From Methanoculleus caldifontis (GTDB lineage: Archaea > Halobacteriota > Methanomicrobia > Methanomicrobiales > Methanoculleaceae): a stretch of 64,000 nucleotides of DNA. The notes beneath the pieces are model-generated. The model did not search any database. It was not told where the DNA came from and saw only the letters and a list, made by a program, of their open reading frames with translations. The position numbers and the translations under genes are program-made. The stretch lies in the NCBI RefSeq assembly GCF_032842345.1, contig NZ_WBKO01000001.1, positions 1,116,001 to 1,180,000 of the forward strand, read 5' to 3'. Below, one piece after another: positions 1 to 64,000 of the stretch. How positions within the stretch are numbered: the first letter of the stretch is position 1; each line of letters begins with the position of its first letter.

Positions 1-1
1 A

Positions 2-628
2 TTCATCATCGTCGGACTGTACCAGCTCAATAATCTCGTGCGGGAGAAGCGGGAGACCCTGCCGCTCCTTGCAGTCGCAGGCGCGTTCGTCTTCGTCCTC
101 TCCTCGCTCAAACTCCCCTCGTTCAACGGGAGTTGCTCGCACCCCACGGGGACGGGGCTCGGGGCCATCCTCTTCGGCCCCTGCATCGCCGCGGTCCTCG
201 GCCTGATCGTCCTCGTCTTCCAGGCGGTCTTCCTCGCGCACGGCGGGATCACCACCCTCGGGGCGAACGTCTTCTCGATGGGGATCGCGGGCCCCGCCGT
301 CGCCTACCTCATCTACAAGGCCGGGACCCGGGCGGGCGCGAACACCTACGCGACGGTCTTCGTCGCCGCGGCACTCGCCGATCTCACCACCTACGTCGTC
401 ACCTCGGTTCAGCTCGCCCTCGCCTTCCCCGGTAGCGGCGGGTTTGTCGAGGCATTCGTAGCCTTTGCCGGGATCTTCGCCGTCACCCAGGTCCCCCTTG
501 CCATCGTCGAAGGAGCGGTCATCGCGCTGGTCTTCAAGTATATCGTCCAGCTCAAACCCGAGATCCTCACCCGCTTAAACCTCCTCTCCGAGAGCACCGT
601 CCGGAAACTCCGGGAGGCCGCAGCATGA
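2..628 (+). CDS. cbiM: Cobalt ECF transporter S component CbiM (5' partial)
   Basis: Integral membrane substrate-binding component of a cobalt energy-coupling-factor transporter. The reading frame is open back to the window edge (it reads FIIVGLYQLNN before the first in-frame GTG at 38), so the start lies outside and the N-terminal His-containing metal site cannot be checked. The visible part has the hydrophobic helices of the family and the conserved CSHPTGTGLG segment. It overlaps cbiN by 4 bases and is followed by cbiQ and cbiO, which fixes the assignment. The likely role is Co2+ supply for corrinoid synthesis. A nickel-specific variant cannot be excluded, but the CbiN partner favours cobalt. 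Confidence 0.92.
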   Translation, partial: FIIVGLYQLNNLVREKRETLPLLAVAGAFVFVLSSLKLPSFNGSCSHPTGTGLGAILFGPCIAAVLGLIVLVFQAVFLAHGGITTLGANVFSMGIAGPAVAYLIYKAGTRAGANTYATVFVAAALADLTTYVVTSVQLALAFPGSGGFVEAFVAFAGIFAVTQVPLAIVEGAVIALVFKYIVQLKPEILTRLNLLSESTVRKLREAAA

Positions 629-915
629 AGTACGGTCTCGAGATCGCGGTCGTCCTGATCATCGTCGTCTTTGCCGCAGTCTTCCTCCTGCAGGACGCCG
701 CGATCCGCGCCTCCGGGGAGGAGGCCTGGGGCGGGGCGGACGGCGCGGCCGCAGACCTCATCGAGGCCTCGGGCTACGAGCCCTGGGCGGAACCATTCTG
801 GGAGCCCCCGAGCGGCGAGGTCGAGTCCCTTCTCTTTGCCCTGCAGGCCGCCATCGGCGCGGTAGTCATCGGTTACGTCCTCGGCTACTGGCAGGGCAGC
901 AGGAAAACCGCCTGA
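625..915 (+). CDS. cbiN: Cobalt transport protein CbiN
   Basis: Small auxiliary membrane protein of cobalt ECF transporters, 96 residues, with the usual two-helix layout: an N-terminal transmembrane segment (about residues 5-22), an extracytoplasmic loop rich in Trp, Glu and Pro (the FxGADG-type region reads WGGADG), and a C-terminal transmembrane segment (about 69-88). The ATG overlaps the end of cbiM (ATGA), which implies translational coupling. Known family members help CbiM bind and pass on Co2+. The length and position between cbiM and cbiQ are standard. Confidence 0.92.
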   Translation: MKYGLEIAVVLIIVVFAAVFLLQDAAIRASGEEAWGGADGAAADLIEASGYEPWAEPFWEPPSGEVESLLFALQAAIGAVVIGYVLGYWQGSRKTA

Positions 916-959
916 TTTTTGTGGTGATCCGGCAAACCAGATGAGAGGACGGGACTGCA

Positions 960-1736
960 GTGCACACGATGCTCGATGACTTTGCCCAGGTAAATGGCCT
1001 CCGGGAGACGAGCCCGGGCCTCAAACTTTTCCTCGGGCTCGCGAGCATCCTCCTCTGCGTCTCGTCCTCCGGCCCTGCCGCCCCCCTGCTGGTCGCGGCC
1101 GCGATGAGCGCGGCGATCCTTCTCCTTGCCGGGATCCCGGCGCGTTTCTACGCCCGCCTCCTCCTCGTCCCGGTCTCGTTCGCCGCGATGAGCATCGCCG
1201 TGATCCTCTTTATCACCCCCGGCGGTGCGGTGCTCTTCGAGGTCCCCGGCCTCCCCCTCACGATAACCGCCGGCGGCGCGAGCCTCGCCGCCCTTCTCCT
1301 CGCCCGGGTCTTCGGGGGGATGTGCTCGCTCTACTTCATCGCGCTCACGACGCCGATGGCCGAAGTCTTTGATATCCTCCGCAAGCTCCGGGTGCCCGCC
1401 GTCTTCATCGACCTTGCCATGCTCACCTACCGGTTCATCTTCATCTTCATCGAGGAGGCCGGCCAGATCTACCGCTCGCAGGTGATGCGCCTCGGCTATT
1501 CGCGGTTCCGCGAGTCCGTCCAATCTTTCGGGATGCTTGCCGGGGCGCTCTTCCTCCGGACCTGGGAGAGCGGCGAATCCCTGGTTCTCGCGATGGACGC
1601 CCGCTGCTACGACGGCAGGCTCGGCATCCCCGGCGAAGCCCGGCCGGTCTCGCTCTCCGCGCTCGCAACGGCCTTTCTCTACCTTGCCGCCGTCCTCGGC
1701 GTCTCACTCTCCACCGGAGGTATTGCACTCGCATGA
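960..1736 (+). CDS. cbiQ: ECF transporter transmembrane component CbiQ
   Basis: T component of the cobalt ECF transporter, a membrane scaffold coupling the ATPase to CbiM. The 258-residue protein has several hydrophobic helices and, around residues 165-215, the coupling-helix region with the expected Arg-rich stretches (MRLGYSRFRES and MDARCYDGRLG, the latter matching the family AMxARG/Y motif). The GTG at 960 was kept as start. An ATG at 969 is an alternative three codons in. The end overlaps cbiO by 4 bases. Confidence 0.9.
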   Translation: MHTMLDDFAQVNGLRETSPGLKLFLGLASILLCVSSSGPAAPLLVAAAMSAAILLLAGIPARFYARLLLVPVSFAAMSIAVILFITPGGAVLFEVPGLPLTITAGGASLAALLLARVFGGMCSLYFIALTTPMAEVFDILRKLRVPAVFIDLAMLTYRFIFIFIEEAGQIYRSQVMRLGYSRFRESVQSFGMLAGALFLRTWESGESLVLAMDARCYDGRLGIPGEARPVSLSALATAFLYLAAVLGVSLSTGGIALA

Positions 1737-2938
1737 CGACACCACTCCTTGAGATCGACAACGTCACCTATGCCTACCCGAACGGTCCCGCCGCCCTTGC
1801 CGGAGTGAGCGTCCGGATCGCCGCGGGCTCGAAGACCGCCCTCGTCGGCCCGAACGGTGCCGGGAAGTCGACGCTTCTCCTGATGCTCAACGGCATGCTC
1901 CGGCCCGCCTCGGGTACAGTCCGCTTCGACGGCCGCCCGCTCGCCTACGATACCCGGAGCCTCCGGGACCTCCGCCGCCGGGTCGGGTTCGTCTTCCAGA
2001 ACCCCGACGTCCAGATCATCGCTCCGACCGTCGAGGCGGACGTGGCTTTCGGACCGGTGAACCTCGGCCTTCCTCCCGACGCCGTCCGCCGGGCGGTCCG
2101 GGACGCGCTCGGCTACGTGGGGCTTCACGGCTACGAGAAGCGGCCGCCCCACCATCTCTCCGGCGGCGAGAAGAAGCGGGTCGCCATCGCGGGGATCCTC
2201 GCGATGGAGCCTGCGGTCCTCGTCTTCGACGAGCCGACGAACACCCTCGACCCCGCAAGCTCCGAGGAGGTGATGGAACTCCTCGACGAGCTCGCCTCAG
2301 GCGGCCGGACGGTGCTCATATCCACGCACGACGTCGAGCTCGCCTACCGGTGGGCCGACTCGATCATCCTGATGGAGCGAGGAAGTGTCCTCGCCCGGGG
2401 GCCGCCCGAAGAGGTCTTCTCGGACCACGGCCTCCTCGCGGCCGCGCGCCTGAAACCCCCCGCCCTCCTCGACCTCTACAACGAGCTCGATCTCCGGGGC
2501 ATCGTCGCCCGCGGGGTCCCGCCAAAGAGCGTGCTCGAGTTCACCGACCGGATCGAGCGGACGTTGCACGGCCATGTCCCGGCCCGGGACGAGACCGGGA
2601 CGATCTACCTCTGCGACGCCGACCGGACCGGCGGCGATGCGATCCGGCAGCTCGCCGAGGAGGGACGGGTCGATCATGTCGGTGCGATGGGCACTCGCGC
2701 GAAGGAGTTCGCCAACCGGGAGCGGATCCTCCTCGACTACACCTACGGGGTCATCGACAAGTGCATCCTGAAGGCGCTGATCGGGGAGAACTCACTCATC
2801 ATCACCACCGGGGGGATGCTCGACCATGTCCGCCACCGTATCGGGGAGTACAGCGCCGAGAGCGGGCGGGCGCTCGCGGTGACCCCGGTGGGGGAGCCGG
2901 GGATCACCGGGCGTTGCCGGGAGCGCGTCGCGGAGTGA
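1733..2938 (+). CDS. cbiO: Cobalt ECF transporter ATPase CbiO with C-terminal extension
   Basis: ABC ATPase that powers cobalt import. Walker A (GPNGAGKST, near residue 38), the Q-loop (FQNPDVQI), the signature (LSGGEKKRVAIAG, near 143) and Walker B (VLVFDEPTNTLDP) are intact, followed by the H-loop (STHDVELA). Usual CbiO proteins are about 270-280 residues. This one is 401, with about 130 extra residues (about 270-401) of mixed alpha/beta character containing DYTYGVIDKCILKAL and SLIITTGG. I do not recognise that domain. The gene overlaps cbiQ by 4 bases and ends the operon. The ATPase call is secure, the extension's role is unknown. Confidence 0.9.
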   Translation: MTTPLLEIDNVTYAYPNGPAALAGVSVRIAAGSKTALVGPNGAGKSTLLLMLNGMLRPASGTVRFDGRPLAYDTRSLRDLRRRVGFVFQNPDVQIIAPTVEADVAFGPVNLGLPPDAVRRAVRDALGYVGLHGYEKRPPHHLSGGEKKRVAIAGILAMEPAVLVFDEPTNTLDPASSEEVMELLDELASGGRTVLISTHDVELAYRWADSIILMERGSVLARGPPEEVFSDHGLLAAARLKPPALLDLYNELDLRGIVARGVPPKSVLEFTDRIERTLHGHVPARDETGTIYLCDADRTGGDAIRQLAEEGRVDHVGAMGTRAKEFANRERILLDYTYGVIDKCILKALIGENSLIITTGGMLDHVRHRIGEYSAESGRALAVTPVGEPGITGRCRERVAE

Positions 2939-3051
2939 CACCGGGTGTGCGGCTCCTTCGATCGACCGATAAACCCCGCATACCTTTTCTCTCTCGCGGC
3001 CTTCTCCCTCCGGGCGAAGGTTAATCCGGTGCCGGTACCCGAGAAGTACCT

Positions 3052-4551
3052 ATGATGCTCGAAGAGGTGCTGCAGCAGATCTCGGAGCAGGCAAGAAGGA
3101 AACGGATGACCCTGCCCGGCCAGAAAACGAAGATTGTCTGTACCATCGGGCCGGCATCCCGCTCCCGGGAGGTGCTTGCCAGGATGATCCTCGCAGGCAT
3201 GAACGTCGCCCGGCTCAACCTATCTCACGGTACGTTCGACGAGCACCGGGAGAACATACGGAGCATCCGGACCGCCGCAGAGGATGCCGGGCTCCCGGTC
3301 ACGATCCTGCTCGACCTGCCGGGCCCGAAGATCCGGATCGGCACCCTCGCACAGGAACCCATGATGCTCCAGAAGGACGAGACCGTCACGCTGGTCTCCG
3401 CCCCGGCGACGGACGACCCTGCCCTGATCCCGGTCGACTTCGAGCAGCTTCCGCAGCTCGTCTCGCCGGGGAGCATCATCTTTCTCAGCGACGGGTTCAT
3501 CCAGCTCCGGGTCGATGAGGTCGCCGAGCACGAGGTCCGGGCGCAGGTGGTCGTCGGTGGTCCTCTTCTCTCGCGCAAGGGGCTGAGCCTCGTGGGCGGC
3601 GGAGGGATCCTCGCCGTCAGCGCTCTGACCGACCGGGATCTGGAATGCATCGAGTTCGGGCTTGCCGAGGGACTCGACACCTTCAGCATATCCTTCATCG
3701 AGCGGGCGGAGGATATCCGGAAGGCCCGCGAGTATGCAGCCCGGTCCGGGAAGTCCATCCGGGTGATCGCAAAGATCGAGCGGCAGGAGGCACTCTTACA
3801 CCTCGACGAGATCCTCAGGGAGACCGACGGGGTCATGATCGCGCGGGGCGACCTCGGCGTCCAGATCCCCATCGAGGAAGTTCCCTCGGCGCAGAAGCAG
3901 ATCATCCAGAAGGCAAATATCCTCGGTCGCCCCGTGATCACCGCGACCCAGATGCTGATGTCGATGACCGACAACATCCGGCCCACCCGTGCGGAGGTGA
4001 CCGACGTCGCAAACGCCATCCTCGACGGGACGGATGCCGTCATGCTCTCCGAGGAAACCTCTATCGGGAAGTACCCGGTCGAGACGGTCGCGATGATGGC
4101 GAAGATCGCCCGCTCGACGGAGATGAAGCGCACGAGCGTCGGGACGGGGTGCAACCTGCTCGACTACTTCCGGGTGGGGCGGGGCCGGGAGAAGATCACC
4201 ATCAACGACGTCGTCTCCTTGAATGTCATCGAGGCGCTGGACGCGCTCGGTATCCGGTTCGTCCTGACCCCGACCCGTTCGGGCAACACGCCCCGGAACA
4301 TCTCCCGGTTCAAGCCCGAAGCCTGGATCCTGGCTTTCACCCGGAACCCGGGCACCCTCAAGTTCCTGGCGTTTTCCTACGGGGTCTGCCCGTTCCTGAT
4401 CCGGAGCGAGAAGGAGTACTGGCACGGGGCGATCCTCGACTCGATCCGCGACTCGGAACTGATCCGGCCCGGAGAGCGGGTGGTCCTGACCGAGGGGGTC
4501 TCGCCCGGGCGCGAGGGGACCGATTCACTCATCATCCTGACCGTCGATTGA
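3052..4551 (+). CDS. pyk: Pyruvate kinase
   Basis: Converts phosphoenolpyruvate and ADP to pyruvate and ATP. The 499-residue protein shows the family motifs in order: KIVCTIGPASRS near residue 25, the nucleotide/substrate-binding stretch MNVARLNLSHG, LDLPGPKIRIG, the catalytic Lys region (VIAKIER), the Mg-binding segment GVMIARGDLGVQIP, and TATQMLMSM followed by IRPTRAEVTDVANA and AVMLSEETS. The C-terminal lobe (about 370-499) is typical of allosteric forms. About 20 N-terminal residues precede the conserved barrel. The ATG at 3052 is used, with a second ATG one codon later. It stands alone with its own short upstream region. Confidence 0.94.
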   Translation: MMLEEVLQQISEQARRKRMTLPGQKTKIVCTIGPASRSREVLARMILAGMNVARLNLSHGTFDEHRENIRSIRTAAEDAGLPVTILLDLPGPKIRIGTLAQEPMMLQKDETVTLVSAPATDDPALIPVDFEQLPQLVSPGSIIFLSDGFIQLRVDEVAEHEVRAQVVVGGPLLSRKGLSLVGGGGILAVSALTDRDLECIEFGLAEGLDTFSISFIERAEDIRKAREYAARSGKSIRVIAKIERQEALLHLDEILRETDGVMIARGDLGVQIPIEEVPSAQKQIIQKANILGRPVITATQMLMSMTDNIRPTRAEVTDVANAILDGTDAVMLSEETSIGKYPVETVAMMAKIARSTEMKRTSVGTGCNLLDYFRVGRGREKITINDVVSLNVIEALDALGIRFVLTPTRSGNTPRNISRFKPEAWILAFTRNPGTLKFLAFSYGVCPFLIRSEKEYWHGAILDSIRDSELIRPGERVVLTEGVSPGREGTDSLIILTVD

Positions 4552-4614
4552 GACGGTTTCCCTCCGCCGGGAGACAAAAACCCTATCCCGGCGGAGCGCG
4601 AATACTCATTCATC

Positions 4615-5616
4615 ATGGGATCGGTCGTTCCGGGTGAACGGGATGCCCCGGATCGGGATGGAGCGCTGAAACAGAAGACCGCACGCCTCTCGGTCGTCTC
4701 GAACACGTTCCTCGTCGCGGCAAAACTGGCGGTCGGGATCTCCATCGGCTCGGTCGCGATCATCTCCGAGGCCATCCATTCTGCGATCGATCTCGTCGCT
4801 GCGGTCGTCGCGTACTTCTCTGTCCGGCAGTCGGCCCGGCCCCCGGACGAGTGCCACGCGTTCGGGCACGGAAAGTACGAGAGCATCTCCGGGCTTCTGG
4901 AGGCGGTCCTGATACTCGTGGCCGCCGTCCTGATCATCAACGAAGCGGCGGGAACCCTCCTCGGCGGCGGGGAGGGAGGGCTGAACGTCGAAGCGCTCGG
5001 CCTCGGCATCGCCGTCATGCTCCTCTCGGCCGTCGTGAACTTCTACGTCTCCTCGCGGCTGATGACGGTGGCAAAAGCGACCGAGTCGATCGCGCTCGAG
5101 AGCGACGCCTGGCACCTCAGGACGGACGTCTACACCTCTGCCGGGGTCGTCGTCGGGCTCGTCCTGATCCGGCTGACGGGCCTCGTCATCCTCGACGCCC
5201 TCATCGCGCTCGTGGTCGCCGTCATCATCCTCCGGGCGGCCTTCGACCTCATCCGGCGGTCCCTTGAGGACCTCGTCGACCGGAGCCTCCCCCCCGAAGA
5301 GGAGGCACGCATCCGTGAGGTCATCACCGCTCACTGCACGGCGGCGATCAGTTTCCACCGGCTCCGGACCCGCCGGTCGGGCCCGAACCGGTTCGTGGAC
5401 TTTCACCTGGTCGTCCCGCGGACCGCGACGATCGAGGAGGCCTACGGTATCGCCAGGGAGGTTGAGGCCGACCTTCGGCGGGAGCTCCCCCGGATGAGCG
5501 TCACGGTCCGGGTCCAGCCCTGCACCGGCGAGGACTGCCCCGCGTGCGGGATCTTCACCACCTGCCCGGAGTGCGACCGGCTGACGTTCTGCGATAAGGG
5601 TTCTGAGAAAAAGTAG
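4615..5616 (+). CDS. Cation diffusion facilitator with Cys-rich C-terminal tail
   Basis: CDF-family divalent metal/proton antiporter exporting ions such as Zn2+, Fe2+ or Mn2+ (substrate not decided here). Six hydrophobic helices span about residues 20-215. The two metal-site motifs are HSAID (helix II) and HLRTD (helix V), an HxxxD pair. A cytoplasmic domain follows (FHRLRTRRSGPNRFVDFHL). Unusually, the last 31 residues hold six cysteines at 303, 308, 311, 317, 320 and 326 (CxxxxCxxC, CxxC, C), which look like an added metal-binding knuckle. Length 333 residues. The gene sits downstream of pyk without obvious functional linkage. Confidence 0.9.
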   Translation: MGSVVPGERDAPDRDGALKQKTARLSVVSNTFLVAAKLAVGISIGSVAIISEAIHSAIDLVAAVVAYFSVRQSARPPDECHAFGHGKYESISGLLEAVLILVAAVLIINEAAGTLLGGGEGGLNVEALGLGIAVMLLSAVVNFYVSSRLMTVAKATESIALESDAWHLRTDVYTSAGVVVGLVLIRLTGLVILDALIALVVAVIILRAAFDLIRRSLEDLVDRSLPPEEEARIREVITAHCTAAISFHRLRTRRSGPNRFVDFHLVVPRTATIEEAYGIAREVEADLRRELPRMSVTVRVQPCTGEDCPACGIFTTCPECDRLTFCDKGSEKK

Positions 5617-5635
5617 GGAAAGGTATCGGGGATCT

Positions 5636-6241
5636 CTATCCCCAGCTGAGAAGACCCCTGTTCTGCAGTTCCTCTTCCGCGAGGGTTTCGAGGCGCTTCT
5701 GCTCCCACTCTATCGCCCTGATCTGCTCCCGGAGCATTGTCCGGGCCTCATCGTCACAGGTGCAGTTTCCTATTGCGCGCCGGAGTTCTGCGGTCCGTTC
5801 GAGGTTCTGCCGGGCTTCTTCCCCGATCATCCGGGCGGCTTCCTTATCCCCGCCGAGGAGGAACCGGATGAAGTGGTTTCGGGTCCGGATCTGCTCCTCG
5901 GCCGGGGTCGTTGCCCGGACGGAGTTCTCGATCTCGCGGGCGACGGCGGAGACGTCCGCACCGATGCCGCCGATCCGATTCTCTGCGGCAAGCAGGGCAT
6001 GGACCGCGGACCTGACCCGGTCCCGGTCGGGAGCGCCCTCTTCCCCGCGGGGGGTTGCGTTCTCCGCGATCCGCTGCTGTACCCGGTCGCCAGCGGTGCT
6101 GTTCTCCTCCGCTCTCACCCGTTCCTGGTCACCGGGCCCCGGGTTATCACTCCCTGCCTGCTCTCCCCAGGGGGCGGCGGCGGCCGCGAACCCCGGGAGG
6201 ATGAGGAAGAGTGTCATGACGACTGCAATGATGCGTTTCAT
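5636..6241 (-). CDS. Secreted helical protein of unknown function
   Basis: A 201-residue protein that I do not recognise. Residues 1-23 form a clear signal peptide (Lys/Arg followed by a hydrophobic core and AAAAAP). Residues 25-70 are Gly/Glu/Asn-rich and probably unstructured. Residues 70-195 are predicted helical and highly charged, with a single CxC pair (NCTCDD) near residue 163. The overall look is of an exported coiled-coil or helical-bundle protein. It is convergent with the CDF gene and separated from it by only about 20 bases. Coding is supported by third-position GC bias and a good start, function by nothing. Confidence 0.75.
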   Translation of the reverse strand: MKRIIAVVMTLFLILPGFAAAAAPWGEQAGSDNPGPGDQERVRAEENSTAGDRVQQRIAENATPRGEEGAPDRDRVRSAVHALLAAENRIGGIGADVSAVAREIENSVRATTPAEEQIRTRNHFIRFLLGGDKEAARMIGEEARQNLERTAELRRAIGNCTCDDEARTMLREQIRAIEWEQKRLETLAEEELQNRGLLSWG

Positions 6242-6316
6242 TGTTCTTCACCTTCGGATGATGGAAGATCCGGGTCGGGCCTTTATACAATAGTTGAACC
6301 CGCCGGTTCAATGCCC

Positions 6317-6865
6317 TCAGAGCAGTACCGTGAGGACGAGGCAGGCCACGACCGGTATGACGAGGTTGTCGTCGACGGGGCTTACCAGTTCGGTGAGGCC
6401 CGCGGCCGCAGCCGTGACGAGGGCGGGGGCCGGCGGGACGAAGAGGGCAAGGGCGGCCGCCGTCACCGCAATTCCGGCAACCGTCCCCTCCAGACTCTTG
6501 TGGTTGTAGATCCGGGTCCTGCCGAACCGGATGCCGACGAGGGTGGTGACGCTGTCGAGGAGCGAGAGGACCACGAGGCTGAGGAAGACGATCTCCTTGT
6601 CGAAGAAGACGAGGGAGAAGAGGGCACCGAGCGTGAAGAAGAGCGCTCCCTTGCCCGGTGCCGCATCCCGCCGCTCGAGGTTTGCGATGACCGGCGAAAC
6701 GACGGGGATGGTGTAACCCCGCGAGACGGCGTCGGAGAGGATGAACCCCGCAAAGAGCGCGAGGGCGAGGGCGGCAAAGACGAGATCGCGGTCGGCGAGG
6801 AAGACGAACCCCGCGATCCCGAGGCCGAATACGAGGTGGACGAGCTGCCGGAGCGATTCGTGCAT
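6317..6865 (-). CDS. Diacylglycerol/polyprenol kinase family membrane protein
   Basis: A 182-residue polytopic membrane protein of the SEC59/VTE5 (dolichol/phytol kinase-like) family, expected to use CTP or a related donor to phosphorylate a polyprenol or lipid alcohol. Family-like features are RQLVHLVFG at the N terminus, ANLERRDAAPGKGA in the middle, and the diagnostic IYNHKSLEGT segment after the SLLDSVTTLVG helix. The start is placed at ATG 6865 (MHESLRQL) rather than at the longer frame start at 6949, because the extra residues are Pro/Gly/Arg-rich and not family-like. Lipid substrate unknown. Confidence 0.85.
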   Translation of the reverse strand: MHESLRQLVHLVFGLGIAGFVFLADRDLVFAALALALFAGFILSDAVSRGYTIPVVSPVIANLERRDAAPGKGALFFTLGALFSLVFFDKEIVFLSLVVLSLLDSVTTLVGIRFGRTRIYNHKSLEGTVAGIAVTAAALALFVPPAPALVTAAAAGLTELVSPVDDNLVIPVVACLVLTVLL

Positions 6866-7158
6866 CGTACCCGGTTTAAGCGCCGGAACGGTTAAACCCT
6901 CTGCAGGTCGGCCCGGTCTGTTGGGACCCGCAGGGCCGCGCACCTTCATGCTTCAGGAATACTCATTGGTCCCGGCCCCCGGAGTCCCCGCGAGCGAACG
7001 TGAACGCCGGCAGGTGCGAAGGAGAAACCATGATTACCGGCAGTGTTACGGACTTTGCGGCTCCGTGAATGGCAATGAGAGAACAGCTCACGCGAAGCCG
7101 CGAAGAACGCGAAGGGGGATGCCTGACCGCTGCGTGGATTTCGTGCCCGTCGGGAACG
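6866..7158. other. Intergenic region with dispersed-repeat fragment
   Basis: About 290 bases between two minus-strand genes with no convincing coding content. It holds the GCTCACGCGAAG element listed separately, and the promoter region of the lipid kinase gene near 6870-6960. Confidence 0.5.
7086..7114. repeat. Copy of a CGCGAAG-rich dispersed repeat
   Basis: The 18 bases 7097-7114 (GCCGCGAAGAACGCGAAG) recur exactly at 46046-46063. The preceding 12 bases (GCTCACGCGAAG, 7086-7097) recur in inverted orientation at 46108-46119. The matching element lies in a gap between aldehyde dehydrogenase and mtd. Seen directly in the sequence. Confidence 0.75.
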
Positions 7159-7440
7159 TCACCGCGAGCGGCACTCCTGGATGAAGGCCCGGGCCTCCTC
7201 ATCACTGATCGCGTAGGCGGCCTGGGCGTCGAACGCGACCGCGCGGAGGATGACCGCGACGCTGTCGAGGCGGCGCTTGTGGTCCCCACGGACGTGCTTC
7301 CTCACCTCGCGCAGGGTCTCGAGCGCAGTCCCGACGTTGGCGATGGTGCAGAGCGCGCTCTCCCGCGTGCCGGTCTCGACGGCAGGGAGGGTGCGGGGTG
7401 GCCGGGGGGCAGGAGCCGGGGTCATACCCCCTATCCTCAT
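7159..7440 (-). CDS. Small hypothetical protein
   Basis: A 93-residue protein that I do not recognise. Residues 1-25 are Pro/Ala/Thr-rich. The rest is predicted helical and carries a charged stretch (LREVRKHVRGDHKRRLD) and a C-terminal EEARAFIQEC. No signal peptide or membrane segment is visible. The start could be ATG 7440 or ATG 7425 (MTPAP). A TATA-like AATAATAC lies about 45 bases upstream on the minus strand. It is divergent from the small-export gene at 7533 and shares that promoter region. A real but lineage-restricted gene is likely, no function is proposed. Confidence 0.6.
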   Translation of the reverse strand: MRIGGMTPAPAPRPPRTLPAVETGTRESALCTIANVGTALETLREVRKHVRGDHKRRLDSVAVILRAVAFDAQAAYAISDEEARAFIQECRSR

Positions 7441-7510
7441 CTCTGGGGGACTTGAACCTGCCGGATCCCGTCCGACAACGTATTATTCCGGAACCCTCAA
7501 ACCTGAACCG

Positions 7511-7518
7511 TATATACC
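7511..7518 (+). promoter_or_regulatory. TATA box for the gene at 7533
   Basis: TATATACC lies about 22-25 bases before the ATG at 7533, the normal archaeal distance to a transcription start. This argues for a leaderless mRNA and against the longer frame that opens at 7398. Confidence 0.6.
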
Positions 7519-7532
7519 GGGACGTCCGACCC

Positions 7533-8249
7533 ATGACCGTTGACCCCACTGCCGGCACTTCCGAACCCGACCGCTGGAAGACTCTTCTCGCAAATCCTTA
7601 CCTTGCCGGCCCGATAAAGTTCGTCCTCCCGTTCGCCGTCGTTACCGGCGTGTTTGCGGGGCTCTACCTGATCGAGCCCTACCAGCAGTTCCTCGTCATA
7701 TCCGGGCTGCTCGCCGCTTACTTCGTCCCCCCTGCCGGGAAGGAGTCGATCATCCCTATCGCGGTCATGATGGGTTACCCCTGGTGGCTCGTCACGCTCG
7801 TGATCTTCCTCCTTGACGTTGCCGTCTCCCTCTTCGTCGTCTGGAATTTCGATCTCGCGCTGAGGATCCCGCTCGTCGGTCGCCTGCTCGAGGCCGGGAT
7901 GACGGCGGGCCGGAACTACACCGATAGTCAGCCCTGGCTTCGGCGGTTCTCGACGGTCGGACTCGCTCTCTTCGTCTTCTTCCCTCTCCAGGGGACCGGG
8001 GCGATGAACGGAGCGATCCTCGGCCGGCTGCTCGGCCTGAGCAACGGGCGGGTCGTCGGGTGTATCTGTGCCGGCTCGCTCGCTTCCAGCCTCATCATCG
8101 CTCTCGGCGCCGATGTGCTCCTGGACGTCTACCGGCATGACTCCACCCTCGGGATCGGCCTCCTCGTCGCGGTCGTGGCCGTGATCCTCGCCGGGGTCGT
8201 GGGGTGGCGGATGCACGAGAAGAGGCTCCGGGAGCGGACTCCCCGGTGA
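7533..8249 (+). CDS. COG2426-type small multidrug export membrane protein
   Basis: A 238-residue polytopic membrane protein resembling the COG2426/'small multi-drug export' family (PF06695-like), whose transport role is weakly characterised. Hydrophobic helices run through most of the chain. Conserved-looking features are YFVPPAGKESIIP after the second helix, a TM segment followed by LLEAG, and FVFFPLQGTGAMNGAILGR near residue 150, which is typical of this family. The start is chosen from the TATA box at 7511 and the family-like N terminus. The family name is historical, so the substrate is unknown. Confidence 0.8.
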   Translation: MTVDPTAGTSEPDRWKTLLANPYLAGPIKFVLPFAVVTGVFAGLYLIEPYQQFLVISGLLAAYFVPPAGKESIIPIAVMMGYPWWLVTLVIFLLDVAVSLFVVWNFDLALRIPLVGRLLEAGMTAGRNYTDSQPWLRRFSTVGLALFVFFPLQGTGAMNGAILGRLLGLSNGRVVGCICAGSLASSLIIALGADVLLDVYRHDSTLGIGLLVAVVAVILAGVVGWRMHEKRLRERTPR

Positions 8250-8342
8250 GGGCACGCCGTTCCCGGACGCCTGTCCGGTTTTTGTGGCAATTTCGCAGGC
8301 CTTAAATCTCCCGCCCTCCTTCTCCCCTGAAAGGGAAGTCTG

Positions 8343-9185
8343 ATGAAATCTTTACCATATCCCTGGATCATCGCTGCCGTGGCGGTGCTGGTCGCCGCCG
8401 TCGCCGGGTTTGCGGCGCTGAACCCGCCTGCGGCCGCAGCACCCCCGGACGGGAGCGGCGCCGATGCATCGGCAGCGCTGATCCGCCTGCAGTCCGATAT
8501 CACCGTGGCGCTCGAGACCCTTGATGGCAGCCTGGCGTACGCGGCGTCCGACCTCGGGAAGACGGGTCTCACCGACGATGCCGCCCGCGCCATCCTCCTC
8601 AACCTGAGTGAAACCGATCCTGCGATCGTCGATTGCGTCGTCGCCGATGCAGACGGCAGGATCGTCGCCGCCGAGCCGGCGGCCTACCACGAGGCCGAGG
8701 GCGCGGATATCCGGGGCCAGGCCCATGTCCGGCACATCCTCGCATCGAAGCGGCCGATCATGAGCGAGATGATCACGGTCGCGGAGGGGTTCCCGGCGGT
8801 GGTGATCGCCGCGCCTATCTTCACGAACGAGAGCCGGTTTGCCGGGTTCGCCGCAGCCGTCGTCCGTCCGGAAGTCCTGATCGGGAGCGTCGCCGGCCCG
8901 TTGACGAACGGCACCTCGCTTCAGGTGATGGTCATCCAGACAGACGGGCGGCTGCTCTACGACACGGACCAGACCCAGGTCGGGCGGATGACGCTCGAGG
9001 ACCCGCTGTATGCGGATTACCCGGACCTGCTGGCTACGGCCCGGCGGACCGCCGTCGAGCGCTACGGCACCGCGGCCTATGAGTTCCTGGCCGGCGGGGA
9101 GCGGGTGCAGAAGGAGATCGTCTGGACGACGGCCGGGCTCCACGGGACGGAGTGGCGCGTGGCGGTGATCCGGGCGGTGGAGTGA
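8343..9185 (+). CDS. Cache/PDC-type extracytoplasmic sensor domain protein
   Basis: A 280-residue protein with an N-terminal hydrophobic anchor or signal (about 8-28) followed by a single extracytoplasmic Cache-like fold. Recognisable pieces are VDCVVADADGRIVAAEP, the GADIRGQAHVRHIL turn, PAVVIAAPIF and LQVMVIQTDGRLLYDTD. Cache domains normally bind small ligands and feed a kinase, cyclase or chemoreceptor output domain, but this protein stops after the domain and has no C-terminal output module. A TATA-like CTTAAAT lies near 8301-8307. It may act as a ligand-binding lipoprotein-like sensor or partner of a separate kinase (inference). Confidence 0.75.
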   Translation: MKSLPYPWIIAAVAVLVAAVAGFAALNPPAAAAPPDGSGADASAALIRLQSDITVALETLDGSLAYAASDLGKTGLTDDAARAILLNLSETDPAIVDCVVADADGRIVAAEPAAYHEAEGADIRGQAHVRHILASKRPIMSEMITVAEGFPAVVIAAPIFTNESRFAGFAAAVVRPEVLIGSVAGPLTNGTSLQVMVIQTDGRLLYDTDQTQVGRMTLEDPLYADYPDLLATARRTAVERYGTAAYEFLAGGERVQKEIVWTTAGLHGTEWRVAVIRAVE

Positions 9186-9220
9186 GGGGAGAACTGTAGG
9201 GACGCCGGGTTCAGTTCCCT

Positions 9221-9571
9221 TCACCCTGTCCCCTCCTCCCACAGCCCCAGCCGGTTCCCCTCCGTGTCCTCAAAGACAGCAAAGTAGCCCCGCCCGGCCA
9301 CCGCCGTCTTCGGGACCACCACCGTTCCTCCGGCCCGCTCCACCCGGCCGACGTGCTCCTCGATCGAGGGGACGCCGACGAAGACCGTGATCGGCTCGCC
9401 GGGGTAAGCCTGCGGGAAGATCTCGCCGCCGATCCCTCCTGTTGTAAGCTCAAAGGCGCCGTCCATGCCCTGGAACGGCTCCACCGTCCAGGCAAAGACT
9501 TCCTCGTAAAACTCCCGCGCCCGGCCGGGATCGGCGGCCGGGACGTTGAACCAGACGATTGGCATCGGCAT
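9221..9571 (-). CDS. VOC (glyoxalase/bleomycin-resistance fold) protein
   Basis: A 116-residue protein with the two beta-alpha-beta-beta-beta modules of the vicinal-oxygen-chelate superfamily. It starts IVWFNVPAADPGRAREFYEEVF and has VGVPSIEEHVGRVERAGG and a C-terminal YFAVFEDTEGNRLGLWE, typical of the GLYI-like VOC group. The terminal Glu of GLWE fits a metal ligand position; other ligands are not certain. It is divergent from the aldo/keto reductase at 9651 with about 80 bases between. Substrate unknown. A second ATG two codons in (9565) could be the start. Confidence 0.85.
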   Translation of the reverse strand: MPMPIVWFNVPAADPGRAREFYEEVFAWTVEPFQGMDGAFELTTGGIGGEIFPQAYPGEPITVFVGVPSIEEHVGRVERAGGTVVVPKTAVAGRGYFAVFEDTEGNRLGLWEEGTG

Positions 9572-9650
9572 GTGCCCCCGGTGGGGCCCGCCGCGGATAA
9601 CCCTTTCCCCGTCTGAACCTTTTTATAACCCGGCGCGGATAGGGTGGCCC

Positions 9651-10499
9651 ATGGCGGGACTGGAGATGCGCCGGTTCGGAAAGACCGGACGGGAAGTTAC
9701 GTGCGTCGGACTCGGCGGCGAGGGGGTCCTCAGGACGTACGGGCGGCACGCGGAGGCGAATGCCGTCATCACCGAGGCTCTCAACCAGGGGATCACCTAC
9801 TTCGACTCGGCGAAGGCCTACGCCGGGAGCGAGGACTACTACGGCGAGGTCTGGGTGCCCCATCCCGATCTCCGGGCGCCTGTATTCCAGGCCAGCAAGT
9901 CGGCGAGCCGGAGCCACGAGGGCGCCGAGACGGATCTCATGGAGACGCTCCGGCGGATGGGGATCGAGACCCTCGACCTCTGGCAGATCCACGACGTCCG
10001 GACGTTTGCCGATATCCGGGATATCGAGGGGGAGGGCGGCGCCCTTGCGGCCTTCGTCGAGGCGAAGGAGATGGGCATCGTCCGGAGCATCGGGGTGACC
10101 GGGCACCACGACCCCGACGTCCTCTCCCACGCGGTCGAGACCTGGCCGGTCGACGCCGTGATGATGCCCGTAAACCCCGTGGAGGGGGGACCGGGCGGGT
10201 TCCTCCATACGACGCTCGACATTGCGAGGGAGCAGGGGATCGCGGTCATCGGGATGAAGGTCCTCGGCGGGTCGAACTACATCACCCCCGATGCCGGCGT
10301 GACGCCGGAGACCCTCGTCCGCTACGCCCTCGCTCAGGAGATCTCCGTCGCGATCGTCGGCTGCTCGACGCCCGCCGAGGTGCAAGCGCTCGCCGCCGCC
10401 GGGCGGAGCGGGCCGCTCTCCGACGACGAAGCGGCGGCGCTCGTCGAGGCCTTCCGCCCCTACGTCCGCGAGCTCGCCTACTACCGGGGCCCCCGGTAA
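9651..10499 (+). CDS. Aldo/keto reductase
   Basis: NADPH-type aldo/keto reductase of 282 residues with the TIM-barrel signature. The catalytic tetrad can be read as Asp in YFDSAKAY, Tyr in the same element, Lys in FQASKSASR and His in LWQIHDV. The phosphate-binding end (VAIVGCSTPAEVQ) is at the C terminus. The ATG at 9651 follows TTTTATAACC at 9620-9629, the expected TATA distance, so the longer frame from 9546, which would overlap the divergent VOC gene, is rejected. Physiological substrate unknown. Confidence 0.88.
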   Translation: MAGLEMRRFGKTGREVTCVGLGGEGVLRTYGRHAEANAVITEALNQGITYFDSAKAYAGSEDYYGEVWVPHPDLRAPVFQASKSASRSHEGAETDLMETLRRMGIETLDLWQIHDVRTFADIRDIEGEGGALAAFVEAKEMGIVRSIGVTGHHDPDVLSHAVETWPVDAVMMPVNPVEGGPGGFLHTTLDIAREQGIAVIGMKVLGGSNYITPDAGVTPETLVRYALAQEISVAIVGCSTPAEVQALAAAGRSGPLSDDEAAALVEAFRPYVRELAYYRGPR

Positions 10500-10540
10500 C
10501 CCATATATCCTGACGGGGCCAACCTGCGGAGGAAAGGCGC

Positions 10541-11743
10541 GTGCCGCAGGAACCCGTCATGACACTCAGACTCCCGGATCGATCCCGTATCGCCGCATCG
10601 CCGGACGCAGTCCTCGCCCTGGTCGTGCTCGTCATCTTCATGGATATGATGATCTACGGCCTCCTCATCCCGGTCTTTCCGGAGTACGCCCCCCGGCTCG
10701 GGGTGGACGAATCGGTCATCGGAGTGATATTCGGGGTCTACGCTGCGATGCTTCTTCTCTTCTCCATCCCGATGGGCCTCCTCTCCGACCGGGTGGGGCG
10801 CCGGCCGCTCATCGCCGCCGGGATGCTCCTCCTCGCTCTCGCGACGGCGCTCTTCGGGTTCTCGACCACGGTCGAGCACCTGATCGCCGCCCGGATGGTC
10901 CAGGGGATATCGGCCGCGGCCACCTGGTCCGTGGGGCTCGCCCTCCTCGCCGAGACATGCGAGCCTGAGAGGCTCGGGGAGAGGATGGGGATCGCCCTCT
11001 CGGCGGTCGGGCTCGGGACCGTCGTCGGGCCGGTCATCGGCGGCCTCCTCTTTGAATACCTCGGCTACACCGCGACCTTCGTCCTCCCGGCGGTGCTGGT
11101 GGCCGCGGTCGGCCTTGCGGTCCTCGCCGTCCCCGTGCGCATCTGCAGGCAGGAGCGAGCGAAGATGCTGCCGGGGGGAAGCCTCCTCCCCCTCGCCGCC
11201 TGCGCCGTCGCGGTCGTCGCGGTCGCCGGGACTTACGGCGTCGTGGATCCCTACCTGCCGGTCCACCTCCACGCCGCCTTCTCGGCATCCCCGGCGACGA
11301 TCGGGCTCGTCTTCGCGGTGCTCGCCCTCGCCGCCATCATCGCCCACCCCGCTGCAGGGCGGATCTACGACCGGCGCGGGGGGAGCCGCTACCTCATCGG
11401 CGGCGGGCTCCTCCTCTCGGCTCTCGCGATCGCCGCCGCCATGCAGGCCCCCACCCTCGCCCTCGCTACCGCTGCTGTCTTCGTGCTGGGGGTCGCGCTC
11501 TCCTGCGCCCTGATCCCGGTGATGCCGATCCTCGCCGGGCTCTACCGGGGCCGGGGCTCGCAGGGGGCAGCATACGGTCTCTACAACACCTTCTACTCCC
11601 TGGGCCTTGCGGCCGGGCCGTTCGCGGTCGCCGCTCTCTCCGGCCGGTGGCCGCTGTCGGCAATATTCCTGTTGCAGGCCGGAGCCCTCGCGGTCGTGGG
11701 GCTTCTCGGCTGGCTTGCCGTCGGGAGGCTTGGCTGGCGGTGA
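10541..11743 (+). CDS. MFS transporter (DHA1-like)
   Basis: Twelve-helix major facilitator superfamily exporter, 400 residues. Loop 2-3 has the signature GLLSDRVGRRPL (near residue 80), and helix 5 carries the antiporter-type GLGTVVGPVIGGLLFE motif C, which points to a drug/H+ antiporter. The GTG at 10541 is preceded by GCGGAGGAAAGG with good spacing and by a TATA-like CATATATCC at 10502, so GTG is preferred over the ATG at 10559. Substrate unknown. Confidence 0.88.
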   Translation: MPQEPVMTLRLPDRSRIAASPDAVLALVVLVIFMDMMIYGLLIPVFPEYAPRLGVDESVIGVIFGVYAAMLLLFSIPMGLLSDRVGRRPLIAAGMLLLALATALFGFSTTVEHLIAARMVQGISAAATWSVGLALLAETCEPERLGERMGIALSAVGLGTVVGPVIGGLLFEYLGYTATFVLPAVLVAAVGLAVLAVPVRICRQERAKMLPGGSLLPLAACAVAVVAVAGTYGVVDPYLPVHLHAAFSASPATIGLVFAVLALAAIIAHPAAGRIYDRRGGSRYLIGGGLLLSALAIAAAMQAPTLALATAAVFVLGVALSCALIPVMPILAGLYRGRGSQGAAYGLYNTFYSLGLAAGPFAVAALSGRWPLSAIFLLQAGALAVVGLLGWLAVGRLGWR

Positions 11744-11813
11744 GCCTGCGCTACCTTCTTCGTCCCCGCATGCGAATGGGTATTCCGTCTCCAAAAGTCA
11801 CACCAGGGATACC

Positions 11814-12962
11814 ATGTCAGACGAGTTCCTCCATCACCGCGCCCCCGAACTGCTGATCGCTCTCTTTGGCCTCATATTCATCGTTGCGGCCTCGGGGCTC
11901 GTCGGCGGTGAAGCGGGATCGTTCCTTGTCGCCGCACTGGACGTAGCGCTCTTTGTCATCCTTGCGATGCTCATCTACCTTGCCGCGAACCGGCATCCCG
12001 CGTTCCGGTGGGCCGCCATCCTCTGGCTCTTCGTCCTCGTCGGGGGGCTTGCCGCCGCCACGGCGGGCTTCGGGTTCATAGCGATCCTGCCCGCGGAGGT
12101 GTTCGAGGCCGGTGATCTCGACCCTGAGACGGTCGACCTTGGCCTGGTTGCCGAGACGGCTCTCCTCCTCCTCGGCGTCTTCATCGCGGGGGTGGCGAGC
12201 CTCATCGGGCTCTCCCGCCGGTTCAGGGTCTGGCTCTCAGGCTACCTCCCGTTCGACCCCGACTCGCTCCTCCATACGGCGGCGCTCGTGGTCATCCTGG
12301 CGATGATCCTCATCCCCCCCGTGCCGCTCCTGGTATCGGGGGGTCCGCCTTACCTCTCGCCGCAGTTCCTCGACCTCCTGACCGAGTCCGGCGACCTCCT
12401 CGCGGAGACGGTCACGCTGAACGCCTACACGCTCTTCTGGACCCTCGTCGGCTCGTTCCTCATCGCCGGGGCCTTCGTCCGGCGCACCCCCCGCGAGGCC
12501 CTGGAGCGTCTCGGCCTCGTCCGGCCGACGGTCAGGCAGGTCGTTCTTGCCGTTGCCGCGGCATTTGCGCTCGTCCTCGCCTTCCACTTCATCGACCAGT
12601 GGCTCGCGGCGCTCGTGGGGTTCCTTGGCCTGCCCGTCACCGATATGGAGGCCGTCAATCGGCTCTTTGCCGGAACGCTCACCCTGCCGGGGATCATCGT
12701 GGCCTCGATCGCGGCGGGTTTCGGCGAGGAGGTGAGCATCCGCGGCCTGCTCCAGCCCCGGTTCGGCATCCTCCTCCCGGCGCTCCTCTTCGCGTCGCTC
12801 CACGCGTTCCAATACAGCTGGGACGGCCTCATATCGGTCTTCCTTGCGGGGCTCGTCTTCGCCTACATCCGGCGGTACTCGAACACCACGACGTCTGCGA
12901 TCACGCACACGGTCTACGACCTGGTCCTCTTCTCGATGCTGATGGTCGGGATGCAGTGGTGA
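11814..12962 (+). CDS. CPBP family intramembrane glutamic endopeptidase
   Basis: CAAX-protease/bacteriocin-processing (CPBP, Abi) membrane protease, 382 residues with about eight to ten hydrophobic helices. The catalytic motif is GEEVSIRG, with E305, E306 and R310, followed by the SLHAFQYSW and THTVYD histidine motifs near the C terminus. The N-terminal half is an extra, poorly conserved membrane region. The start is ATG 11814 (MSDEFLHH). The longer frame from 11607 overlaps the MFS gene and has an Arg/Pro/Ser-rich non-family N terminus. Target proteins unknown. Confidence 0.88.
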   Translation: MSDEFLHHRAPELLIALFGLIFIVAASGLVGGEAGSFLVAALDVALFVILAMLIYLAANRHPAFRWAAILWLFVLVGGLAAATAGFGFIAILPAEVFEAGDLDPETVDLGLVAETALLLLGVFIAGVASLIGLSRRFRVWLSGYLPFDPDSLLHTAALVVILAMILIPPVPLLVSGGPPYLSPQFLDLLTESGDLLAETVTLNAYTLFWTLVGSFLIAGAFVRRTPREALERLGLVRPTVRQVVLAVAAAFALVLAFHFIDQWLAALVGFLGLPVTDMEAVNRLFAGTLTLPGIIVASIAAGFGEEVSIRGLLQPRFGILLPALLFASLHAFQYSWDGLISVFLAGLVFAYIRRYSNTTTSAITHTVYDLVLFSMLMVGMQW

Positions 12963-13033
12963 GTTCTCCGTGAACGGGTCGGTATTTCCGGTATACTTCC
13001 TGCCGGTGACCGACCTCTACACCGATCTGCTGC

Positions 13034-13690
13034 TCAATCTCCGATATGGCTCCCGTCGCAGAACGGCTTATTCGAGGATCTCCCGCACCGGCAGAGCGTA
13101 ACCCGGTTCCTGGCAGTGTAGGGTCTTCCGTCAGCGGACAGGACGGGGATCCCGCCGCGGACCCAGAGCGGCCCGTGTTCGCCCCTGGCCGGGTTCTCGA
13201 TCACGACGATGGATCTCTCAAGGACGGGCTCGATCGTCTCGCCGGTCCTGTGGTCGCGGAGGACGAGCCGGCCGGAAGGACAGTTGCACGCTTCATCGAT
13301 CGCCGTCTTCCGGGCGTCCGGGATATCGGACCGTTGTGTGAGGTTCCAGATCCCACCGGCCCGCAGGCAGAACCGTGCGTGCACGCAGAGTTCTTTGTAA
13401 TCGGTCAGTTCCAGCTCCGGTCCTCTGATGACGGCCGGGTCGAGGAGGTACGGCTCGTCCCCGGCTGTCTCGGTGCCGTCGAAGCGGATCGCCGCATGCG
13501 TCCCGTCACAGAAGGGCCTGTCCTTTGACCGCCCACAGCGGCATAAGGCATACCGCTCCTGCAGAGGATACTCCCGCACCTTCTGCCATCCGTGGCAGTT
13601 GCCCTCGTCGTCGTGGGAGATCTCCATCACCATGAGCGGGACGCCCCCGGTCACGATGTATGGGCCGTTTTTGCTCACCTGGATCTTCAT
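13034..13690 (-). CDS. Iron-sulfur protein with two CDGSH-type domains
   Basis: A 218-residue protein with two zinc-finger-like [2Fe-2S] CDGSH motifs, CRCGRSKDRPFCDGTH near residue 50-65 and CRCGRSSNKPFCDGSH near the C terminus. Both have the 3-Cys/1-His ligand set (CxC, then C and H). Between them is a segment like the divergent 4Fe-4S mono-cluster domain (ELCVHARFC ... ACNCPSGRL). This architecture occurs in bacterial and archaeal redox proteins of unknown role. It could bind one cluster per CDGSH motif plus a third cluster. Its promoter lies in the 344-base gap to the right. Confidence 0.9.
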   Translation of the reverse strand: MKIQVSKNGPYIVTGGVPLMVMEISHDDEGNCHGWQKVREYPLQERYALCRCGRSKDRPFCDGTHAAIRFDGTETAGDEPYLLDPAVIRGPELELTDYKELCVHARFCLRAGGIWNLTQRSDIPDARKTAIDEACNCPSGRLVLRDHRTGETIEPVLERSIVVIENPARGEHGPLWVRGGIPVLSADGRPYTARNRVTLCRCGRSSNKPFCDGSHIGD

Positions 13691-14034
13691 GGCATCTTCT
13701 CCTGCGCTTTTTGCGGTGGATCACTCTTCTTCTCTGTATGAAAGAGATGGTGGCTGTTTTCGGTACTCATGGACACGGGATGGTAGCGTCATGCCTCACG
13801 TCGCTCACCAGATAAAATAGCATGGGTCCGGGGTTGCAACTCTATCTGCTGCGGGGTCCCGGCAGGCCCGTCCACCATCCGGAGTCTGTCTGCATGGCGG
13901 ATGGTGCACGGAGCGGTCGCACCGCTCGTTTGAGAGATGAAGCAACGATCTTTCAGTCCGACGATCGGACGCGCGATAAAACACCGGAGCGACGGGACGT
14001 AACCGATAAAAGGACCGGAACTTGTTTTCAAAAA
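13691..14034. other. Intergenic gap with inverted repeats
   Basis: No coding sequence is supported. It contains the promoter region of the CDGSH gene and, downstream of tRNA-Ser, two short perfect hairpins: GAGCGGT-CGC-ACCGCTC at 13911-13927 and GTCCGA-CGA-TCGGAC at 13956-13970. Short open frames here have no supporting features. Confidence 0.5.
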
Positions 14035-14121
14035 CGCTGAGGGGGAGATTTGAACTCCCGAGGGGCTCAACGCCCCACGGGCTTTCCAGGCCCGCGCCCT
14101 ACCGGTCTAGACTACCTCAGC
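14035..14121 (-). tRNA. tRNA-Ser (anticodon GGA)
   Basis: Read on the minus strand, a class II tRNA of about 87 bases with a perfect seven-pair acceptor stem (GCTGAGG/CCTCAGC), discriminator G, anticodon stem CGGGC/GCCCG with loop CTGGAAA (anticodon GGA, codon UCC), a long variable arm (GGGGCGTTGAGCCCC) and the T arm with GTTCAAATC. No CCA is encoded and no intron is seen. The long arm and G73 fit serine. Confidence 0.95.
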
Positions 14122-14195
14122 ACAGAATGTGCATCATTAGTTGGCGGCATATTCTATTAATAATATCCCCCGGCATGGGGCCGGGGCACACGCAT

Positions 14196-15101
14196 TTACG
14201 TCCCTGCGTGCGTCTTCCAGCCCCGGGGGTAGGTGCCGGGGCGCATCAGGACGGTGGTGGGGGCGACGACGAATCCGGGCTCCCCGGGCTTCAAGGCCGA
14301 CGAACTGACGAGCGCCTGGCCGAGACCCACGAGTTCGCCGCGCTGCGTCGTGATCGCGACTGTCTCGCCCTTCGCAAACCCGCCAACCTTCTCCGTGACT
14401 CCCACCCCGGCCAGCACCGCGCCGTGGCAGACGGCGTCGACGGCGGTGTCGCGGATGACGACCTTCGGGAGATCGCCGACCGCGGTCTCCGGGGGGAGGA
14501 TCATCTGCCGGAGCGGGGCGGGATCGCCCTCTTCTGCCGCGGCAACGGCGTCGGCGAGTTCGTGGAGCGAGACCACGGTGCTCTCGTCGAACGCGCCCGA
14601 CCGTATCCGCCGGAGCTCCTGCATGTGGCCGCAGACGCCGAGGGCGTAACCCATGTGGACGCAGAGCGTCCGGATGTAGGTTCCGGCGTCGCATCTGACC
14701 CGGAAGAGGACGAGTCTCTCCTGTAGATCCAGGATCTCGATCTCCTGGATCTTCCGGATGCGGAGGTTCCGCTTCACGGCGCTCTTCTTCGGCGGCCGCT
14801 GGTAGATCCGGCCGGTGAACTCCGCCGCCACCCGGTCCACGTCCTCGCGGGATACGTCGCCGTGGAGCCTCATCAGGCAGACGTACTCCTTGTTGTGCGA
14901 GAGGAGGACCGGGGCGAGCCTGACGGCTCCGCCGAACATGACGATGAGCACTCCTGATACCTGCGGGTCGAGTGTCCCGGCATGGCCCACCCGCCGGCCG
15001 AGGAGATCCCCGGCCCACGCGGTCACCTGGTGGCTGCTCGGCCCCCGGGGCTTGTCGATGACGACGATCCCCGAATCGGGGATGGAGAAGTCTTCGGTCA
15101 T
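14196..15101 (-). CDS. cbf5: tRNA/rRNA pseudouridine synthase Cbf5 (TruB family)
   Basis: Catalytic subunit of archaeal H/ACA RNPs, isomerising uridine to pseudouridine in rRNA and able to act on tRNA U55. The 301-residue protein contains the catalytic motif HAGTLDPQVSG with Asp45, the KEYVCLMRLHGD and AGTYIRTLCVHMG motifs, and a C-terminal PUA domain (about 215-290, DLPKVVIRDTAVDAVCHGA onwards). It overlaps the upstream hemD by 4 bases. In many archaea cbf5 follows cmk in the ribosomal cluster; here it sits some 45 kb away from that cluster. Confidence 0.93.
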   Translation of the reverse strand: MTEDFSIPDSGIVVIDKPRGPSSHQVTAWAGDLLGRRVGHAGTLDPQVSGVLIVMFGGAVRLAPVLLSHNKEYVCLMRLHGDVSREDVDRVAAEFTGRIYQRPPKKSAVKRNLRIRKIQEIEILDLQERLVLFRVRCDAGTYIRTLCVHMGYALGVCGHMQELRRIRSGAFDESTVVSLHELADAVAAAEEGDPAPLRQMILPPETAVGDLPKVVIRDTAVDAVCHGAVLAGVGVTEKVGGFAKGETVAITTQRGELVGLGQALVSSSALKPGEPGFVVAPTTVLMRPGTYPRGWKTHAGT

Positions 15102-15781
15102 GGTCTCACCTGCCCGTGGCGCTTCAAGGCCTCAAGCGTTCCTGCGAGCGACCCGTCTCCGACGACCGCCGGGGGGTGTCCCCCGGCCCGCATGGCATCC
15201 GCGGTGATCTCCCCGATGGCGACGAGGAGGAGACCGTCGCGGGGCCGCCACCGGGCCTCCCGGTAGGACATGGCGCTCGTGAAGAGGACGGCGTCGGCGT
15301 CGTCGAGGGCGAGTTCGGTCCCCGTGGGAGTGAGGGCGTAGATCCGCTCCTCCCGGACCACGCCCCCCGCTCCGGCGATGGCGTCGAGGAGAGCCGGGTT
15401 CGGGACGTCCGCCCGCGGGATCCCGATAGTCCTCCCTCTGAGCCAGTCGCCGAGGTAGGGGACGAAGTCGCGGGAGTAGAACGAGGGGAGGACCTCCGCC
15501 TCGATCCCCGCCTCCCCGAGAACCTCGGCGGTCTTCGGACCGATCGCGACAACCCGGGGCCACCGCTCAAGCCTCGGCCCGACGATCGCCGCCGGGAGGG
15601 CGCTTGAGAAGAAGAGGCAGTCGAACTCGCCGCGGTGGACGGCCTCGACGAACGCGGCGACCTTCTCCATCCGCACCTCCGACCTGAGCGGCGATACCGT
15701 GTAGCAGTCGTGGCCGTAAGAGGCGCAGAGGCTACGGTCTCCCGCCGCCTTGTCTTCGAGCCGGGTGATGGCGATCTTCAT
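15098..15781 (-). CDS. hemD: Uroporphyrinogen-III synthase
   Basis: Cyclises hydroxymethylbilane to uroporphyrinogen III, the shared precursor of corrinoids, F430 and sirohaem. The family is poorly conserved, but the 227-residue two-domain pattern is visible: MKIAITR at the start, LFFSSALPAAI near residue 70, VVAIGPKTAEVLGEAG, and ADAVLFTSAMSYREA in the second half ending with IGEITADAMRAGG. ATG 15781 is chosen because MKIAITR is family-like; an upstream ATG at 15826 would add a non-conserved tail. The stop overlaps cbf5 by 4 bases, so the two are likely cotranscribed. Confidence 0.86.
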   Translation of the reverse strand: MKIAITRLEDKAAGDRSLCASYGHDCYTVSPLRSEVRMEKVAAFVEAVHRGEFDCLFFSSALPAAIVGPRLERWPRVVAIGPKTAEVLGEAGIEAEVLPSFYSRDFVPYLGDWLRGRTIGIPRADVPNPALLDAIAGAGGVVREERIYALTPTGTELALDDADAVLFTSAMSYREARWRPRDGLLLVAIGEITADAMRAGGHPPAVVGDGSLAGTLEALKRHGQVRP

Positions 15782-15869
15782 TCCAAGAACCTTCGCCCCG
15801 GTGGAATATGACTGTATCGGCGGCACGATTCGGTTGGTTTATCCCCGGCGGCTCCCACCGCTAACTGAC

Positions 15870-17081
15870 GTGCTCGCGAGTATCGTGCTCGGCGCCGCTG
15901 TCGGTATCGGCTGCGGCGTCGTGAGCGGCCTCATCCCCGGCATCCACGCAAACACCGTGGCAGGCCTCCTCCTCTCGCTCCAGGCTATCCTGCTCGCCTG
16001 GTTCGACCCGGTGGTCATCGCCTCGGCCATGTTTGCCACCCTCGTTACGCACACGTTCCTCGACTGCGTCCCGAGCACGTTCCTCGGCATCCCCGACGCC
16101 GACACCTCGCTTGCGGTCCTCCCCGCGCACACTCTCTGCCTCGAAGGCCGGGGGGAGGAGGCCGTCAGGATATCGGCGCTCGGGAGCGCCGCCGGGGTCG
16201 CCCTCTCCCTCCCGCTCGCGGCGGCGTTCATCCTGGCCCTCCCGGCTCTCCAGTCGGCTATCGACTGGGGGATCGGCCTCGTCATCCTCGCGGTGGCCGG
16301 CTACCTCATCGTCGTCTCCGAGTCGCCGGGGTGGGCGCTCGCGGTCTTTGCGGTATCCGGGATCCTCGGCCTCTTCTCTCTCGGCTACGCCTTCCTCGCC
16401 TGGCCGGCGGCCGGTGAGTCGGGGGTGCTGATGCCCCTCCTCTCCGGGCTCTTCGGGATCGCGGTCCTCCTCAAAGCGTCGCACGGGGCCATGCCCGCAC
16501 AGGACTTCGCGGGGCTCGACCTCCCCCGGAGCGCTCTCCGGCGCGGCTCCCTCCTCGGCTCGGCCGCCGGCGCCCTGGTCGGCTGGCTCCCCGGCCTCTC
16601 GAACGCCACGGCAAACGCCCTCCTAACCTCGGTCGTCGGCTACGACTCGAACCCCCGGGAATACATCCTCGCGACCAGCGCCGCGAACACCGTCAATGCC
16701 TTTCTCGGGCTTGCGGCATTCTATGCCATAGCACGGACGCGGAACGGGGTGATGGCGGCGATCGCCGCGTTCGAGGAGATGCCGCCGGCCACCGCCGTCC
16801 TCCTTGCCGGTGCGATAGCCGCGGTCGGTGCCTACCTCCTGACCGTCCTCCTCTCGCGGGCGGCCTGGCGGTTCTCGGGCATCGACATCAAGGGCCTCAA
16901 CTATGCCGTCATCGCATTCGTCGTCCTCCTCTCCCTCCTCCTCTGCGGCCCGTTCGGGGGGCTCGTCCTCATCCTCGCGACGGCGGTCGGCTACGTTCCG
17001 TCGCTCGTCAACATCCGCCGGGTCTACTGCATGGGGGCGATCATGGTCCCGGTGATGGCCTACTCCTTCGGCCTTGCCTGA
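15870..17081 (+). CDS. TctA-like (DUF112) integral membrane protein
   Basis: A 403-residue polytopic membrane protein of the archaeal group related to TctA of tripartite tricarboxylate transporters. It begins with ASIVLGAAVGIGCGVVSGLIPGIHANTVA and has the matching second-half motif GSLLGSAAGALVGWLPGLSNATANAL, the internal duplication expected for this family. No TctB or TctC gene is nearby. GTG 15870 is taken as start because it lies about 30 bases past a TATA-like GGTTTATCC at 15834 and gives a family-like N terminus. An earlier frame to 15750 overlaps hemD. Substrate unknown. Confidence 0.78.
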   Translation: MLASIVLGAAVGIGCGVVSGLIPGIHANTVAGLLLSLQAILLAWFDPVVIASAMFATLVTHTFLDCVPSTFLGIPDADTSLAVLPAHTLCLEGRGEEAVRISALGSAAGVALSLPLAAAFILALPALQSAIDWGIGLVILAVAGYLIVVSESPGWALAVFAVSGILGLFSLGYAFLAWPAAGESGVLMPLLSGLFGIAVLLKASHGAMPAQDFAGLDLPRSALRRGSLLGSAAGALVGWLPGLSNATANALLTSVVGYDSNPREYILATSAANTVNAFLGLAAFYAIARTRNGVMAAIAAFEEMPPATAVLLAGAIAAVGAYLLTVLLSRAAWRFSGIDIKGLNYAVIAFVVLLSLLLCGPFGGLVLILATAVGYVPSLVNIRRVYCMGAIMVPVMAYSFGLA

Positions 17082-17128
17082 CCTGCGTCCGCGGTTCTCT
17101 TATATCGGCAGAGCCCCAATACCGTACC

Positions 17129-17989
17129 ATGCTACAGCGCTACTGGTTCGGAGACGTCGACGAGGGGGGATGCCGGCCCACCGGCACCGATCCCGCCGCA
17201 CTCGCAGAGCGGGCAGCGACCCTCCGTACCGGTATGGAGTCGTACGTCCCCATCGACTGGGAGGTCGCCCGGGGCTGCGGCGTCGTCCGGAGCCGGGAGG
17301 AGTACATCGACCTGCTCCGTGCGGTCTGCATCGCCCGGGCGAGGGAGAAGATCGCCGAGTCCTACCGGGCGAGAGACGTCGAACTCCTCCAGATGGTCAG
17401 GATGCTCGACGAGCTCGACAACGTCATCAACCTCCTCCAGGAACGGGCCGCGGAGTGGTATCAGGTCACGACGCCGTCGTTCTCGCGGAAGTACCGGAGC
17501 CTCCCGGCAAAGAAGATGCTCGACCTCATCCGGAAAGGAGCCCGCGGCGGCCTTGGCGACGTTGCCGACGAGATCGACCGGCTCGCCGGGACGAGGACCC
17601 GCCTGATGCGGGAGGTCTCGGCCCGGGCCGACGAGGTGCTGCCGAACACGAGCGCCCTCATCGGCGGGCTGGTCGCGGCGCGGCTCCTCTCGCGGGCTGG
17701 GGGGCTTCCCGCGCTCGCGAGGATGCCGGGGAGCACCATCCAGGTCATCGGCTCCGAGCAGGCGCTCTTCTCGCACCTCCGGGGCGGGACGCCGCCGCCG
17801 AAGCACGGGATCATATTCCAGCACCGGCGGGTCCACAACGCCCCCCGCGAGGTGCGGGGGAGGGTGGCACGGGTCCTCGCGGCGAAACTCGCCATCGCCG
17901 CCCGGCTCGACTACTACCGGGGCGAGGCGGTGCCGGAGTTCCTCAAAGACGCCCAGGCGAAGATCGACGCAGCGGGGGTCGCGGCATGA
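17129..17989 (+). CDS. nop5: C/D box RNP scaffold protein Nop5 (Nop56/58-like)
   Basis: Scaffold of archaeal box C/D RNPs that joins fibrillarin to L7Ae-bound guide RNA. The 286-residue protein carries a reduced N-terminal domain, a long helical coiled-coil region (about 75-140), and the Nop domain, with NTSALIGGLVAARLLSRAGGL, the GSTIQVIGSEQALFSHLRGG motif and PPKHGIIFQH. A Lys-rich C-terminal tail, common in longer homologues, is missing. TATA-like TCTTATATC lies about 27 bases upstream. It overlaps flpA by 4 bases, the usual partner arrangement. Confidence 0.93.
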   Translation: MLQRYWFGDVDEGGCRPTGTDPAALAERAATLRTGMESYVPIDWEVARGCGVVRSREEYIDLLRAVCIARAREKIAESYRARDVELLQMVRMLDELDNVINLLQERAAEWYQVTTPSFSRKYRSLPAKKMLDLIRKGARGGLGDVADEIDRLAGTRTRLMREVSARADEVLPNTSALIGGLVAARLLSRAGGLPALARMPGSTIQVIGSEQALFSHLRGGTPPPKHGIIFQHRRVHNAPREVRGRVARVLAAKLAIAARLDYYRGEAVPEFLKDAQAKIDAAGVAA

Positions 17990-18594
17990 TACGGGTCGGC
18001 AATGTCCTGGTCTCGCCCGGCGAGGGCGGGGTCTACGGTGAGAGGACGCTCGAGGGCTACCGGGTCTGGGACCCCCACCGGAGCAAGTTTGCGGCGCTCT
18101 ATACGCTCGGCGGCGGGATGGAACTCACCCCCGGTATGAAGGTGCTCTACCTCGGTGCGGCGAACGGGACCACGGTCTCGCACGTCGCCGACTATGCCGG
18201 AACCGTCTACGCGGTGGAGTTTGCGCCCCGGCCGATGCAGGACCTCCTCGAGGTGGCGCGCCGTAGGAAGAATATCATCCCGATCATGGCCGACGCGAAC
18301 CGGCCTGACGAGTATGCCCCGTTCATGGAGGCGGTCGACCTCCTCTACCAGGACGTGGCACAGCCCAACCAGGTCGAGATCGCGGAGAAAAACCTCGTCT
18401 TCCTCAGGCCGGGAGGGTACCTCGTCCTGATGCTCAAGACCCGGAGCGTGGACGTCAGGCGCGACCCGGCCGGGGTGCTTGAAGAGGCGAGGGAGAGGCT
18501 CGAGCGGCGTCTCGAGATCGTGGATGTCCGGTGGCTCGAACCCTACCACCACGACCACGCCGCGATCGTCTGCACCCGCCGTAGTATATATTAG
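17986..18594 (+). CDS. flpA: Fibrillarin-like rRNA/tRNA 2'-O-methyltransferase
   Basis: SAM-dependent methyltransferase of box C/D RNPs, placing 2'-O-methyl groups on rRNA and tRNA under guide-RNA direction. Of 202 residues, the Rossmann core shows VLYLGAANGTTVSHVAD (SAM motif I), AVEFAPRPMQDL (motif II), IMADANRPDEY, LLYQDVAQPNQ and YLVLMLKTRSVD with the catalytic Lys. The N-terminal part (YGERTLEGYRVWDPHRSKFAA) is typical. The start is the ATG at 17986 in an ATGA overlap with nop5. A longer frame from 17074 runs through nop5 and is spurious. Confidence 0.95.
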   Translation: MIRVGNVLVSPGEGGVYGERTLEGYRVWDPHRSKFAALYTLGGGMELTPGMKVLYLGAANGTTVSHVADYAGTVYAVEFAPRPMQDLLEVARRRKNIIPIMADANRPDEYAPFMEAVDLLYQDVAQPNQVEIAEKNLVFLRPGGYLVLMLKTRSVDVRRDPAGVLEEARERLERRLEIVDVRWLEPYHHDHAAIVCTRRSIY

Positions 18595-18615
18595 ACGGGA
18601 GGGTGACTCCTTCAT

Positions 18616-19350
18616 ATGGACCGGGTCGTCTTCAACCCCTTCTCCCCTCTGATGCTCCTTCTCCTCCTCGGGATGCTCGGCCTTTTCCTCCTCGCCGTCA
18701 TCGTCTTCCCGATCCTCTTTCTGACGGCGATCGGGGCGACGTTCGCGAGGCTCGGCTTCTCCTGGTGGCAGGCGCTCCTCATCCTCGTCCTGACGCTGGT
18801 GGGGAGTTTCGTCAACATACCGGTGAAGACACTCACATGCAGTCCGTGCACACCGGCCCCTGACCGCTACGTCTCCATGTACGGGCGACTCTACCGCATC
18901 CCGCAGCCGGCGCAACGGACGGTCCTCGCGATCAACGTCGGCGGAGCTCTCATCCCGGTCATGATATCGCTCTACCTGATCTACGAATCGGTCATGCTCA
19001 GCGGAGGTTACCTCCTCGTGGCGCTCGTCCTCATCGGGGTCGCGGTCGTGACCGTCGTGACGAAGATCGTCGCCCGCCCGGTGCCGGGCCTCGGGATCGC
19101 GACGCCGTTCTTCATTCCGCCGCTCGCGGCGCTCTTTGCGGCGCTGGTCCTCTCGCTCTTTGCAGGCGGCGTCCCGGCTGCGGCGGTGATCATCGCCTAC
19201 GTCAGCGGGACGCTCGGCACCCTGATCGGAGCGGACCTCTTGAACCTCCGCCATATCGCGAGTCTCGGTGCGCCGATGGCGAGCATCGGAGGCGCCGGAA
19301 CGTTCGACGGCATCTTCCTGACCGGGATCATCGCGGCGCTGCTTGCATGA
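18616..19350 (+). CDS. DUF1614-family membrane protein
   Basis: A 244-residue polytopic membrane protein resembling the DUF1614 family found in methanogens and some bacteria, function unknown. Seven or so hydrophobic helices are visible. Motif-like segments include TLVGSFVNIPV followed by a CxxC pair (TCSPCTP), INVGGALIPV, and ADLLNLRHIASLGAPMASIGGAGTFDGIFLTG at the C terminus, which is the most conserved-looking part. A TATA-like GTATATATTAG (18582-18592) lies within the end of flpA and gives the gene its own promoter with a short leader. Confidence 0.83.
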   Translation: MDRVVFNPFSPLMLLLLLGMLGLFLLAVIVFPILFLTAIGATFARLGFSWWQALLILVLTLVGSFVNIPVKTLTCSPCTPAPDRYVSMYGRLYRIPQPAQRTVLAINVGGALIPVMISLYLIYESVMLSGGYLLVALVLIGVAVVTVVTKIVARPVPGLGIATPFFIPPLAALFAALVLSLFAGGVPAAAVIIAYVSGTLGTLIGADLLNLRHIASLGAPMASIGGAGTFDGIFLTGIIAALLA

Positions 19351-19464
19351 AATAGTCATCGACCGGTCGTGATTACCGGGCCGCGGGAATCCGGAGTGCT
19401 GCGGTGCCCGGGCGTGCCGCGACTTTGCTGTGCGGTTGACCCCGGGAGGGCGGCATGGGCCCTT

Positions 19465-19905
19465 TCACTCTCCGTTCATCGACTGCAGAAAATGTTCTAC
19501 TTCCTGTCTGAAGAGAGCAAAGTCGCCTATATGCTCCTCCAGGATTGAGAAGACAAGCGCATCGTCGATTGCCCCGTAGCGGTGCACGACAATGTTCCGA
19601 AACCCCTTCATCGCTTTTAAGTTCTGCCGCGTCGCGGGGGCGAGCACCCCGTGCTGCACGAGGTTCTCGAGGATGTTCTCATCGGTACCGGGGACGCCGA
19701 GGTGGAGGTCAGCGTTTAAGATAGCGCATATGTCGAAGACGTTCTCGATGGCGTATTCGGCGCGTTTGTATATGCCGTCTTTTACGATGCCGAGCTGCCT
19801 GAACGAATCGACCGAATTCGGGAGGTGCTCTTTGACTATATCGATACTCTCGGTCATCTCCTGGAGCTTGATACGGATCGCCGCATCCCGGACCTTGCGC
19901 GTCAC
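19465..19905 (-). CDS. hepT: HepT-like RNase toxin (DUF86)
   Basis: A 146-residue all-helical HEPN-superfamily protein of the HepT/DUF86 type. The RNase motif Rx4HxY is present as RNIVVHRY near residue 105. HepT proteins cleave RNA and are silenced when the partner MNT protein AMPylates the Tyr in this motif (known for the family). The gene overlaps the upstream nucleotidyltransferase by 4 bases, the classical MNT-HepT toxin-antitoxin order. Lower local GC than its neighbours and location between unrelated genes hint at horizontal acquisition (inference). Confidence 0.88.
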   Translation of the reverse strand: MTRKVRDAAIRIKLQEMTESIDIVKEHLPNSVDSFRQLGIVKDGIYKRAEYAIENVFDICAILNADLHLGVPGTDENILENLVQHGVLAPATRQNLKAMKGFRNIVVHRYGAIDDALVFSILEEHIGDFALFRQEVEHFLQSMNGE

Positions 19906-20288
19906 ACCATCGCCTCCTTGCCGATGTAGTCGTATAATCGGTGTTTAAAATCGTCGAATTCCCTGATTGTCTGATATGCGACGTCGTAGAGGAACCGCTC
20001 GTCGGGACAGTAAATTACCTCTCCGCGGAGGACTTCCGTCCGGACATAGAGCGGCAGGAGAGAGTAGATCTGGATGTCGTAGCGGTCGTCGGCGAGTTCG
20101 GAGAGCGCCGCAAACCGGAACCGGGCTGCCTCCTCGCGATCCCCGTCGTAGTAGATGCAGAGATCGAGATCGGACCCTATCCTCGCCCGCCCTTCGGCAA
20201 CGGAGCCGTAGAGAATGATGAAGCGGACCTTCTCGAACCCCTCGAGGTTCTTGAGCCGCTCAAGCGCATGCCGGACAAAACGATTCAT
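19902..20288 (-). CDS. mntA: MntA-like minimal nucleotidyltransferase antitoxin
   Basis: A 128-residue MNT-fold nucleotidyltransferase with the GSx10DxD active-site motif (GS near residue 28, then GSDLDLCIYY), here fully intact with a third acidic residue later (YDIQIY). The family partners HepT toxins and neutralises them by AMPylating the Rx4HxY tyrosine. It is transcribed first and overlaps hepT by 4 bases, so both are probably made from one message. Full-length motifs in both proteins suggest a working module. Confidence 0.88.
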   Translation of the reverse strand: MNRFVRHALERLKNLEGFEKVRFIILYGSVAEGRARIGSDLDLCIYYDGDREEAARFRFAALSELADDRYDIQIYSLLPLYVRTEVLRGEVIYCPDERFLYDVAYQTIREFDDFKHRLYDYIGKEAMV

Positions 20289-20389
20289 TCGCCCTCACTT
20301 CCCGGGACGCGCCCGGAAGTTCTTCAGGTTTTAAATGGGGATCGCTCTCACATTAACGTTTCCCGCGGTGGGGGCTGTCGGGGCGCGAT

Positions 20390-21220
20390 TCACCCCCGGT
20401 GCGGACCTTCCCAGAGGCCGGCAAAGACCCGGACCTGCCGGGCGTAGACCTCCGGAGAGTCCTGCTTGTACTCGAGTGCCGTCGGGACGGTCGCATGCCG
20501 CCGGAGCCGGGAGAAGACCGCCGCAAGGTCGAGGCCGCCGTCGGGGTGGTCGAGCTCGATGTGCTCGTCGGTGATCGAGCCGCGCCGAAGGTTCGAGAGG
20601 TGGTGGTAGGTCACGTTGATACCCTCGAACCGCTCCAGTTCCTCCGCGAACGAGAGGCCGCGATGGTTTGCGGTGCAGGCGAGGTGGGGGAAGTCGAGGC
20701 AGAACCGGGTGATCTTTCTCTCCGCGAGAGCCGTGAGTTCTCCGGCGGTGTTGCCGAGAAGAGGGTAGCCGGCGTAGACCGAAGGGAGGTTTTCGAGGGT
20801 GAACCGGGGATCGTTGTGGCGGTCGAGGAACCCGGTGAACCTCTCCGCTGCCTCCGACCGACCTCCGGGCTCGTACCTCCCCGCGTGGAGGACGATCGTC
20901 TCCGCACCGAGTGTATCGGCGGCCTCAAAGGTCTGGCAGATCGCCTCCTCTATGTATGCCTCGATCTCGGGGAGCGGCCGGTCGTCGTAAGCCTGCGGAG
21001 CGCAGGGGTTGACGCCGTGGCCGTGGTGGGGCGCGTGGATGACGGTGGGGATGCCGGTCGCGGCGACCTCCTCAAGGTGCTGCCGGAAGAGCGGCCGGGG
21101 CAGGGGGACGGCCTGGATCTGGATATGGTGGATTGCGCCGCTATCATGGAGTTTCGATAGCAGAGCAAGCGTCCCGGGATCGTCGAGCCGCACGGTGCAG
21201 CCGAGGTTGTAGCCAGCCAT
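20390..21220 (-). CDS. Xylose-isomerase-like TIM-barrel protein
   Basis: A 276-residue protein of the sugar phosphate isomerase/epimerase (AP endonuclease 2) superfamily. Barrel-strand residues that normally bind a divalent metal can be read: His in PTVIHAPHHG, His in TIVLHAGRYE, Glu in FTLENLPS, Asp/His in FCLDFPHLAC, His in TYHHLSN and Glu in TALEYKQ. Reaction unknown; relatives include isomerases, epimerases and endonuclease IV. It lies between the TA pair and tRNA-Gln without an operon partner. Confidence 0.82.
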   Translation of the reverse strand: MAGYNLGCTVRLDDPGTLALLSKLHDSGAIHHIQIQAVPLPRPLFRQHLEEVAATGIPTVIHAPHHGHGVNPCAPQAYDDRPLPEIEAYIEEAICQTFEAADTLGAETIVLHAGRYEPGGRSEAAERFTGFLDRHNDPRFTLENLPSVYAGYPLLGNTAGELTALAERKITRFCLDFPHLACTANHRGLSFAEELERFEGINVTYHHLSNLRRGSITDEHIELDHPDGGLDLAAVFSRLRRHATVPTALEYKQDSPEVYARQVRVFAGLWEGPHRG

Positions 21221-21270
21221 AAACCACCCTCCGGTGTATGGTGTTGCAGTGCCGGAAGAAAAAGACTGTA

Positions 21271-21343
21271 TAGCCCGGAGCAGATTCGAACTGCTGTCGC
21301 GAGATCCAGAGTCTCACATGATTGACCGCTACACTACCGGGCT
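21271..21343 (-). tRNA. tRNA-Gln (anticodon CUG)
   Basis: On the minus strand, a 73-base tRNA with acceptor AGCCCGG/CCGGGCT, discriminator A, T8-A9, a D arm with GCGGTCAA, anticodon stem TGAGA/TCTCG with loop CTCTGGA (anticodon CUG) and T arm AGCAG-TTCGAAT-CTGCT. No intron and no encoded CCA are seen. The D stem has one mismatch (T13/T22). Confidence 0.93.
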
Positions 21344-21395
21344 ATTGGGCTCTAAAATGTTGTTTGTAGTCCCTAATTAACCTGACGGCTGAAGG

Positions 21396-22121
21396 TCATG
21401 CCCGCGTCGCCCTCGGGCACTTCCCGCAGGCCCGGCAGACTTCGGCAACGGGCTGTATTTCGGCACCCTTTTTGCAGAACGGCTCGATATCGTTGAGATC
21501 CCGCCTGTAGTAAACGTGGGGCACGAGCGCGATGTGCGTGTAGCGCCCGCAGGGCACGCCGATCCGGTCGGCGATCGCCTTCTGAAGGCGTACGAGCGCA
21601 TACATGTTTGCTCCGGCGGCGGAGAGGATGTCGTTGCTCCGGAACACAACCTTCATCTGGAGTTTTCCGTCCCGGAGGACGCACTGGACGAGTTGCAGGC
21701 AGGGGCAGTCGTCGAGTTCCTCGTCGACGACCGGGTTCCAGGTGACCGCGACGGCCCGCCGGGTATTCGGGGCTGCGGCGATCTTCCGGGCGATGTAGGC
21801 GATCTGGTCGACGTGGACGTCTTCACCCTCTGCACTGATCCGCTCGCCCCAATCGAAGAGCCGCCGGTGGTAGTCGTACTCGAACTTCGCGTCGGAGCCG
21901 TGAAGGAGGTTCTCGGCGTAGGCATCGAGGAACCTCTGCTGGAACCGGGAGGCGGGGCTTACCATCGGCTCGCTCTCCGGCGACTCCACCTCGAACGCGA
22001 GTTCCTCGCACTCGATCGTCGCCTCGTCGTTCTCGGTCTCCAGTACCCATCCTTTCTCGAGGACGGTCCTGACCGCCAGTTCGTGTGCCCGTGCGAGCGT
22101 GGGGGCCCGAATGATCCGCAT
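21396..22121 (-). CDS. thyA: Thymidylate synthase (archaeal type)
   Basis: Archaeal thymidylate synthase of the methanogen group, methylating dUMP to dTMP; in methanogens the methyl donor is probably a tetrahydromethanopterin derivative (known or proposed for the family). The 241-residue protein has the catalytic Cys in DDCPCLQLVQCVL, with a nucleotide-binding end MKVVFRSNDILSAAGANMYAL that matches the FRSxD...N motif of ThyA. It ends with a Cys-rich tail (FCKKG...CRACGKC). The start is the ATG at 22121 (MRIIRAP). The longer frame from 22247 adds non-conserved residues. Confidence 0.88.
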   Translation of the reverse strand: MRIIRAPTLARAHELAVRTVLEKGWVLETENDEATIECEELAFEVESPESEPMVSPASRFQQRFLDAYAENLLHGSDAKFEYDYHRRLFDWGERISAEGEDVHVDQIAYIARKIAAAPNTRRAVAVTWNPVVDEELDDCPCLQLVQCVLRDGKLQMKVVFRSNDILSAAGANMYALVRLQKAIADRIGVPCGRYTHIALVPHVYYRRDLNDIEPFCKKGAEIQPVAEVCRACGKCPRATRA

Positions 22122-22594
22122 GGAGAGTAGTTGGCAGGCGTGAGAGAAAAGTCTCCCCACTAGGGCTGGTCCGGTATATAGATGCTCCGAAGGTTGGCGG
22201 CGGGGGTCGGGCACTCGAGGCGCTGCCTGTCCGGGATGGGGGTGCACGGTGGTAGGGCCTTTGAGGGAGAAACGTAACTACAGGGGACCTGGAGCGCCGA
22301 GAGCGTCCGGCGCTCTCCGGTTTGCCCGGAGTAAGGTTTTTATTCTCGTGCATGCATTGGTCCCGGTGATCCGGGAATGGAGTGGAATCCTGACGTATTT
22401 AGAGCGTTTTCCAGTGATGTGGTGCCTTTTAAGGACGCCAGATCCCCGGTCGACCACAAAGGATATATTAAGTGTTCCACAAATATTGTGACATATTCCG
22501 TAATTCGGAGTATAGAGCGTGGTGAACCCGTATTCGACGTCTGTCGAGTACCTCGCGTTCACATTCCCTCATGTCATCACAATGGAGGTATAGT
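22122..22594. other. Promoter and leader region upstream of the S-layer gene
   Basis: A 473-base gap between divergent thyA and the S-layer gene. No coding sequence is supported. The right half is AT-rich compared with its surroundings and holds the TATA box at 22463 and an untranslated leader of roughly 100 bases. Confidence 0.6.
22463..22470 (+). promoter_or_regulatory. TATA box of the S-layer gene
   Basis: ATATATTA, preceded by a purine-rich CACAAAGG that resembles a BRE. Transcription would start near 22495, leaving about a 100-base leader before the ATG at 22595. That is long compared with the leaderless genes around it. Confidence 0.6.
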
Positions 22595-24940
22595 ATGAAG
22601 AGTATGACAAAATTGATGGTCGTCGCCATGCTCCTCGTGGCTGCGCTGGTCGTTGCACCGGTTGCGGCACAGAGGACTGTAGGCAATGGCGATACTATCT
22701 ATGTAGGTGAGGACAACCTCGACCTAAGCGCGCTGTACGCCGGGACTAGTGGACACCTGGTTTACTACAGCAACATCGCATCTGCGACTGCCGGCACTGT
22801 CGGGAGGACAATCTCAGTTACCAACACCTCGGACTTTGATCTGACCGCATCCGCAGTTGGATCCTCGACCGGGACCTGGTATGCTTTCAATGCTCCCCCG
22901 TTCACCGACCCGTCAGCGGCTGTCGGGACCGTTCTCGCCGAGACCCCCTCGACGAACCTTCGCGTTCTCCTGGGAAACACCGGCACCACGTCCGTTGACG
23001 GCCAGAGCGTAACCCGCTCGAGCGCTATCCGGTTCCGGGTTGACCACAACCTTGCAGGCCTTGGCGTCGGCACGGCTGACCCCAACTACAACACGATTGA
23101 GGTTCGGCTGACCACGCCCGGCGGCGGTACGGTCACCCAGTTCGGCAACCCCGCCCAGAGCCTCAGGCTCCAGCTCACCGGTCAGTGGACCGAGACTGCC
23201 CCGATCAACCTGACCGGCGCTACCGCCGGCACGTACACCGCGAGAGGTGTCTGGCCCACTGCAGCCGGCCTCGGCACGGAGTACAACACCAACGCCGTGA
23301 CCTTCCAGGTCTCCTCCGGAGCGGTCGGCATCACCTCGAACAAGGACACTGTTGTTCGTGGCAACGCGTTCACCGTGACCATCACCGGTGAGTCCGAGCA
23401 GGACTACTTCCTGACCCTCCAGAACCCCGGTGCACAGCCCCCGACGTTCCGCGCGAACCAGGTCGGCGTGACCGTTAACACGGCTACCAACGCGACCGTC
23501 AGGACCACGGCAGCCGGCACCCGGTCTGTCGAACTGCTCACCACCACGGCTACCAGAGAAGCAAGCTACACCGTCCGTGTCACCGACCCGCGTGACGCAA
23601 GCAGGTACGACGAGGTCCGCGTGAGGGTCGAGACCGGCTCGGTCACCATCACCGCTTCCGGCACCGGCACCTTCTACGTCGGCGAAGAGATCACGCTCTC
23701 CGGAACCAACACTGACAGCGACACCGTTTACCTCTTCATGACCGGTCCGAACCTCGGCACCCGGGGCGTTAACCTCCTCGGTACCCTGAACCCGGTCGTC
23801 AACGGCACCGCTACCAGCTTCGTTAACGTAGACGTCGAGGCCGACGACACCTGGTCCTACCGGTGGGACACCAGCGGAATCACCAGGTCGCTCGACTCCG
23901 GCGGCTACACTGTCTACGCTGTCTCCGCCCCCAGGGACCGGGACAACCTCGCTAACGTCGAGTACGCCACCCGCACCGTCCAGCTCCGGCCCGGCTTCAT
24001 CACCGCGACCATGAGCAGCGCGACTGTTGCGAAGGGCGACGACGTAACGATCACCGGAACCGCACAGGGCAACCCGTCCAACGTGAACATCTGGGTCTTC
24101 GGCAAGAACTACTACGGCGGCGCTAACGGAGCGTTAGCAGTCCAGACCGTCAGTGTCGAGTCCGACGGCACCTTCGACTACGACATTCTCAACACCGAGA
24201 ACCTCGTTGCCGGACAGTACTTCGTCGTCGTTCAGCACCCGATGGGCGCGAACTTCGAGGTTGCACAGGGTACTCTCGCCGGACAGAGCCCCAACAGCAT
24301 CTACCGTGCTGACGAGACCGGCGCCACGAACGTCTTCGTTGCGAACCTCGTGACCCTCCAGGCCTCTGAGGCAGCAAACGCGCTGATCAACGCCCTTGAG
24401 TCCCCGTTCGTCAACGACGCCTACACCAAGCTCACCTTCTTCCTCGAGGACGCCTGGATCAGGATCAACCCCGTTGGTGACCAGGCTGCAGGCAGCACGT
24501 TCACGATCTCCGGAACCACGAACCTCGCAGCAGGCGAGCAGCTGATTGTCGAAGTGACCTCCGCTGCGTTCCAGCCCGGCACGGCCGGTCAGGCTACCGG
24601 CTTCTCCAGCGATGCCGGCTCCGTGACCATCCAGCAGGGTGAGACCGCGAACACCTGGTCCTTCGAAGTCGACGCGACCGCCTTCAGACCCGACCAGTAC
24701 ATCGTTACTGTCGAGTCCATCGAGGCCGGCACGACCACGACTGGATCCTTCAACGTGATTCAGGGCCAGCCGACCCCGACCCCGACCACTCCGGGCGCAG
24801 TCACCCCGACCGCGACCCCTGGTGAGGTCACCCCGACCGCAACCCCGACCGCAACCCCCACCCAGTCCCCCGGATTCGGAGCACTCGTTGCTCTTGCCGG
24901 CCTTGGTGCAGTTGCGTTCCTGGTCCTGCGCCGGAACTAA
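22595..24940 (+). CDS. S-layer glycoprotein with PGF-CTERM anchor
   Basis: Major cell-surface protein, 781 residues, of the methanomicrobial S-layer type. Residues 1-26 form a signal peptide (ending APVAAQ). The body is beta-rich and Asn/Thr-rich with repeated Ig-like modules and many NxS/T sequons. The C terminus is a Thr/Pro linker (about 725-755), then SPGFGALVALAGLGAVAFLVLRRN. That is a PGF motif with a single helix and Arg tail, the archaeosortase-processed PGF-CTERM signal. The ATG at 22595 is preceded by GGAGG with correct spacing. An earlier ATG at 22571 lacks this. Codon use is strongly biased, as for very highly expressed genes. Confidence 0.9.
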   Translation: MKSMTKLMVVAMLLVAALVVAPVAAQRTVGNGDTIYVGEDNLDLSALYAGTSGHLVYYSNIASATAGTVGRTISVTNTSDFDLTASAVGSSTGTWYAFNAPPFTDPSAAVGTVLAETPSTNLRVLLGNTGTTSVDGQSVTRSSAIRFRVDHNLAGLGVGTADPNYNTIEVRLTTPGGGTVTQFGNPAQSLRLQLTGQWTETAPINLTGATAGTYTARGVWPTAAGLGTEYNTNAVTFQVSSGAVGITSNKDTVVRGNAFTVTITGESEQDYFLTLQNPGAQPPTFRANQVGVTVNTATNATVRTTAAGTRSVELLTTTATREASYTVRVTDPRDASRYDEVRVRVETGSVTITASGTGTFYVGEEITLSGTNTDSDTVYLFMTGPNLGTRGVNLLGTLNPVVNGTATSFVNVDVEADDTWSYRWDTSGITRSLDSGGYTVYAVSAPRDRDNLANVEYATRTVQLRPGFITATMSSATVAKGDDVTITGTAQGNPSNVNIWVFGKNYYGGANGALAVQTVSVESDGTFDYDILNTENLVAGQYFVVVQHPMGANFEVAQGTLAGQSPNSIYRADETGATNVFVANLVTLQASEAANALINALESPFVNDAYTKLTFFLEDAWIRINPVGDQAAGSTFTISGTTNLAAGEQLIVEVTSAAFQPGTAGQATGFSSDAGSVTIQQGETANTWSFEVDATAFRPDQYIVTVESIEAGTTTTGSFNVIQGQPTPTPTTPGAVTPTATPGEVTPTATPTATPTQSPGFGALVALAGLGAVAFLVLRRN

Positions 24941-24955
24941 CCCTAACTAACCCAA

Positions 24956-24968
24956 TTTTTTTTGTTTC
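24956..24968 (+). terminator. Oligo-T terminator after the S-layer gene
   Basis: A run of eight T (24956-24963) followed by GTTTCG, 16 bases after the stop. This matches the oligo-U intrinsic termination signal used by archaea, as expected for a strongly transcribed gene. Confidence 0.6.
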
Positions 24969-25210
24969 GTCTGTCTCTTATCGTCCCTTTGAGCACAGAC
25001 TCGCCTGCCTGTCCCCGGCGTTGTGGACTCTCCAGGATCTGTCCCGCGACCTGCCCTCGAAGCGTGCTCGATCGCGGCGTTCGTGATTTTTGGTCTACGC
25101 TCCAGACTGGGAGAGCGGCTGGCCCCGACGGGGACCGCCTGCAGCCGCGCCAGATCCCCCGCACTTAAGTAGAATGGCGCCCCAATTTCAGATAGGATGG
25201 GGTTACTCGC

Positions 25211-26734
25211 ATGAAACTGACTGTGAAATTGCTTGACATCGCAAACCGGGGGGTTCTCCTCCACAGCACCGACGCACAGGCCATGCGGATTCGCGACGGC
25301 GACCGTGTCCTGGTTGCCGACGAAGTGACCGGGAAGGCTGCCCAGGGCCATGTCGACACCACCGGCTCGCTCATCGAGCCCGGTGTCATCGGGATCTACC
25401 GGCCGCTGAACGCCACGCTTGCCGTCGATGAGGGCACCCCCGTCGAGGTCCGGGGCGCCGAGCGGCCCGCATCTCTCTCGCACATCCGGAAGAAGATGGA
25501 CGGGGGACGGTTTACAAAGGACGAGACTTTCGATATTGTCAGAGACATCGTCAGCGAAACCCTCGCTCCCGGCGAGATCACCGCTTATGTCACCGCGTCC
25601 TACATCAACGGCCTCGACATGGACGAGGTAGAATACCTGACGAGAGCCATGGTCGATACCGGGGACCGCCTCCGTTTCACCCGGCACCCTGTCGTCGACA
25701 AGCACTCGATCGGTGGCGTGCCCGGCAACAAGATCACGCTCCTGATCGCACCGATCATCGCCGCGAGCGGTCTTCTGATCCCCAAGACCAGTTCCCGCGC
25801 CATCACCGGTGCCGGCGGGACGGCGGATCTGATGGAGGTCCTTGCGCCGGTCTCGTTCTCTGCGACCGAAGTGCAGCAGATGACCGAGAAGGTCGGTGGC
25901 GCCATCGTCTGGGGCGGTGCCACGAACATCGCTCCCGCCGACGACAAGATCATCACCTACGAGTACCCGTTCCGGATCGACGCCCGGGGCCAGATGATCG
26001 CGAGCGTCATGGCCAAGAAGTTCGCCGTCGGCGCGAACCTCGTCGTCATCGATATCCCGGTCGGCCGGAACACGAAGATCACGACGGTCCAGGACGGCCG
26101 GAAACTCGCCCGCGAGTTCATCGAACTCGGGGAACGTCTTGGTATGCGGGTCGAGTGTGCGCTGAGTTACGGGGAATCGCTCGTCGGTCACACCATTGGT
26201 CCGAACCTTGAGGTGCGCGAGGCGCTTGCCGTCCTCGAGGGAGCGGCCGCGCCGAACTCCCTGATCCAGAAGAGTCTCTCTCTCGCCGGGATCGCGCTCG
26301 AGATGGCCGGGAAGGCTGCGCAGGGACAGGGGTATCAGGCTGCCTCGGAGATTCTCCGGAGCGGCAAGGCTCTCGAGAAGATGCGTCAGATCATCGAGAT
26401 CCAGGGCGGCGACCCGGTGGTGAAGGCCGACGATATCGTCGCCGGGGAGTACCGGTTCGACGTGAGGGCACCGCACGACGGCTATGTCATCGAGTTGAAT
26501 AACAGCGCGCTCGTCACGCTCGCCCGGCTTGCCGGCTCGCCGTACGATCACGGTGCCGGGCTTGAGATCCACGCGAAGAAGGGGACCCGCGTCAAAAAGG
26601 GCGATCCCATCTTCACCATCTATGCCGAGCGGGAATGGCGGCTTGAGCGTGCGATCGAGGTCGGCCGGACGCTGATGCCGGTGGTCGTGGAAGGGATGGT
26701 CCTCGAGCGGATTCCGCCCGAGCGCTGGGTGTAA
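25211..26734 (+). CDS. AMP phosphorylase
   Basis: Archaeal AMP phosphorylase (thymidine-phosphorylase family), converting AMP and phosphate to adenine and ribose 1,5-bisphosphate, the first step of the archaeal nucleoside-monophosphate salvage route that feeds type III RuBisCO. The 507-residue protein has an extra N-terminal beta domain (1-85) typical of the archaeal clade, then [12 protein letters not shown], the [17 protein letters not shown] phosphate-binding loop, [19 protein letters not shown], and the C-terminal domain with lipoyl-like hammerhead (about 420-500). RuBisCO and isomerase genes are not in this window. It lies as a housekeeping passenger among surface genes. Confidence 0.92.
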
Positions 26735-27047
26735 CTACCTCCCTCTCATGCGGAGGGCTCCCTGCAAGTCTCCTGGGTCTCCGGGACCCTCATACCTGTT
26801 TTTCGCAGATCTCCGGCGAACGTCCGGTAACCCGTCCACGGGGCCGTGATTGACCGCACTGTTCCGGTCGCGGTCCGGGGTATCCTCGCACGCAGAAGGA
26901 TAGCCCCGTGGAGCAGACGTGAACCAGACATCGGAGTGCCGCTCCTGTTCTTCTACTCGCGCGGGAGGTCTTCCCGTTTTGTCTCTTCAACCCTACCTGA
27001 AGAGATAAACCGATGCACTCAAATTTCTGGCCGCAGTATACTCCAGC
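26735..27047. other. Intergenic gap
   Basis: About 310 bases with no supported gene. The right end carries a TATA-like GAGATAAAC near 27000-27010 for the following gene. Short frames on either strand look like noise. Confidence 0.5.
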
Positions 27048-28442
27048 ATGTTAAAGCGTCGTATCATCATAACTCTGATTCTCTTCTGCTGTCTCCTCTG
27101 CTGCACGGCGCAGGCGGTCACCCTGCGGGTCAGCGTGGCCGACGAGAAGACCGGTGGTGCGCTCGCCGATGCCTCAGTATACATCGACGGCACCTATGTG
27201 GGAAGCACCGCATCCGATGGCACGTACTCATACTATCACACCGGGAAGAAAGATCTGCGCGTGAAGGTGGTCCGGACGGGCTACAAGGACTGGGTGGAGT
27301 ATGTCGATGCCGACAGGACCAGCGTCTTTGTCAATATGGTGCGCAAAGATGAGATCCTTACGTTCGAGCTCTACGATGCGGTAACCCTGAAGCCGATCGC
27401 CGGCGCCCTGGTGCGTATCGAGGGTGACGGGGTCTCCTCTTCGGGGACAACCGGTAGCACCGGGAGCACTGAATTCTCCGTGAAGGCCGGTGCGCTCTAC
27501 AACGTCGAAGTCCGCACGTCGGGATACTATGAGTTAACGAAGACCGTGCAGGTGGAGAACAGCAAGAAGGTCGTCCAGTACTGGCTCTTCAGGAGCGATC
27601 TCCTTGCGGTTCAGGTCAAAGACAGCACTACCTCCACTCCCATCGCAGGTGCGGAAGTCTTTATCGACGGTACGCGTGCCGGGACGACCGACGCTGACGG
27701 GAAGCTGCCGCTCAATCTGCAGCGGGAGAAGAGGTACTCCTTCAGGGTCACGGCACCGGACTACCAGACCTATCAGGAGGAGCGTTACCTCGACGCGGAT
27801 GTCGTGCTCCTTCACGTAGGCCTCTCGAAGTCGACATACCCGCTCTCGATAACAGCCACGAACGAGGCGATGAAGTTCATCGAAGGGGCGGAGGTCTACC
27901 TCAACGGAACATTCCAGGGGAAGACCAACCATTACGGTCGATTCGCGCTCTCCGAGGTTCACGCCGGCACGTATGAGTTCCTGGTACGTGCGCCCGGGTA
28001 CGAGGAATGGGCCGGAACGCGCCAGGTCTCTGGAAAAGGGGAGGAGATCGTCGCCGAGCTCAAGTACGATCGGGCAAGCGTGACCATCCGCGCCGAGGGG
28101 GCCGACCGAAGAGCGGTCGCCGGTGCGGTGATCGTCATCGACGGTCAGGTTGCCGGGACGACCGACGGTCTCGGGTGTCTCCGGACGGCGCTTGTGACGG
28201 ATAGGGTCTATGCTGTTGCCGCCGCCCGTGACGGCTACGAAAACCTCTCGGTCGACGTCGAGATCCCGCTCGGTTCGACCGAGTTCACCGTCCCGCTCGT
28301 GATGGAGCAGAGCTTAAACGTATGGATGATCGCGGCAGGTATCGGGGTTGTTGCTGTGGTCCTCGTCGCGGGGGTGCTTGTCCTGCGACGCAGGCAGGCC
28401 GGGCGGGACCAGAGCAAACCGCGGGGCCGTGACGGGCTGTAA
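27048..28442 (+). CDS. Surface protein with five PEGA/CarboxypepD-reg-like repeats
   Basis: A 464-residue exported protein. A signal peptide (1-23) with two CC pairs precedes five beta-sandwich repeats of about 80-85 residues. Each repeat has the same turn motif: ASVYIDGTYVG, ALVRIEGDGV, AEVFIDGTRAG, AEVYLNGTFQG and AVIVIDGQVAG. Each is followed by a TxxDG-type turn and an aromatic segment ending GYxxW/Y. This matches PEGA or carboxypeptidase-regulatory-like modules. The C terminus is a single transmembrane helix (about 427-446) followed by RRRQAGRDQ, so the protein is a type I membrane-anchored surface protein. No enzyme domain is present. Confidence 0.85.
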   Translation: MLKRRIIITLILFCCLLCCTAQAVTLRVSVADEKTGGALADASVYIDGTYVGSTASDGTYSYYHTGKKDLRVKVVRTGYKDWVEYVDADRTSVFVNMVRKDEILTFELYDAVTLKPIAGALVRIEGDGVSSSGTTGSTGSTEFSVKAGALYNVEVRTSGYYELTKTVQVENSKKVVQYWLFRSDLLAVQVKDSTTSTPIAGAEVFIDGTRAGTTDADGKLPLNLQREKRYSFRVTAPDYQTYQEERYLDADVVLLHVGLSKSTYPLSITATNEAMKFIEGAEVYLNGTFQGKTNHYGRFALSEVHAGTYEFLVRAPGYEEWAGTRQVSGKGEEIVAELKYDRASVTIRAEGADRRAVAGAVIVIDGQVAGTTDGLGCLRTALVTDRVYAVAAARDGYENLSVDVEIPLGSTEFTVPLVMEQSLNVWMIAAGIGVVAVVLVAGVLVLRRRQAGRDQSKPRGRDGL

Positions 28443-28457
28443 GCCCTCCGGACCACT

Positions 28458-28463
28458 TTTTTC
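28458..28463 (+). terminator. Oligo-T terminator
   Basis: Six T in a row, 15 bases past the stop of the PEGA-repeat gene, within an otherwise GC-rich stretch. A plausible archaeal intrinsic terminator. Confidence 0.45.
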
Positions 28464-28669
28464 AGGCCCCTCCATGGTTTCGGGGTGCTCATAGCCCCGA
28501 GCGTTGTAAAGCAATATCTTCTCCTCCAACGGAATGATTTTTTTCTGAACAAAGTATAATTAATACTTTTTATTCGCTTTCGAACCGATTTGGTGAAAAA
28601 TTTGTCCAACCTGCTTTGTGATATAGTTCCGATTTTCAAAAGGGGTTCTTCTGTCATTCAGATTACATG

Positions 28670-28682
28670 ACAAGTATTATAT
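28670..28682 (+). promoter_or_regulatory. TATA box of surface paralogue 1
   Basis: AAGTATTATATCT lies about 35-45 bases before the ATG at 28716, inside a markedly AT-rich stretch (about 28530-28710). A very short leader is expected. Confidence 0.55.
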
Positions 28683-28715
28683 CTGTTGACGTGGTAGGAC
28701 CAGATGCGATAGCGT

Positions 28716-31700
28716 ATGAATCAGTGGATGTATGCGTACCTGGCCATCGGGCTGCTCCTTCTTGCAGCCCCGGCAGGGGCGCTGGTGCCCGATACAATTA
28801 CCATCGAGACGGATTCCGGCTGGGTGACGGCGGGAGGCTCCGATACCGCAACCCTGACGGTGCAGGTCTCGAACAGCGTTTCCGGCAATACCTCGTTTCG
28901 GGGGGTTGCCGTCGATTTTGCAGCAAACAACACGTATGGTAGTATTTCACCCGCTCACGTCGTGACAGATGTTAGCGGAAAAGCGACGGCGGTCTTTACG
29001 CCGGGGACCACCAGCGGGACCGCGGCGATCACGGCGACGGCTGTGCATGGGGATCTGGGAGAGCCCCTGACCGGGAGCGTCGACCAGCAGGTCGACCACG
29101 CCGCTCCCTACCTGGTCAAAAACATCTGGTACTCACCGGAGGTGACGGTCGGGCAGACGACGACGATCGCGGTCCGGGTGGTGGATCGGTACGGAAATCC
29201 GGTGGACAGCAGGCGGGAGGCCTCCCTGAGTACCACGCCTGAGAGCATACGCTTCACGGTGGGTTCGCCGGCCGGGTTCGTGGTCGGTGCGTCCTGCGAG
29301 GATAAGGTCTCGGTTCCGGTGGATGCCGAAGGGAACGCCACGGCAGTCCTCCGGGTCGATACGGCGGCGGGGGAGAACCTTGTCTGGATTCAGCCGCCGG
29401 CGCCGGTCAAGAGCGAGTATATCTCCATACTCAGCGTGGCGGACGGTGTCCCGTTCCGTATCGCCCAGGCCGTCGATCCTGCGAGCGCGTCGGTCCGTGC
29501 CAACGGGGAGGAGATGGTCTCGTTCATCTACACCCTGTACGACGAGCATGACAACCCGGTTGCCGGGCAGGGCCTTCGCGTGGATGCCCTGGTGAGGCGG
29601 GGGGACCGGCCTGAGGAGCTCCAGAGCGCTCTCCTGCACTCCAACTCCCAGGGGCAGGTGATGATCACCTACGGGCCCGAGGACTCCGTCGGGGTTGCGA
29701 CCATCACCGCCACGGCCAAAGAGAACGCGAGCGTGAGCGTCTCGCAGGAAGTCTCGTTCACCAGCACCGAGCCGGTGAACATGCTTCTCTCCGCAAGCCC
29801 CCAGTCGATGCCGAGCCGGGACGTCAAGGCGGACTCGCTCGCGCAACTCCGGGCCAAGGTGATGGACATCAAAGGGAACCCGGTTGCCGGGGAAGAGGTG
29901 ACGTTCGAGATCGTATCGAACACTTCAACACCCTACAACCAGACCCGGGATCAGGCGCTGGAGACGACGTCCGCTACCACCGATGATAACGGATACGCCG
30001 TCGTCGGCTTCTACCCCGGTGCGTTCACGACCGACCGTAAAGCGCCCGGCTGGGATGCCACCGCGACCGGGACGGCGACTGTCCGGGCAACGTGGGGGGA
30101 CGTCACCCGCGATATCGTCCTGACCTGGAAGAACTATCCCTACCTCTCGGTGGAGACGGAGGTCTCCCCTGAGACCGTTGCAGTGAACGAGACGGTCGAC
30201 GTGACGATCCGCCTCCGCGGCGACGGCTGGGCGCTCCAGCCGGACCCGATCGACGTGGTGCTGGTGATCGACCGGTCGGGGAGTATGAGCAAAACGGATG
30301 TGAGCCCGACCAGAATGGCGGCGGCAAAGGCTGCGGCAAGCACGTTCATCGGTAAGATGGATCCCGCCCGGGACCGCGTCGGTCTGGTCTCGTTCTCTTC
30401 CACCACAACGGTAAACAACGCCCTGGGTGACTCGTTTGCAGCGGTGAACGCAAGCCTGAACTCTCTTCAGGCGAATGGCGCCACGCAGTTGCGGCGGGGG
30501 ATCTACGAGGCCATCCTCATGCAGAAGAGTAATCTGGATCGACCAGGCGTTATCAAGGCTGTAGTCGTCATGAGCGACGGCGACTGGAACTACGACGGGA
30601 GCCCGGTGGGGCATGGGATGGGGTATCCCGAAAATTCTTCAAGTGCCTATACCTTCAGTGGCAGTAATTTGGAACCCAACAACTATCGGTATTATGATGG
30701 TCTTGGGGGGTCACTCCAACGAAATTCCGGATCGAATTATTGGAGATGCTATGATGGTGAGTTCACCAATCAGAACATGTCCCGGTTTGCCAGCGACAAC
30801 GGGGTGAAACTCTATACGATCACGTTCGCCTATAGTCCCGGCCCGACGGTGAACCAGACGATGCGCATACTTGCGACTTCAACCGGCGGATTCTACGAGC
30901 ATGCAACGAGCAGCGGGGAGCTTACCAATATTTATGAGCGGATCGCCGGCGAACTCAAGACCGAGGCCGGCGTCGACACCCGGATGGACATTTCTTTTGA
31001 TAACGTTGAAGTGAATAGCGCCCCGGTGCCCGGCAACCAGGTCTTTGACTACGTCTATGCACAGCCCGACTCGACCCGGATCTACAGTTACTTCAGCCAC
31101 AACGGTTCAAATATCACCGACCCCTATGCCCGCGACGACCGGCAGTCCTGGGCGGGGGCGAGCCCGTGCCTGCACTTCAACATCGGCACCGTCCACCTCC
31201 ACCAGGTCTGGGAGACGACCTTCCGCCTCAACGTGACAAAGCCGGGGAACATCAACGTCTTCGGTTCGGGCTCGACCATCAGCTTCAACGGTGGCGAAGA
31301 GACGCTGCCTCTCCCCGACACGTTCATCACGGCCGTCGAAGGGTTGATGAACCTGGGCATGACGTCCCGTACCATCAGCGTGGAGCTCGACCAGCCCCCC
31401 CTCCCTGCCGGGCAGGATGCGTTCTCCGACTCGGTTCCCCTCTCCTGGAACATCACCTACAACGGCACCTGCGATATCGATGAGGCGCTGGCCTACTCGG
31501 GCGACGGCGGACTTTCGTGGACGGTCTTCTTGATGAAGACCATCCCCCATGACGAGATGGGGGGTAACACCTGGAAGAAGGACTCGACCTCGCTTGACGC
31601 CAGCAACCTTCTGCCGGGGGACTACCTGATCCGCGTGGTCGCCTCGGCCCTCGATACCCCTGAGGCGATGGATACGATCAGCACACCGGTTCGTATCGGG

Positions 31701-31733
31701 GATACCTCGGGCGCGTTCATCAGGATCGGATAA
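28716..31733 (+). CDS. Secreted Ig-like/von Willebrand A protein, paralogue 1
   Basis: A 1005-residue exported protein. The signal peptide (1-23, ending AGALVPD) is followed by three or more invasin-like (Big_1-type) Ig modules over about 25-490. These repeats show the GxATAVFTPG...GTAxITATA pattern and DxxGNPV turns. A von Willebrand A domain starts near 513 with an intact MIDAS: DRSGS (D519), Thr590 in GATQLRRG and D621 in MSDGDW. A Ser/Tyr/Asn-rich insert (about 630-690) follows. The C-terminal part (about 740-1005) is beta-rich. No transmembrane anchor is seen. It is the first of three tandem paralogues. Role unknown; adhesion or surface assembly is inference. Confidence 0.87.
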   Translation: MNQWMYAYLAIGLLLLAAPAGALVPDTITIETDSGWVTAGGSDTATLTVQVSNSVSGNTSFRGVAVDFAANNTYGSISPAHVVTDVSGKATAVFTPGTTSGTAAITATAVHGDLGEPLTGSVDQQVDHAAPYLVKNIWYSPEVTVGQTTTIAVRVVDRYGNPVDSRREASLSTTPESIRFTVGSPAGFVVGASCEDKVSVPVDAEGNATAVLRVDTAAGENLVWIQPPAPVKSEYISILSVADGVPFRIAQAVDPASASVRANGEEMVSFIYTLYDEHDNPVAGQGLRVDALVRRGDRPEELQSALLHSNSQGQVMITYGPEDSVGVATITATAKENASVSVSQEVSFTSTEPVNMLLSASPQSMPSRDVKADSLAQLRAKVMDIKGNPVAGEEVTFEIVSNTSTPYNQTRDQALETTSATTDDNGYAVVGFYPGAFTTDRKAPGWDATATGTATVRATWGDVTRDIVLTWKNYPYLSVETEVSPETVAVNETVDVTIRLRGDGWALQPDPIDVVLVIDRSGSMSKTDVSPTRMAAAKAAASTFIGKMDPARDRVGLVSFSSTTTVNNALGDSFAAVNASLNSLQANGATQLRRGIYEAILMQKSNLDRPGVIKAVVVMSDGDWNYDGSPVGHGMGYPENSSSAYTFSGSNLEPNNYRYYDGLGGSLQRNSGSNYWRCYDGEFTNQNMSRFASDNGVKLYTITFAYSPGPTVNQTMRILATSTGGFYEHATSSGELTNIYERIAGELKTEAGVDTRMDISFDNVEVNSAPVPGNQVFDYVYAQPDSTRIYSYFSHNGSNITDPYARDDRQSWAGASPCLHFNIGTVHLHQVWETTFRLNVTKPGNINVFGSGSTISFNGGEETLPLPDTFITAVEGLMNLGMTSRTISVELDQPPLPAGQDAFSDSVPLSWNITYNGTCDIDEALAYSGDGGLSWTVFLMKTIPHDEMGGNTWKKDSTSLDASNLLPGDYLIRVVASALDTPEAMDTISTPVRIGDTSGAFIRIG

Positions 31734-32172
31734 CCTCCCCTTTTTCGTACCCTCTGCATCATGAGTTTGCGTGATCTGCGGCCGGTCCCATGCTTTCGGA
31801 CACATCCGGCCAATAATGGCCTGAAATGTCTCTCAGCCGGGTAAATCGGATTGAAGCCGCCTCTGCCTCTCCGGAAAGACGCTCACCGTGCAGGTGAGAG
31901 GCCGGAGAATGCCGGCTAGCACTGTCCTATGACAATCTGTTCCCTGACGGCATTTTCTGAATCCCCGGAACGATCTATTCGCGTCTGGAAACGAACTTCT
32001 TCGGATACCCTCACTTTCGGGGGAGTTCATTTATTATTATATCTTAAAATGGTGAAATCCTTCTATTAGGTCAAAAATTTTGCACAAATCGAGAAAAAAG
32101 ATCAAATGGCGATCTAATTAATTGGATATTATTATATATATCTTGGTGCAAATGACCTCCTTGCGAAGGTCC
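31734..32172. other. AT-rich gap between surface paralogues 1 and 2
   Basis: About 440 bases without a supported gene. The right half (about 32025-32150) is strongly AT-rich in a GC-rich genome and contains the TATA box for paralogue 2 and a second TATA-like element (TTATTATTATATCTT, 32031-32045). Confidence 0.55.
32129..32143 (+). promoter_or_regulatory. TATA box of surface paralogue 2
   Basis: ATTATTATATATATC. A transcription start about 25 bases downstream falls near 32160-32168. That would exclude the upstream start codons at 32122 and 32152 and supports the ATG at 32173. Confidence 0.6.
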
Positions 32173-35100
32173 ATGAGAAGCTGGAAGTGTGCATACATAG
32201 TCATCGCCGGGCTCCTCCTCCTGGTGGCCCCGGCCGGCGCCCTGGTGCCCGATACGGTTGAGATATCCACGAGCAGCGAGTGGCTGACGGCCGGGAGCGG
32301 CGAGACCGCGACCGTCACCGTCCTGGTCACCAACGGCAGTACCCCCATACCTGGAGCGGCCGTCTCGTTTGCCAGCAATATGGGGAGCATCAGTCCCGCC
32401 GTCATCACGACCGACGGCGCCGGCAGGGCGACGGCGGTCTTCTCCCCCGCAACCACCAGCGGGACTGTGGCGATCACGGCGACGGTCTCGCACGAGGGGC
32501 TCGCCAGCCCCCTGACCCGGAGCATCGACCAGCGGATCGACCACGCCGCCCCGGCCGCGGTCGCCGGCCTCTGGTACGAACCGGTGGTGACGGTCGGGCA
32601 GACGACGACGATCGCGGTCCGGATGGCGGACCGCTACGGGAACACGGTGGATAACCGGAAGACGGCCGAGACCGTGCAGTTCGCCGTAGGCTCCCCCTCC
32701 GGGAGCGCGACGTTCGTCGGCGGCACGGACCGGGTCACGGCGTCGGTGGATGCCGCCGGAAACGCCACCGTGACGCTCCGCGTGGATACGCTGCCGGGCG
32801 AGAACATCGTCCAGGTCAGCCTGCCCGAACCGCTGCCCGGCCGCTACCTGACGATCTCCGGCGCGGGCAACGGGGAGCCCTGCGCGATCGAGGTCGACGT
32901 CCGGCCCGGGGGCGACCCGCCTGTCGCCACCGTCGACGGGGTGAGCAGGTTCGTCCTCACCTACACGCTCCTCGACGGCTACGGGAACCCTTCCTCCGGG
33001 CGAGATGTCGCGATAACCACGGACGCAAGCGGCGATGGGAAGACGGTGCTCACGACGAACGCCTACGGGCAGGTGCAGGTCAGTTACGGGCCGCGGCTGA
33101 CGACCGGCGGCGTCGTCGTCAAGGCGACCGCCGTCGAGAACGCCTCGGTCACCTGCTCTCAGGCTCTTATGTTCGTCAGCAACGACCCGGTGAACCTCGT
33201 CCTCTCCACCTGTCCCGAGACGATGCCGAGCCGCGACGTGCCCGGCTCCGGCCCGGCCGTCATCCGGGCGAAGGTCGTCGACCGGTATGGCAACCCGGTC
33301 GCGGGCGAGACGGTCTCGTTCTCGATACGGAACGCTTTCGTGGGCGACTTCAACCAGACCGCGCCGCCGTCGCTCTCGGCGGTGAGCGCCGTCACCAACA
33401 CCTACGGCATCGCGTCCGTCGAGTTCCTTCCGGGTGAGTTCACGACCGAGTACCAGGCTCCCGGCTACAGCCCGGCTGCGAGCGGCACCTGCGAGGTCGT
33501 CGCCACGTGGCGCGATATCGACCGGCCGGTCGCCCTCACGTGGATGAACTACCCATACCTCTCCGCTGAGACGGACGTCAACCCGGAGGCCGTCACGGTA
33601 AACGACACCGTCGACGTGACCATCCGTCTGAAGGGCGACGGCTGGGCGATGAAGCCGACCCCGATCGACGTGATCCTCTGCATCGACCGGGCCGAGACGA
33701 TGATCAGCGATTACCCCGATCACATGGTCACGGTCATGGGAGCCGCCCCCGTGCTCATCGAGCAGCTGATTCCCGGGTGGGACCGGATCGGACTGCTGTC
33801 GTTCGGCTATAGCGGCACCGCGTCTGTCGACCTGGCCAAGAACAACAAAGTATGCACGATCTCAAACTCGAGGATCCCCGACATCGGGGTGGACCAGGAC
33901 AAGAGCGACGACCGCGACTACATCGTTCACTATCCCGGCACCGGCAACCACTGGCGGCACTACCCGGACCACGCCGTCCTGGACGTCCCGCTGCCGAAAG
34001 ACAGTTCTCCTGCGGCAAACAACTTCGGCGACGTGCGGGCCAGCATCAGCACCCTCGTACCGAGCGGCGGGAATCCGGTACGTAAGGCGCTGTACGAGGG
34101 AGTCACCGAGATGAAGGAGCACGGCAGGCCGGGCGCCGTGAGGGCGCTGGTCCTTCTCGTCGACGGCGACTACGACTGGTACGGGGATCCCCTCGCCCGT
34201 TCGGGGGCCTACCTGGACACGAAAGACCCCGAGCAGTTCGGGCAGCGGACCAACAACTGGTACCCCTTCGGCCTTTCCGGCGGAGAAGAGAACATGGCCG
34301 TGTATGCCGCAAACAACGACGTCCGGATCTACACCATCACCTTCTCCTCCGCCGTCTCGACGGACTGCAACGAGACCATGCGAATCATCGCCGAGACTTC
34401 GGGCGGGAAGCATTATATCGCGCGGACGTCGTCCGACCTCATCGCGGTCTACGACCAGATCGCCGACGACCTCAAGACCGAGGCGGGCGTCAACACCTTC
34501 GTCGATGTCACCTTCGAGAACGTGGAGGTGGACAGCGCCCCGGTATCCGGCGACGAGGTCTTTGACTATGTCTACGAGGAAGGGGTTTCCACGCTGATCC
34601 GGAGTTATAACCGCACGGCCGTCTTCACCCCCGCATATACCCGGGACGACACCGCCGCATGGGCCGCGAACCGGAGACTGCACTTCGATGTCGGGACCAT
34701 CCGGCTCAACCAGACCTGGGAGGCGACCTTCAGGCTCAAAGTCCTTGCCGAGGGCACGATCGGCCTCTTCGGGGATGGAGCGGCCATCACCTTCAACGAC
34801 CACGACCGGGTCGTGCTCCCCCGCGTCTACATCACGGCCTACGCCGAGGAGAACACGACGCTGGATACCCGGTCGCTCAGTGTCTCCGACCTCAACTGCC
34901 TCTCCCCGGCCACAGAGTTCCTCCCCCTCACCTGGAACCTGAACTACACCGGGACATCGGAGGCCGTGCAGGAGGTCTCCTGTTCCGGCGACGGCGGATA
35001 CACGTGGACCCGGCTTGCTGCCCTGACTTCGCCGCCCGGTGCAAGGGCGATGGAGATCTCCCTCGACGTTCGCGACTTCCTGCCAGGCGAGTACAGCGTC

Positions 35101-35199
35101 CGGGTCTATGCCACGGCGGCGGATGCGCCGGATGCCTGGCAGACCTGCAGGCAGATCCTGATTGGAGACCGGCAGAAAGATTACATCCAGCTCAGGTGA
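32173..35199 (+). CDS. Secreted Ig-like/von Willebrand A protein, paralogue 2 (degenerate MIDAS)
   Basis: A 1008-residue paralogue with the same layout: signal peptide (APAGALVPD), Ig-like modules to about 480, a vWA-like domain from about 498, and a beta-rich C terminus. The MIDAS has decayed: DxSxS reads DRAET (D505, then A507 and T509), and the Thr position reads N634 in SGGNPVRKAL. Only D664 in LVDGDYDW remains besides D505. The domain also has an extra stretch (about 555-620, HYPGTGNHWRHYPDHA). ATG 32173 aligns with the start of paralogue 1 and fits the TATA box, so it is preferred to 32122. It probably no longer binds metal the usual way (inference). Confidence 0.87.
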   Translation: MRSWKCAYIVIAGLLLLVAPAGALVPDTVEISTSSEWLTAGSGETATVTVLVTNGSTPIPGAAVSFASNMGSISPAVITTDGAGRATAVFSPATTSGTVAITATVSHEGLASPLTRSIDQRIDHAAPAAVAGLWYEPVVTVGQTTTIAVRMADRYGNTVDNRKTAETVQFAVGSPSGSATFVGGTDRVTASVDAAGNATVTLRVDTLPGENIVQVSLPEPLPGRYLTISGAGNGEPCAIEVDVRPGGDPPVATVDGVSRFVLTYTLLDGYGNPSSGRDVAITTDASGDGKTVLTTNAYGQVQVSYGPRLTTGGVVVKATAVENASVTCSQALMFVSNDPVNLVLSTCPETMPSRDVPGSGPAVIRAKVVDRYGNPVAGETVSFSIRNAFVGDFNQTAPPSLSAVSAVTNTYGIASVEFLPGEFTTEYQAPGYSPAASGTCEVVATWRDIDRPVALTWMNYPYLSAETDVNPEAVTVNDTVDVTIRLKGDGWAMKPTPIDVILCIDRAETMISDYPDHMVTVMGAAPVLIEQLIPGWDRIGLLSFGYSGTASVDLAKNNKVCTISNSRIPDIGVDQDKSDDRDYIVHYPGTGNHWRHYPDHAVLDVPLPKDSSPAANNFGDVRASISTLVPSGGNPVRKALYEGVTEMKEHGRPGAVRALVLLVDGDYDWYGDPLARSGAYLDTKDPEQFGQRTNNWYPFGLSGGEENMAVYAANNDVRIYTITFSSAVSTDCNETMRIIAETSGGKHYIARTSSDLIAVYDQIADDLKTEAGVNTFVDVTFENVEVDSAPVSGDEVFDYVYEEGVSTLIRSYNRTAVFTPAYTRDDTAAWAANRRLHFDVGTIRLNQTWEATFRLKVLAEGTIGLFGDGAAITFNDHDRVVLPRVYITAYAEENTTLDTRSLSVSDLNCLSPATEFLPLTWNLNYTGTSEAVQEVSCSGDGGYTWTRLAALTSPPGARAMEISLDVRDFLPGEYSVRVYATAADAPDAWQTCRQILIGDRQKDYIQLR

Positions 35200-35615
35200 T
35201 CCGCCGAGGGCCTCTGACTGCCCCCCCTCCTCCTTTTCTTTCCGTTGCCTGCGGGTCGGGTGCCGCACCCGGTGACCCGCAAGAGCGAGTATATATATCT
35301 CGCGGAAGGCCCCGCCCCTCCAGAATCGAGGTTATTATTTGCACCCTCTCTAATCCCCGGGAATCTTTGAATCCGGGCAGCATTATCGCCCACTGTATGA
35401 TATCCGATGTGCAACAACACTGATACAAATTCATATATCAGCGTTGTGCGCGGCATGCGGATCTCCAACTATCCGATATATAGAAAAATCTGGGCTTAAG
35501 TTGCCGGGATTGGGGAATTTGGGTAATTGGAAGGAATCAAATGATCGTCGGCTGAATGGGGCTAGATGAAAGCAATTATATATAGTATGCGGGATCACGG
35601 CCCCCTGATCTCAGC
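35200..35615. other. AT-rich gap between surface paralogues 2 and 3
   Basis: About 415 bases with no supported gene. It includes several TATA-like elements: GAGTATATATATCTC at 35286-35300, CCGATATATAG near 35473-35483, and the TATA box at 35574 that fits paralogue 3. Confidence 0.55.
35574..35586 (+). promoter_or_regulatory. TATA box of surface paralogue 3
   Basis: AATTATATATAGT, about 30-42 bases before the ATG at 35616, giving a very short leader like paralogues 1 and 2. Confidence 0.55.
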
Positions 35616-38573
35616 ATGAATTTTCAGAAAGTAATCATCCTCATGATCCTGCTTGGCCTGATCGTTCCTGCGGTGAGCGCGGGCGATCCAGGGCAGATCG
35701 TCCTCTCGAGCGATACTGCCTGGCTGGTGGCGAACGGCGCCGATTCGGCAGGAATAACTGTCCGGGTGTTCGATGGGGGCGGGGCGCCGCTCGCGAACTG
35801 CACGGTGGCGCTCTCGGTCGACCCGGCCTTCGGTCGTCTTACGCCCGCGACCGTCACCACCGGTACCTCCGGGGCAGCCGTCGCCACGTTCATCGCCAAC
35901 AAGACGAGCGGCACCGCCGTGATCACCGCCCGGGCCGGAGGGGCGACCGGGGCGCTTGAACAGAAGATCGACCATGACCTGCCTTCCCGGATTGTATATC
36001 TCGACTACGACTATGAGGTGACGGCAGGCGATACCACCACCATCACCGTGGGGCTGGCCGACCGGCACGGCAACCCGGTCGACGGCCGTCGGGCCGCCGA
36101 GACGGTACGTTTCAGCGTCGATTCTGTCGCCGATGATGCTGTCTTTGCCGGCGACGACGGGACGACGTTGCGCGAACTCGAATGGACGGTCAATGCAACG
36201 GGATTTGTCCATGCCGATCTCAGGACCGACCGCACCATCGGCGAGAACATCGTCCGGATGAGCACCTCCTCCGGCGGCATCGACCGCTACATCTCCATCC
36301 ACGGGCTGGCCACCGGCCTTCCGGCCGGGATCGATCTCACGGTCAGCCCGGACGCCGATCCGGTTCCTTACCAGCCTGCCGACGGCGTGAGCACCTTCAC
36401 CCTGGCCTGCAGGCTCTCCGATGCCTGGGGTAACCCGGCGGCAGGCCGCGACCTCCGGGTCTTCACAACGCTCGCGGATGAAGAGGTGGTCCTGACGACG
36501 AACAGCACGGGCGTCGCCTGCCTCACCTACGGTCCGAAGGACAGCACCGGCAGGCTCACCGTCACTGCGACGGCCGTGGACAATGCGAGCGTGACCGCGT
36601 CGCAGACGATCGAGTTCACCCATACCAGTCCCGTTGAGATGCTCCTCTCGGCAAGCCCGCAGTCGATGCCGAGCCGGGATGTCAATCCCGGTTCTATCTC
36701 GGAACTCAGGGCCAGGGTGGTGGACATCAAGGGAAACCCGGTCGCGGGGGAGAGGGTGACGTTCGCCATCGATATCGATTCGATCGATATCGACGGATCG
36801 ACCCCGGTCGGGGCTCCCTGCCTTGAGAGGGAGGGGCAGGTCGTGGCAACAGCCATGACCGGTGAGGACGGGTACGCTGTTGCCAGGTTCAGCCCCGGGT
36901 CGTTTGCGCGGCCGATGGCGGGAGAGCAGGCCGCTGCGAAGGGCACAGTGACCGTCCGGGCGACATGGGGGGATGTCAGCCGGGATATTGCCCTGACCTG
37001 GATGAACTACCCCTACCTCTCCGTGGAGACGGAGGTCTCCTCCGGGAGGGTTGCGGTGAATGAGACGGTCGACGTCACGGTCCGCCTCCGGGGCGACGGC
37101 TGGGCGCTCCAGCCGAGACCGATCGACGTGGTGCTGGTGATTGACCGATCGGGGAGTATGTCGGAGAGGGATGTGGGCCAGATGAGGATGAAGGCTGCAC
37201 AGACCGCAGCAAAGACGTTCATCGGCCAGATGAGTCCGGACCGGGACCGTGTTGGCCTTGTCTCGTTCTCCTCCTCCACAAGGGTGGATAACAGGCTGGG
37301 CGATCCGTTCGGAGAGGTAACCGCAAACCTGGACGACCTCAGCGCAAGCGGTGCCACACAGTTGCGGCGGGGGATCTATGAGGCCATCCTCATGCAGACG
37401 GAGAACCGGGATCGACCCGAGGCCGTCAAAGCTGTGGTCGTCATGACCGATGGCGACTGGAACTACGACGGGAGCCCGCTCGGGCACGGGACAGGGTATC
37501 CTGCGTATTCAAGTCCGACATTCAGCGGCAGTAATTTAGAGCCCGATAAGTACCGATATTACGATGGTCTTGGGGGTACTCTCAAGAAGAACTTCTGGGA
37601 GAGTTATTGGACCTGCCACGATGGTGAGTTTACCCACCAGAATATGTCCCGGTTTGCCAGCGACAACGGGGTCAAACTCTATATGATCACGTTTGCCTAT
37701 AGGCCCGGCCAGACGGTGACCGAAACGATGCACGTGCTTGCATCCTCGACCGATGGGTTCTATGAGCATGCTCAGAGCGGCAGCCAGCTCACTGATATCT
37801 ATGAGCGCATCGCAGGCGAGCTCAAGACCGAGGCCGGCGTCAACACCCGGGTGGACCTCGACTTCAGCACGATCCGGGTCAACGGTGAAGACCGGGAAGG
37901 GGGAGGCGTGTTTGCCTATATCCCTGACGACGAGGTCTCGACTGCCATCCGGAGCTGGGTTGACAATGTGACGGGGCGCTATGAGATCATCTCCCTGACC
38001 GTCGTCAACCAAACCGATGACTGGAACGACGACAACGCTCTGGAGTTCGATGTCGGCACGGTCCGTCTCGGCCAGACCTGGGAGGCGACGTATCGCCTCC
38101 GGATGCTCGCTGACGGCAACATCAACATCTTCGGCCCGAATTCGGCTATCATCTTCAACGACGGTGCGGCCAAACTTGGCCTCCCCGACACCTTCATCAC
38201 CGCCGTGCCGGGCCTCACCGACACCGGTCTGAGTTCCACGACGCTCACGCTCACAAACCCACGTTACACCTGCGCGGAGCCGGTGCTGGAGTTCCTTACC
38301 GCCGCCTGGGACCTTACATATACCGGGTCAGGAACGGTCACCGGGACCGTGGACTACTCAAATGACGGCGGCCTCTCCTGGATAGGATTCTATCGCCCGA
38401 TAGCAGGGAGCGGCGTGACCGGGGGCGTCGCCTCCCTTGATGTCGGGAACCTCCCGCCGGGTGAGTACCGGGTCCGGGTTCGCGCCTCTGCGGAGGATGC
38501 GCCTGAATCCTGGCTGCTCTTCCCACCAATCCGGGTCGGAGAGCCGCAGGCGGCATATATCCGGATTGTATAA
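35616..38573 (+). CDS. Secreted Ig-like/von Willebrand A protein, paralogue 3
   Basis: A 985-residue paralogue. The signal peptide (1-21, VPAVSAG) precedes Ig-like modules to about 480. The vWA domain has an intact MIDAS: DRSGS starting at D510, Thr in GATQLRRG and Asp in MTDGDW. Its vWA region and the SPQSMPSRDV segment are nearly the same as in paralogue 1 at both protein and DNA level, while the N-terminal modules and the C-terminal third differ more. The C terminus ends AAYIRIV without an anchor, like paralogue 1 (AFIRIG). Attachment to the surface must be through another protein or sugar (inference). Role unknown. Confidence 0.87.
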   Translation: MNFQKVIILMILLGLIVPAVSAGDPGQIVLSSDTAWLVANGADSAGITVRVFDGGGAPLANCTVALSVDPAFGRLTPATVTTGTSGAAVATFIANKTSGTAVITARAGGATGALEQKIDHDLPSRIVYLDYDYEVTAGDTTTITVGLADRHGNPVDGRRAAETVRFSVDSVADDAVFAGDDGTTLRELEWTVNATGFVHADLRTDRTIGENIVRMSTSSGGIDRYISIHGLATGLPAGIDLTVSPDADPVPYQPADGVSTFTLACRLSDAWGNPAAGRDLRVFTTLADEEVVLTTNSTGVACLTYGPKDSTGRLTVTATAVDNASVTASQTIEFTHTSPVEMLLSASPQSMPSRDVNPGSISELRARVVDIKGNPVAGERVTFAIDIDSIDIDGSTPVGAPCLEREGQVVATAMTGEDGYAVARFSPGSFARPMAGEQAAAKGTVTVRATWGDVSRDIALTWMNYPYLSVETEVSSGRVAVNETVDVTVRLRGDGWALQPRPIDVVLVIDRSGSMSERDVGQMRMKAAQTAAKTFIGQMSPDRDRVGLVSFSSSTRVDNRLGDPFGEVTANLDDLSASGATQLRRGIYEAILMQTENRDRPEAVKAVVVMTDGDWNYDGSPLGHGTGYPAYSSPTFSGSNLEPDKYRYYDGLGGTLKKNFWESYWTCHDGEFTHQNMSRFASDNGVKLYMITFAYRPGQTVTETMHVLASSTDGFYEHAQSGSQLTDIYERIAGELKTEAGVNTRVDLDFSTIRVNGEDREGGGVFAYIPDDEVSTAIRSWVDNVTGRYEIISLTVVNQTDDWNDDNALEFDVGTVRLGQTWEATYRLRMLADGNINIFGPNSAIIFNDGAAKLGLPDTFITAVPGLTDTGLSSTTLTLTNPRYTCAEPVLEFLTAAWDLTYTGSGTVTGTVDYSNDGGLSWIGFYRPIAGSGVTGGVASLDVGNLPPGEYRVRVRASAEDAPESWLLFPPIRVGEPQAAYIRIV

Positions 38574-38576
38574 CAC

Positions 38577-38582
38577 TTTTTT
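38577..38582 (+). terminator. Oligo-T terminator
   Basis: Six T directly after the stop of surface paralogue 3, followed by CTGG. It separates the surface island from the minus-strand tRNA-Arg. Confidence 0.45.
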
Positions 38583-38615
38583 CTGGATGCATACCGTCTG
38601 CATCGGGAAAAAGAA

Positions 38616-38687
38616 CGGACCCAGCGGGAATTGAACCCGCGTCCTTGGGTTCGAAGCCCAAAAGGATGTCCTCTACCCCATGGGTCC
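38616..38687 (-). tRNA. tRNA-Arg (anticodon UCG)
   Basis: On the minus strand, a 72-base tRNA with acceptor GGACCCA/TGGGTCC, discriminator G, D arm GGGTAGAGGACATCC, anticodon stem TTGGG/CCCAA with loop CTTCGAA (anticodon UCG, codon CGA) and T arm GCGGG-TTCAATT-CCCGC. No intron is seen. Confidence 0.95.
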
Positions 38688-38742
38688 CCTCATCAATTTC
38701 TATCATAAGTTATTAAGCGTTTTTGTGCCCTTACTCTATACA

Positions 38743-39168
38743 ATGATCCTTTCGTCCAGCGAAATCGCTCGCCGGCTCCATGACGGCGATCTCGTCATCG
38801 ATCCGTACAACGGCGCGTCCCAGCAGCCTGCCTCCTACGACCTCCGGGTGGCCGAAGAGATGACGCTCCCGCGCGGCGTCTGTACCCTCGTCCCCTCGAT
38901 CGAGCGGGTGGAACTCCCGCAAGACCTCGCGGCAACTCTCCGGTGCCGCTCCTCGCTTGCCCGCCGGGGCGTCCTCCTCGGCGGAGGGTTCGTAGACCCG
39001 GGGTTCCGCGGCCAGCTGACGCTCTGCCTGACAAACACCGGTTCTGAGGAGATCTCGCTTGCGGCGGGAGACCGGGTCGTCCAGATGATCCTGCAGGAAG
39101 TGTTGAACGGGGGACGACTCTATGAGGGCCGGTACCAGGACAGCCGGGGCGCGGTGCATTCGAGATGA
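38743..39168 (+). CDS. dut: dUTPase of the dCTP-deaminase fold (archaeal Dut)
   Basis: Trimeric dUTPase/dCTP deaminase-superfamily protein, 141 residues. The family motifs are ASYDLRVAE, the LRCRSSLARRGVLLG nucleotide-binding motif, FVDPGFRGQLTLCLTN and AGDRVVQMIL. In dCTP deaminases the residue after TL is a catalytic Glu; here it is Cys (TLC), and the protein is shorter than Dcd. That favours the archaeal dUTPase branch, which removes pyrophosphate from dUTP. The start is ATG 38743, because MILSSSEIARRL matches the family and the longer frame runs back into the tRNA. It overlaps the next gene by 4 bases. Confidence 0.82.
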   Translation: MILSSSEIARRLHDGDLVIDPYNGASQQPASYDLRVAEEMTLPRGVCTLVPSIERVELPQDLAATLRCRSSLARRGVLLGGGFVDPGFRGQLTLCLTNTGSEEISLAAGDRVVQMILQEVLNGGRLYEGRYQDSRGAVHSR

Positions 39169-40133
39169 CTGCGCCGATGCGTTCCGAACGGAAATATCTC
39201 GAGATCCTCCGGATCCTCACGGAGTCGCACGAACCCCTGGGTGCCAAGCGGCTGAGCGAGAAGATGGGCGAGCGGGGTTTCGTCTTGAGCGACCGCGCCG
39301 TCCAGTACTACCTCCAGTACCTCGACGAGATGGGGTTCACGGAGAAGATCGGGAACCGGGGCCGGATCCTCACCGAGGCGGGCGTCGCCGAGAGCGAGCG
39401 GGCACTGGTCGACGAGCGGCTCGGCTTCATCATCTCGAAGCTTGAACTGCTTGCGTTCCGAAGCACATTCGACCCGGAGACCGGATCGGGAAACGTCGCC
39501 TACAACCTCACCTTCGTGCGGGAGGAGGACCTCTCCGGTGTCACGGCGGCCTTCGACGAGGTGGCGAGAGCGGGCTACGGCCTCCTGAACACCTACCGGA
39601 TCGTTGACGCCGATCCCCGCATACCCGACGGTCATGTCGGGATCATGACGGCCTGCAGTGTCACCCTGGACGGTGTTCTCCAGAAGGCGGGTATCCCGGC
39701 GAGGCTCGAGTATGCCGGCAGGATCGCCATCGACCAGAGCGGCTCTGCGGGGTTCCTCGATCTCATCGGCTACCGGGGAACGTCGGTCGACCCGCTCCAC
39801 CTCTTCATATCCGCGGGGCTCACCTCGATCAGCCGGCTGGCGACGACCGGGTCTGGTGTTGCACTTGCAAATGTCCGTGCGGTGCCTGCGGCCGCGCAGG
39901 ACCGGGTGGCAGAGATTATCGCCCGGATGACGGAGAGCGGGTTCGGGTTTCCGGCCGGGGGAGGCATCGGGGAGTTCAATCTCCCGAAACATCCCTACCG
40001 GCTCCCGGTCGTCACGTTCAGCGGCATGAACATGGTGGGGAACGCCATGGAGAGAGGCTACCCCATCCGAACCGAGATCGGTGCCGGTACGGTGCCGTTC
40101 GATAAAATAGCGGACGCTACCGGATCCAGGTGA
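39165..40133 (+). CDS. NrpR-like regulator (winged helix plus one DUF128 domain)
   Basis: A 322-residue transcription regulator of the NrpR type. Residues 1-70 form a winged helix (LEILRILTESHEPLGAKRLSEKM ... AVQYYLQYLDEMGF). Residues 80-320 form one NrpR/DUF128 effector domain (GYGLLNTYRIVDAD, VTLDGVLQKAGIPARLEYAG, LDLIGYRGTSVDPLHLFI). NrpR represses nitrogen-assimilation genes in methanogens and is relieved by 2-oxoglutarate (known for the family). Some species have two DUF128 domains, here there is one. It overlaps dut by 4 bases upstream and runs 17 bases into the convergent FtsZ-like gene. Confidence 0.88.
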   Translation: MTAPMRSERKYLEILRILTESHEPLGAKRLSEKMGERGFVLSDRAVQYYLQYLDEMGFTEKIGNRGRILTEAGVAESERALVDERLGFIISKLELLAFRSTFDPETGSGNVAYNLTFVREEDLSGVTAAFDEVARAGYGLLNTYRIVDADPRIPDGHVGIMTACSVTLDGVLQKAGIPARLEYAGRIAIDQSGSAGFLDLIGYRGTSVDPLHLFISAGLTSISRLATTGSGVALANVRAVPAAAQDRVAEIIARMTESGFGFPAGGGIGEFNLPKHPYRLPVVTFSGMNMVGNAMERGYPIRTEIGAGTVPFDKIADATGSR

Positions 40134-42069
40134 TCCCGCTTCCGTCCGGGTCGTCGTCCGACCTCTTCTCCTCGTTTTTCTGGTTCTTCGATCGCTTCTC
40201 CCCCTCGATCACCTCGAGCTTCCCGCGCGAGGGGTCGACCTCCTTCGGGCGGGGACCGGAGTGGCCGAACCCCCGGCCGGTCTGGTCGGGCCGTGCATCC
40301 CTCGGCACGGCGGCCGTCCCGCGCATGCGCAGACCGGGTTCGTCGAAGACCCCGTCCTTCGGGCGTTGCGTCCCGTGGTCGAGCGCGACGCGGTCTCCGG
40401 TGAACGCTGCTTCCTTGGGGCGTTGTGTCCCCCGGTCGAGCGCGACCTGGTCTCCCGAGAACGCTCCTTCCTTCGGATGCTGCACCGGTTGCACGGATGC
40501 GGAGTAGACTACGGCGTCGTCCTTCGGGGCGGTCTTTGCGATATTGATTCCTTTCGTGCCGAAGGCGGAGTTCTTCGGCGCGGGGATGGACGAAGTGACC
40601 GAAGCAGATCCGGCAAGATCGATCTCCCTCCCGCCCTGCCTGGGGGGGAGGATGACGGCGCCGTCGTCCTTCTTCTGCCCGGCTTTCGGGAGCATCTCGA
40701 TGGTATCGTCCTTGCTCTTCCGGGTGCCCTGGCCGCTGCCCGGCATCGCGATCATCTCGTCTCTCTCTGTGGTGGATGGCTCTGCCATGGTGTCGCTCTC
40801 CTCCAAAAATGCCGATTCAAAGGGGGAGGCGAACTCCCCGTCATCCTCTTCCGGCATCCCGGCCTCATCGGCCATTGCGGTCTCCTCCGCGCGCAGCCGC
40901 TCCTCTTCGTCGGCCTTCAATGCCTCTTCCTCGCGCTCAAGCTGATACTCCGCCCGGATCTCCCGGATCTCTTCGACGCGGGGGACGTTCGAGAGTCCCG
41001 AGAGCACGATGATGATCCCGACATACGAGGTATTCTTCACCGGGTAATCCCCCGACCGCATCTCGAGGCCGGCGATGTTGCGGTCGATCCATTTCCTGAC
41101 CGTCTGGAACCCCTTCATCGAGAGTTCGGCCGAGGGTCCTGCAATCAGGACCAGCGCCTTGTCGGCGCTCGTGAGATCGCAGGGGGTAGATATCTCTTCG
41201 TAGACCGCTTTCTTCGCAAGCGAGACGATCCTGGCGGCCTTCTCGTGCGATCCCTCGATAAAGTACTTCAGCGACCGGCGCCGGTGGAGGAAGTCCAGCC
41301 ATCCTGCAGGCAGGCGCTCGGCAGCGTAGCCGACGGCAACGAAGCTGTTGCCCTTCAGGGTGTTGAGAACCTCTCCGGCATCCAGGACGATCTCGGCGAC
41401 CTCGAGCCCGGACTCGTTGAACTCTCCCGCGCGGAGGAGGAGACCGAGCTGACGGGCTATCCGCTCGTTGAGCATCCTGTAGAGGGTTCTCGGGTCGAGC
41501 TCCCGGGAGCCTCCGCGCAGCTGGTCCATGATCCCGGTATTCTCCTTCTCGTCTGCAGCCGCGGCGGCCCGGATCTTCTGCGACCAGGTCTCGTTGTCGA
41601 AGAGGATGACGGAGTCGACAAGGTCCCGGAGCATATCGAGGTCGTCGGCGGCCTTGGCCGAGACCCTCTTCCCTTCGCTTAAGGGCGGGAGGATGGCGAG
41701 GGCGAAGATAGGTTCCACGTAAGACTTGCGGAGTTCATCGATGATGAGCGGCGCGATATCGACGACGCTGCCTCCAAGTCCGCAGCAGAGCAGGATGGCG
41801 TCTATCTCCAGCGTATCCATGCGCTGGATCCGGGTCATCGTCTCCTCGATATCGATCACGTTTCTGATGTCGTCTGGATCGACCACGTCGATCCGGGGGA
41901 AGAAGATCCTTGCGGGGTCCGGGAGGGAGCGCAGTTGGACCAGGGAGTTCGGGTCGACGTCGATCGCTACCGTACTCATGCAGCAGACTCTGCTCCGCCG
42001 GTCGTGGTCGTAGAGATTGTCGACCACCCGTGACCCGGCGCCACCCAACCCGATCGCCAGCACCCGCAT
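40117..42069 (-). CDS. Non-canonical FtsZ/tubulin-like protein with repeat tail
   Basis: A 650-residue protein whose first 380 residues have the FtsZ/tubulin layout: GLGGAGSRVVDNL at the N terminus (G-loop T1), AIDVD (T2), then the T4 position CGLGGSVVDIAP (residues 96-107) instead of GGGTGTG, and a T7-like IVLDAGEV with D230 and E233. A C-terminal FtsZ-like domain follows (KALVLIAGPSAEL). Residues 390-650 are an acidic, then Lys-rich low-complexity tail, holding a 19-residue repeat at 530-585 (QxPKEGAFxGDxVALDxGT). It differs from cell-division FtsZ and resembles the poorly described archaeal FtsZ-like group. GTP binding is plausible, GTPase activity uncertain. ATG 42069 is used. Confidence 0.82.
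   Translation of the reverse strand: MRVLAIGLGGAGSRVVDNLYDHDRRSRVCCMSTVAIDVDPNSLVQLRSLPDPARIFFPRIDVVDPDDIRNVIDIEETMTRIQRMDTLEIDAILLCCGLGGSVVDIAPLIIDELRKSYVEPIFALAILPPLSEGKRVSAKAADDLDMLRDLVDSVILFDNETWSQKIRAAAAADEKENTGIMDQLRGGSRELDPRTLYRMLNERIARQLGLLLRAGEFNESGLEVAEIVLDAGEVLNTLKGNSFVAVGYAAERLPAGWLDFLHRRRSLKYFIEGSHEKAARIVSLAKKAVYEEISTPCDLTSADKALVLIAGPSAELSMKGFQTVRKWIDRNIAGLEMRSGDYPVKNTSYVGIIIVLSGLSNVPRVEEIREIRAEYQLEREEEALKADEEERLRAEETAMADEAGMPEEDDGEFASPFESAFLEESDTMAEPSTTERDEMIAMPGSGQGTRKSKDDTIEMLPKAGQKKDDGAVILPPRQGGREIDLAGSASVTSSIPAPKNSAFGTKGINIAKTAPKDDAVVYSASVQPVQHPKEGAFSGDQVALDRGTQRPKEAAFTGDRVALDHGTQRPKDGVFDEPGLRMRGTAAVPRDARPDQTGRGFGHSGPRPKEVDPSRGKLEVIEGEKRSKNQKNEEKRSDDDPDGSGITWIR
40315..40482 (-). 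repeat. 19-residue coding repeat in FtsZ-like tail
   Basis: Three tandem units in the protein tail (residues 530-585): QHPKEGAFSGDQVALDRGT, QRPKEAAFTGDRVALDHGT, and a partial QRPKDGVF...RGT. The units are 57 bases long in DNA, so the repeat probably arose by duplication. Confidence 0.75.
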
Positions 42070-42423
42070 AGTATATACCCCCTATCGTGAACCCTCGCAT
42101 GCCCGGAGTGACTTCCGCCGCGGAAAAGAGCGAGGATATCACCTGAAACTACAGATGAATATGAGGCCGGCAATCATATACATTTCTGTACAATCCGAAA
42201 CCGGGCGCGCATTTGCGTGACGCGCTTCTTATTTGAATATTTCGATATTATCCCGTCGCGCAGGATCATTCTGCAGGTTAAGCGGGTGGATTCCCCGTAT
42301 CTCTTGGGGAACCCGTTACATCCGTCCGTTTTGAGCTACCTGTTCGGTACGTGTCGTTTGGGGAGCACAAAATGATAATATATATAACTCCCGGCACGTA
42401 ACTACTCAATGAGGTGCATAGCC
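42070..42423. other. Divergent promoter region between FtsZ-like gene and mer
   Basis: About 350 bases with no gene. It contains the mer TATA box at 42375 and AT-rich stretches near 42150-42260 for the minus-strand FtsZ-like gene. A dyad GGATTCCCC...GGGGAACCC flanks CGTATCTCTT near 42290-42315. Confidence 0.5.
42375..42387 (+). promoter_or_regulatory. mer: TATA box of mer
   Basis: ATAATATATATAA. The expected transcription start is about 42405-42412, so the ATG at 42409 would lie at the 5' end of the RNA and the GAGGTG at 42411 inside the leader. Confidence 0.6.
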
Positions 42424-43416
42424 TTGACTACATATGGAATTGAATTTGTGCCCGGACCAATCAACGTCAAGCAGGTGGTGAACTACACCAAGCTTGCAGA
42501 GTCCAAAGACATCGACTACGCTTGGATCACCAACCACTACAACAACCGCCACGCGTACCCGACCCTCGCCATGATCGCGGCAAACACCGACTCGATCAAG
42601 ATGGGTCCGGGAATCATGAACACGTTCACCGACACCCCGGCAGCCATCGCCTCCTTCATGGCTACCTTAAACGAGATCTCCGACGGACGTGCCGTCCTCG
42701 GTATCGGACCCGGTGACCTCTCCACCCTCCCGAAGCTCGCCATCGACCCCGTCAAGCCCGTCGGCCACCTGCAGGAGGGTGTCGTGCAGATCCGCAAGCT
42801 CCTCGCCGGCGAAGAGGTCAAGAAGACCGGTGAGATGGAGTTCTTCGACTACGACGGTGCCAAGCTGACCGGTGTCAACCTGCCCGGCAAGAAGGGCATC
42901 CCGGTATACATCGGTGCCCAGGGGCCCAAGGTCCTCGAGCTCGCCGGCACGATCGGTGACGGCGCCCTGATCAACGCCTCGAACCCCAAGGACTTCGAGG
43001 TCGCCATCCCGATCATCAAGAATGCCATGGAGAAGGCCGGCAAGAAGACCTTCGACGTCGGCGCCTACACCGCCATGTCCATCGACATGAACGAGAAGAA
43101 GGCCCGGAACGCCGCCAAGATTGTGGCCGCGTTCATCGCCGCAGGCTCCCCGCCCGCGCTCCTCCAGCGCCACAACCTCAACCTGGACAACGTCGCGAAG
43201 ATCAAGGAAGCACTCAGCCGCTTCGACTTCAAGACCGTCGGCGGACTCGTCGGCGACGCGGAGATCGACGCGTTCACCATCGCCGGAACCCCCGACATGG
43301 TCAAGCAGAAGTGCGAGGACCTCGCAAAGTCCGGAGTTACCCAGATCATCTTCGGTTCGCCTCTCGGCCCCGACATGACCAACTCCATCCGCCTCCTCGG
43401 CAAGTACGTCGTGTAA
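42424..43416 (+). CDS. mer: F420-dependent methylenetetrahydromethanopterin reductase
   Basis: Mer reduces methylene-H4MPT to methyl-H4MPT with F420H2, a core step of methanogenesis from CO2. The 330-residue protein has the bacterial-luciferase-type TIM barrel: YGIEFVPGP at the N terminus, WITNHYNNRHAYPTLAMIA, LGIGPGDLSTL (F420 site), PVYIGAQGPKVLELAG and AGTPDMVKQKCEDLAKSGV near the end. The TTG at 42424 gives the family N terminus MTTYGIEF and is preceded by GAGGTG with 7-base spacing. The ATG at 42409 would add five non-family residues and overlap that ribosome-binding site. It is a single gene with a T-rich terminator after it. Confidence 0.92.
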   Translation: MTTYGIEFVPGPINVKQVVNYTKLAESKDIDYAWITNHYNNRHAYPTLAMIAANTDSIKMGPGIMNTFTDTPAAIASFMATLNEISDGRAVLGIGPGDLSTLPKLAIDPVKPVGHLQEGVVQIRKLLAGEEVKKTGEMEFFDYDGAKLTGVNLPGKKGIPVYIGAQGPKVLELAGTIGDGALINASNPKDFEVAIPIIKNAMEKAGKKTFDVGAYTAMSIDMNEKKARNAAKIVAAFIAAGSPPALLQRHNLNLDNVAKIKEALSRFDFKTVGGLVGDAEIDAFTIAGTPDMVKQKCEDLAKSGVTQIIFGSPLGPDMTNSIRLLGKYVV

Positions 43417-43438
43417 GGCAGGAAAAACACTCATCACC

Positions 43439-43444
43439 TTTTTT
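43439..43444 (+). terminator. Oligo-T terminator after mer
   Basis: Six T about 20 bases beyond the mer stop, followed by CCATCC. Consistent with termination of a highly expressed single gene. Confidence 0.45.
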
Positions 43445-43546
43445 CCATCCTCGCTTCGCGGGAGATCGATCCTGCAGGTATCCGTTCTCTCCTGACGCCC
43501 GGACAGGGTTTTATACGGGCGGCGCGCCAAACGGAGTACGAAGGCC

Positions 43547-44476
43547 ATGTTCACCACCCGTGAGATCCGGACAGAACGGGGGGTTCTCCAGTACCGCCGG
43601 GAGTCCCTCACGGGGCTCCGGTGCCGGATCAGTCCCGCCCGGATCGGACGGCGGATCGACACCGCTCCTAATCTGCCTTCTTCTCGTGACGGCTGCCCGT
43701 TCTGCCCCGGTGCCGTAGGCTCCTCCACCCCGACGTTTGCGGACGGCAGCCGTCTCCGGTGGGGCGAGAGCGTGACGTTCCCGAACCTCTACCCCTTTGC
43801 GGAGCGCCATGTCGTCACGGTGATCACGCGCGACCACGCGCCCGTCGGGTTCGACCCCCGCTGCCTCGCCGACGCCATCTCCGGGACAGCGGAGGGCCTG
43901 GCCCGGTCTCCCGGCTACGCGAGCATCAACTGGAACTGCCTCCCGTCGGCAGGCGCGAGCATCGTCCACCCGCACCTGCAGGGGATTGCCGACGTGGAGC
44001 CCACCCTTCTCGCGGGCCTCTACCTCTCCGCCGGCCGCCGTTACCTCGCCGACCACGGCCGCCCCTACTGGGACGACCTGATCGAACGCGAACGCTGCTC
44101 AGGCCGGTTCCTCTTCGAGGACGAGGTCTTCTGGTCGGCAAACCCCGTCCCGCTCGGCGAGCGGGAGGTGCGGGGCATCCTCCCGGTCTCGACGCTCGAC
44201 GAGCTTGAGCCCTATATCGAGCCGCTGGCCGACGGGATCTGCCGGGTCATCGCCTTCTACCGGAATCTCGGCACGTATGCCTTCAACGTCTCGATCTTTT
44301 TTGACGCCCCGGGAACCGCCGGGCGGGGTCACCGGGCCTTCTGTTCCATCATCGCGCGGTTAAACCCGAACAGCCTCTCCATGTGCGACTCGGCGTTCAT
44401 GGAGCGGCTGCACCTGGAGCCGGTCATCCTGACACTCCCTGAAGACCTGGGCGCACTCTTTGAGGAGAAAAATTGA
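43547..44476 (+). CDS. Galactose-1-phosphate uridylyltransferase-like HIT protein
   Basis: A 309-residue GalT-like nucleotidyltransferase of the HIT superfamily. It has CPFCPG near residue 50 (zinc-type CxxC), NLYPFAERHVVTV (the NxYPF-type motif) and the catalytic GASIVHPHLQG motif (HPHxQ; the second His is the nucleophile in GalT). Gal-operon partners (epimerase, kinase) are absent, so the substrate may be another sugar 1-phosphate or nucleotide. It is followed immediately by an aldehyde dehydrogenase with overlapping or coupled translation, which suggests a shared pathway. Function is inferred only at family level. Confidence 0.85.
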   Translation: MFTTREIRTERGVLQYRRESLTGLRCRISPARIGRRIDTAPNLPSSRDGCPFCPGAVGSSTPTFADGSRLRWGESVTFPNLYPFAERHVVTVITRDHAPVGFDPRCLADAISGTAEGLARSPGYASINWNCLPSAGASIVHPHLQGIADVEPTLLAGLYLSAGRRYLADHGRPYWDDLIERERCSGRFLFEDEVFWSANPVPLGEREVRGILPVSTLDELEPYIEPLADGICRVIAFYRNLGTYAFNVSIFFDAPGTAGRGHRAFCSIIARLNPNSLSMCDSAFMERLHLEPVILTLPEDLGALFEEKN

Positions 44477-44502
44477 TTCCATGCCGGCGCCGACTCTTCA
44501 CC

Positions 44503-45924
44503 ATGACGAGCCCGCGCAAGTTCCTGGTCGGCGGAGAGTGGCGAAGAAGCGATGAGGTCCTGGACGTCCGGTTCCCCTTCACCGGGGAGACGGTCGGCCG
44601 GGCCTGCCTTGCCGGGAGCGCGGATATCGAGGACGCCCTCCGTTCTGCGGAGAGAGGCTTTGAGGTCACCAGGCTCCTTCCGGCTCATCGCCGCTCGGCG
44701 ATCCTCTGCGCCCTTGCCGGTCAGATCAGGGACCGCTCCGCGGAGCTTGCGGAGACGATCGTCCTCGAAGCGGGAAAGACCCGGAGGCTTGCGGAGGGCG
44801 AGGTCCTGCGTGCCGCGCAGACGATCGAGGTCTCCGCCGAGGAGGCGCGCCGTATCGACGGCACCATCCTCCCCCTCGACTGGAACGAGGCCGGCGAGGG
44901 GCGGGTAGGTTGCCTCCGCCGGTTCCCGCTCGGCCCGGTCCTCGCGATCACGCCGTTCAACTTCCCGCTCAATATCGTCTGCCACAAACTCGGCCCGGCC
45001 ATCGCCGCCGGAAACTCCATCGTCATCAGGCCTGCATCGGCAACCCCGTTCTCCGCGCTGATGCTCGGGGAGATGGCGATCGAGGCCGGTCTCCCGCCTG
45101 AGGCGATCAGCGTCGTCCCCTGCCGCTCCGAGCTGGCCGAGCGGATGGTGCAGGACGACCGGATCGCCTGCCTGAGTTTCACCGGAAGCCCGGCCGTCGG
45201 ATGGCACCTTCGGGAGATCGCCGGCCGAAAGAGGGTCGGGCTGGAACTCGGCGGCAACGCCGCCGTGATCGTCCACTCCGATGCCGATCTCCCCTTTGCG
45301 GCCAATCGGATCGTCTCCGGTGGATTCTCGAACGCAGGCCAGGCCTGCATCTCGGTGCAGCGGGTATACCTCCACCGGCCGATCTTCGATACGGCGCTCG
45401 GGCTGCTCGTCGACCGCGTCCGTGCCCTCGCCGTCGGCGATCCCCGCGACCCCCGCACCGACGTGGGGCCTATGATCTCGGATGAAGCCGCCCGTGCGGC
45501 GTTTGCGAAGGTGCAGGACGCGGTCGGGAAGGGTGCGGAGGTTGCCGCCGGAGGAACCCGCGACGGTCCGCTCTTCCACCCCACGATCCTCTTCAACACG
45601 ACCCCTGAGATGGAGGTGAACCGGACCGAGATCTTCGCGCCGGTGGTGACGGTCACCCCCTACAAGACGTTTGAGGAGGCACTCGCGCTCGCGAACGACT
45701 CCGAGTACGGGTTGCAGGCCGGCCTCTTCACCCACGATACCCGGCGGATCTCGCAGGCCTTCGCCGAGCTCCGGGTCGGGGGGCTGGTGGTCAACGACGT
45801 CTCGACCTTCCGGATGGACCACGCCCCGTACGGCGGGGTCAGGGGTTCGGGCATCGGGCGCGAGGGGCCGAAGTACGCGATCGAGGAGATGACCGAGGAG
45901 CGGATGATGGTCTTTTTGCCGTAA
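44503..45924 (+). CDS. Aldehyde dehydrogenase family protein
   Basis: NAD(P)-dependent aldehyde dehydrogenase, 473 residues. The cofactor-binding region is ITPFNFPLNI and FTGSPAVGWHL. The catalytic Glu is in LELGGNA and the catalytic Cys in NAGQACISVQRVY, with FAPVVTVTPYKT near the end. Archaeal relatives include glyceraldehyde-3-phosphate and lactaldehyde dehydrogenases; the latter takes part in F420 synthesis in some methanogens. The substrate is not decided here. An upstream TTG at 44473, which overlaps the galT-like stop and has GAGGAG at good spacing, is an alternative start adding ten residues. Confidence 0.88.
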   Translation: MTSPRKFLVGGEWRRSDEVLDVRFPFTGETVGRACLAGSADIEDALRSAERGFEVTRLLPAHRRSAILCALAGQIRDRSAELAETIVLEAGKTRRLAEGEVLRAAQTIEVSAEEARRIDGTILPLDWNEAGEGRVGCLRRFPLGPVLAITPFNFPLNIVCHKLGPAIAAGNSIVIRPASATPFSALMLGEMAIEAGLPPEAISVVPCRSELAERMVQDDRIACLSFTGSPAVGWHLREIAGRKRVGLELGGNAAVIVHSDADLPFAANRIVSGGFSNAGQACISVQRVYLHRPIFDTALGLLVDRVRALAVGDPRDPRTDVGPMISDEAARAAFAKVQDAVGKGAEVAAGGTRDGPLFHPTILFNTTPEMEVNRTEIFAPVVTVTPYKTFEEALALANDSEYGLQAGLFTHDTRRISQAFAELRVGGLVVNDVSTFRMDHAPYGGVRGSGIGREGPKYAIEEMTEERMMVFLP

Positions 45925-46000
45925 AAACAGCAGGCCTGCCCTGGGGGATTGGGCCCCGCTCCTGCGCCAGATGCGGAGAGCCTGTGTGCGCGATACGGTC

Positions 46001-46238
46001 TCACGCGAAGTGCGAGCGAAGCGAGCTTGAGCACCGCAGGTGCGAGCCGCGAAGAACGCGAAGACCGGTGTTATGGTTACCTGTAACTCCTCTTCGCGGC
46101 TTCGCGCCTTCGCGTGAGCTTACCCTCCATTGCGCCTCAAACGCCATTGGTATTCTCATGCTCCATTCTTCGCACCTGACGGTGCTCATGCTCCGGCCCG
46201 TCGCACTTCGCACCTGGCGTGGCTCAAGCTCGCTTCGC
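46001..46238. repeat. Palindromic CGCGAAG repeat cluster
   Basis: GCGAAGCGAGCTTGAG (46016-46031) recurs inverted as CTCAAGCTCGCTTCGC at 46223-46238. GCCGCGAAGAACGCGAAG (46046-46063) is identical to 7097-7114. CTTCGCGTGAGC (46108-46119) is the inverse of 7086-7097. Several shorter CTTCGCG units lie between. It looks like a dispersed non-coding repeat family with inverted arms. Confidence 0.75.
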
Positions 46239-46325
46239 AGCCCCGCGTTTCTCGAGATCCGCTTTTGCTCACGCAGTGCGTGAACTGGCGGTGATGCAGT
46301 GTAATGGAAGGCGCTCTCCGACGCT

Positions 46326-46332
46326 AAAAAAA
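46326..46332 (-). terminator. Oligo-T terminator of mtd
   Basis: On the minus strand a run of seven T about 20 bases beyond the mtd stop. Confidence 0.45.
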
Positions 46333-46349
46333 GAAAGTGATATTGGGGT

Positions 46350-47192
46350 TTACTCGGGCTTGCTGATGAGCGCAGTCTTCGAGACGATCTCGCCGGTCTT
46401 CTTGTGGGGCTTCCTGATGACCGCGTCCATGCCCTTCTCGAGTTCGCGTGCTTCCTCGCAGAGGATCATGGCCTGGCGCATCATCTCGTGAGCGCTCGCG
46501 ACGATCGGGATGTACTTCTCCCATTCCTTCGTCATGAAGCAGCCCTTGACGTTGACGCCTGCGACCGACTGTGCGATCTCGTAGGCGGCACGGGCCTTCG
46601 CGAGCGCGTAGGGGTTGCTGAACTCGCCCTCGACAGCCTTGTCGGTGGTCATGACGACCTTCGGGAGCGCGAGGTCTGCGCCCTTCTTGCCTTCCTTGAC
46701 CTGGTCGATGACCTTGTCGAGCTCCATCTGCATTTTGCGGAACGCGCCGGTGATGGAGAGGACCTTGACGAGGTTTCCGTTGTAGTCAGCCATCTCGATG
46801 GGGTCGAGGAATTCGCGGCGGGCGCCGATCATGGCGTCGGCCTTCATGATGATGTAGCCGAAGTTGCTCGCCTTGAGCGCCTCGAACTGCTCCTTCTTGG
46901 TGGTGACGTCGTCGGTGATGACGATGCAGGGGATCCCGGCCGCTGCGAGGTCCTCACGGGCCTTGACGGGTCCGGGGAGGATGCCGTTCGGCGAAACGAC
47001 GATACAGAAGTCCGGGCCCCATGCCTTCATGTTGCTGACCACGCGGTCGATATCCTCGGGCTGCAGCTTCGTACCGGAGGTCGCCATGAAGGTGATCATA
47101 TCCTCACGGTCGGCACGCTCGTCAAGAAGGAGTTCACCCATTACACCGCTGGCGATATTTCCCAGTTTCGCAATTCCTACTTTAACAACCAC
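46350..47192 (-). CDS. mtd: F420-dependent methylenetetrahydromethanopterin dehydrogenase
   Basis: Mtd reduces methenyl-H4MPT to methylene-H4MPT with F420H2, the step before Mer. The 280-residue protein matches the family along its length: [75 protein letters not shown] and ISKPE at the end. The start is set at GTG 47192 (MVVKVGIAK), because a GAGGTG ribosome-binding site (47199-47204) lies six bases upstream. The GTG at 47201 is part of that site. It is divergent from tfx. Its TATA box is near 47241-47248. Confidence 0.94.
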
Positions 47193-47572
47193 TTTTAACA
47201 CCTCTCAATAGTTGAGAACACGATAGTATCGCCAAGTTCTCATATAAACGTTTTGAAATGCCCTGGAAGTCGCCCTGGAGCATCCCTGCCGGGAGAGGGG
47301 CGCCCGTATGGGGTTCTCCGGTGATCGCGGAGCGATGCATAAAATACCTGGGGTTGAGGGGGGCGCGCGGTGCCTCGGCGCTTGCAGGGGTGGCTGCCGG
47401 CGGGTCCGGGGGATGGCAATCCTCTCCGTATCTCTCCTGCAGCGGTATATTGGCGCTCCGGTTCTGGATACGCTGCGAGTGTCCAGGGGGGTTCCGGACT
47501 TCCCTTCCGAAAGGTCTGCCCGGGAGGGAGTTAAGGAAAAGTGTTTAAATTTCGGCCGTCAATATATGGGTG
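47193..47572. promoter_or_regulatory. Divergent mtd/tfx promoter region
   Basis: A 380-base gap with no gene. Minus strand: TATA CGTTTATATG (47241-47250) and the GAGGTG at 47199-47204 serve mtd. Plus strand: TTTAAAT (47544-47550) serves tfx, about 23 bases before its ATG. Any operator for Tfx would lie here (inference). Confidence 0.55.
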
Positions 47573-47977
47573 ATGAAACAAGGTCTGCTTACCGACCGCC
47601 AGAAGGAAGTGCTGCGCTACCGGAAGAAAGGGCTGACACAGCAACAGATCGCAGAGATCATCCATACCTCAAAGGCAAACGTCTGCACCATTGAGAAGGC
47701 CGCTCTTGAGAATATCTCGCGTGCACGCGAGACGCTCGAGTTCCTCTACACGCTCGATGCCGTCCACCTCTGCACCCTCCAGGGCGGCCTTGACCTGCTC
47801 AAAGCTCCCGATATGATCTACAGTGAAGCCGAGAAGATGGGGCTGAAGGTCAAATACGACACGATAACGCTCATTAACAGGCTCAGGGACACGAATCCCG
47901 ACCGCTTCAGGGGCAGGCAGGTCCGCGAGAACGTCGAGATCTACATCAACGAGGACGGCGACCTGTACTTCGGGTGA
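47573..47977 (+). CDS. tfx: Tfx family DNA-binding protein
   Basis: A 134-residue archaeal regulator of the Tfx family. Residues 1-60 form a helix-turn-helix typical of sigma-70 region 4-like domains (LTDRQKEVLRYRKKGLTQQQIAEII, then SKANVCTIEKAALENI). The remainder is the Tfx C-terminal domain (LLKAPDMIYSEAEKMGLKVKYD ... GRQVRENVEIYINEDGDLYFG). In Methanothermobacter Tfx binds downstream of the formylmethanofuran dehydrogenase promoter (known). The GTG at 47570 is rejected in favour of ATG 47573 (MKQGLLTDRQ), and the message is probably leaderless. It lies divergent from mtd. Confidence 0.92.
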   Translation: MKQGLLTDRQKEVLRYRKKGLTQQQIAEIIHTSKANVCTIEKAALENISRARETLEFLYTLDAVHLCTLQGGLDLLKAPDMIYSEAEKMGLKVKYDTITLINRLRDTNPDRFRGRQVRENVEIYINEDGDLYFG

Positions 47978-48178
47978 CGGGGTCATCGAGCGCGCGCCCG
48001 CGCGGATATCGGGCCGGTGGGCGCGTGGCCTGGAGGCGGACCTCCTCCGGCCGCTCAACATGAAACGGGGCATAGAAGGCCCTTCGTTCATCCTTGCGGT
48101 CTATCCCGCCGCAGAACCGGTGCCGCACCTGCAGCAGGCACTCTCCCTCCAGAATCCCCGGGGAATCATATAACAAGA

Positions 48179-48186
48179 TTTATATC
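48179..48186 (+). promoter_or_regulatory. TATA box upstream of a hairpin-rich segment
   Basis: TTTATATC preceded by ACAAGA. Transcription would start near 48210. The next protein start (L3) is about 600 bases on, so the element serves either a very long leader or a separate RNA. Confidence 0.5.
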
Positions 48187-48204
48187 TCATTTTTTGCAAT
48201 GTTT

Positions 48205-48520
48205 AAGAAACCGCTCTGTACTCCTCTGCCCGGATCCGGGAGTCTTCAGGCACGTCTCGTGCCTCTGATTCCCGTAATCTCTCCGGTTCCGCAAAAATCG
48301 CGGATCGGAGACATGCGGCGGGGGGGCACGGGTAAAAGCGGGTACCAGACAGAGTGAAGGCCGAACCCTCCTCACGGAGGGCCGATGTCGATACGGAGTT
48401 GTGCTCGTCACAACGGGATGACAGGAGCTGGATCTGATCGAGACGCTGGGCCAACGCCAGTGCAGCGCGCCCGGTTTCGGGAGTTCTCTCCCCGGAAGCG
48501 TCAAAGAGTCAGGATCTATT
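48205..48520 (+). ncRNA. Candidate structured RNA or long ribosomal leader
   Basis: No coding frame. Hairpins in order: CCCGGATCCGGG (48229-48240), AGGCACG-TCT-CGTGCCT (48248-48264), TCCGC-AAAAATC-GCGGA with outer pairs (near 48288-48307), CCCTCC-TCAC-GGAGGG (near 48367-48382) and GTTGTG-CTCGT-CACAAC (near 48398-48414). All are compact and lie downstream of a good TATA box. RNase P RNA and SRP RNA signatures were looked for by eye and not found. The boundaries are approximate and the RNA itself is inference. Confidence 0.35.
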
Positions 48521-48806
48521 GGCGACGACTGGAATGAACCCGGATTGCACTCCGGGCCGGTAGCGGGTGGAGCAATTGGAGAAGACGACGGGAGACCGTT
48601 CTATTCCCCTATCCCCCGCTGCCTCCATCAACTGTTTCCCTTACGCCATGCCTTTCCGGCGTGGCGTTCGATATCCCGCCCCTTACGGGTTCGCCAGAAT
48701 GACCGATCGTGCCGGCATGTCCGGCATGGGTTCGGTGCGTACACCGTTCTGCAGCAGGCTGCAGTCGACGTATCAGACTACAATGCACGAAAGGGTTGAT
48801 TGAAAC

Positions 48807-49820
48807 ATGGCGAACATTCACAGGCCACGCAGAGGATCTCTTGCGTACAGCCCGAGAACGCGGGCAAAAAGCCCGATCCCCCGCTACGGCTCATGGCCGG
48901 ACTACGCGGGAGCCCCGGCTGTGCAGGGATTTGCCGGGTACAAAGTGGGGATGACCCACGTCATCATGGTGGACGACCGCAAGAGCAGTCCCACCGAAGG
49001 CAGAGACGTGATGGTGCCGGTGACCGTGGTTGAGGTCCCGCCCATGAGAGTGGCGGGCGTGCGCGCATACAGCGAGGACACCTACGGGAAGCACGCGCTG
49101 ACCGAGGCTTGGACGACCGACCTCGACGAGGAGTTGTCCCGCCGCATCAACGTCCCGAAGAACCACGACACCAGCGCGGCTATTCTCGCTATCCGGGACG
49201 CTATCGGCGCCGGCAAGGTAGCAGAACTCTACGCTCTGACCTACACCCGGCCCGCAGAGCTCACCGGTGTCCCGAAGAAGGTCCCCGACCTGATGGAGAT
49301 GCGGATCGCCGGCGGAAGCCTCGATGAGCAGATCGCGTACGCAGAGGGAATCCTCGGCAAAGAGATCGAACTCACCGGGAACCTCGAGGTCGGCGAGTAC
49401 GTCGACGTGACCGCGGTCACTACCGGTAAGGGCACCCAGGGCCCCGTCAAGCGCTGGGGTGTCCAGGTCCGGAAGCGGAAACACTCCCGCGGCGGCAAAA
49501 AGCGTCACATCGGCACCCTCGGTCCGTGGAATCCTCACCACATCAGGTGGCAGGTCCCCCAGATGGGCCAGATGGGCTACCAGCAGCGCACTGAGTTCAA
49601 CAAGCGCATCTTGAAGATCGGCACGAACGGCGACGACGTCACGCCGGCAGGCGGTTTCCTCCACTACGGCCTTGTGCGCGGTCCTTACGTGCTGATCAAG
49701 GGCTCCGTTCCCGGCCCGAACAAGCGGCTGATCCGGATCCGTCCCGCAATTCGGCAGGGTGAACAAACCGTCCGCGCGCCGACGATCAACTTCGTCAGCA
49801 CGCAGAGCATGCAGGGGTGA
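48807..49820 (+). CDS. rpl3: 50S ribosomal protein L3
   Basis: Large-subunit protein near the peptidyl-transferase centre and first gene of the ribosomal cluster. The 337-residue archaeal-length protein begins [19 protein letters not shown] and has [46 protein letters not shown] (split family signature with GxGxxGxxKR) and the central [16 protein letters not shown]. The ATG at 48807 is preceded by a weak ribosome-binding context. A long non-coding region precedes it. Confidence 0.97.
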
Positions 49821-49826
49821 GCAGCG

Positions 49827-50582
49827 ATGAAGGCACAGGTTCGAACACTGACAGGTGAGGTCGCTCACGAGATCGATCTCCCGGAAATCTTTACGGAAGA
49901 ATACAGACCCGACCTGATTAAGCGGGCAGTCCTCGCGCTCCAGAGCACCCGGTTCCAGCCGCACGGGACCGACCCCTACGCCGGCATCCGCACCTCGGCA
50001 GAGTCCTGGGGTAGCGGGCGCGGTGTCGCTCAGGTTCCCCGTCTGAAGAACGGCAGCAGGGTGGCCCGGGTGCCCCAGGCAACCGGCGGGCGTGCAGCGC
50101 ACCCCCCGAAGGTCGAGAAGGTCCTCGTCAAGGAGATCAACCGCAAGGAGAAGAGGAAGGCTTTCCGCTCTGCCGTTGCAGCCAGCACGTCTGCCGAACT
50201 CATCCAGGGACGCGGGCACCTCTACGAGGTCGCAGGCAGCCTCCCGCTGGTCTTTGAGGACCGGTTCGAGGGGGTCACCCGGACGGGCGACGTTATCGCG
50301 GCACTCACGGCTCTCGGAGTCTATGCCGACGTCGAGCGGGCGAAGGACAGCAAGAAGGTCCGTGCAGGACGCGGAACCATGCGTGGCCGCCGCTACAAGC
50401 AGCGCAAGAGCGTCCTCATCGTCACCGGGAACGAGCCGCTCCGGGCAGCCCGGAACCTCGCCGGCGTCGATGCCGTCGCGGTCGACCAGCTGAACACCGA
50501 ACTGCTCGCACCCGGCACACAGGCAGGACGCCTGACGGTCTGGACGGAGTCTGCAATCAGGAGGCTGGAGGAGCTCTCATGA
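49827..50582 (+). CDS. rpl4: 50S ribosomal protein L4
   Basis: Assembly-initiating large-subunit protein, archaeal/eukaryotic L4 type (251 residues). The N terminus is VRTLTGEVAHEIDLPEIF. The extended loop that lines the exit tunnel follows (YAGIRTSAESWGSGRGVAQVPRLKNGSR). The Rossmann-like end has SVLIVTGNEPLRAARNLAGVDAV. It starts six bases after L3 and overlaps L23 by 4 bases. Confidence 0.97.
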   Translation: MKAQVRTLTGEVAHEIDLPEIFTEEYRPDLIKRAVLALQSTRFQPHGTDPYAGIRTSAESWGSGRGVAQVPRLKNGSRVARVPQATGGRAAHPPKVEKVLVKEINRKEKRKAFRSAVAASTSAELIQGRGHLYEVAGSLPLVFEDRFEGVTRTGDVIAALTALGVYADVERAKDSKKVRAGRGTMRGRRYKQRKSVLIVTGNEPLRAARNLAGVDAVAVDQLNTELLAPGTQAGRLTVWTESAIRRLEELS

Positions 50583-50827
50583 TACTGAAATACCCGTTCG
50601 TTACTGAGAAGGCAACGATGATGCTCGAGGGCGAGAACAAACTCCAGTTCATCGTCACGAGAGACGCCACGAAGCATGACGTCAAGCGTGAACTCGAGTC
50701 CCTCTTCGATCAGGAAGTGGCCGAGGTCCGGACCATGATGACCATGAAGGGCGAGAAGAAGGCCATTGTAAAGTTTGCGGACGCGAAAGCGGCTGAAGAG
50801 ATCCTCAGCCGGCTGGGAATAATGTAA
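50579..50827 (+). CDS. rpl23: 50S ribosomal protein L23
   Basis: Tunnel-exit protein that docks SRP and the translocon, 82 residues, short archaeal form. It reads LKYPFVTEKATMMLE ... KLQFIVTRDATKHDVKRELESLFDQEVAEVRTM, the standard family profile. The ATG overlaps the end of L4, and L2 follows after 11 bases. Confidence 0.97.
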   Translation: MILKYPFVTEKATMMLEGENKLQFIVTRDATKHDVKRELESLFDQEVAEVRTMMTMKGEKKAIVKFADAKAAEEILSRLGIM

Positions 50828-50838
50828 GGTGAGTGACG

Positions 50839-51558
50839 ATGGCACACCGAATTATAGCACAGAGCCGCGGTAAGGGCGGCCCGTCTTACCGTGCACCGTC
50901 GCACCGGTATAAGGCCGAACTGAAGCACCTGGGAACGAACACCGTTCTGGTCTCCGGGAAAGTCGTGGATATCGAGCACGATCCCGCTCGCCACGCGCCG
51001 ATCGCCCTCGTCAAGCTCGAGAGCGGCGAGAAGGTCTACATGCTCGCCACCGAAGGTCTCGGTATCGGCGAGCAGATCTCCTGGGGGCCCGGCGGTGCCG
51101 TGAAGAACGGCAACACCCTGCCGCTCCGGGAGGTTCCGGTCGGTGTATACGTCTGCAACGTCGAAGCCAGGCCAAACGACGGCGGCAAGTTCGTCCGCTC
51201 GAGCGGCGTCCAGGCCCTTGTCATCGGCAAGGCAGACGACGGCAGAGTCGGCATCAGGATGCCCAGCGGCAAGAACAAGTGGTTCAACGGTGTCTGTATG
51301 GCAACCGTCGGTATCGTTGCCGGCGGCGGACGGGGCGAAAAACCGTTCGTCAAGGCAGGAAAGAAGGCTTTCCACGTCAGGTCCTCCGCCGAGCGGTGGC
51401 CCCGCGTCAAGGGTGTCTGCATGAACGTCATCGACCACCCGTTCGGCGGCGGTGGCCACCAGCACTGCGGACGGCCGAAGACCGTATCCCACGGCACGTC
51501 CCCAGGGCGAAAGGTCGGACATATTGCCGCCCGGAGAACCGGTAAGTGGAAGAAGTGA
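50839..51558 (+). CDS. rpl2: 50S ribosomal protein L2
   Basis: Large-subunit protein needed for peptidyl-transferase assembly (239 residues). It has HRIIAQSRGKGGPSYRAPSHR at the N terminus, an SH3-like core, and the C-terminal signature with the functionally important His (VCMNVIDHPFGGGGHQHCG). The ATG at 50839 is chosen over a GTG two codons upstream, because an AGGTGAGTG precedes it at a suitable distance. Confidence 0.97.
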   Translation: MAHRIIAQSRGKGGPSYRAPSHRYKAELKHLGTNTVLVSGKVVDIEHDPARHAPIALVKLESGEKVYMLATEGLGIGEQISWGPGGAVKNGNTLPLREVPVGVYVCNVEARPNDGGKFVRSSGVQALVIGKADDGRVGIRMPSGKNKWFNGVCMATVGIVAGGGRGEKPFVKAGKKAFHVRSSAERWPRVKGVCMNVIDHPFGGGGHQHCGRPKTVSHGTSPGRKVGHIAARRTGKWKK

Positions 51559-51568
51559 GGGGTGAAGC

Positions 51569-51982
51569 ATGGCAAAGAAGACACAGAAGCGAATGCCGCG
51601 GCGGCGCGAGGAGTTCACCTATCATGGCTACTCCGTCGAGGATCTGCAGCAGATGGCTCTCTCCGAGCTGCTGCCGCTCATGCCTGCCCGGGCACGCAGG
51701 AAATTTGACCGCGGCCTCTCCCGGGAGCACGAGAAACTCCTCGCTGACGTCCGGTCGGGAGGCGACAACATCCGCACCCATCTCCGCGACATGATCATCA
51801 TGCCCGAGATGGTGGGGAAGACGATCGAGATCCACACTGGAAAAGAGTTCCAGAAGGTCGAGATCCAGCCCGAGGCAGTCTTCCACTACCTCGGTGAATT
51901 TGCACTGACCCGCAGGAGGGTCTCCCACGGAAGCGCCGGTATCGGTGCGACCCGGTCGAGTAAGTACGTACCGCTGAAGTGA
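51569..51982 (+). CDS. rps19: 30S ribosomal protein S19
   Basis: Small-subunit head protein, 137 residues, archaeal S19 (S15e). After a charged N-terminal extension ([22 protein letters not shown]), the conserved core is visible: [31 protein letters not shown] and the C-terminal [27 protein letters not shown]. It follows L2 closely. Confidence 0.97.
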
Positions 51983-51987
51983 TGGCT

Positions 51988-52449
51988 ATGGCACGAACAG
52001 AGTATTCAGCAAAAATTGAGGGCGAGAACGTCGCTCGCGCAAAAGCGAACGAGCTTCCCGTCTCTCCCAAGCACTCGATCGAGATTGCCAGATTCATCCG
52101 GAACAAGACCACCGTCGAGGCAAAGGCATACCTCAACGACGTGGTGGCGCTCAAGAAGGCCATCCCCTTCAAGCGGTTCAACCGGAACGTCGCCCACAAG
52201 CGCGGCCTTCAGAAGTGGCCTGCAGGCCGGTACCCGGTCAAGGCTGCCGAGGCCTACATCAGGCTCCTCGACTCCGTCGAGAAGAACGCCGAGTACATCG
52301 GCCTTGACGCTGGAAAGCTCCGGATCGATCACGTCGCCGCAAACGCCGGCCGTGGCCTTAAGGCGTTCTTCCCGCGTGCGATGGGTCGCGCCACCCCGAA
52401 ACGCAGGGAGACCGTGAACATCGAGATCGTTGTGAGTGAGGTGGCGTAA
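51988..52449 (+). CDS. rpl22: 50S ribosomal protein L22
   Basis: Exit-tunnel protein (153 residues, archaeal L22/L17e form). It reads [41 protein letters not shown], then the beta-hairpin region, ending [13 protein letters not shown]. The start is ATG 51988 (MARTEYSAK), rather than the GTG/ATG codons just upstream, on family fit. It overlaps rps3 by one base. Confidence 0.96.
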
Positions 52450-53150
52450 TGGCAATTGAGAAGAAATTTATCACTGACGGTGTGCGCAAGGTCTGCGTCG
52501 AGAAGTACCTCACGAAGGAACTCAAGCGGGCAGGCTACGGCGGCATGGATATGACCCGGACGCCGCTCGGCACCCAGGTGACCATCTTTGCCGAGAAGCC
52601 CGGCATCGTTATCGGAAAGGGTGGCAAGCAGGTCCGGCAGCTGACGCAGGACCTCGCCACCACCTACGATATCGAGTCTCCCCAGGTGGAAGTCCAGCAG
52701 GTTCAGAACCCCAACTTCAACGCCCAGATCATGGCCGAGCGGCTGGCGAACGCTCTCGAACGCGGCTGGTACTTCCGGAAGGCCGGATCGAGTACGATCC
52801 GCCGTGTGATGGACTCCGGCGCTCTCGGCTGCGAGGTTATCGTCGCCGGGAAGCTGACCGGCGCCCGGGCCCGGACCCAGAAGTTCACCGAGGGGTATGT
52901 CAAGCACTCCGGCGAGCCCAGCGAGACGATCGTCGAGAAGGGCTACGCGATCGCGATCAAGAAACTCGGCACCATCGGTGTCCAGGTCAAGATCGTCCCG
53001 CCGGATGCGAAGCTGCCCGACACCTTCGAGGTCCTCAAACCCGAGCCGAAGAAGGCTCCGGCCGAGATTCCGGAGCCTGAAGAGGTCGGCGAGGAGTTCG
53101 AGGAAGTTCTCGAGGAGAACGCCCGTGCTGAGTATGCGGAGGAGAGATAA
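52449..53150 (+). CDS. rps3: 30S ribosomal protein S3
   Basis: Small-subunit head protein with a KH domain, part of the mRNA entry site (233 residues). Features are the KH loop VIGKGGKQVRQLTQDL, the family signature EVIVAGKLTGARARTQKFTEGYVKHSGEP, and a Glu-rich tail from residue 205. The order L22-S3-L29 is universal. The coordinates overlap L22 and abut L29. Confidence 0.97.
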   Translation: MAIEKKFITDGVRKVCVEKYLTKELKRAGYGGMDMTRTPLGTQVTIFAEKPGIVIGKGGKQVRQLTQDLATTYDIESPQVEVQQVQNPNFNAQIMAERLANALERGWYFRKAGSSTIRRVMDSGALGCEVIVAGKLTGARARTQKFTEGYVKHSGEPSETIVEKGYAIAIKKLGTIGVQVKIVPPDAKLPDTFEVLKPEPKKAPAEIPEPEEVGEEFEEVLEENARAEYAEER

Positions 53151-53354
53151 ATGGCAATCTTTCGCGCAAAGGAAGTGAAGCAGCTCTCCGATACCGAACT
53201 CATGGAGCAGGAGCAGAAACTCTCCCTCGAACTGATCCAGGAGCGGGGGAAAGTCAGCGCCGGCGGTGCCACCGAGAACCCCGGAAGGATCCGCGAGGTC
53301 AGGAGAACGATCGCGCGCATCCAGACCGAGAAGAACGCACGGAGGAACGCATGA
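53151..53354 (+). CDS. rpl29: 50S ribosomal protein L29
   Basis: Small two-helix protein at the tunnel exit, 67 residues. It reads RAKEVKQLSDTELMEQEQKLSLELIQERGKVS ... RIREVRRTIARIQTE, typical of archaeal L29 (L35e). It starts one base after S3 and overlaps the RNase P gene by 4 bases. Confidence 0.96.
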   Translation: MAIFRAKEVKQLSDTELMEQEQKLSLELIQERGKVSAGGATENPGRIREVRRTIARIQTEKNARRNA

Positions 53355-53623
53355 TCTCTCCCCAGAACGTCCTGAGGCACGAGTTGATCGGCCTGGACGT
53401 TCTGGTCGCCCGCGCGAGCAACCCGGGTCATGTCGGGGTGTCGGGTCGCATCGTCGATGAGACCAAGAACACCCTGGTCATCGTGACCGGGCTGGGAGAG
53501 AAGCGGATACCGAAACGGTTCAGCGTGTTCCGCCTCCGGCTTCCGGACGGCACAACCGTCGATGTCGATGGTTCGAGTCTGGAGACACAGCCGGAACGGC
53601 GGATCAACATGCGCATCAGATAA
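53351..53623 (+). CDS. rnp1: Ribonuclease P protein component 1 (Rpp29 family)
   Basis: Archaeal RNase P subunit related to eukaryotic Pop4/Rpp29, 90 residues, acting in 5' processing of tRNA precursors. It has the beta-barrel segment ELIGLDVLVARASNPGHVGVSGRIVDETKNTLVIVTG and the conserved KRIPKRFSVFRLRLPDG. Its position between L29 and S17 is the usual archaeal one. Confidence 0.95.
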   Translation: MISPQNVLRHELIGLDVLVARASNPGHVGVSGRIVDETKNTLVIVTGLGEKRIPKRFSVFRLRLPDGTTVDVDGSSLETQPERRINMRIR

Positions 53624-53635
53624 GTGAGGATGAAT

Positions 53636-53962
53636 ATGGCACGAAACATTGGGTTGGACGTCCCCATTCCGGAGACGGAGTGTAAGGACGCAAATTGTCC
53701 GTTTCACGGCACTTTGCCAGTACACGGCCAGGTGATTACCGGCAAAGTCGTGAGCGACCGTATGAACGGTTCCGTCGTCGTGGAGCGGGAATACCTCCAC
53801 TACGTCAAGAAGTACAAGCGATACGAGAAGCGCCGGTCCCGGTACCACGCCCACAGCACCCCTTGCCTCAACGCGAGCACGGGTGATGTGGTCAAGATCG
53901 CGGAGTGCCGCCCGCTCTCGAAGACGAAGAGTTTTGTGGTGGTTGAGGTGATGAAGGAATGA
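53636..53962 (+). CDS. rps17: 30S ribosomal protein S17
   Basis: Archaeal S17 (S11e), 108 residues. It contains [41 protein letters not shown], the archaeal/eukaryotic signature. The N-terminal region has an archaeal [10 protein letters not shown] pair. ATG 53636 is chosen because GTGAGG precedes it; upstream ATG 53630 and GTG 53624 are alternatives. Confidence 0.95.
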
Positions 53963-54357
53963 AGGCGATGCAGGCGACCATTCCGCGGGCTCTTGCCACC
54001 GGCTCCCGGATGGTCTGCTCCGACAACACCGGTGCACGGCTTGTCGAGATCCTCTCGGTCGACGGCTACCACGGTGTCAGGCGCCGGCAGCCCTGCATGG
54101 GCGTCGGCGACATCGCGACCGTGAGCGTCAAGAAGGGCACCCCCGACATGCGGAGGAAGCTCGAGAAGGCTGTGGTCATCCGACAGAAGAAGGAGATCCG
54201 CCGCCCGAACGGCATCCGGCTCTCGTTCGAGGACAACGCCATGGTGCTCATCAACGAGCGCGGCGAACCGAAAGGAACCGAGATCAAGGGCGCTGTCCCC
54301 CGTGAGATCGCGGAACGCTATCCCAAGATCGCCTCCATGGCGACGATCATCGTGTAA
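53959..54357 (+). CDS. rpl14: 50S ribosomal protein L14
   Basis: Large-subunit protein of the subunit interface (132 residues). It reads [22 protein letters not shown], then [57 protein letters not shown], a full match to the archaeal form. It overlaps S17 by 4 bases. The second ATG at 53968 is an alternative start. Confidence 0.97.
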
Positions 54358-54371
54358 GGTGTGGTGAAGCA

Positions 54372-54737
54372 ATGGTACGCATAGCAAGCAAACAGCCGAG
54401 AAAACAGCGTAAGGCACGTTACAACGCGCCGAACCACACCCGGGGTCACTTCATCTCCGCACCGCTCTCCCCCGAACTCCGCGGGAAGTACAATGTCCGG
54501 AGGACCCGCGTGGTCAAGGGCGACACCGTGAAGGTGCTCCGCGGAGACTTCAGCGGTGACGAAGGCATCGTCGATGCAGTGGACATGAAGATGTGCCGGC
54601 TGATCGTGCACGGTGTGATGGTGACGAAGGCCGACGGGACCGAGGTCCCAAGACCGGTCGACCCCTCGAACGTGCTGATCACGAAGCTCAACCTGAAAGA
54701 CAAACTCCGTGAGGAGAGACTTGGAGGCGGAGCGTAA
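54372..54737 (+). CDS. rpl24: 50S ribosomal protein L24
   Basis: L24 (L26e), 121 residues, with the KOW motif KVLRGDFSGDEGIVDAVDMKMCRLIVHGV and an archaeal basic N terminus (KQPRKQRKARYNAPNHTRGHF). It lies 14 bases after L14 and shares one base with S4e. Confidence 0.96.
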   Translation: MVRIASKQPRKQRKARYNAPNHTRGHFISAPLSPELRGKYNVRRTRVVKGDTVKVLRGDFSGDEGIVDAVDMKMCRLIVHGVMVTKADGTEVPRPVDPSNVLITKLNLKDKLREERLGGGA

Positions 54738-55462
54738 TGTCAAATCACCTCAAGCGGCTGGTAGCGCCAGGATCCTGGCATATCCCGAAGAAAGTACAGA
54801 AATTCGTCATGAAGACCGCCCCCGGTCCTCACAACGCCGGCGCTCTGCCGGTCGGTGTCTGGCTCCGTGAGCACATCAAGGTCGCAGAGAACGCGAGCGA
54901 GGTCAGAAAGATCCTGCACCAGCGTGACGTCATCGTCAACGGCCGGGCCTGCAGGAACCCGCAGATGGGCCTCGGGGTCTTCGATATCGTCTCGATCCCG
55001 AAGATCGGAAAGCACTACCGCATACAGCTCGACAAGCGGGGCAACCTGGTTGCCGTCGAGATCTCCGCGGACTCCGCGAAGACCCGGCTCTGCAAGGTCC
55101 GGAACAAGACCACGATCCGGGGCGGCAAGGTGCAGCTGAATCTCATGTTCGGCGCAAACATCCTCGCCGACAACACCTACAAAGCAAAGGACTCCATCGT
55201 CGTGACCCTCGGGGAGGGCGAAGACCGGTTCCGGATCGTCGACCACTTCCCCTTCGCGGAGGGCAACGTCGCCATGATCGTCGGCGGCAAGCACTCCGGG
55301 AAGGTCGGCAGGATCGTCGAGATCATCAGGACCGCAAGTTCCGTCCCGAACCGTGCGATCCTCATGGACGAGTCTGCAGGCGAGCGCTTCGAGACCATCG
55401 AAGATTACGTCTTCATGGTCGGCCGCTCCGCGATTGCACCTGAACTGGAGGCTTCGGCATGA
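54737..55462 (+). CDS. rps4e: 30S ribosomal protein S4e
   Basis: Archaeal/eukaryotic S4e, absent from bacteria, 241 residues. It carries an S4-like RNA-binding segment ([33 protein letters not shown]), the central S4e domain and a KOW motif ([14 protein letters not shown]). Its presence in this position confirms archaeal origin. It overlaps L5 by 4 bases. Confidence 0.97.
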
Positions 55463-55962
55463 CCGCAATGCAGGAGATCTACATCGACAAGGTCGTCGTC
55501 CACATGGGCGTCGGCGAGAGCGGTGAGCGTCTGGTCAATGCCGAGGAACTTGTGCGGAAGATCACCGGCCAGAAGCCGATCCGCACCATCGCAAAGCGGA
55601 CCCAGCCGGCGTTCGGTATCCGGAAGGGCGCACCCATCGGGTGCAAGGTCACCCTGCGCCGGGAGAAGGCCGAGGAGTTCATCGGGACCGCACTCAATAT
55701 CATCGAGCGGCGGCTCGCGCTCTCCCAGTTCGACCGGACCGGCAACGTCGCCTTCGGTATCGAGGAGCACACCGACTTCCCGGGTATGTCCTACGACCCG
55801 GCGATCGGTATCTACGGCATGGACGTCAACGTGGTGCTCGAGTACAAGGGTGTACGGATCGCACGCAGGAGCGTCGAGCGCAGGAAAATGCCGGCGGACC
55901 AGAGAGTGACTAAAGAGGATGCTATCGCGTTCATGCGCGAGCGCTACCAGGTGGAGGTGTAA
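55459..55962 (+). CDS. rpl5: 50S ribosomal protein L5
   Basis: Central-protuberance protein binding 5S rRNA, 167 residues. It includes [62 protein letters not shown], the archaeal L5 profile. The C terminus ends YQVEV. It precedes S14 by three bases. Confidence 0.97.
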
Positions 55963-55965
55963 AGC

Positions 55966-56145
55966 ATGGCAGACGAGTCAGGAGCACCTTCTTCGGGCCA
56001 GAGCACAAAGAAATTCGGCCGCGGCGCGAACGAATGCCGCATCTGCAGCAGGAAGCAGGGCCTTGTCCGGAAATACGGCATCTATTTCTGCCGTCAGTGC
56101 TTCCGCGAGTGGGCAGGAAAGATGGGCTTCAAGAAGATGAACTAG
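55966..56145 (+). CDS. rps14: 30S ribosomal protein S14 (type Z)
   Basis: A 59-residue S14 with four zinc-ligand cysteines (C24, C27, C42, C45) in [27 protein letters not shown]. Type Z S14 proteins coordinate zinc in this way. It is preceded by an AAAGC after the L5 stop and followed by S8 after 12 bases. The short N-terminal extension is Ser/Gly-rich. Confidence 0.96.
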
Positions 56146-56157
56146 GGGTTAACGAAT

Positions 56158-56550
56158 ATGGCACGACTGAATCCAATCGCTGACGCGATGAGCACGATCA
56201 AGAACGCCGGGGACGCCGGAAAGAGCGAGGTTATTGTAGAGCCCGCCAGCAAGCTCCTCGGCGCAATGCTCCGCGTCATGCAGGAAAACGGCTTTATCGG
56301 CGGCTTCGAGTTCATCGACGACGGCCGTGGCGGCCAGTTCCGGGTCCAGCTCTCCGGAACGATCAATAAGTGTGGCGCCATCACCCCCCGGTTCGCGGTG
56401 GCGATGGACGACATGGAATACTGGGAGTCGCAGTACCTCCCCGCAAAGAACTTCGGGATCCTTATCGTCTCGACCTCGAAGGGAGTCATCTCCCATGCCG
56501 AGGCCAGGAACGAAGGCATCGGCGGGCAGCTGCTGGGATACGTCTACTAA
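56158..56550 (+). CDS. rps8: 30S ribosomal protein S8
   Basis: Small-subunit assembly protein binding helix 21 of 16S rRNA, 130 residues. It reads [31 protein letters not shown], then [32 protein letters not shown], the standard archaeal C terminus. Confidence 0.97.
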
Positions 56551-56564
56551 AGGAGGGAGAGAGC

Positions 56565-57089
56565 ATGGGAATTACACGAAGAGTCGAGATCCCTCCCGGT
56601 GTGGACGCAAAGCTCGAAGGCACCGTACTCACGATCACCGGGCCGAAAGGCACGCTGGTCCGTGACATGCGCTTCCCGCAGATCAATGTCGCTATCGAGG
56701 ACGGCGAGATCGTCGTCTCCACGGCATCGGACAAGAAGCGGATCCTCGCCATGAGCGGCACGCTCGAGGCCCTCTCCAAGGGCATGGTCCGGGGTGTCGT
56801 CGAGGGATACGAGTACCACATGAAGGTGGTTTACAGCCACTTCCCGATCCAGATCAAGCAGCAGGGCAACCGCCTTGAGATCAACAACTTCCTCGGCGAG
56901 AAACAGCCGCGGGTAGCAAAGATCCTTGAGGGCGTCACCGTCAAGGTCGGGAACGACGAGGTGACTCTCACCGGTATCGACAGAGAGAAGGTGGGCAACA
57001 CGGCCGCGAACATCGAGCATGCGACGAGGATCACCAAGCGTGACCCCCGGGTGTTCCAGGACGGCATCTACATCACCGAGAGGGCGTGA
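56565..57089 (+). CDS. rpl6: 50S ribosomal protein L6
   Basis: Large-subunit protein near the GTPase centre, 174 residues, two similar domains. It begins GITRRVEIPPGVDAKLEGTVLTITGPKGTLVRDM and ends NIEHATRITKRDPRVFQDGIYITERA. ATG 56565 follows an AGGAGGGAGAGAGC ribosome-binding site. A longer frame starting at 56370 crosses S8 and is spurious. Confidence 0.96.
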   Translation: MGITRRVEIPPGVDAKLEGTVLTITGPKGTLVRDMRFPQINVAIEDGEIVVSTASDKKRILAMSGTLEALSKGMVRGVVEGYEYHMKVVYSHFPIQIKQQGNRLEINNFLGEKQPRVAKILEGVTVKVGNDEVTLTGIDREKVGNTAANIEHATRITKRDPRVFQDGIYITERA

Positions 57090-57094
57090 AAGCA

Positions 57095-57526
57095 ATGGAT
57101 AACACAAGAAGACTGATCCGCGTCCGTGCCCGGCACAACAAGCCTGCCTTCAAGAGGCGGGGACTGCACCGCAAGTCAAGACTCGAGGATGTCTGGAGAC
57201 GTCCGCGCGGTCTGCACAACAAGCAGAGGCGGCAGTTCAAAGCGAAGGGCGCTCTTCCCCGGCCGGGATACGGGAGCCCCGCTGCAATCCGCGGCATGCA
57301 CCCGAGCGGCTACGAGGAAGTCCGGGTCTTTACACCTGCAGAACTTGCGGGACTGAACCCGGAGGTCCAGGCAGTCCGGATCGGCGGATCCGTAGGCAAC
57401 AGGAAGCGTGGAGAGATCCAGACCCGGGCCATGGAACTCGGGCTCAAGGTGCTGAACGCAAAGGACCTCACCCGTGCGGTTGAGGCGCCTGTAAAGACCG
57501 AGGAAGAGGTGAGCGAGGATGAGTGA
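57095..57526 (+). CDS. rpl32e: 50S ribosomal protein L32e
   Basis: Archaeal/eukaryotic L32e, 143 residues. It reads RRLIRVRARHNKPAFKRRGLHRKSRLEDVWRRPRGLHNKQRR and continues with the conserved GYGSPAAIRGMHPSGYEEVRVF. ATG 57095 is preferred to GTG 57086. It overlaps L19e by 8 bases. Confidence 0.95.
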   Translation: MDNTRRLIRVRARHNKPAFKRRGLHRKSRLEDVWRRPRGLHNKQRRQFKAKGALPRPGYGSPAAIRGMHPSGYEEVRVFTPAELAGLNPEVQAVRIGGSVGNRKRGEIQTRAMELGLKVLNAKDLTRAVEAPVKTEEEVSEDE

Positions 57527-57971
57527 TCTCGCCAGCCAGAAGCGAATCGCAGCCGCCATTCTCAAGTGCGGTGTCAACCGTGTCTGGTTCGATCCCGAGC
57601 GCCAGGCCGATATCGAGGCGGCCATCTCGAGGAACGACCTGCGCGAGCTCGTCACTGAGGGTGCGATCAAGGCGCACCCCGTCAAGGGAAACAGCCGCGG
57701 CAGAGCCCGTGTGCGGATAGCAAAGCGCTCCTACGGCCACCGGAAAGGCCAGGGGCGGAGGAAAGGTGCCGCTGGAGCACGCGGGTCCAGCAAGCGGGCA
57801 TGGATACGCAAGATCCGGGCGCAGCGCCGCGTTCTGCGCGAGATGCGCGCCGACGGCAGCATTGACCGGAGCCTTTACCGCGTGATGTATCGCAGGGCTT
57901 CCGGCGGCCAGTTCCGGAGCGTGTCGCACCTCACGTCTCATATGGATACAACGGCAGGGAGGATGAGATAA
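57519..57971 (+). CDS. rpl19e: 50S ribosomal protein L19e
   Basis: Archaeal/eukaryotic L19e, 150 residues, highly basic. It has SQKRIAAAILKCGVNRVWFDPERQADIEAAISR at the N terminus and the arginine-rich middle with GRKGAAGARGS-like repeats (RRKGAAGARGSSKRAWIRKIRAQRRVL). It shares one base with L18. Confidence 0.95.
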   Translation: MSDLASQKRIAAAILKCGVNRVWFDPERQADIEAAISRNDLRELVTEGAIKAHPVKGNSRGRARVRIAKRSYGHRKGQGRRKGAAGARGSSKRAWIRKIRAQRRVLREMRADGSIDRSLYRVMYRRASGGQFRSVSHLTSHMDTTAGRMR

Positions 57972-58498
57972 TGGCAACCGGCCCACGATACTTCGTGCCG
58001 TTCAGGAGAAGGCACGAGGGCAAGACTGACTACTACAAGCGGATGTCGCTCCTGTCATCGGGAAGACCGAGGATGGTCGTACGGAAGACGAACCGGCAGA
58101 TCATCGTCCAGCTGGTCGTCGCCGAGATTGAGGGAGACCGCACCCTGGTGGCCGCGTACTCGGCTGATCTTGCCGACTACGGTTACGAGGGATCGACCTC
58201 CAGCACCCCGGCCGCTTACCTGACCGGGATGCTGTTTGCGGTCAAGGCGTTGAACGCAGGATACGACGAAGGTATCCTGGACATCGGCCTCGCCCGGGCG
58301 AAACCCGGAGCGCGTGTCTTTGCAGCCCTCAAGGGCGCAGTGGACGGCGGCCTCGATGTCCCCTACGGCGAGTCGATCCTCCCCGATGAGGACCGGCTCA
58401 AGGGTGCCCACATCGCCGGGTATGCGCCCGAGCGGGCAGGCAACCTTGTGGCGAATGTAGAGGCTGTGGCTCTGGCCATCAAGAAGGAGCTGGTGTGA
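57971..58498 (+). CDS. rpl18: 50S ribosomal protein L18
   Basis: 5S rRNA-binding protein, archaeal L18 (L5e), 175 residues. It reads [46 protein letters not shown] and carries [22 protein letters not shown]-like sequence ([19 protein letters not shown]). It starts at the last base of L19e and ends one base before rps5. Confidence 0.96.
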
Positions 58499-58499
58499 C

Positions 58500-59117
58500 A
58501 TGGCATACGTACAGGAAGAATGGATTCCGCTCACCGGTCTCGGGCGCATGGTCGCCGCAGGCGAGATCACCAGTATCGACGAGGTGCTCGCAAGCGGCAG
58601 GCCGATCAAGGAGCCCCAGATCGTTGATCTCCTCCTGCCCGACCTGGAGGACGAGGTGCTGGACATCAATATGGTCCAGCGTATGACGGACTCGGGTCGC
58701 CGTGTGAAGTTCCGCACCGTCGTGGTAGTCGGCAACCGGAACGGCTACGTCGGGTTCGGCCAGGGGAAGGATGCCCAGGTCGGCAACGCGATCCAGAAGG
58801 CAATAGCAGACGCGAAAGTGAACCTCATCAAGGTCTCGCGGGGATGCGGGAGCTGGGAGTGCGGTTGCGAGACCGGCCACTCGATCCCGATCGAAGTGAC
58901 CGGAAAGGCAGGCAGCGTCCGGGTGACGCTGAAGCCCGCGCCGCAGGGGATCGGTCTTGTGACCGGGGATATTCCGAAGAAGGTCCTGCAGCTTGCAGGG
59001 ATCAAGGATGTCTGGGCCCTCAACAAGGGACAGACCCGGACGACCATCAACTACGCCAAGGCGACCTTTGAGGCGCTCAAGCAGACGAATCTCGTCAGGA
59101 TTGGGGGGACGGAGTAA
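58500..59117 (+). CDS. rps5: 30S ribosomal protein S5
   Basis: Small-subunit protein in the decoding region, 205 residues, with the S5 double-stranded RNA-binding fold. It has [38 protein letters not shown] and the archaeal [16 protein letters not shown] insertion. The ATG lies just after the L18 stop. Confidence 0.97.
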
Positions 59118-59579
59118 ATGTACGCAGTAGTGCAGGTGCGCGGCGTGGTCAACACCAACCGCGAGATCAAGGATACCCTCAAGATGCTCCGTCTGCACCA
59201 CATCAACCACTGCGTCCTCGTGCCCGATACCCCCGCGTATCTGGGCATGATCCGCAAGGTGAAGGATTTCGTGGCGTACGGCGAGGTGGATGCAGATACT
59301 CTGGCCACCCTCCTGCGCACCCGTGGCAGACTCACCGGTGACGAGCGGCTGACCGACGACTATGTTCGGGCACACACTCCGTACACTGGAATCGACGAAT
59401 TCGCCGAAGCGCTCTGCAAAGGTGAGACCAGCCTTCGGGATCTGACTGAGATCAAGCCGGTGCTGAGACTGCACCCTCCGCGAAAGGGCTATAAAACCAT
59501 CAAGCGAACCTTTCAGCAGAGCGGGGCTCTCGGCTACTATGGTCCTGAGATCAACGATCTCCTCTACAAGATGAGGTGA
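59118..59579 (+). CDS. rpl30: 50S ribosomal protein L30
   Basis: Archaeal L30 (L7e family), 153 residues. It begins YAVVQVRGVVNTNREIKDTLKMLRLHHINHCVLVPDTPAYLGMI, the diagnostic alpha/beta core, followed by an archaeal extension with LTDDYVRAHTPY. It abuts S5. Confidence 0.96.
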   Translation: MYAVVQVRGVVNTNREIKDTLKMLRLHHINHCVLVPDTPAYLGMIRKVKDFVAYGEVDADTLATLLRTRGRLTGDERLTDDYVRAHTPYTGIDEFAEALCKGETSLRDLTEIKPVLRLHPPRKGYKTIKRTFQQSGALGYYGPEINDLLYKMR

Positions 59580-59584
59580 GACTG

Positions 59585-60010
59585 ATGCCCGTAAACAAGC
59601 GATCAAAATACAGAGGTTCACGGACCTGTGGCGGCGGTACGCACAAGAACCGGCGTGGCGCCGGCAACAGGGGTGGACGGGGTAGAGCCGGGCAGCGGGA
59701 TCACCGCTTCTCCCACTTCTACCTCAAGGGTGAGATATCCAACGGCAAGCACGGTTTCGTCAGCAAGACCTCCGTGCCGGTATCCGCCCTCGATGTCGGG
59801 GAACTGGACCAGATTGTCGAGGTGCTGCTCCGTGAGGGGCTTGCAACTCAGGAGGGTGACCTCATCACCCTCGACGCCACCGAACTCGGCATCGATAAGG
59901 TGCTCGGCGGCGGACAAGTCACCCACAAAATGAGTATCTCCGCCCGGGAGTTCTCGGAACGAGCCCGGGCAAAGATAGAGGAGATGGGCGGTCAGGCAAC
60001 GACCGCTTAA
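59585..60010 (+). CDS. rpl15: 50S ribosomal protein L15
   Basis: Archaeal L15 (L27ae), 141 residues. It reads NKRSKYRGSRTCGGGTHKNRRGAGNRGGRGRAGQRDHRFSHFYL, the Gly/Arg-rich N terminus, and ends in the conserved KMSISAREFSERARAKIEEMGG. ATG 59585 is chosen; a GTG three codons upstream overlaps L30. A T-rich stretch follows before secY. Confidence 0.96.
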   Translation: MPVNKRSKYRGSRTCGGGTHKNRRGAGNRGGRGRAGQRDHRFSHFYLKGEISNGKHGFVSKTSVPVSALDVGELDQIVEVLLREGLATQEGDLITLDATELGIDKVLGGGQVTHKMSISAREFSERARAKIEEMGGQATTA

Positions 60011-60032
60011 TCTTCTTTTTTCAGGTGAAACC

Positions 60033-61466
60033 ATGGGAGATCTGCTGGATAGATTTGAACCCATCCTTGCAGCGATGCCTGCAGTCCGAAGTCCGGAGGG
60101 GCACGTCCACTTCAAGAACAAAATCACGTGGACGCTTGCGATTCTCCTCCTCTACTTCACATTGACCAACATCGATATCTTTGGACTCTCTGCGCAGTCG
60201 CAGGATATCTTTGGAATGTACCGTGCCCTGCTTGCCGGTGCGAGCGGTTCGCTCCTGCATCTCGGTATCGGGCCGATCGTCACCGCGTCGATCGTGCTGC
60301 AGCTGCTCAAGGGCGCCGGAATCCTGCAGATCGACACCAGTGAAGCACGTGGTCAGGTCATGTACATGGGCCTGCAGAAACTGCTCATCTTCGTGATGAT
60401 CGTCGTCGAGGGACTCCCCATGGTCGCGAGCGGGCTGATGATGCCCGACCCGTCGATAGCCATGCAGTTCTTCGGCGGGAATATGCTCGTGGTCTCGCTC
60501 CTGATCTTCCTCCAGATCTGCCTTGGCGGGTTGCTGGTGGTATTCATGGACGAGGTCGTCACGAAGTGGGGCATCGGATCGGGCGTGGGGCTCTTCATCG
60601 TTGCAGGAGTCTCCCAGGGTCTGGTGAACGGTTTCCTGAACTGGCAGACCGGCACCGATCCGTTCCCGATCGGGTTCTTCCCGCGGCTGTTCGCGATAGC
60701 GACGTCGGGGGCGAACTTCCTCGAGTACTTCGGCACGGACATGCTCGCTCTCATCACGACGCTGGTCATCTTCATGGTCGTCGTCTACGTGGAGTCGACG
60801 CGTGTCGAGATCCCGCTCGCGCACACCGCTGTGCGCGGTGCGCGTGCGCGGTTCCCGGTCAAGCTCATCTATGCGAGCGTTCTGCCGATGATCCTCGTCC
60901 GGGTGCTGCAGGCGAACATCCAGATGATCGGTATGTTCCTCTCGAACGCCGGGATCACGATCTTCGGCGAGTTCCAGGGGCAGACACCGGTCAACGGCCT
61001 GATGTGGTTCATCGCGCCGATCAACCAGCCGCAGGACTGGATGTGGTGGCTCTCCGATCTCGGGCACGCCCCCTGGGAGATCCTCATCCGGATGGGCATC
61101 GATATCACCGTCATGGTCGCCGGAGGTGCAATCTTCGCACTCTTCTGGGTCAAGACCGCAGGCCTCGACTCAAAAGACGTGGCCCGGCAGATCCAGAGGA
61201 GCGGGATGCACATCCCCGGCTACCGCCGGAGCGAGCAGGTGCTTGAGAAGTACCTCGACCGCTACATCCCGCGGGTGACCGTCATCGGCGGTGCGTTCAT
61301 CGGGATCCTCTCGGTCGTGGCGAACCTGTTCGGTGTCATCGGCGCGGTCGGAGGGACCGGTCTGCTGCTTGCGGTGAGTATCACCTACCGCCTCTACGAG
61401 GAGGTCGCAAGCCAGCAGATCATGGAGATGTATCCGTTCATGCGGACGTTCTTTGGGAGAGAATGA
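60033..61466 (+). CDS. secY: Preprotein translocase subunit SecY
   Basis: Pore subunit of the Sec translocon, 477 residues with ten transmembrane helices. Recognisable segments are the plug/TM2 region (FGLSAQSQDIFGMYRALLAG), LHLGIGPIVTASIVLQLLKG, the ESTRVEIPLAH cytoplasmic loop and SAQIMEMYPFMR-like end (SQQIMEMYPFMRTFFG). Archaeal secY normally ends the ribosomal cluster, and a DUF106 insertase follows here after adk. Confidence 0.97.
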   Translation: MGDLLDRFEPILAAMPAVRSPEGHVHFKNKITWTLAILLLYFTLTNIDIFGLSAQSQDIFGMYRALLAGASGSLLHLGIGPIVTASIVLQLLKGAGILQIDTSEARGQVMYMGLQKLLIFVMIVVEGLPMVASGLMMPDPSIAMQFFGGNMLVVSLLIFLQICLGGLLVVFMDEVVTKWGIGSGVGLFIVAGVSQGLVNGFLNWQTGTDPFPIGFFPRLFAIATSGANFLEYFGTDMLALITTLVIFMVVVYVESTRVEIPLAHTAVRGARARFPVKLIYASVLPMILVRVLQANIQMIGMFLSNAGITIFGEFQGQTPVNGLMWFIAPINQPQDWMWWLSDLGHAPWEILIRMGIDITVMVAGGAIFALFWVKTAGLDSKDVARQIQRSGMHIPGYRRSEQVLEKYLDRYIPRVTVIGGAFIGILSVVANLFGVIGAVGGTGLLLAVSITYRLYEEVASQQIMEMYPFMRTFFGRE

Positions 61467-61493
61467 GTCCGGAGGCCCCGCAGATGCGGGGCC

Positions 61494-61612
61494 GGAGGAG
61501 TCATTCTTGGAGAAAAAGGTGCATCAGCACCTTTTTCGACCGGGAGTGAGTCCGGAGGAGTCATTCTCGGAGAAGCGGCGCATCGGCGCTCGCTCCGACC
61601 GGGAGTGAGTCC
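61494..61612 (+). repeat. Tandem ~60-base repeat with variable hairpin core
   Basis: Two units of about 60 bases. Each starts GGAGGAGTCATTCT[T/C]GGAGAA and ends CGACCGGGAGTGAGTCCG. The flanks are nearly identical, but the centre differs while staying palindromic: GAAAAAGGTGC-ATCA-GCACCTTTTTC (61512-61537) in unit 1, AGCGGCGC-ATCG-GCGCTCGCT with a bulge in unit 2. A third related hairpin lies directly before. Confidence 0.8.
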
Positions 61613-61788
61613 GAAGGGGTCGTTCAGTAAGTCCGAAATTCCCCCCGGACCTCCTCCTTTCCTGCAGCGACGTCTGCAGAGCCGTTTTTCGTCCGGCCGG
61701 TCGTTATGCCCGTCCGGACTCCGGGGTGATTCCGAAAGGCATTACTCTTTCAGGCACGGATTTATTTTACAGCGAATGATATCCTAAC

Positions 61789-61793
61789 AGGAG
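61789..61793 (+). promoter_or_regulatory. Ribosome-binding site that decides the adk start
   Basis: AGGAG lies eight bases before the TTG at 61802. It overlaps the GTG at 61793, which therefore cannot be the start. Confidence 0.65.
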
Positions 61794-61801
61794 TGATTGA
61801 G

Positions 61802-62377
61802 TTGGGAAAGAAAGTTGTCGTGACGGGAGTTCCCGGTGTCGGGAAGACCACCGTTATCAATGGTGCGATGGAGAGACTGGCGGCCGAGGGTATCGCCTAT
61901 GAAGCCATCAACTACGGGACGTTCATGTTTGACGTAGCACAGCAGGAGAACCTGGCCTCGAACCGCGACGAGATGCGCAAACTCGGCAAAGACGTCCAGA
62001 AGCGCCTCCAGAAGGCGGCGGCATCGGGGATCGCGGCGAAGAGTGCCGATGCGAACGTTATCATCGATACCCACAGCAGCGTCAAGACTCCGACGGGGTT
62101 CCTCGCGGGGCTGCCCGAATGGGTCCTCCGCGAACTGATGCCCGACATCGTCGTGCTGGTGGAGACCGACGCGGACCAGATCCTGATGCGCCGGCTCGGC
62201 GACGATTCGAGAGTCCGCGACATGGAAGGCGCCCGGGCGATCGCCGAGCACCAGGAGTTCAACCGCGCGATTGCCGCGGCGTATGCCATGTACACCGGCT
62301 GCACCATCAAGATCGTCCGAAACGAGAACTTCCTGCTTGAGAAGGGCATCGAAGATCTCGTGAGCGTATTGAGGTAA
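61802..62377 (+). CDS. adkA: Adenylate kinase (archaeal AdkA type)
   Basis: Archaeal adenylate kinase, 191 residues, interconverting ATP+AMP and 2 ADP. The P-loop is GVPGVGKT at residues 9-16, followed by AMP-site and lid features characteristic of the archaeal group (VIIDTHSSVKTPTGFLAGLPEWVL). The start is set at TTG 61802 (MGKKVVVTG), as the ribosome-binding site requires and as expected for this family. It is followed by a DUF106 gene 7 bases on. Confidence 0.93.
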   Translation: MGKKVVVTGVPGVGKTTVINGAMERLAAEGIAYEAINYGTFMFDVAQQENLASNRDEMRKLGKDVQKRLQKAAASGIAAKSADANVIIDTHSSVKTPTGFLAGLPEWVLRELMPDIVVLVETDADQILMRRLGDDSRVRDMEGARAIAEHQEFNRAIAAAYAMYTGCTIKIVRNENFLLEKGIEDLVSVLR

Positions 62378-62383
62378 CCCTGC

Positions 62384-63004
62384 ATGGTTGACCTGAAGAA
62401 GCACGGCCCGACGATCGCCCTTGTCTTCACGATGCTCGTGATGCTCTCATACAGCGTCGAAGCGATCCGGGTGACGGTCGGCCACGGGATGGACGTAGTG
62501 CTCGGTCCCTTCATAGATACGTTCGGAGTGCCGTTTTTCGTCATGATCCTGATCCTCTCGAGCGTTACGGGCCTGTATTCGTCGCTGGTCCAGAAGTATA
62601 CCATCGACTACGAGAAGATGCAGGATACCCAGGCGAAGATGCGGGAGTTCCAGAAGGAGTTCCGGGAAGCCCAGCTCTCCGGGGATGAGAAACGGATCAA
62701 GAAACTCCAGGGGAAGCAGGAACGGATGATGCAGGACCAGCTTGACATCTCCAAACAACAGTTCACCCCGATGGCGATCATCCTGGTGCTGTCCGTACCG
62801 ATCTTCTTCTGGCTCCTCCTGCGGCTCCCGCCGCTCGGGGCGGAGATCGCGATCACGACCGGTATCGTGATGCCCTTCATCGGGGTTATCGGCCTCACCG
62901 ACTTTGCGATCTGGATCGTCCCGGCCTGGATCCTCTGGTACATGCTCTGCTCGCTGACGATCAGCCAGGTGATCCGGAAATCCCTCAACATCGGAGGGAT
63001 CTGA
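62384..63004 (+). CDS. DUF106 membrane protein (archaeal Oxa1/EMC3-type insertase)
   Basis: A 206-residue membrane protein of the DUF106 family, related to the YidC/Oxa1/EMC3/TMCO1 insertases. Helix one (about 12-30), a second helix at about 45-70, a highly charged coiled coil (about 75-125, EKMQDTQAKMREFQKEFREAQ) and C-terminal membrane helices (about 130-200) are visible, matching the family layout. Its place between adk and cmk beside secY is the usual archaeal gene order and fits a role in membrane-protein insertion. Confidence 0.9.
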   Translation: MVDLKKHGPTIALVFTMLVMLSYSVEAIRVTVGHGMDVVLGPFIDTFGVPFFVMILILSSVTGLYSSLVQKYTIDYEKMQDTQAKMREFQKEFREAQLSGDEKRIKKLQGKQERMMQDQLDISKQQFTPMAIILVLSVPIFFWLLLRLPPLGAEIAITTGIVMPFIGVIGLTDFAIWIVPAWILWYMLCSLTISQVIRKSLNIGGI

Positions 63005-63546
63005 TGCGGATCACCATCAGCGGCCCGCCGGGGAGCGGCACCACGTCTCTTGCCCGGCACCTGACCACCCGGTATGGGCTCGACCTCATCTCCGCAGGAG
63101 AGGTCTTCCGCCAGCTCGCCCGGGAGCACGGTATGGACCTCGCCGAGTTCGGCAGGTTCGCAGAGAGCGACCCTTCGGTCGATCGGATGATCGATGCCCG
63201 GCAGAAGGAGATCGGCGAGCGTTCGGAGAACATTATCGTCGAGGGCAGGCTGTCGGGCCGGATGGTCGAGAACGCCGATCTCCGGATCTGGCTCACCGCG
63301 TCGATCGCGTGCCGGGCAAAGCGGATCGCCGGCCGCGACGAGATGGACGAGGAGGGCGCCCTGGTCTACACCGAGAACCGGCAGCGCTCGGAAGCCACCC
63401 GCTACCTGAACTACTACGGGATCGAGATCGGCGACCTCTCGCACTACGACCTCGTCCTCTCCTCAGAGACCTTCGGCGTGGACGCTCTCGCCACGATCGT
63501 CGATACCGCGATTGCATGCCTCAAACGGCAGAAGGAGAGCCTTTAA
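63004..63546 (+). CDS. cmk: Cytidylate kinase (archaeal)
   Basis: Archaeal (d)CMP kinase, 180 residues. The N terminus MRITISGPPGSGTTSLA is the P-loop, with Thr where Lys is normal (GSGTT instead of GSGKT). The remaining motifs fit: LISAGEVFRQLAREHGMDLAEF, IIVEGRLSGRM, and the Arg-rich IACRAKRIAGRD lid. It overlaps DUF106 by one base. Its stop overlaps the convergent atpD end by 4 bases. Confidence 0.9.
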   Translation: MRITISGPPGSGTTSLARHLTTRYGLDLISAGEVFRQLAREHGMDLAEFGRFAESDPSVDRMIDARQKEIGERSENIIVEGRLSGRMVENADLRIWLTASIACRAKRIAGRDEMDEEGALVYTENRQRSEATRYLNYYGIEIGDLSHYDLVLSSETFGVDALATIVDTAIACLKRQKESL

Positions 63547-64000
63547 CGGCTCCCCGGCCTCATCGCTTTTAATTTTTTGATGCGCCGGAGCCGCACCAGT
63601 TCCTGTCGCTCCATCTCGTCTCGCCGGTCCTCGATGAGCCGGCGCAGGTCCTTCAGTTCCGGAATGACCTTGAGTTCCAGCGCGTTCACTCTCCGCCGGG
63701 TCCGCTCGATATCGTTGAGCAGGTGCTTGATCCCGCCTTCGAGTTCGGCGGTTTTGATGATCTCGGAGAGGAGATCCTCATAGGCATCGGCGGCATCGTC
63801 GATGACCGAAGAGGTCCCGACGACGCTGTAGCCCCGCTGGTCGAGCGTCTTCTTCACCATGGACGGCTTCAGGTCCGGCAGCTGCACCCCGAAGGCGTTC
63901 CGGTATCCTGCCGTGTAGGTCGGGACGGTCTCCACCGAGAGCGCTGCAAGGAGCACCCCGGTCGCTCCCTCCATCATGGCGGCGACGGCAGCCATCTCCC
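63543..64000 (-). CDS. atpD: A-type ATP synthase subunit D (5' partial)
   Basis: Central-stalk subunit D of the archaeal A-type ATP synthase. The 3' portion is seen, about 152 codons; the frame stays open to the right edge, so the N-terminal helix is missing. The sequence shows the family's long helices: TLDQRGYSVVGTSSVIDDAADAYEDLLSEIIKTAELEGGIKHLLNDIERTRRRVNALELKVIPEL, followed by a basic C terminus. Subunit D couples catalysis to rotation. Other ATP synthase genes would lie to the right. Confidence 0.92.
   Translation of the reverse strand, partial: EMAAVAAMMEGATGVLLAALSVETVPTYTAGYRNAFGVQLPDLKPSMVKKTLDQRGYSVVGTSSVIDDAADAYEDLLSEIIKTAELEGGIKHLLNDIERTRRRVNALELKVIPELKDLRRLIEDRRDEMERQELVRLRRIKKLKAMRPGSR

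Follow-up and report, generated by a model that had tools for sequence, protein, structure and literature searches.

Three tandem genes, all on the forward strand, encode vWA-domain proteins (P1, P2, and P3) in the window, which is the whole stretch of 64,000 nucleotides analyzed here, from a Methanoculleus genome of 2.6 Mb (99.9% complete). The proteins share the order of a signal peptide-like N-terminus (recognized by eye), Ig-like domains (Big_1, Invasin_D3), the vWA domain, and C-terminal β domains. The domain layout of P2 is that of P1, and the signal peptide and Ig scaffold of P3 differ from those of both. The genes and the features around them are as follows.

27048–28442, forward strand: upstream neighbor; PEGA/CarboxypepD_reg-like repeats, plus a membrane helix at the C-terminus (by eye); its adjacency to the array is conserved
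28716–31733, forward strand: slot 1 gene, P1 (1005 amino acids); signal peptide, Ig-like beads (Big_1/Invasin_D3), vWA domain with an intact MIDAS (DRSGS/GAT/SDGD), and C-terminal β domains, with the final peptide FIRIG
32130–32141, forward strand: TATA-like box of the slot 2 gene, found by eye from a reading of the sequence only
32173–35199, forward strand: slot 2 gene, P2 (1008 amino acids from ATG 32173); vWA domain without a canonical MIDAS, final peptide YIQLR
35616–38573, forward strand: slot 3 gene, P3 (985 amino acids); vWA domain with an intact MIDAS, final peptide YIRIV
31716–31730 (P1), 35182–35196 (P2), and 38556–38570 (P3): conserved C-terminal peptides
38680–40133, forward strand: downstream neighbors, dcd (dCTP deaminase-like) and an NrpR-type regulator; their adjacency to the array is conserved

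ATG 32173 is favored over TTG 32122 as the start of P2, since the TATA-like box lies immediately upstream of it. Comparable AT boxes are seen by eye at ~28675 and ~35575, and together with the slot 2 box they suggest a separate putative promoter for each gene. The locus is syntenic across Methanoculleus, in the order of AMP phosphorylase, PEGA protein, array, dcd, and nrpR.

Nearly all family members end in a short conserved peptide (for example YIRIG, YIQLR, or YIKIE) with the stop codon directly after it. Neither a membrane helix nor a PGF-CTERM signal is evident at the family C-termini, and P1, P2, and P3 have no match to the PGF-CTERM signal. A DUF3821 protein upstream of the array (window positions 22571–24940) bears this signal, and therefore PGF-CTERM proteins exist in the host genome. 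A genome-wide pattern search of the host gave no clear excess of the YIRI-type end elsewhere. The C-terminal YIRI-type peptide may be the last strand, serving anchoring or assembly.

The vWA domain of P2 is distinguished from those of its neighbors by the following parts.

33664–34482, forward strand: P2 vWA domain, residues 498–770 (alignment and AlphaFold2 model)
33685–33699, forward strand: MIDAS loop 1, DRAET instead of DxSxS, residues 505–509 as numbered from ATG 32173
33829–34023, forward strand: long insert between loops 1 and 2, absent from P1 and P3 (alignment)
34066–34086, forward strand: MIDAS loop 2, GGNPVRK, with Asn634 where P1 and P3 have the MIDAS Thr (alignment)
34159–34179, forward strand: MIDAS loop 3, VDGDYDW, with Asp664 kept (alignment)

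An alignment of the three vWA domains agrees with the initial annotation on the residues themselves. P1 retains DRSGS (519), the Thr of GAT (588–590), and the Asp of SDGDWN, P3 retains DRSGS (510), GAT (579–581), and TDGDWN, and P2 reads DRAET, Asn634, and Asp664 at the corresponding positions. The motif is not shifted, and the loops align unambiguously, each being flanked by invariant residues. The five MIDAS positions of P2 are D, A, T, N, and D, so that the set of DxSxS, Thr, and Asp is incomplete. Two Ser residues and the Thr had been described as lost. All three are indeed substituted, but only S507A removes an oxygen donor completely; Thr509, at the position of the second Ser, retains the hydroxyl group, Asn634, at that of the MIDAS Thr, has an amide oxygen atom, and both Asp residues are retained. 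The fold-forming residues were said to be kept together with the length. In the AlphaFold2 models of P1 and P2 the loops lie in matching strands and helices, and the Rossmann-type order of strands and helices is preserved, whereas the length of P2 differs from that of P1 and P3: ~62 residues are inserted ahead of loop 2, and ~24 are missing beyond loop 3. The first half of the insert is modeled with low confidence. The long insert is typical of the whole P2 subfamily, including MIDAS-intact members, and PSGGNP is invariant across five P2-type genes.

Compared with the MIDAS-bearing vWA/I domains (PF00092, and VWA_2, PF13519), P1 and P3 are well above the cut-offs with 60–67 bits and are the only PF00092 matches in the host genome, whereas P2 has noncanonical ligands and the long insert and falls below (18.9 vs 23.8 bits). 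The P2 vWA domain is on a different family branch from those of P1 and P3 and is not their recent sister copy. A search against NCBIfam gave no family above the cut-off. A Foldseek search of the PDB returned only bead-like multidomain proteins with TM scores of ~0.1, values that refer to the whole chain and are uninformative on the vWA domain.

We surveyed 79 loci in 68 Methanomicrobiales genomes, including the array of the window, and obtained 132 family members, 99 of which have the intact set DSSTD at the five positions. The slot 2 genes, found in eight genomes, are all MIDAS-less: DATND in four (P2 counted), DGRND in one, and DGGAQ in three. The four close orthologues of P2 are all noncanonical (DATND in G026, G028, and G032, and DGRND in G015), and the search for orthologues of the middle gene with a normal DxSxS, which would have spoken against the initial annotation, found none. 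The other noncanonical types are DGDAQ or DGGAQ (11 rows), SATxD/STTDD, NGxVD, and a few more, and 40 extra loci gave nine additional DGDAQ rows. Because related losses are found in the P2 orthologues and in the wider family, the loss of the MIDAS is old and common to the lineage and is not a quirk of a single genome. A single origin of the loss in Methanomicrobiales as a whole is no more than possible: most of the degenerate rows cluster in the tree (SH-aLRT 89), but this is a grouping in which long branches meet and which contains one intact long-branch row.

The DGxAQ lineage, characterized by DRGED, SAPLR, and LMQN, comprises 20 copies and is present in several taxonomic families (f1, f2, and f3). 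Its loops (DRGE-D/G-ML, SAPLR, and LMQN) are nearly invariant, with mean entropies of 0.30, 0.59, and 0.66 vs 1.27 for the domain, suggesting a re-purposed site. At L122, L133, L134, and L136, in another family of Methanomicrobiales, two or three MIDAS-less genes of the DGDAQ type stand next to each other. In the slot 2 gene of G029 (L073, 8155–10824 and beyond), a Methanoculleus genome in a single contig, a TAG at codon 891 truncates the C-terminal domains.

Four of the five ligand positions of P2 still carry an oxygen donor, and both Asp residues are invariant in the slot 2 DATND/DGRND group. D505, T509, N634, and D664, with the addition of E508, could accordingly form an altered site that still holds a metal with changed affinity or metal choice. 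This explanation appears unlikely, since in the G015 gene the second Ser is replaced by Arg (DRGAR) and loop 3 reads GDSKY, and the DGGAQ heads of slot 2 carry Gln in place of the loop 3 Asp and Ala in place of the Thr. As for P2 itself, whose site keeps four oxygen-bearing side chains, weak metal binding is possible.

The ω values (dN/dS) of the vWA domains are 0.22–0.31 for the P2 orthologues and 0.14–0.25 for the intact P1 and P3 groups, and those of the Ig part are 0.26–0.48 over the groups compared. The P2 vWA domain is under purifying selection similar to that on the intact copies, which argues against decay. Small loop changes are continuing, as in DRGAR of G015, and these, with the TAG codon in G029, might be taken as signs that slot 2 is a redundant copy drifting toward loss of function. 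Such neutral decay is highly improbable given the ω values, the full-length frames of seven of the eight slot 2 genes, and the near invariance of the DGxAQ loops over several taxonomic families. P2 as a pseudogene or decaying gene is likewise contradicted by ω and by the open frames in seven of eight. The loss is beyond chance, as all orthologues have related losses and are under purifying selection. The loss in all slot 2 genes found, together with the selection on them, supports the proposal that the middle protein is something other than a canonical metal-dependent binder.

The positions of the heads relative to their scaffolds indicate how the array has diversified. Comparison along the genes reveals pairs that are orthologous in the Ig and C-terminal parts, whereas their vWA domains are only remote relatives. 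The clearest swap is in slot 1 of G026 and G032, which share 92% identity in the Ig part (dS 0.18) and 87% in the C-terminal part (dS 0.15) but only 45% in the vWA domain, where dS is saturated. The two genes (L033, 5109–8213, and L036, 6568–9678) have different vWA types, both intact, as a recent head replacement. P2 and the slot 2 gene of G009 have residue identities of 67% (Ig), 74% (C-terminal part), and 29% (vWA), and the dS values between P2 and its G015 orthologue are 0.41, 0.59, and 2.58, respectively. In the control pair, P2 and G026, dS is 0.52 in the vWA domain and 0.50 and 0.73 in the flanks. The breakpoints estimated in most pairs are around residues 494–560 and 758–835. The following stretch precedes the vWA domain.

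33523–33684, forward strand: conserved stretch directly 5′ of the P2 vWA domain (NYPYLS..GDGWA..PIDV)

This stretch, with 75–87% nucleotide identity in most cross-slot pairs (minimum ~61%), ranks with the best-conserved parts of the protein in every pair and is therefore a plausible site of homologous recombination.

A scaffold tree was constructed from the Ig parts of 61 proteins of the taxonomic family, in which the eight slot 2 genes form one clade (SH-aLRT 100). The vWA data are incompatible with such a clade (AU p = 7e-8 and 5e-5 in two tests), and the Ig data in turn reject the clade of the four DATND heads seen in the vWA domain (p = 5e-8). The DGGAQ heads group in the vWA domain with DGDAQ heads of other scaffolds and genera. 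For 12 cassette types, 29 cassette changes are counted on the scaffold tree. Conflict between head and scaffold trees and a step in synonymous divergence, the two marks of cassette exchange, are both observed. The array is a single locus whose heads have been swapped, and a simple alternation of active and inactive copies, as first proposed, does not describe it.

Binding domains can undergo diversifying selection, and the vWA domain might merely be fast-evolving in some lineages, with no exchange at all. However, synonymous sites jump too, from a dS of 0.18 to saturation within one gene pair, so that fast protein evolution does not explain the vWA divergence. The orthologous vWA domain of P2 and G026 evolves more slowly than its flanks, and identical cassette types recur on different scaffolds. 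An account without exchange is thus barely credible.

Slots differ in the heads that they carry. The intact cassette types 4, 6, and 8 occur on slot 1 and slot 3 scaffolds alike, and slot 2 has types 11 and 1 only, both MIDAS-less and from phylogenetically distinct sources. The link between slot 2 and MIDAS-less heads is suggestive but unproven, because it comes from two, at most three, independent head sources. The bias may simply mean that exchange is commoner between similar cassettes.

The initial annotation regarded the middle protein as a structural or competing partner of two active copies. In such a role, a MIDAS-less protein would pair or compete with its intact neighbors, for example by supplying their MIDAS with an acidic residue. 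Slot 2 does lie between slots 1 and 3 in G000, G009, and G029, an intact copy adjoins the MIDAS-less one in most Methanoculleus arrays, and the Gly of DxSGS is frequently exchanged for Glu or Asp (DRAET, DRADT, and DRGED). However, both family members of G120 (one contig, 99% complete) are MIDAS-less, with no intact copy beside them, and only MIDAS-less members are found in G173, G055, G028, G132, and G066. Most of these five are draft assemblies, where repeats may be collapsed. In addition, slot 2 of G015 (DRGAR) lacks the acidic residue in question. As a general role the partnership is not supported, and we consider it quite unlikely as the explanation of slot 2, though a local partnership within Methanoculleus is possible. 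The single family gene of G028 is a slot 2 gene, and its 5′ end and upstream region resemble those of the slot 1 gene in the close relative G026 (L034, 9600–10365, vs L033, 4709–5478). Deletion of slot 1 of G028 by recombination between the 5′ ends of slots 1 and 2 is possible, as is assembly collapse.

We consider it reasonably probable that the three genes belong to a slot array of secreted Ig-vWA proteins whose heads are exchanged by recombination and in which slot 2 holds a metal-independent binding or structural head. The domain content (signal peptide, Big_1/Invasin_D3, and vWA) points to surface display and adhesion, and the genes would be slots of one chromosomal array most likely encoding cell-surface adhesins. 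Surface rods would carry a vWA head that contacts the surface of a partner. Slots 1 and 3 draw their heads from a common, MIDAS-bearing pool, and these heads would use metal. The tree conflict and the dS values show that heads have been exchanged between otherwise orthologous scaffolds; homologous recombination, probably via the conserved stretch that precedes the vWA domain, would be the route. The heads of slot 2 are MIDAS-less and come from two or more lineages. Since the vWA fold is kept under purifying selection, the slot 2 head is most likely functional, and it may bind or shape the rod without metal through altered top loops or another face. We put forward more tentatively that this is an archaeal adhesin array with recombining heads in which one scaffold is selected for MIDAS-less heads, and that DRGED/SAPLR/LMQN forms a new top site of the vWA domain with no metal or a different one.

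If this array works as proposed, H2-consuming methanogens in intimate contact with syntrophic bacteria have modular, recombining surface heads, one slot of which is metal-independent, and there is a concrete handle on how partners are recognized and how flocs form in anaerobic digesters. The 20 copies of the conserved MIDAS replacement are material for testing whether vWA binding requires metal.

An operon of vWA proteins in the same genus, in ‘Ca. M. ammoniitolerans’, is upregulated when cultures are set in motion, and adhesion has been discussed for it (PMC12008871). Its genes include mer, mtd, and a CetZ gene, and it serves as context only, because its neighbors differ from those of the present locus (PEGA and dcd/nrpR). 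In the literature searched, which covers few subscription papers, we found no published description of the family or of the head exchange. The ingredients, namely MIDAS-less vWA domains, Ig-bead adhesins, and exchange of binding domains, are each known, and their combination was not met in that literature.

The family profiles align with BatB (3ibs), Mfa5 (6to1), and a cell-wall surface anchor protein (3tw0). Adhesins of the invasin/intimin type similarly have a rod of Ig-like beads with a distal head. Unlike them, the present proteins are archaeal and secreted and combine a vWA head with a YIRI-type C-terminus, and the domain search matched only Ig-like and vWA domains, with no N-terminal β-barrel anchor of the invasin/intimin type. 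Bacterial adhesins with variable heads are also known. Replacement of the I-domain in TRAP is reported to have been tested experimentally (PMC7351488), and vWA/I domains are exchangeable heads there as well; here the exchange is natural and occurs among the slots of an array in archaea. A MIDAS is present in about 46% of vWA-family domains, and its loss is common (PMC6509490). In contrast to MIDAS-less vWA domains in general, the loss here goes with one particular scaffold slot that has intact homologues next to it, and the conserved replacement motif DRGED/SAPLR/LMQN characterizes one lineage. Compared with the known exchange systems, the present array is distinguished by one slot that is found only with MIDAS-less heads.

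Follow-up and report, generated by a model that had tools for sequence, protein, structure and literature searches.

What lies between the promoter and the first coding sequence of the ribosomal-protein cluster in this window, the 64,000-nucleotide stretch of Methanoculleus caldifontis DNA analysed here? The initial annotation had placed a TATA box at 48179, a hairpin-dense stretch at 48205-48520 and the start of L3 at 48807, and had offered two readings of the interval, an unnamed structured RNA or a long regulatory leader of the ribosomal genes. The landmarks were borne out: the TATA box sequence occurs once in the window, and a PF00297 match confirms the L3 start, which leaves about 600 untranslated bases ahead of rpl3 (620 bases between TATA box and start). 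The surrounding features are as follows.

47570-47977: gene for a Tfx-type regulator (TFX_C DNA-binding protein), upstream of the leader and followed by a spacer
48179-48186, forward strand: TATA box of the presumed operon promoter, TTTATATC, the sole exact match in the window
48791-48803, forward strand: Shine-Dalgarno region of rpl3, AAGGGTTGATTGA (identity of 48786-48806, 0.940)
48807-49820, forward strand: rpl3, the first gene downstream (PF00297, 295 bits)
49827-50582, forward strand: rpl4, the published candidate ligand of the leader family (PF00573, 133 bits)

The promoter region is conserved within the genus, with a mean pairwise identity of 0.845 at 48158-48207 (31 congeneric loci) against 0.526 in the spacer just before it (30 loci). 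The stretch is also as rich in structure as had been claimed: 48205-48806 folds at -266.2 kcal/mol, whereas its dinucleotide shuffles average -233.2 (sd 6.8), giving a z of -4.87, and none of 20 shuffles reaches the native energy. Mechanical open reading frames of up to 105 codons are present in the leader. The one tested, at 48385-48537 over the conserved core, is without a Pfam match, and a 2-nt deletion disrupts it in three congeneric loci (L015, L016 and L018). By eye, a short motif at the presumed transcript start, 48207-48216, is alike across families (AAGAAACCG, AGGAAGCCG, AGAACCGG), and a similar one stands some 20-30 bases past the TATA boxes of order loci that lack the gene described below. 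With tblastn the Tfx-type gene was found in almost every order locus that extends far enough upstream.

The RNA is not wholly unnamed. A cmscan search places RF03135 (L4-Archaeoglobi) at 48434-48512 with 45.7 bits, above the gathering cut-off of 34.5, and a permissive scan of 47900-48900 returned besides it only two matches, both far under their own cut-offs. RF03135 is a predicted ribosomal-protein leader (Eckert and Weinberg 2020, PMC7247131; Rfam 14, PMC7779021), which Table 1 of PMC7247131 assigns to the Archaeoglobi, rates as borderline and lists ahead of rplC, rplD, rplW and rplB. According to the same paper, L4 was assigned as the ligand of the archaeal motif by analogy with the bacterial L4 leader, and that assignment is where the two resemble each other. 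The earlier reading stands in that the conserved RNA is larger than the named family: it is an element of about 48361-48556 with RF03135 at its centre, set within a leader that is conserved across the genus. The interval first proposed was correspondingly too short, as conserved structure runs to 48556 and, within the genus, up to rpl3. The parts of the leader are these.

48208-48337, forward strand: 5' domain, a closing stem with inner hairpins and weaker sequence conservation (identity 0.657)
48366-48381, forward strand: hairpin H1, CCCTCC/GGAGGG, beyond the Rfam model (by eye, pairs uncounted)
48398-48414, forward strand: hairpin H2, GTTGTG/CACAAC, beyond the Rfam model (both-side changes in 7 of 7 pairs in order loci)
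48434-48512, forward strand: three-way junction, RF03135 (both-side changes in 6 of 6 pairs of P2 and 6 of 6 of the variable hairpin)
48539-48556, forward strand: hairpin H4, CCCGG/CCGGG with a GCAC loop, beyond the Rfam model (by eye, without a control)
48624-48642, forward strand: TCCATCAACTGTTTCCCTT, a conserved segment (identity 0.873) with partial complementarity to the L3 Shine-Dalgarno region
48643-48667, forward strand: hairpin in the 3' part of the leader (alignment A6, columns 130-155)

The three-way junction pairing of RF03135 is conserved, and the RNA lies ahead of the rpl3-rpl4 operon. Within the junction the CUGA/UCAG stem and the GGG/GCC core are nearly invariant, while P2 and the variable hairpin covary. 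H1 is visible in the aligned genus loci and in the homologous stretch of two relatives, L001 and L002, and H4-like hairpins with differing stems occur in many of 74 loci (both by eye, the latter without a control). The outer parts gave pair counts that are weaker evidence, being made without shuffle controls: RNAalifold on 31 loci predicted 23 pairs in the 5' domain with both-side changes in 9, and in the 3' part 20 of 53 predicted pairs show such changes (29 loci), including at least one in 8 of the 10 pairs of the hairpin at 48643-48667.

Conservation within the genus was measured on a set of 35 genomes including the window's own; 33 of them yielded a locus that comprises L3 together with the sequence ahead of it (G018 and G027 dropped out). 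Across these 33 loci, identity at 48393-48480 is 0.96, against 0.53 in the spacer and 0.76 at third codon positions of L3. The first and second codon positions of L3 stand at 0.93 and 0.96, and the core is thus as constrained as the second codon positions of a ribosomal protein. Mean pairwise identity is 0.94 at 48361-48433, 0.87 in the Rfam part and 0.89 at 48513-48556 (30 to 33 loci per region). Exact matches to a pattern of the core number 24 stretches, from Methanoculleus or from unclassified Methanomicrobiales and Euryarchaeota records (named genomes).

Outside the genus the element has a different setting. The top RF03135 matches among the relatives, L001 and L002, sit within reading frames; the L001 protein belongs to PF02598, a putative RNA methyltransferase family, and the L002 protein is matched by the same profile. 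This family, Methyltrn_RNA_3, comprises SPOUT-type RNA methyltransferases related to human SPOUT1. In our sample of 245 genomes of the phylum Halobacteriota, RF03135 occurs in 156 and PF02598 in 128. The two coincide in 126 of the 128 gene-bearing genomes (the exceptions are G080 and G117), and the 30 genomes with RF03135 and no PF02598 are every one in the window's order, Methanomicrobiales. The laboratory species Haloferax volcanii is among those in which both models have a match. Coordinates were obtained for 150 RF03135 matches, 121 in gene-bearing and 29 in gene-less genomes. All 121 lie within the PF02598 gene, on the same strand and in one codon phase, and the match length is 1 modulo 3 in 120 of the 121, versus 18 of the 29 in gene-less genomes. 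Wherever neighbours were read, the PF02598 gene stands directly ahead of rpl3. In the two exceptional genomes (loci L146 and L147) the protein loop at the RNA site is shorter by eye; perhaps the RNA arrived together with a loop of the PF02598 protein, or influences its form. Weak RF03135 matches away from rpl3 in two genomes (G001, L043:2211-2340; G034, L045:2004-2142) were set aside as chance, R1, the model introduced below, giving about 16 bits at each; the L043 site falls within a glucan phosphorylase-like frame.

An RNA motif inside a conserved gene could be no more than the shadow of a conserved protein, in which case the copy in the window would be a fading, functionless pseudogene. The single codon phase of the motif in a conserved gene fits that account, as does the borderline rating in Table 1 of PMC7247131. 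At 63 gene-bearing loci, two in the order and 61 beyond it, we permuted within each gene the codons used for the same amino acid, which preserves the protein. The motif window folds below its codon shuffles with a mean z of -3.48 (se 0.16, 63 genes), the loci having been selected through RF03135, which itself scores structure and covers those 126 of 128 gene-bearing genomes. No more than 5 of 100 shuffles fold as low as the native sequence at the motif in 57 of the 63 genes; it is not extreme in the other six, two of which are the intact order genes. Elsewhere in the 63 genes, windows have mean z values from -1.54 to -0.01. As a control, 603 windows of 38 L3 genes average -0.73 (sd 1.21), seven of them at or below -3.48, and in the two PF02598 genes without RF03135 (G080 and G117) no window falls under -2.08. 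The extra RNA structure of the methyltransferase gene is located exactly at the motif. These protein-preserving shuffles contradict the shadow account, and so do the identity of the frame-broken core in the genus, with its 0.96 against 0.76 at third positions of L3, and the compensatory changes in gene-less loci reported below; we regard it as highly improbable.

In the window's order the RNA mostly stands without the gene. Gene absence is defined by profile searches of assemblies: PF02598 is found in 2 of 61 relatives and in 2 of the 159 genomes of the order with a completeness of 85% or more, the same two genomes each time, and the profile has no match in the 35 genus genomes including the window's own. 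That genome keeps merely a nucleotide-level remnant of the middle of the gene, with no protein match. Nucleotide homology between the window and the intact genes covers 48338-48626 (against L002) and 48367-48555 (against L001). Outside this core the 5' flank is marginal (40 against a 95% null of 35, and 47 against a null maximum of 45), the 3' flank gives no signal (24 and 28 against nulls of 28 and 30), and the 5' domain of the leader, 48208-48337, shows no clear homology with intact methyltransferase genes. Of the 74 aligned loci, counting the two intact genes, 49 have a stop-free frame that spans the short element, and one gene-less locus, L027, has a stop-free frame of 417 codons; such frames are thus uninformative on coding, and gene absence rests on the PF02598 searches.

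The RNA is retained almost throughout. A sample of 25 order genomes was selected for having been missed by RF03135; L3 is present in 23 of them, and the region ahead of it is uncut in 22. There the element can be made out by eye, in degenerate form in L162. We built a model, R1, comprising H2 and the three-way junction, from 10 gene-less loci of one family. It matches the window at 48392-48517 and 74 of 76 order loci, made up of 72 of 74 gene-less loci and both gene-bearing ones; in the two that it misses, L161 and L165, the element can still be seen by eye. In every order locus matched by R1 the element lies directly upstream of rpl3. The R1 alignment (70 distinct rows) has 93.9% of its cells paired and both-side changes in 25 of 32 pairs, with none of 500 shuffles as high. 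As this alignment was fitted to the R1 structure, the counts are tilted in favour of the model. Alignments A1 and A2 were not used for counts because some helix arms are placed unevenly in them. The covariation score is 0.443, compared with 0.142 when shuffled and at most 0.084 when slid. The initial annotation had looked to covariation with related genomes for evidence that the stems are conserved, and both the identity within the genus and the compensatory pairs in the order loci supply it. The gene is nearly absent from the order, yet the RNA is kept with compensatory pairing; the RNA has therefore outlived its host gene. The most decayed copy among the order loci, at 23.9 bits, is that of L162 (genome G165), a candidate for loss in progress.

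How often the gene was lost was read from an L3 tree of 57 rows, in which the order forms one group (support 100/99). The two gene-bearing members sit apart, G052 branching first in family f2 and G043 in f3 (support 92/88 and 84/93). Parsimony with equal costs gives three changes (two to three in bootstraps), which may mean one loss and two regains; on a losses-only reading at least four losses are needed. Regain from outside the order is unlikely because the loop that encodes H2 (SHNG, KHNG) is limited to the two intact order proteins, being seen by eye in none of the other 61 translations, and gene-less members of the order mostly have H2. Exchange of the gene within the order is a possible alternative to repeated loss. 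The RNA has probably outlived its host gene several times, and on balance we favour the broader proposition that within this one order a coding gene turned several times independently into a noncoding regulatory leader, the embedded RNA and not the protein being the indispensable part.

We consider it likely that the stretch is an untranslated leader of the L3-L4-L23 operon, organized around an RF03135-centred RNA that was kept when the methyltransferase gene was lost, and that it would serve autoregulation. In this model the leader would be built around the conserved RNA of about 48361-48556; in most other Halobacteriota with the element, one message would both code for the PF02598 protein and fold into the RNA, whereas in the window's order the gene would have been lost, probably several times, and the retained RNA would now be noncoding. 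The RNA would bind an operon-encoded protein, L4 as published or L3, and lower expression when that protein is in excess. Since the gene is absent from gene-less genomes, the methyltransferase is not a needed ligand, and L3, encoded by the next gene, is no weaker a candidate than L4. In gene-bearing archaea translation passes through the element, whereas in the window it is untranslated, and for that reason a control step that does without its translation, such as mRNA folding or decay, seems likelier. Of the two earlier readings, the long structured leader is the better one, with regulation its presumed role. Autoregulatory leaders of this kind often, though not necessarily, resemble the 23S rRNA site that their protein binds; a search of the genome's own 23S locus with R1 gave no match (best E 0.69), and simple patterns likewise, while a likeness in three dimensions is possible. 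RNase P RNA was considered and rejected, as the genome's single RF00373 match lies on another contig (G000:C2).

Three other functions were weighed against this leader. The element might autoregulate or serve the methyltransferase in place of the ribosomal genes, as would be suggested by all 121 located matches lying within it; its retention under strong constraint in genomes without detectable PF02598 makes this very unlikely, and a second role in gene-bearing species is possible. Alternatively, the promoter at 48179 could drive a separate trans-acting small RNA, with rpl3 under its own promoter. A compactly folded region that begins at a conserved promoter is what such an RNA would present. 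The element, however, lies directly ahead of rpl3 in all R1-matched order loci and inside the preceding gene elsewhere, and no terminator-like site was found in a search that did not cover archaeal terminator types. We judge a separate small RNA unlikely; the position of the element directly ahead of rpl3 and the promoter at 48179-48186 agree with a shared transcript. Finally, the leader could hide the L3 Shine-Dalgarno sequence by pairing it with 48624-48642, which is conserved and is paired with that region by RNAalifold. Those pairs show no both-side changes, and the best duplexes between leader and Shine-Dalgarno sequence are at shuffle level (mean z +0.56 in the genus, n=33; +0.29 in others, n=43), so that we find this mode of action doubtful.

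The autoregulatory leader that we favour is a known but borderline RNA family confirmed, enlarged and re-placed: an RNA inside a gene, and outliving that gene. As in the published description of RF03135, the window's 48434-48512 scores above the family cut-off and precedes the same operon. It departs from the Archaeoglobi-only range given in Table 1 in that matches extend to the window's order and, in the phylum sample, to 156 of the 245 genomes, a difference that concerns the published range and not the identity of the window's RNA. It departs as well in lying inside PF02598 genes or standing as a gene-less leader, and in being larger by H1, H2 and H4. Where a PF02598 gene is present it hosts the RNA; the window's genome has no match to this profile. 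In the literature searched, which does not extend to the supplement of the source paper, we found no statement that RF03135 lies inside a methyltransferase gene or outlives it.

In the archaeal L1 autoregulation of Methanococcus vannielii, the binding site lies inside the coding region. RF03135 resembles that site as a candidate ribosomal-protein regulatory site within a reading frame; the L1 site is in the gene of the ligand itself, whereas RF03135 sits in a gene for an enzyme, one that lineages can lose. The findings show, within one order and with both states extant, a dual-use message that sheds its protein and leaves a noncoding RNA. They widen the range of a ribosomal-leader family with a borderline rating, published for a single class, to much of a phylum, adding strong covariation and enlarged boundaries, and, by removing the methyltransferase as a necessary ligand, they make the choice between L4 and L3 directly testable.

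A further observation concerns one gene-less locus, L148, where, about 100 bases ahead of L3, CTCAATCTCGG and then TTTACGATGCGG look like the part of the intact L001 gene that codes for the C-terminus; a second remnant of the methyltransferase gene may thus survive in some gene-less leaders.
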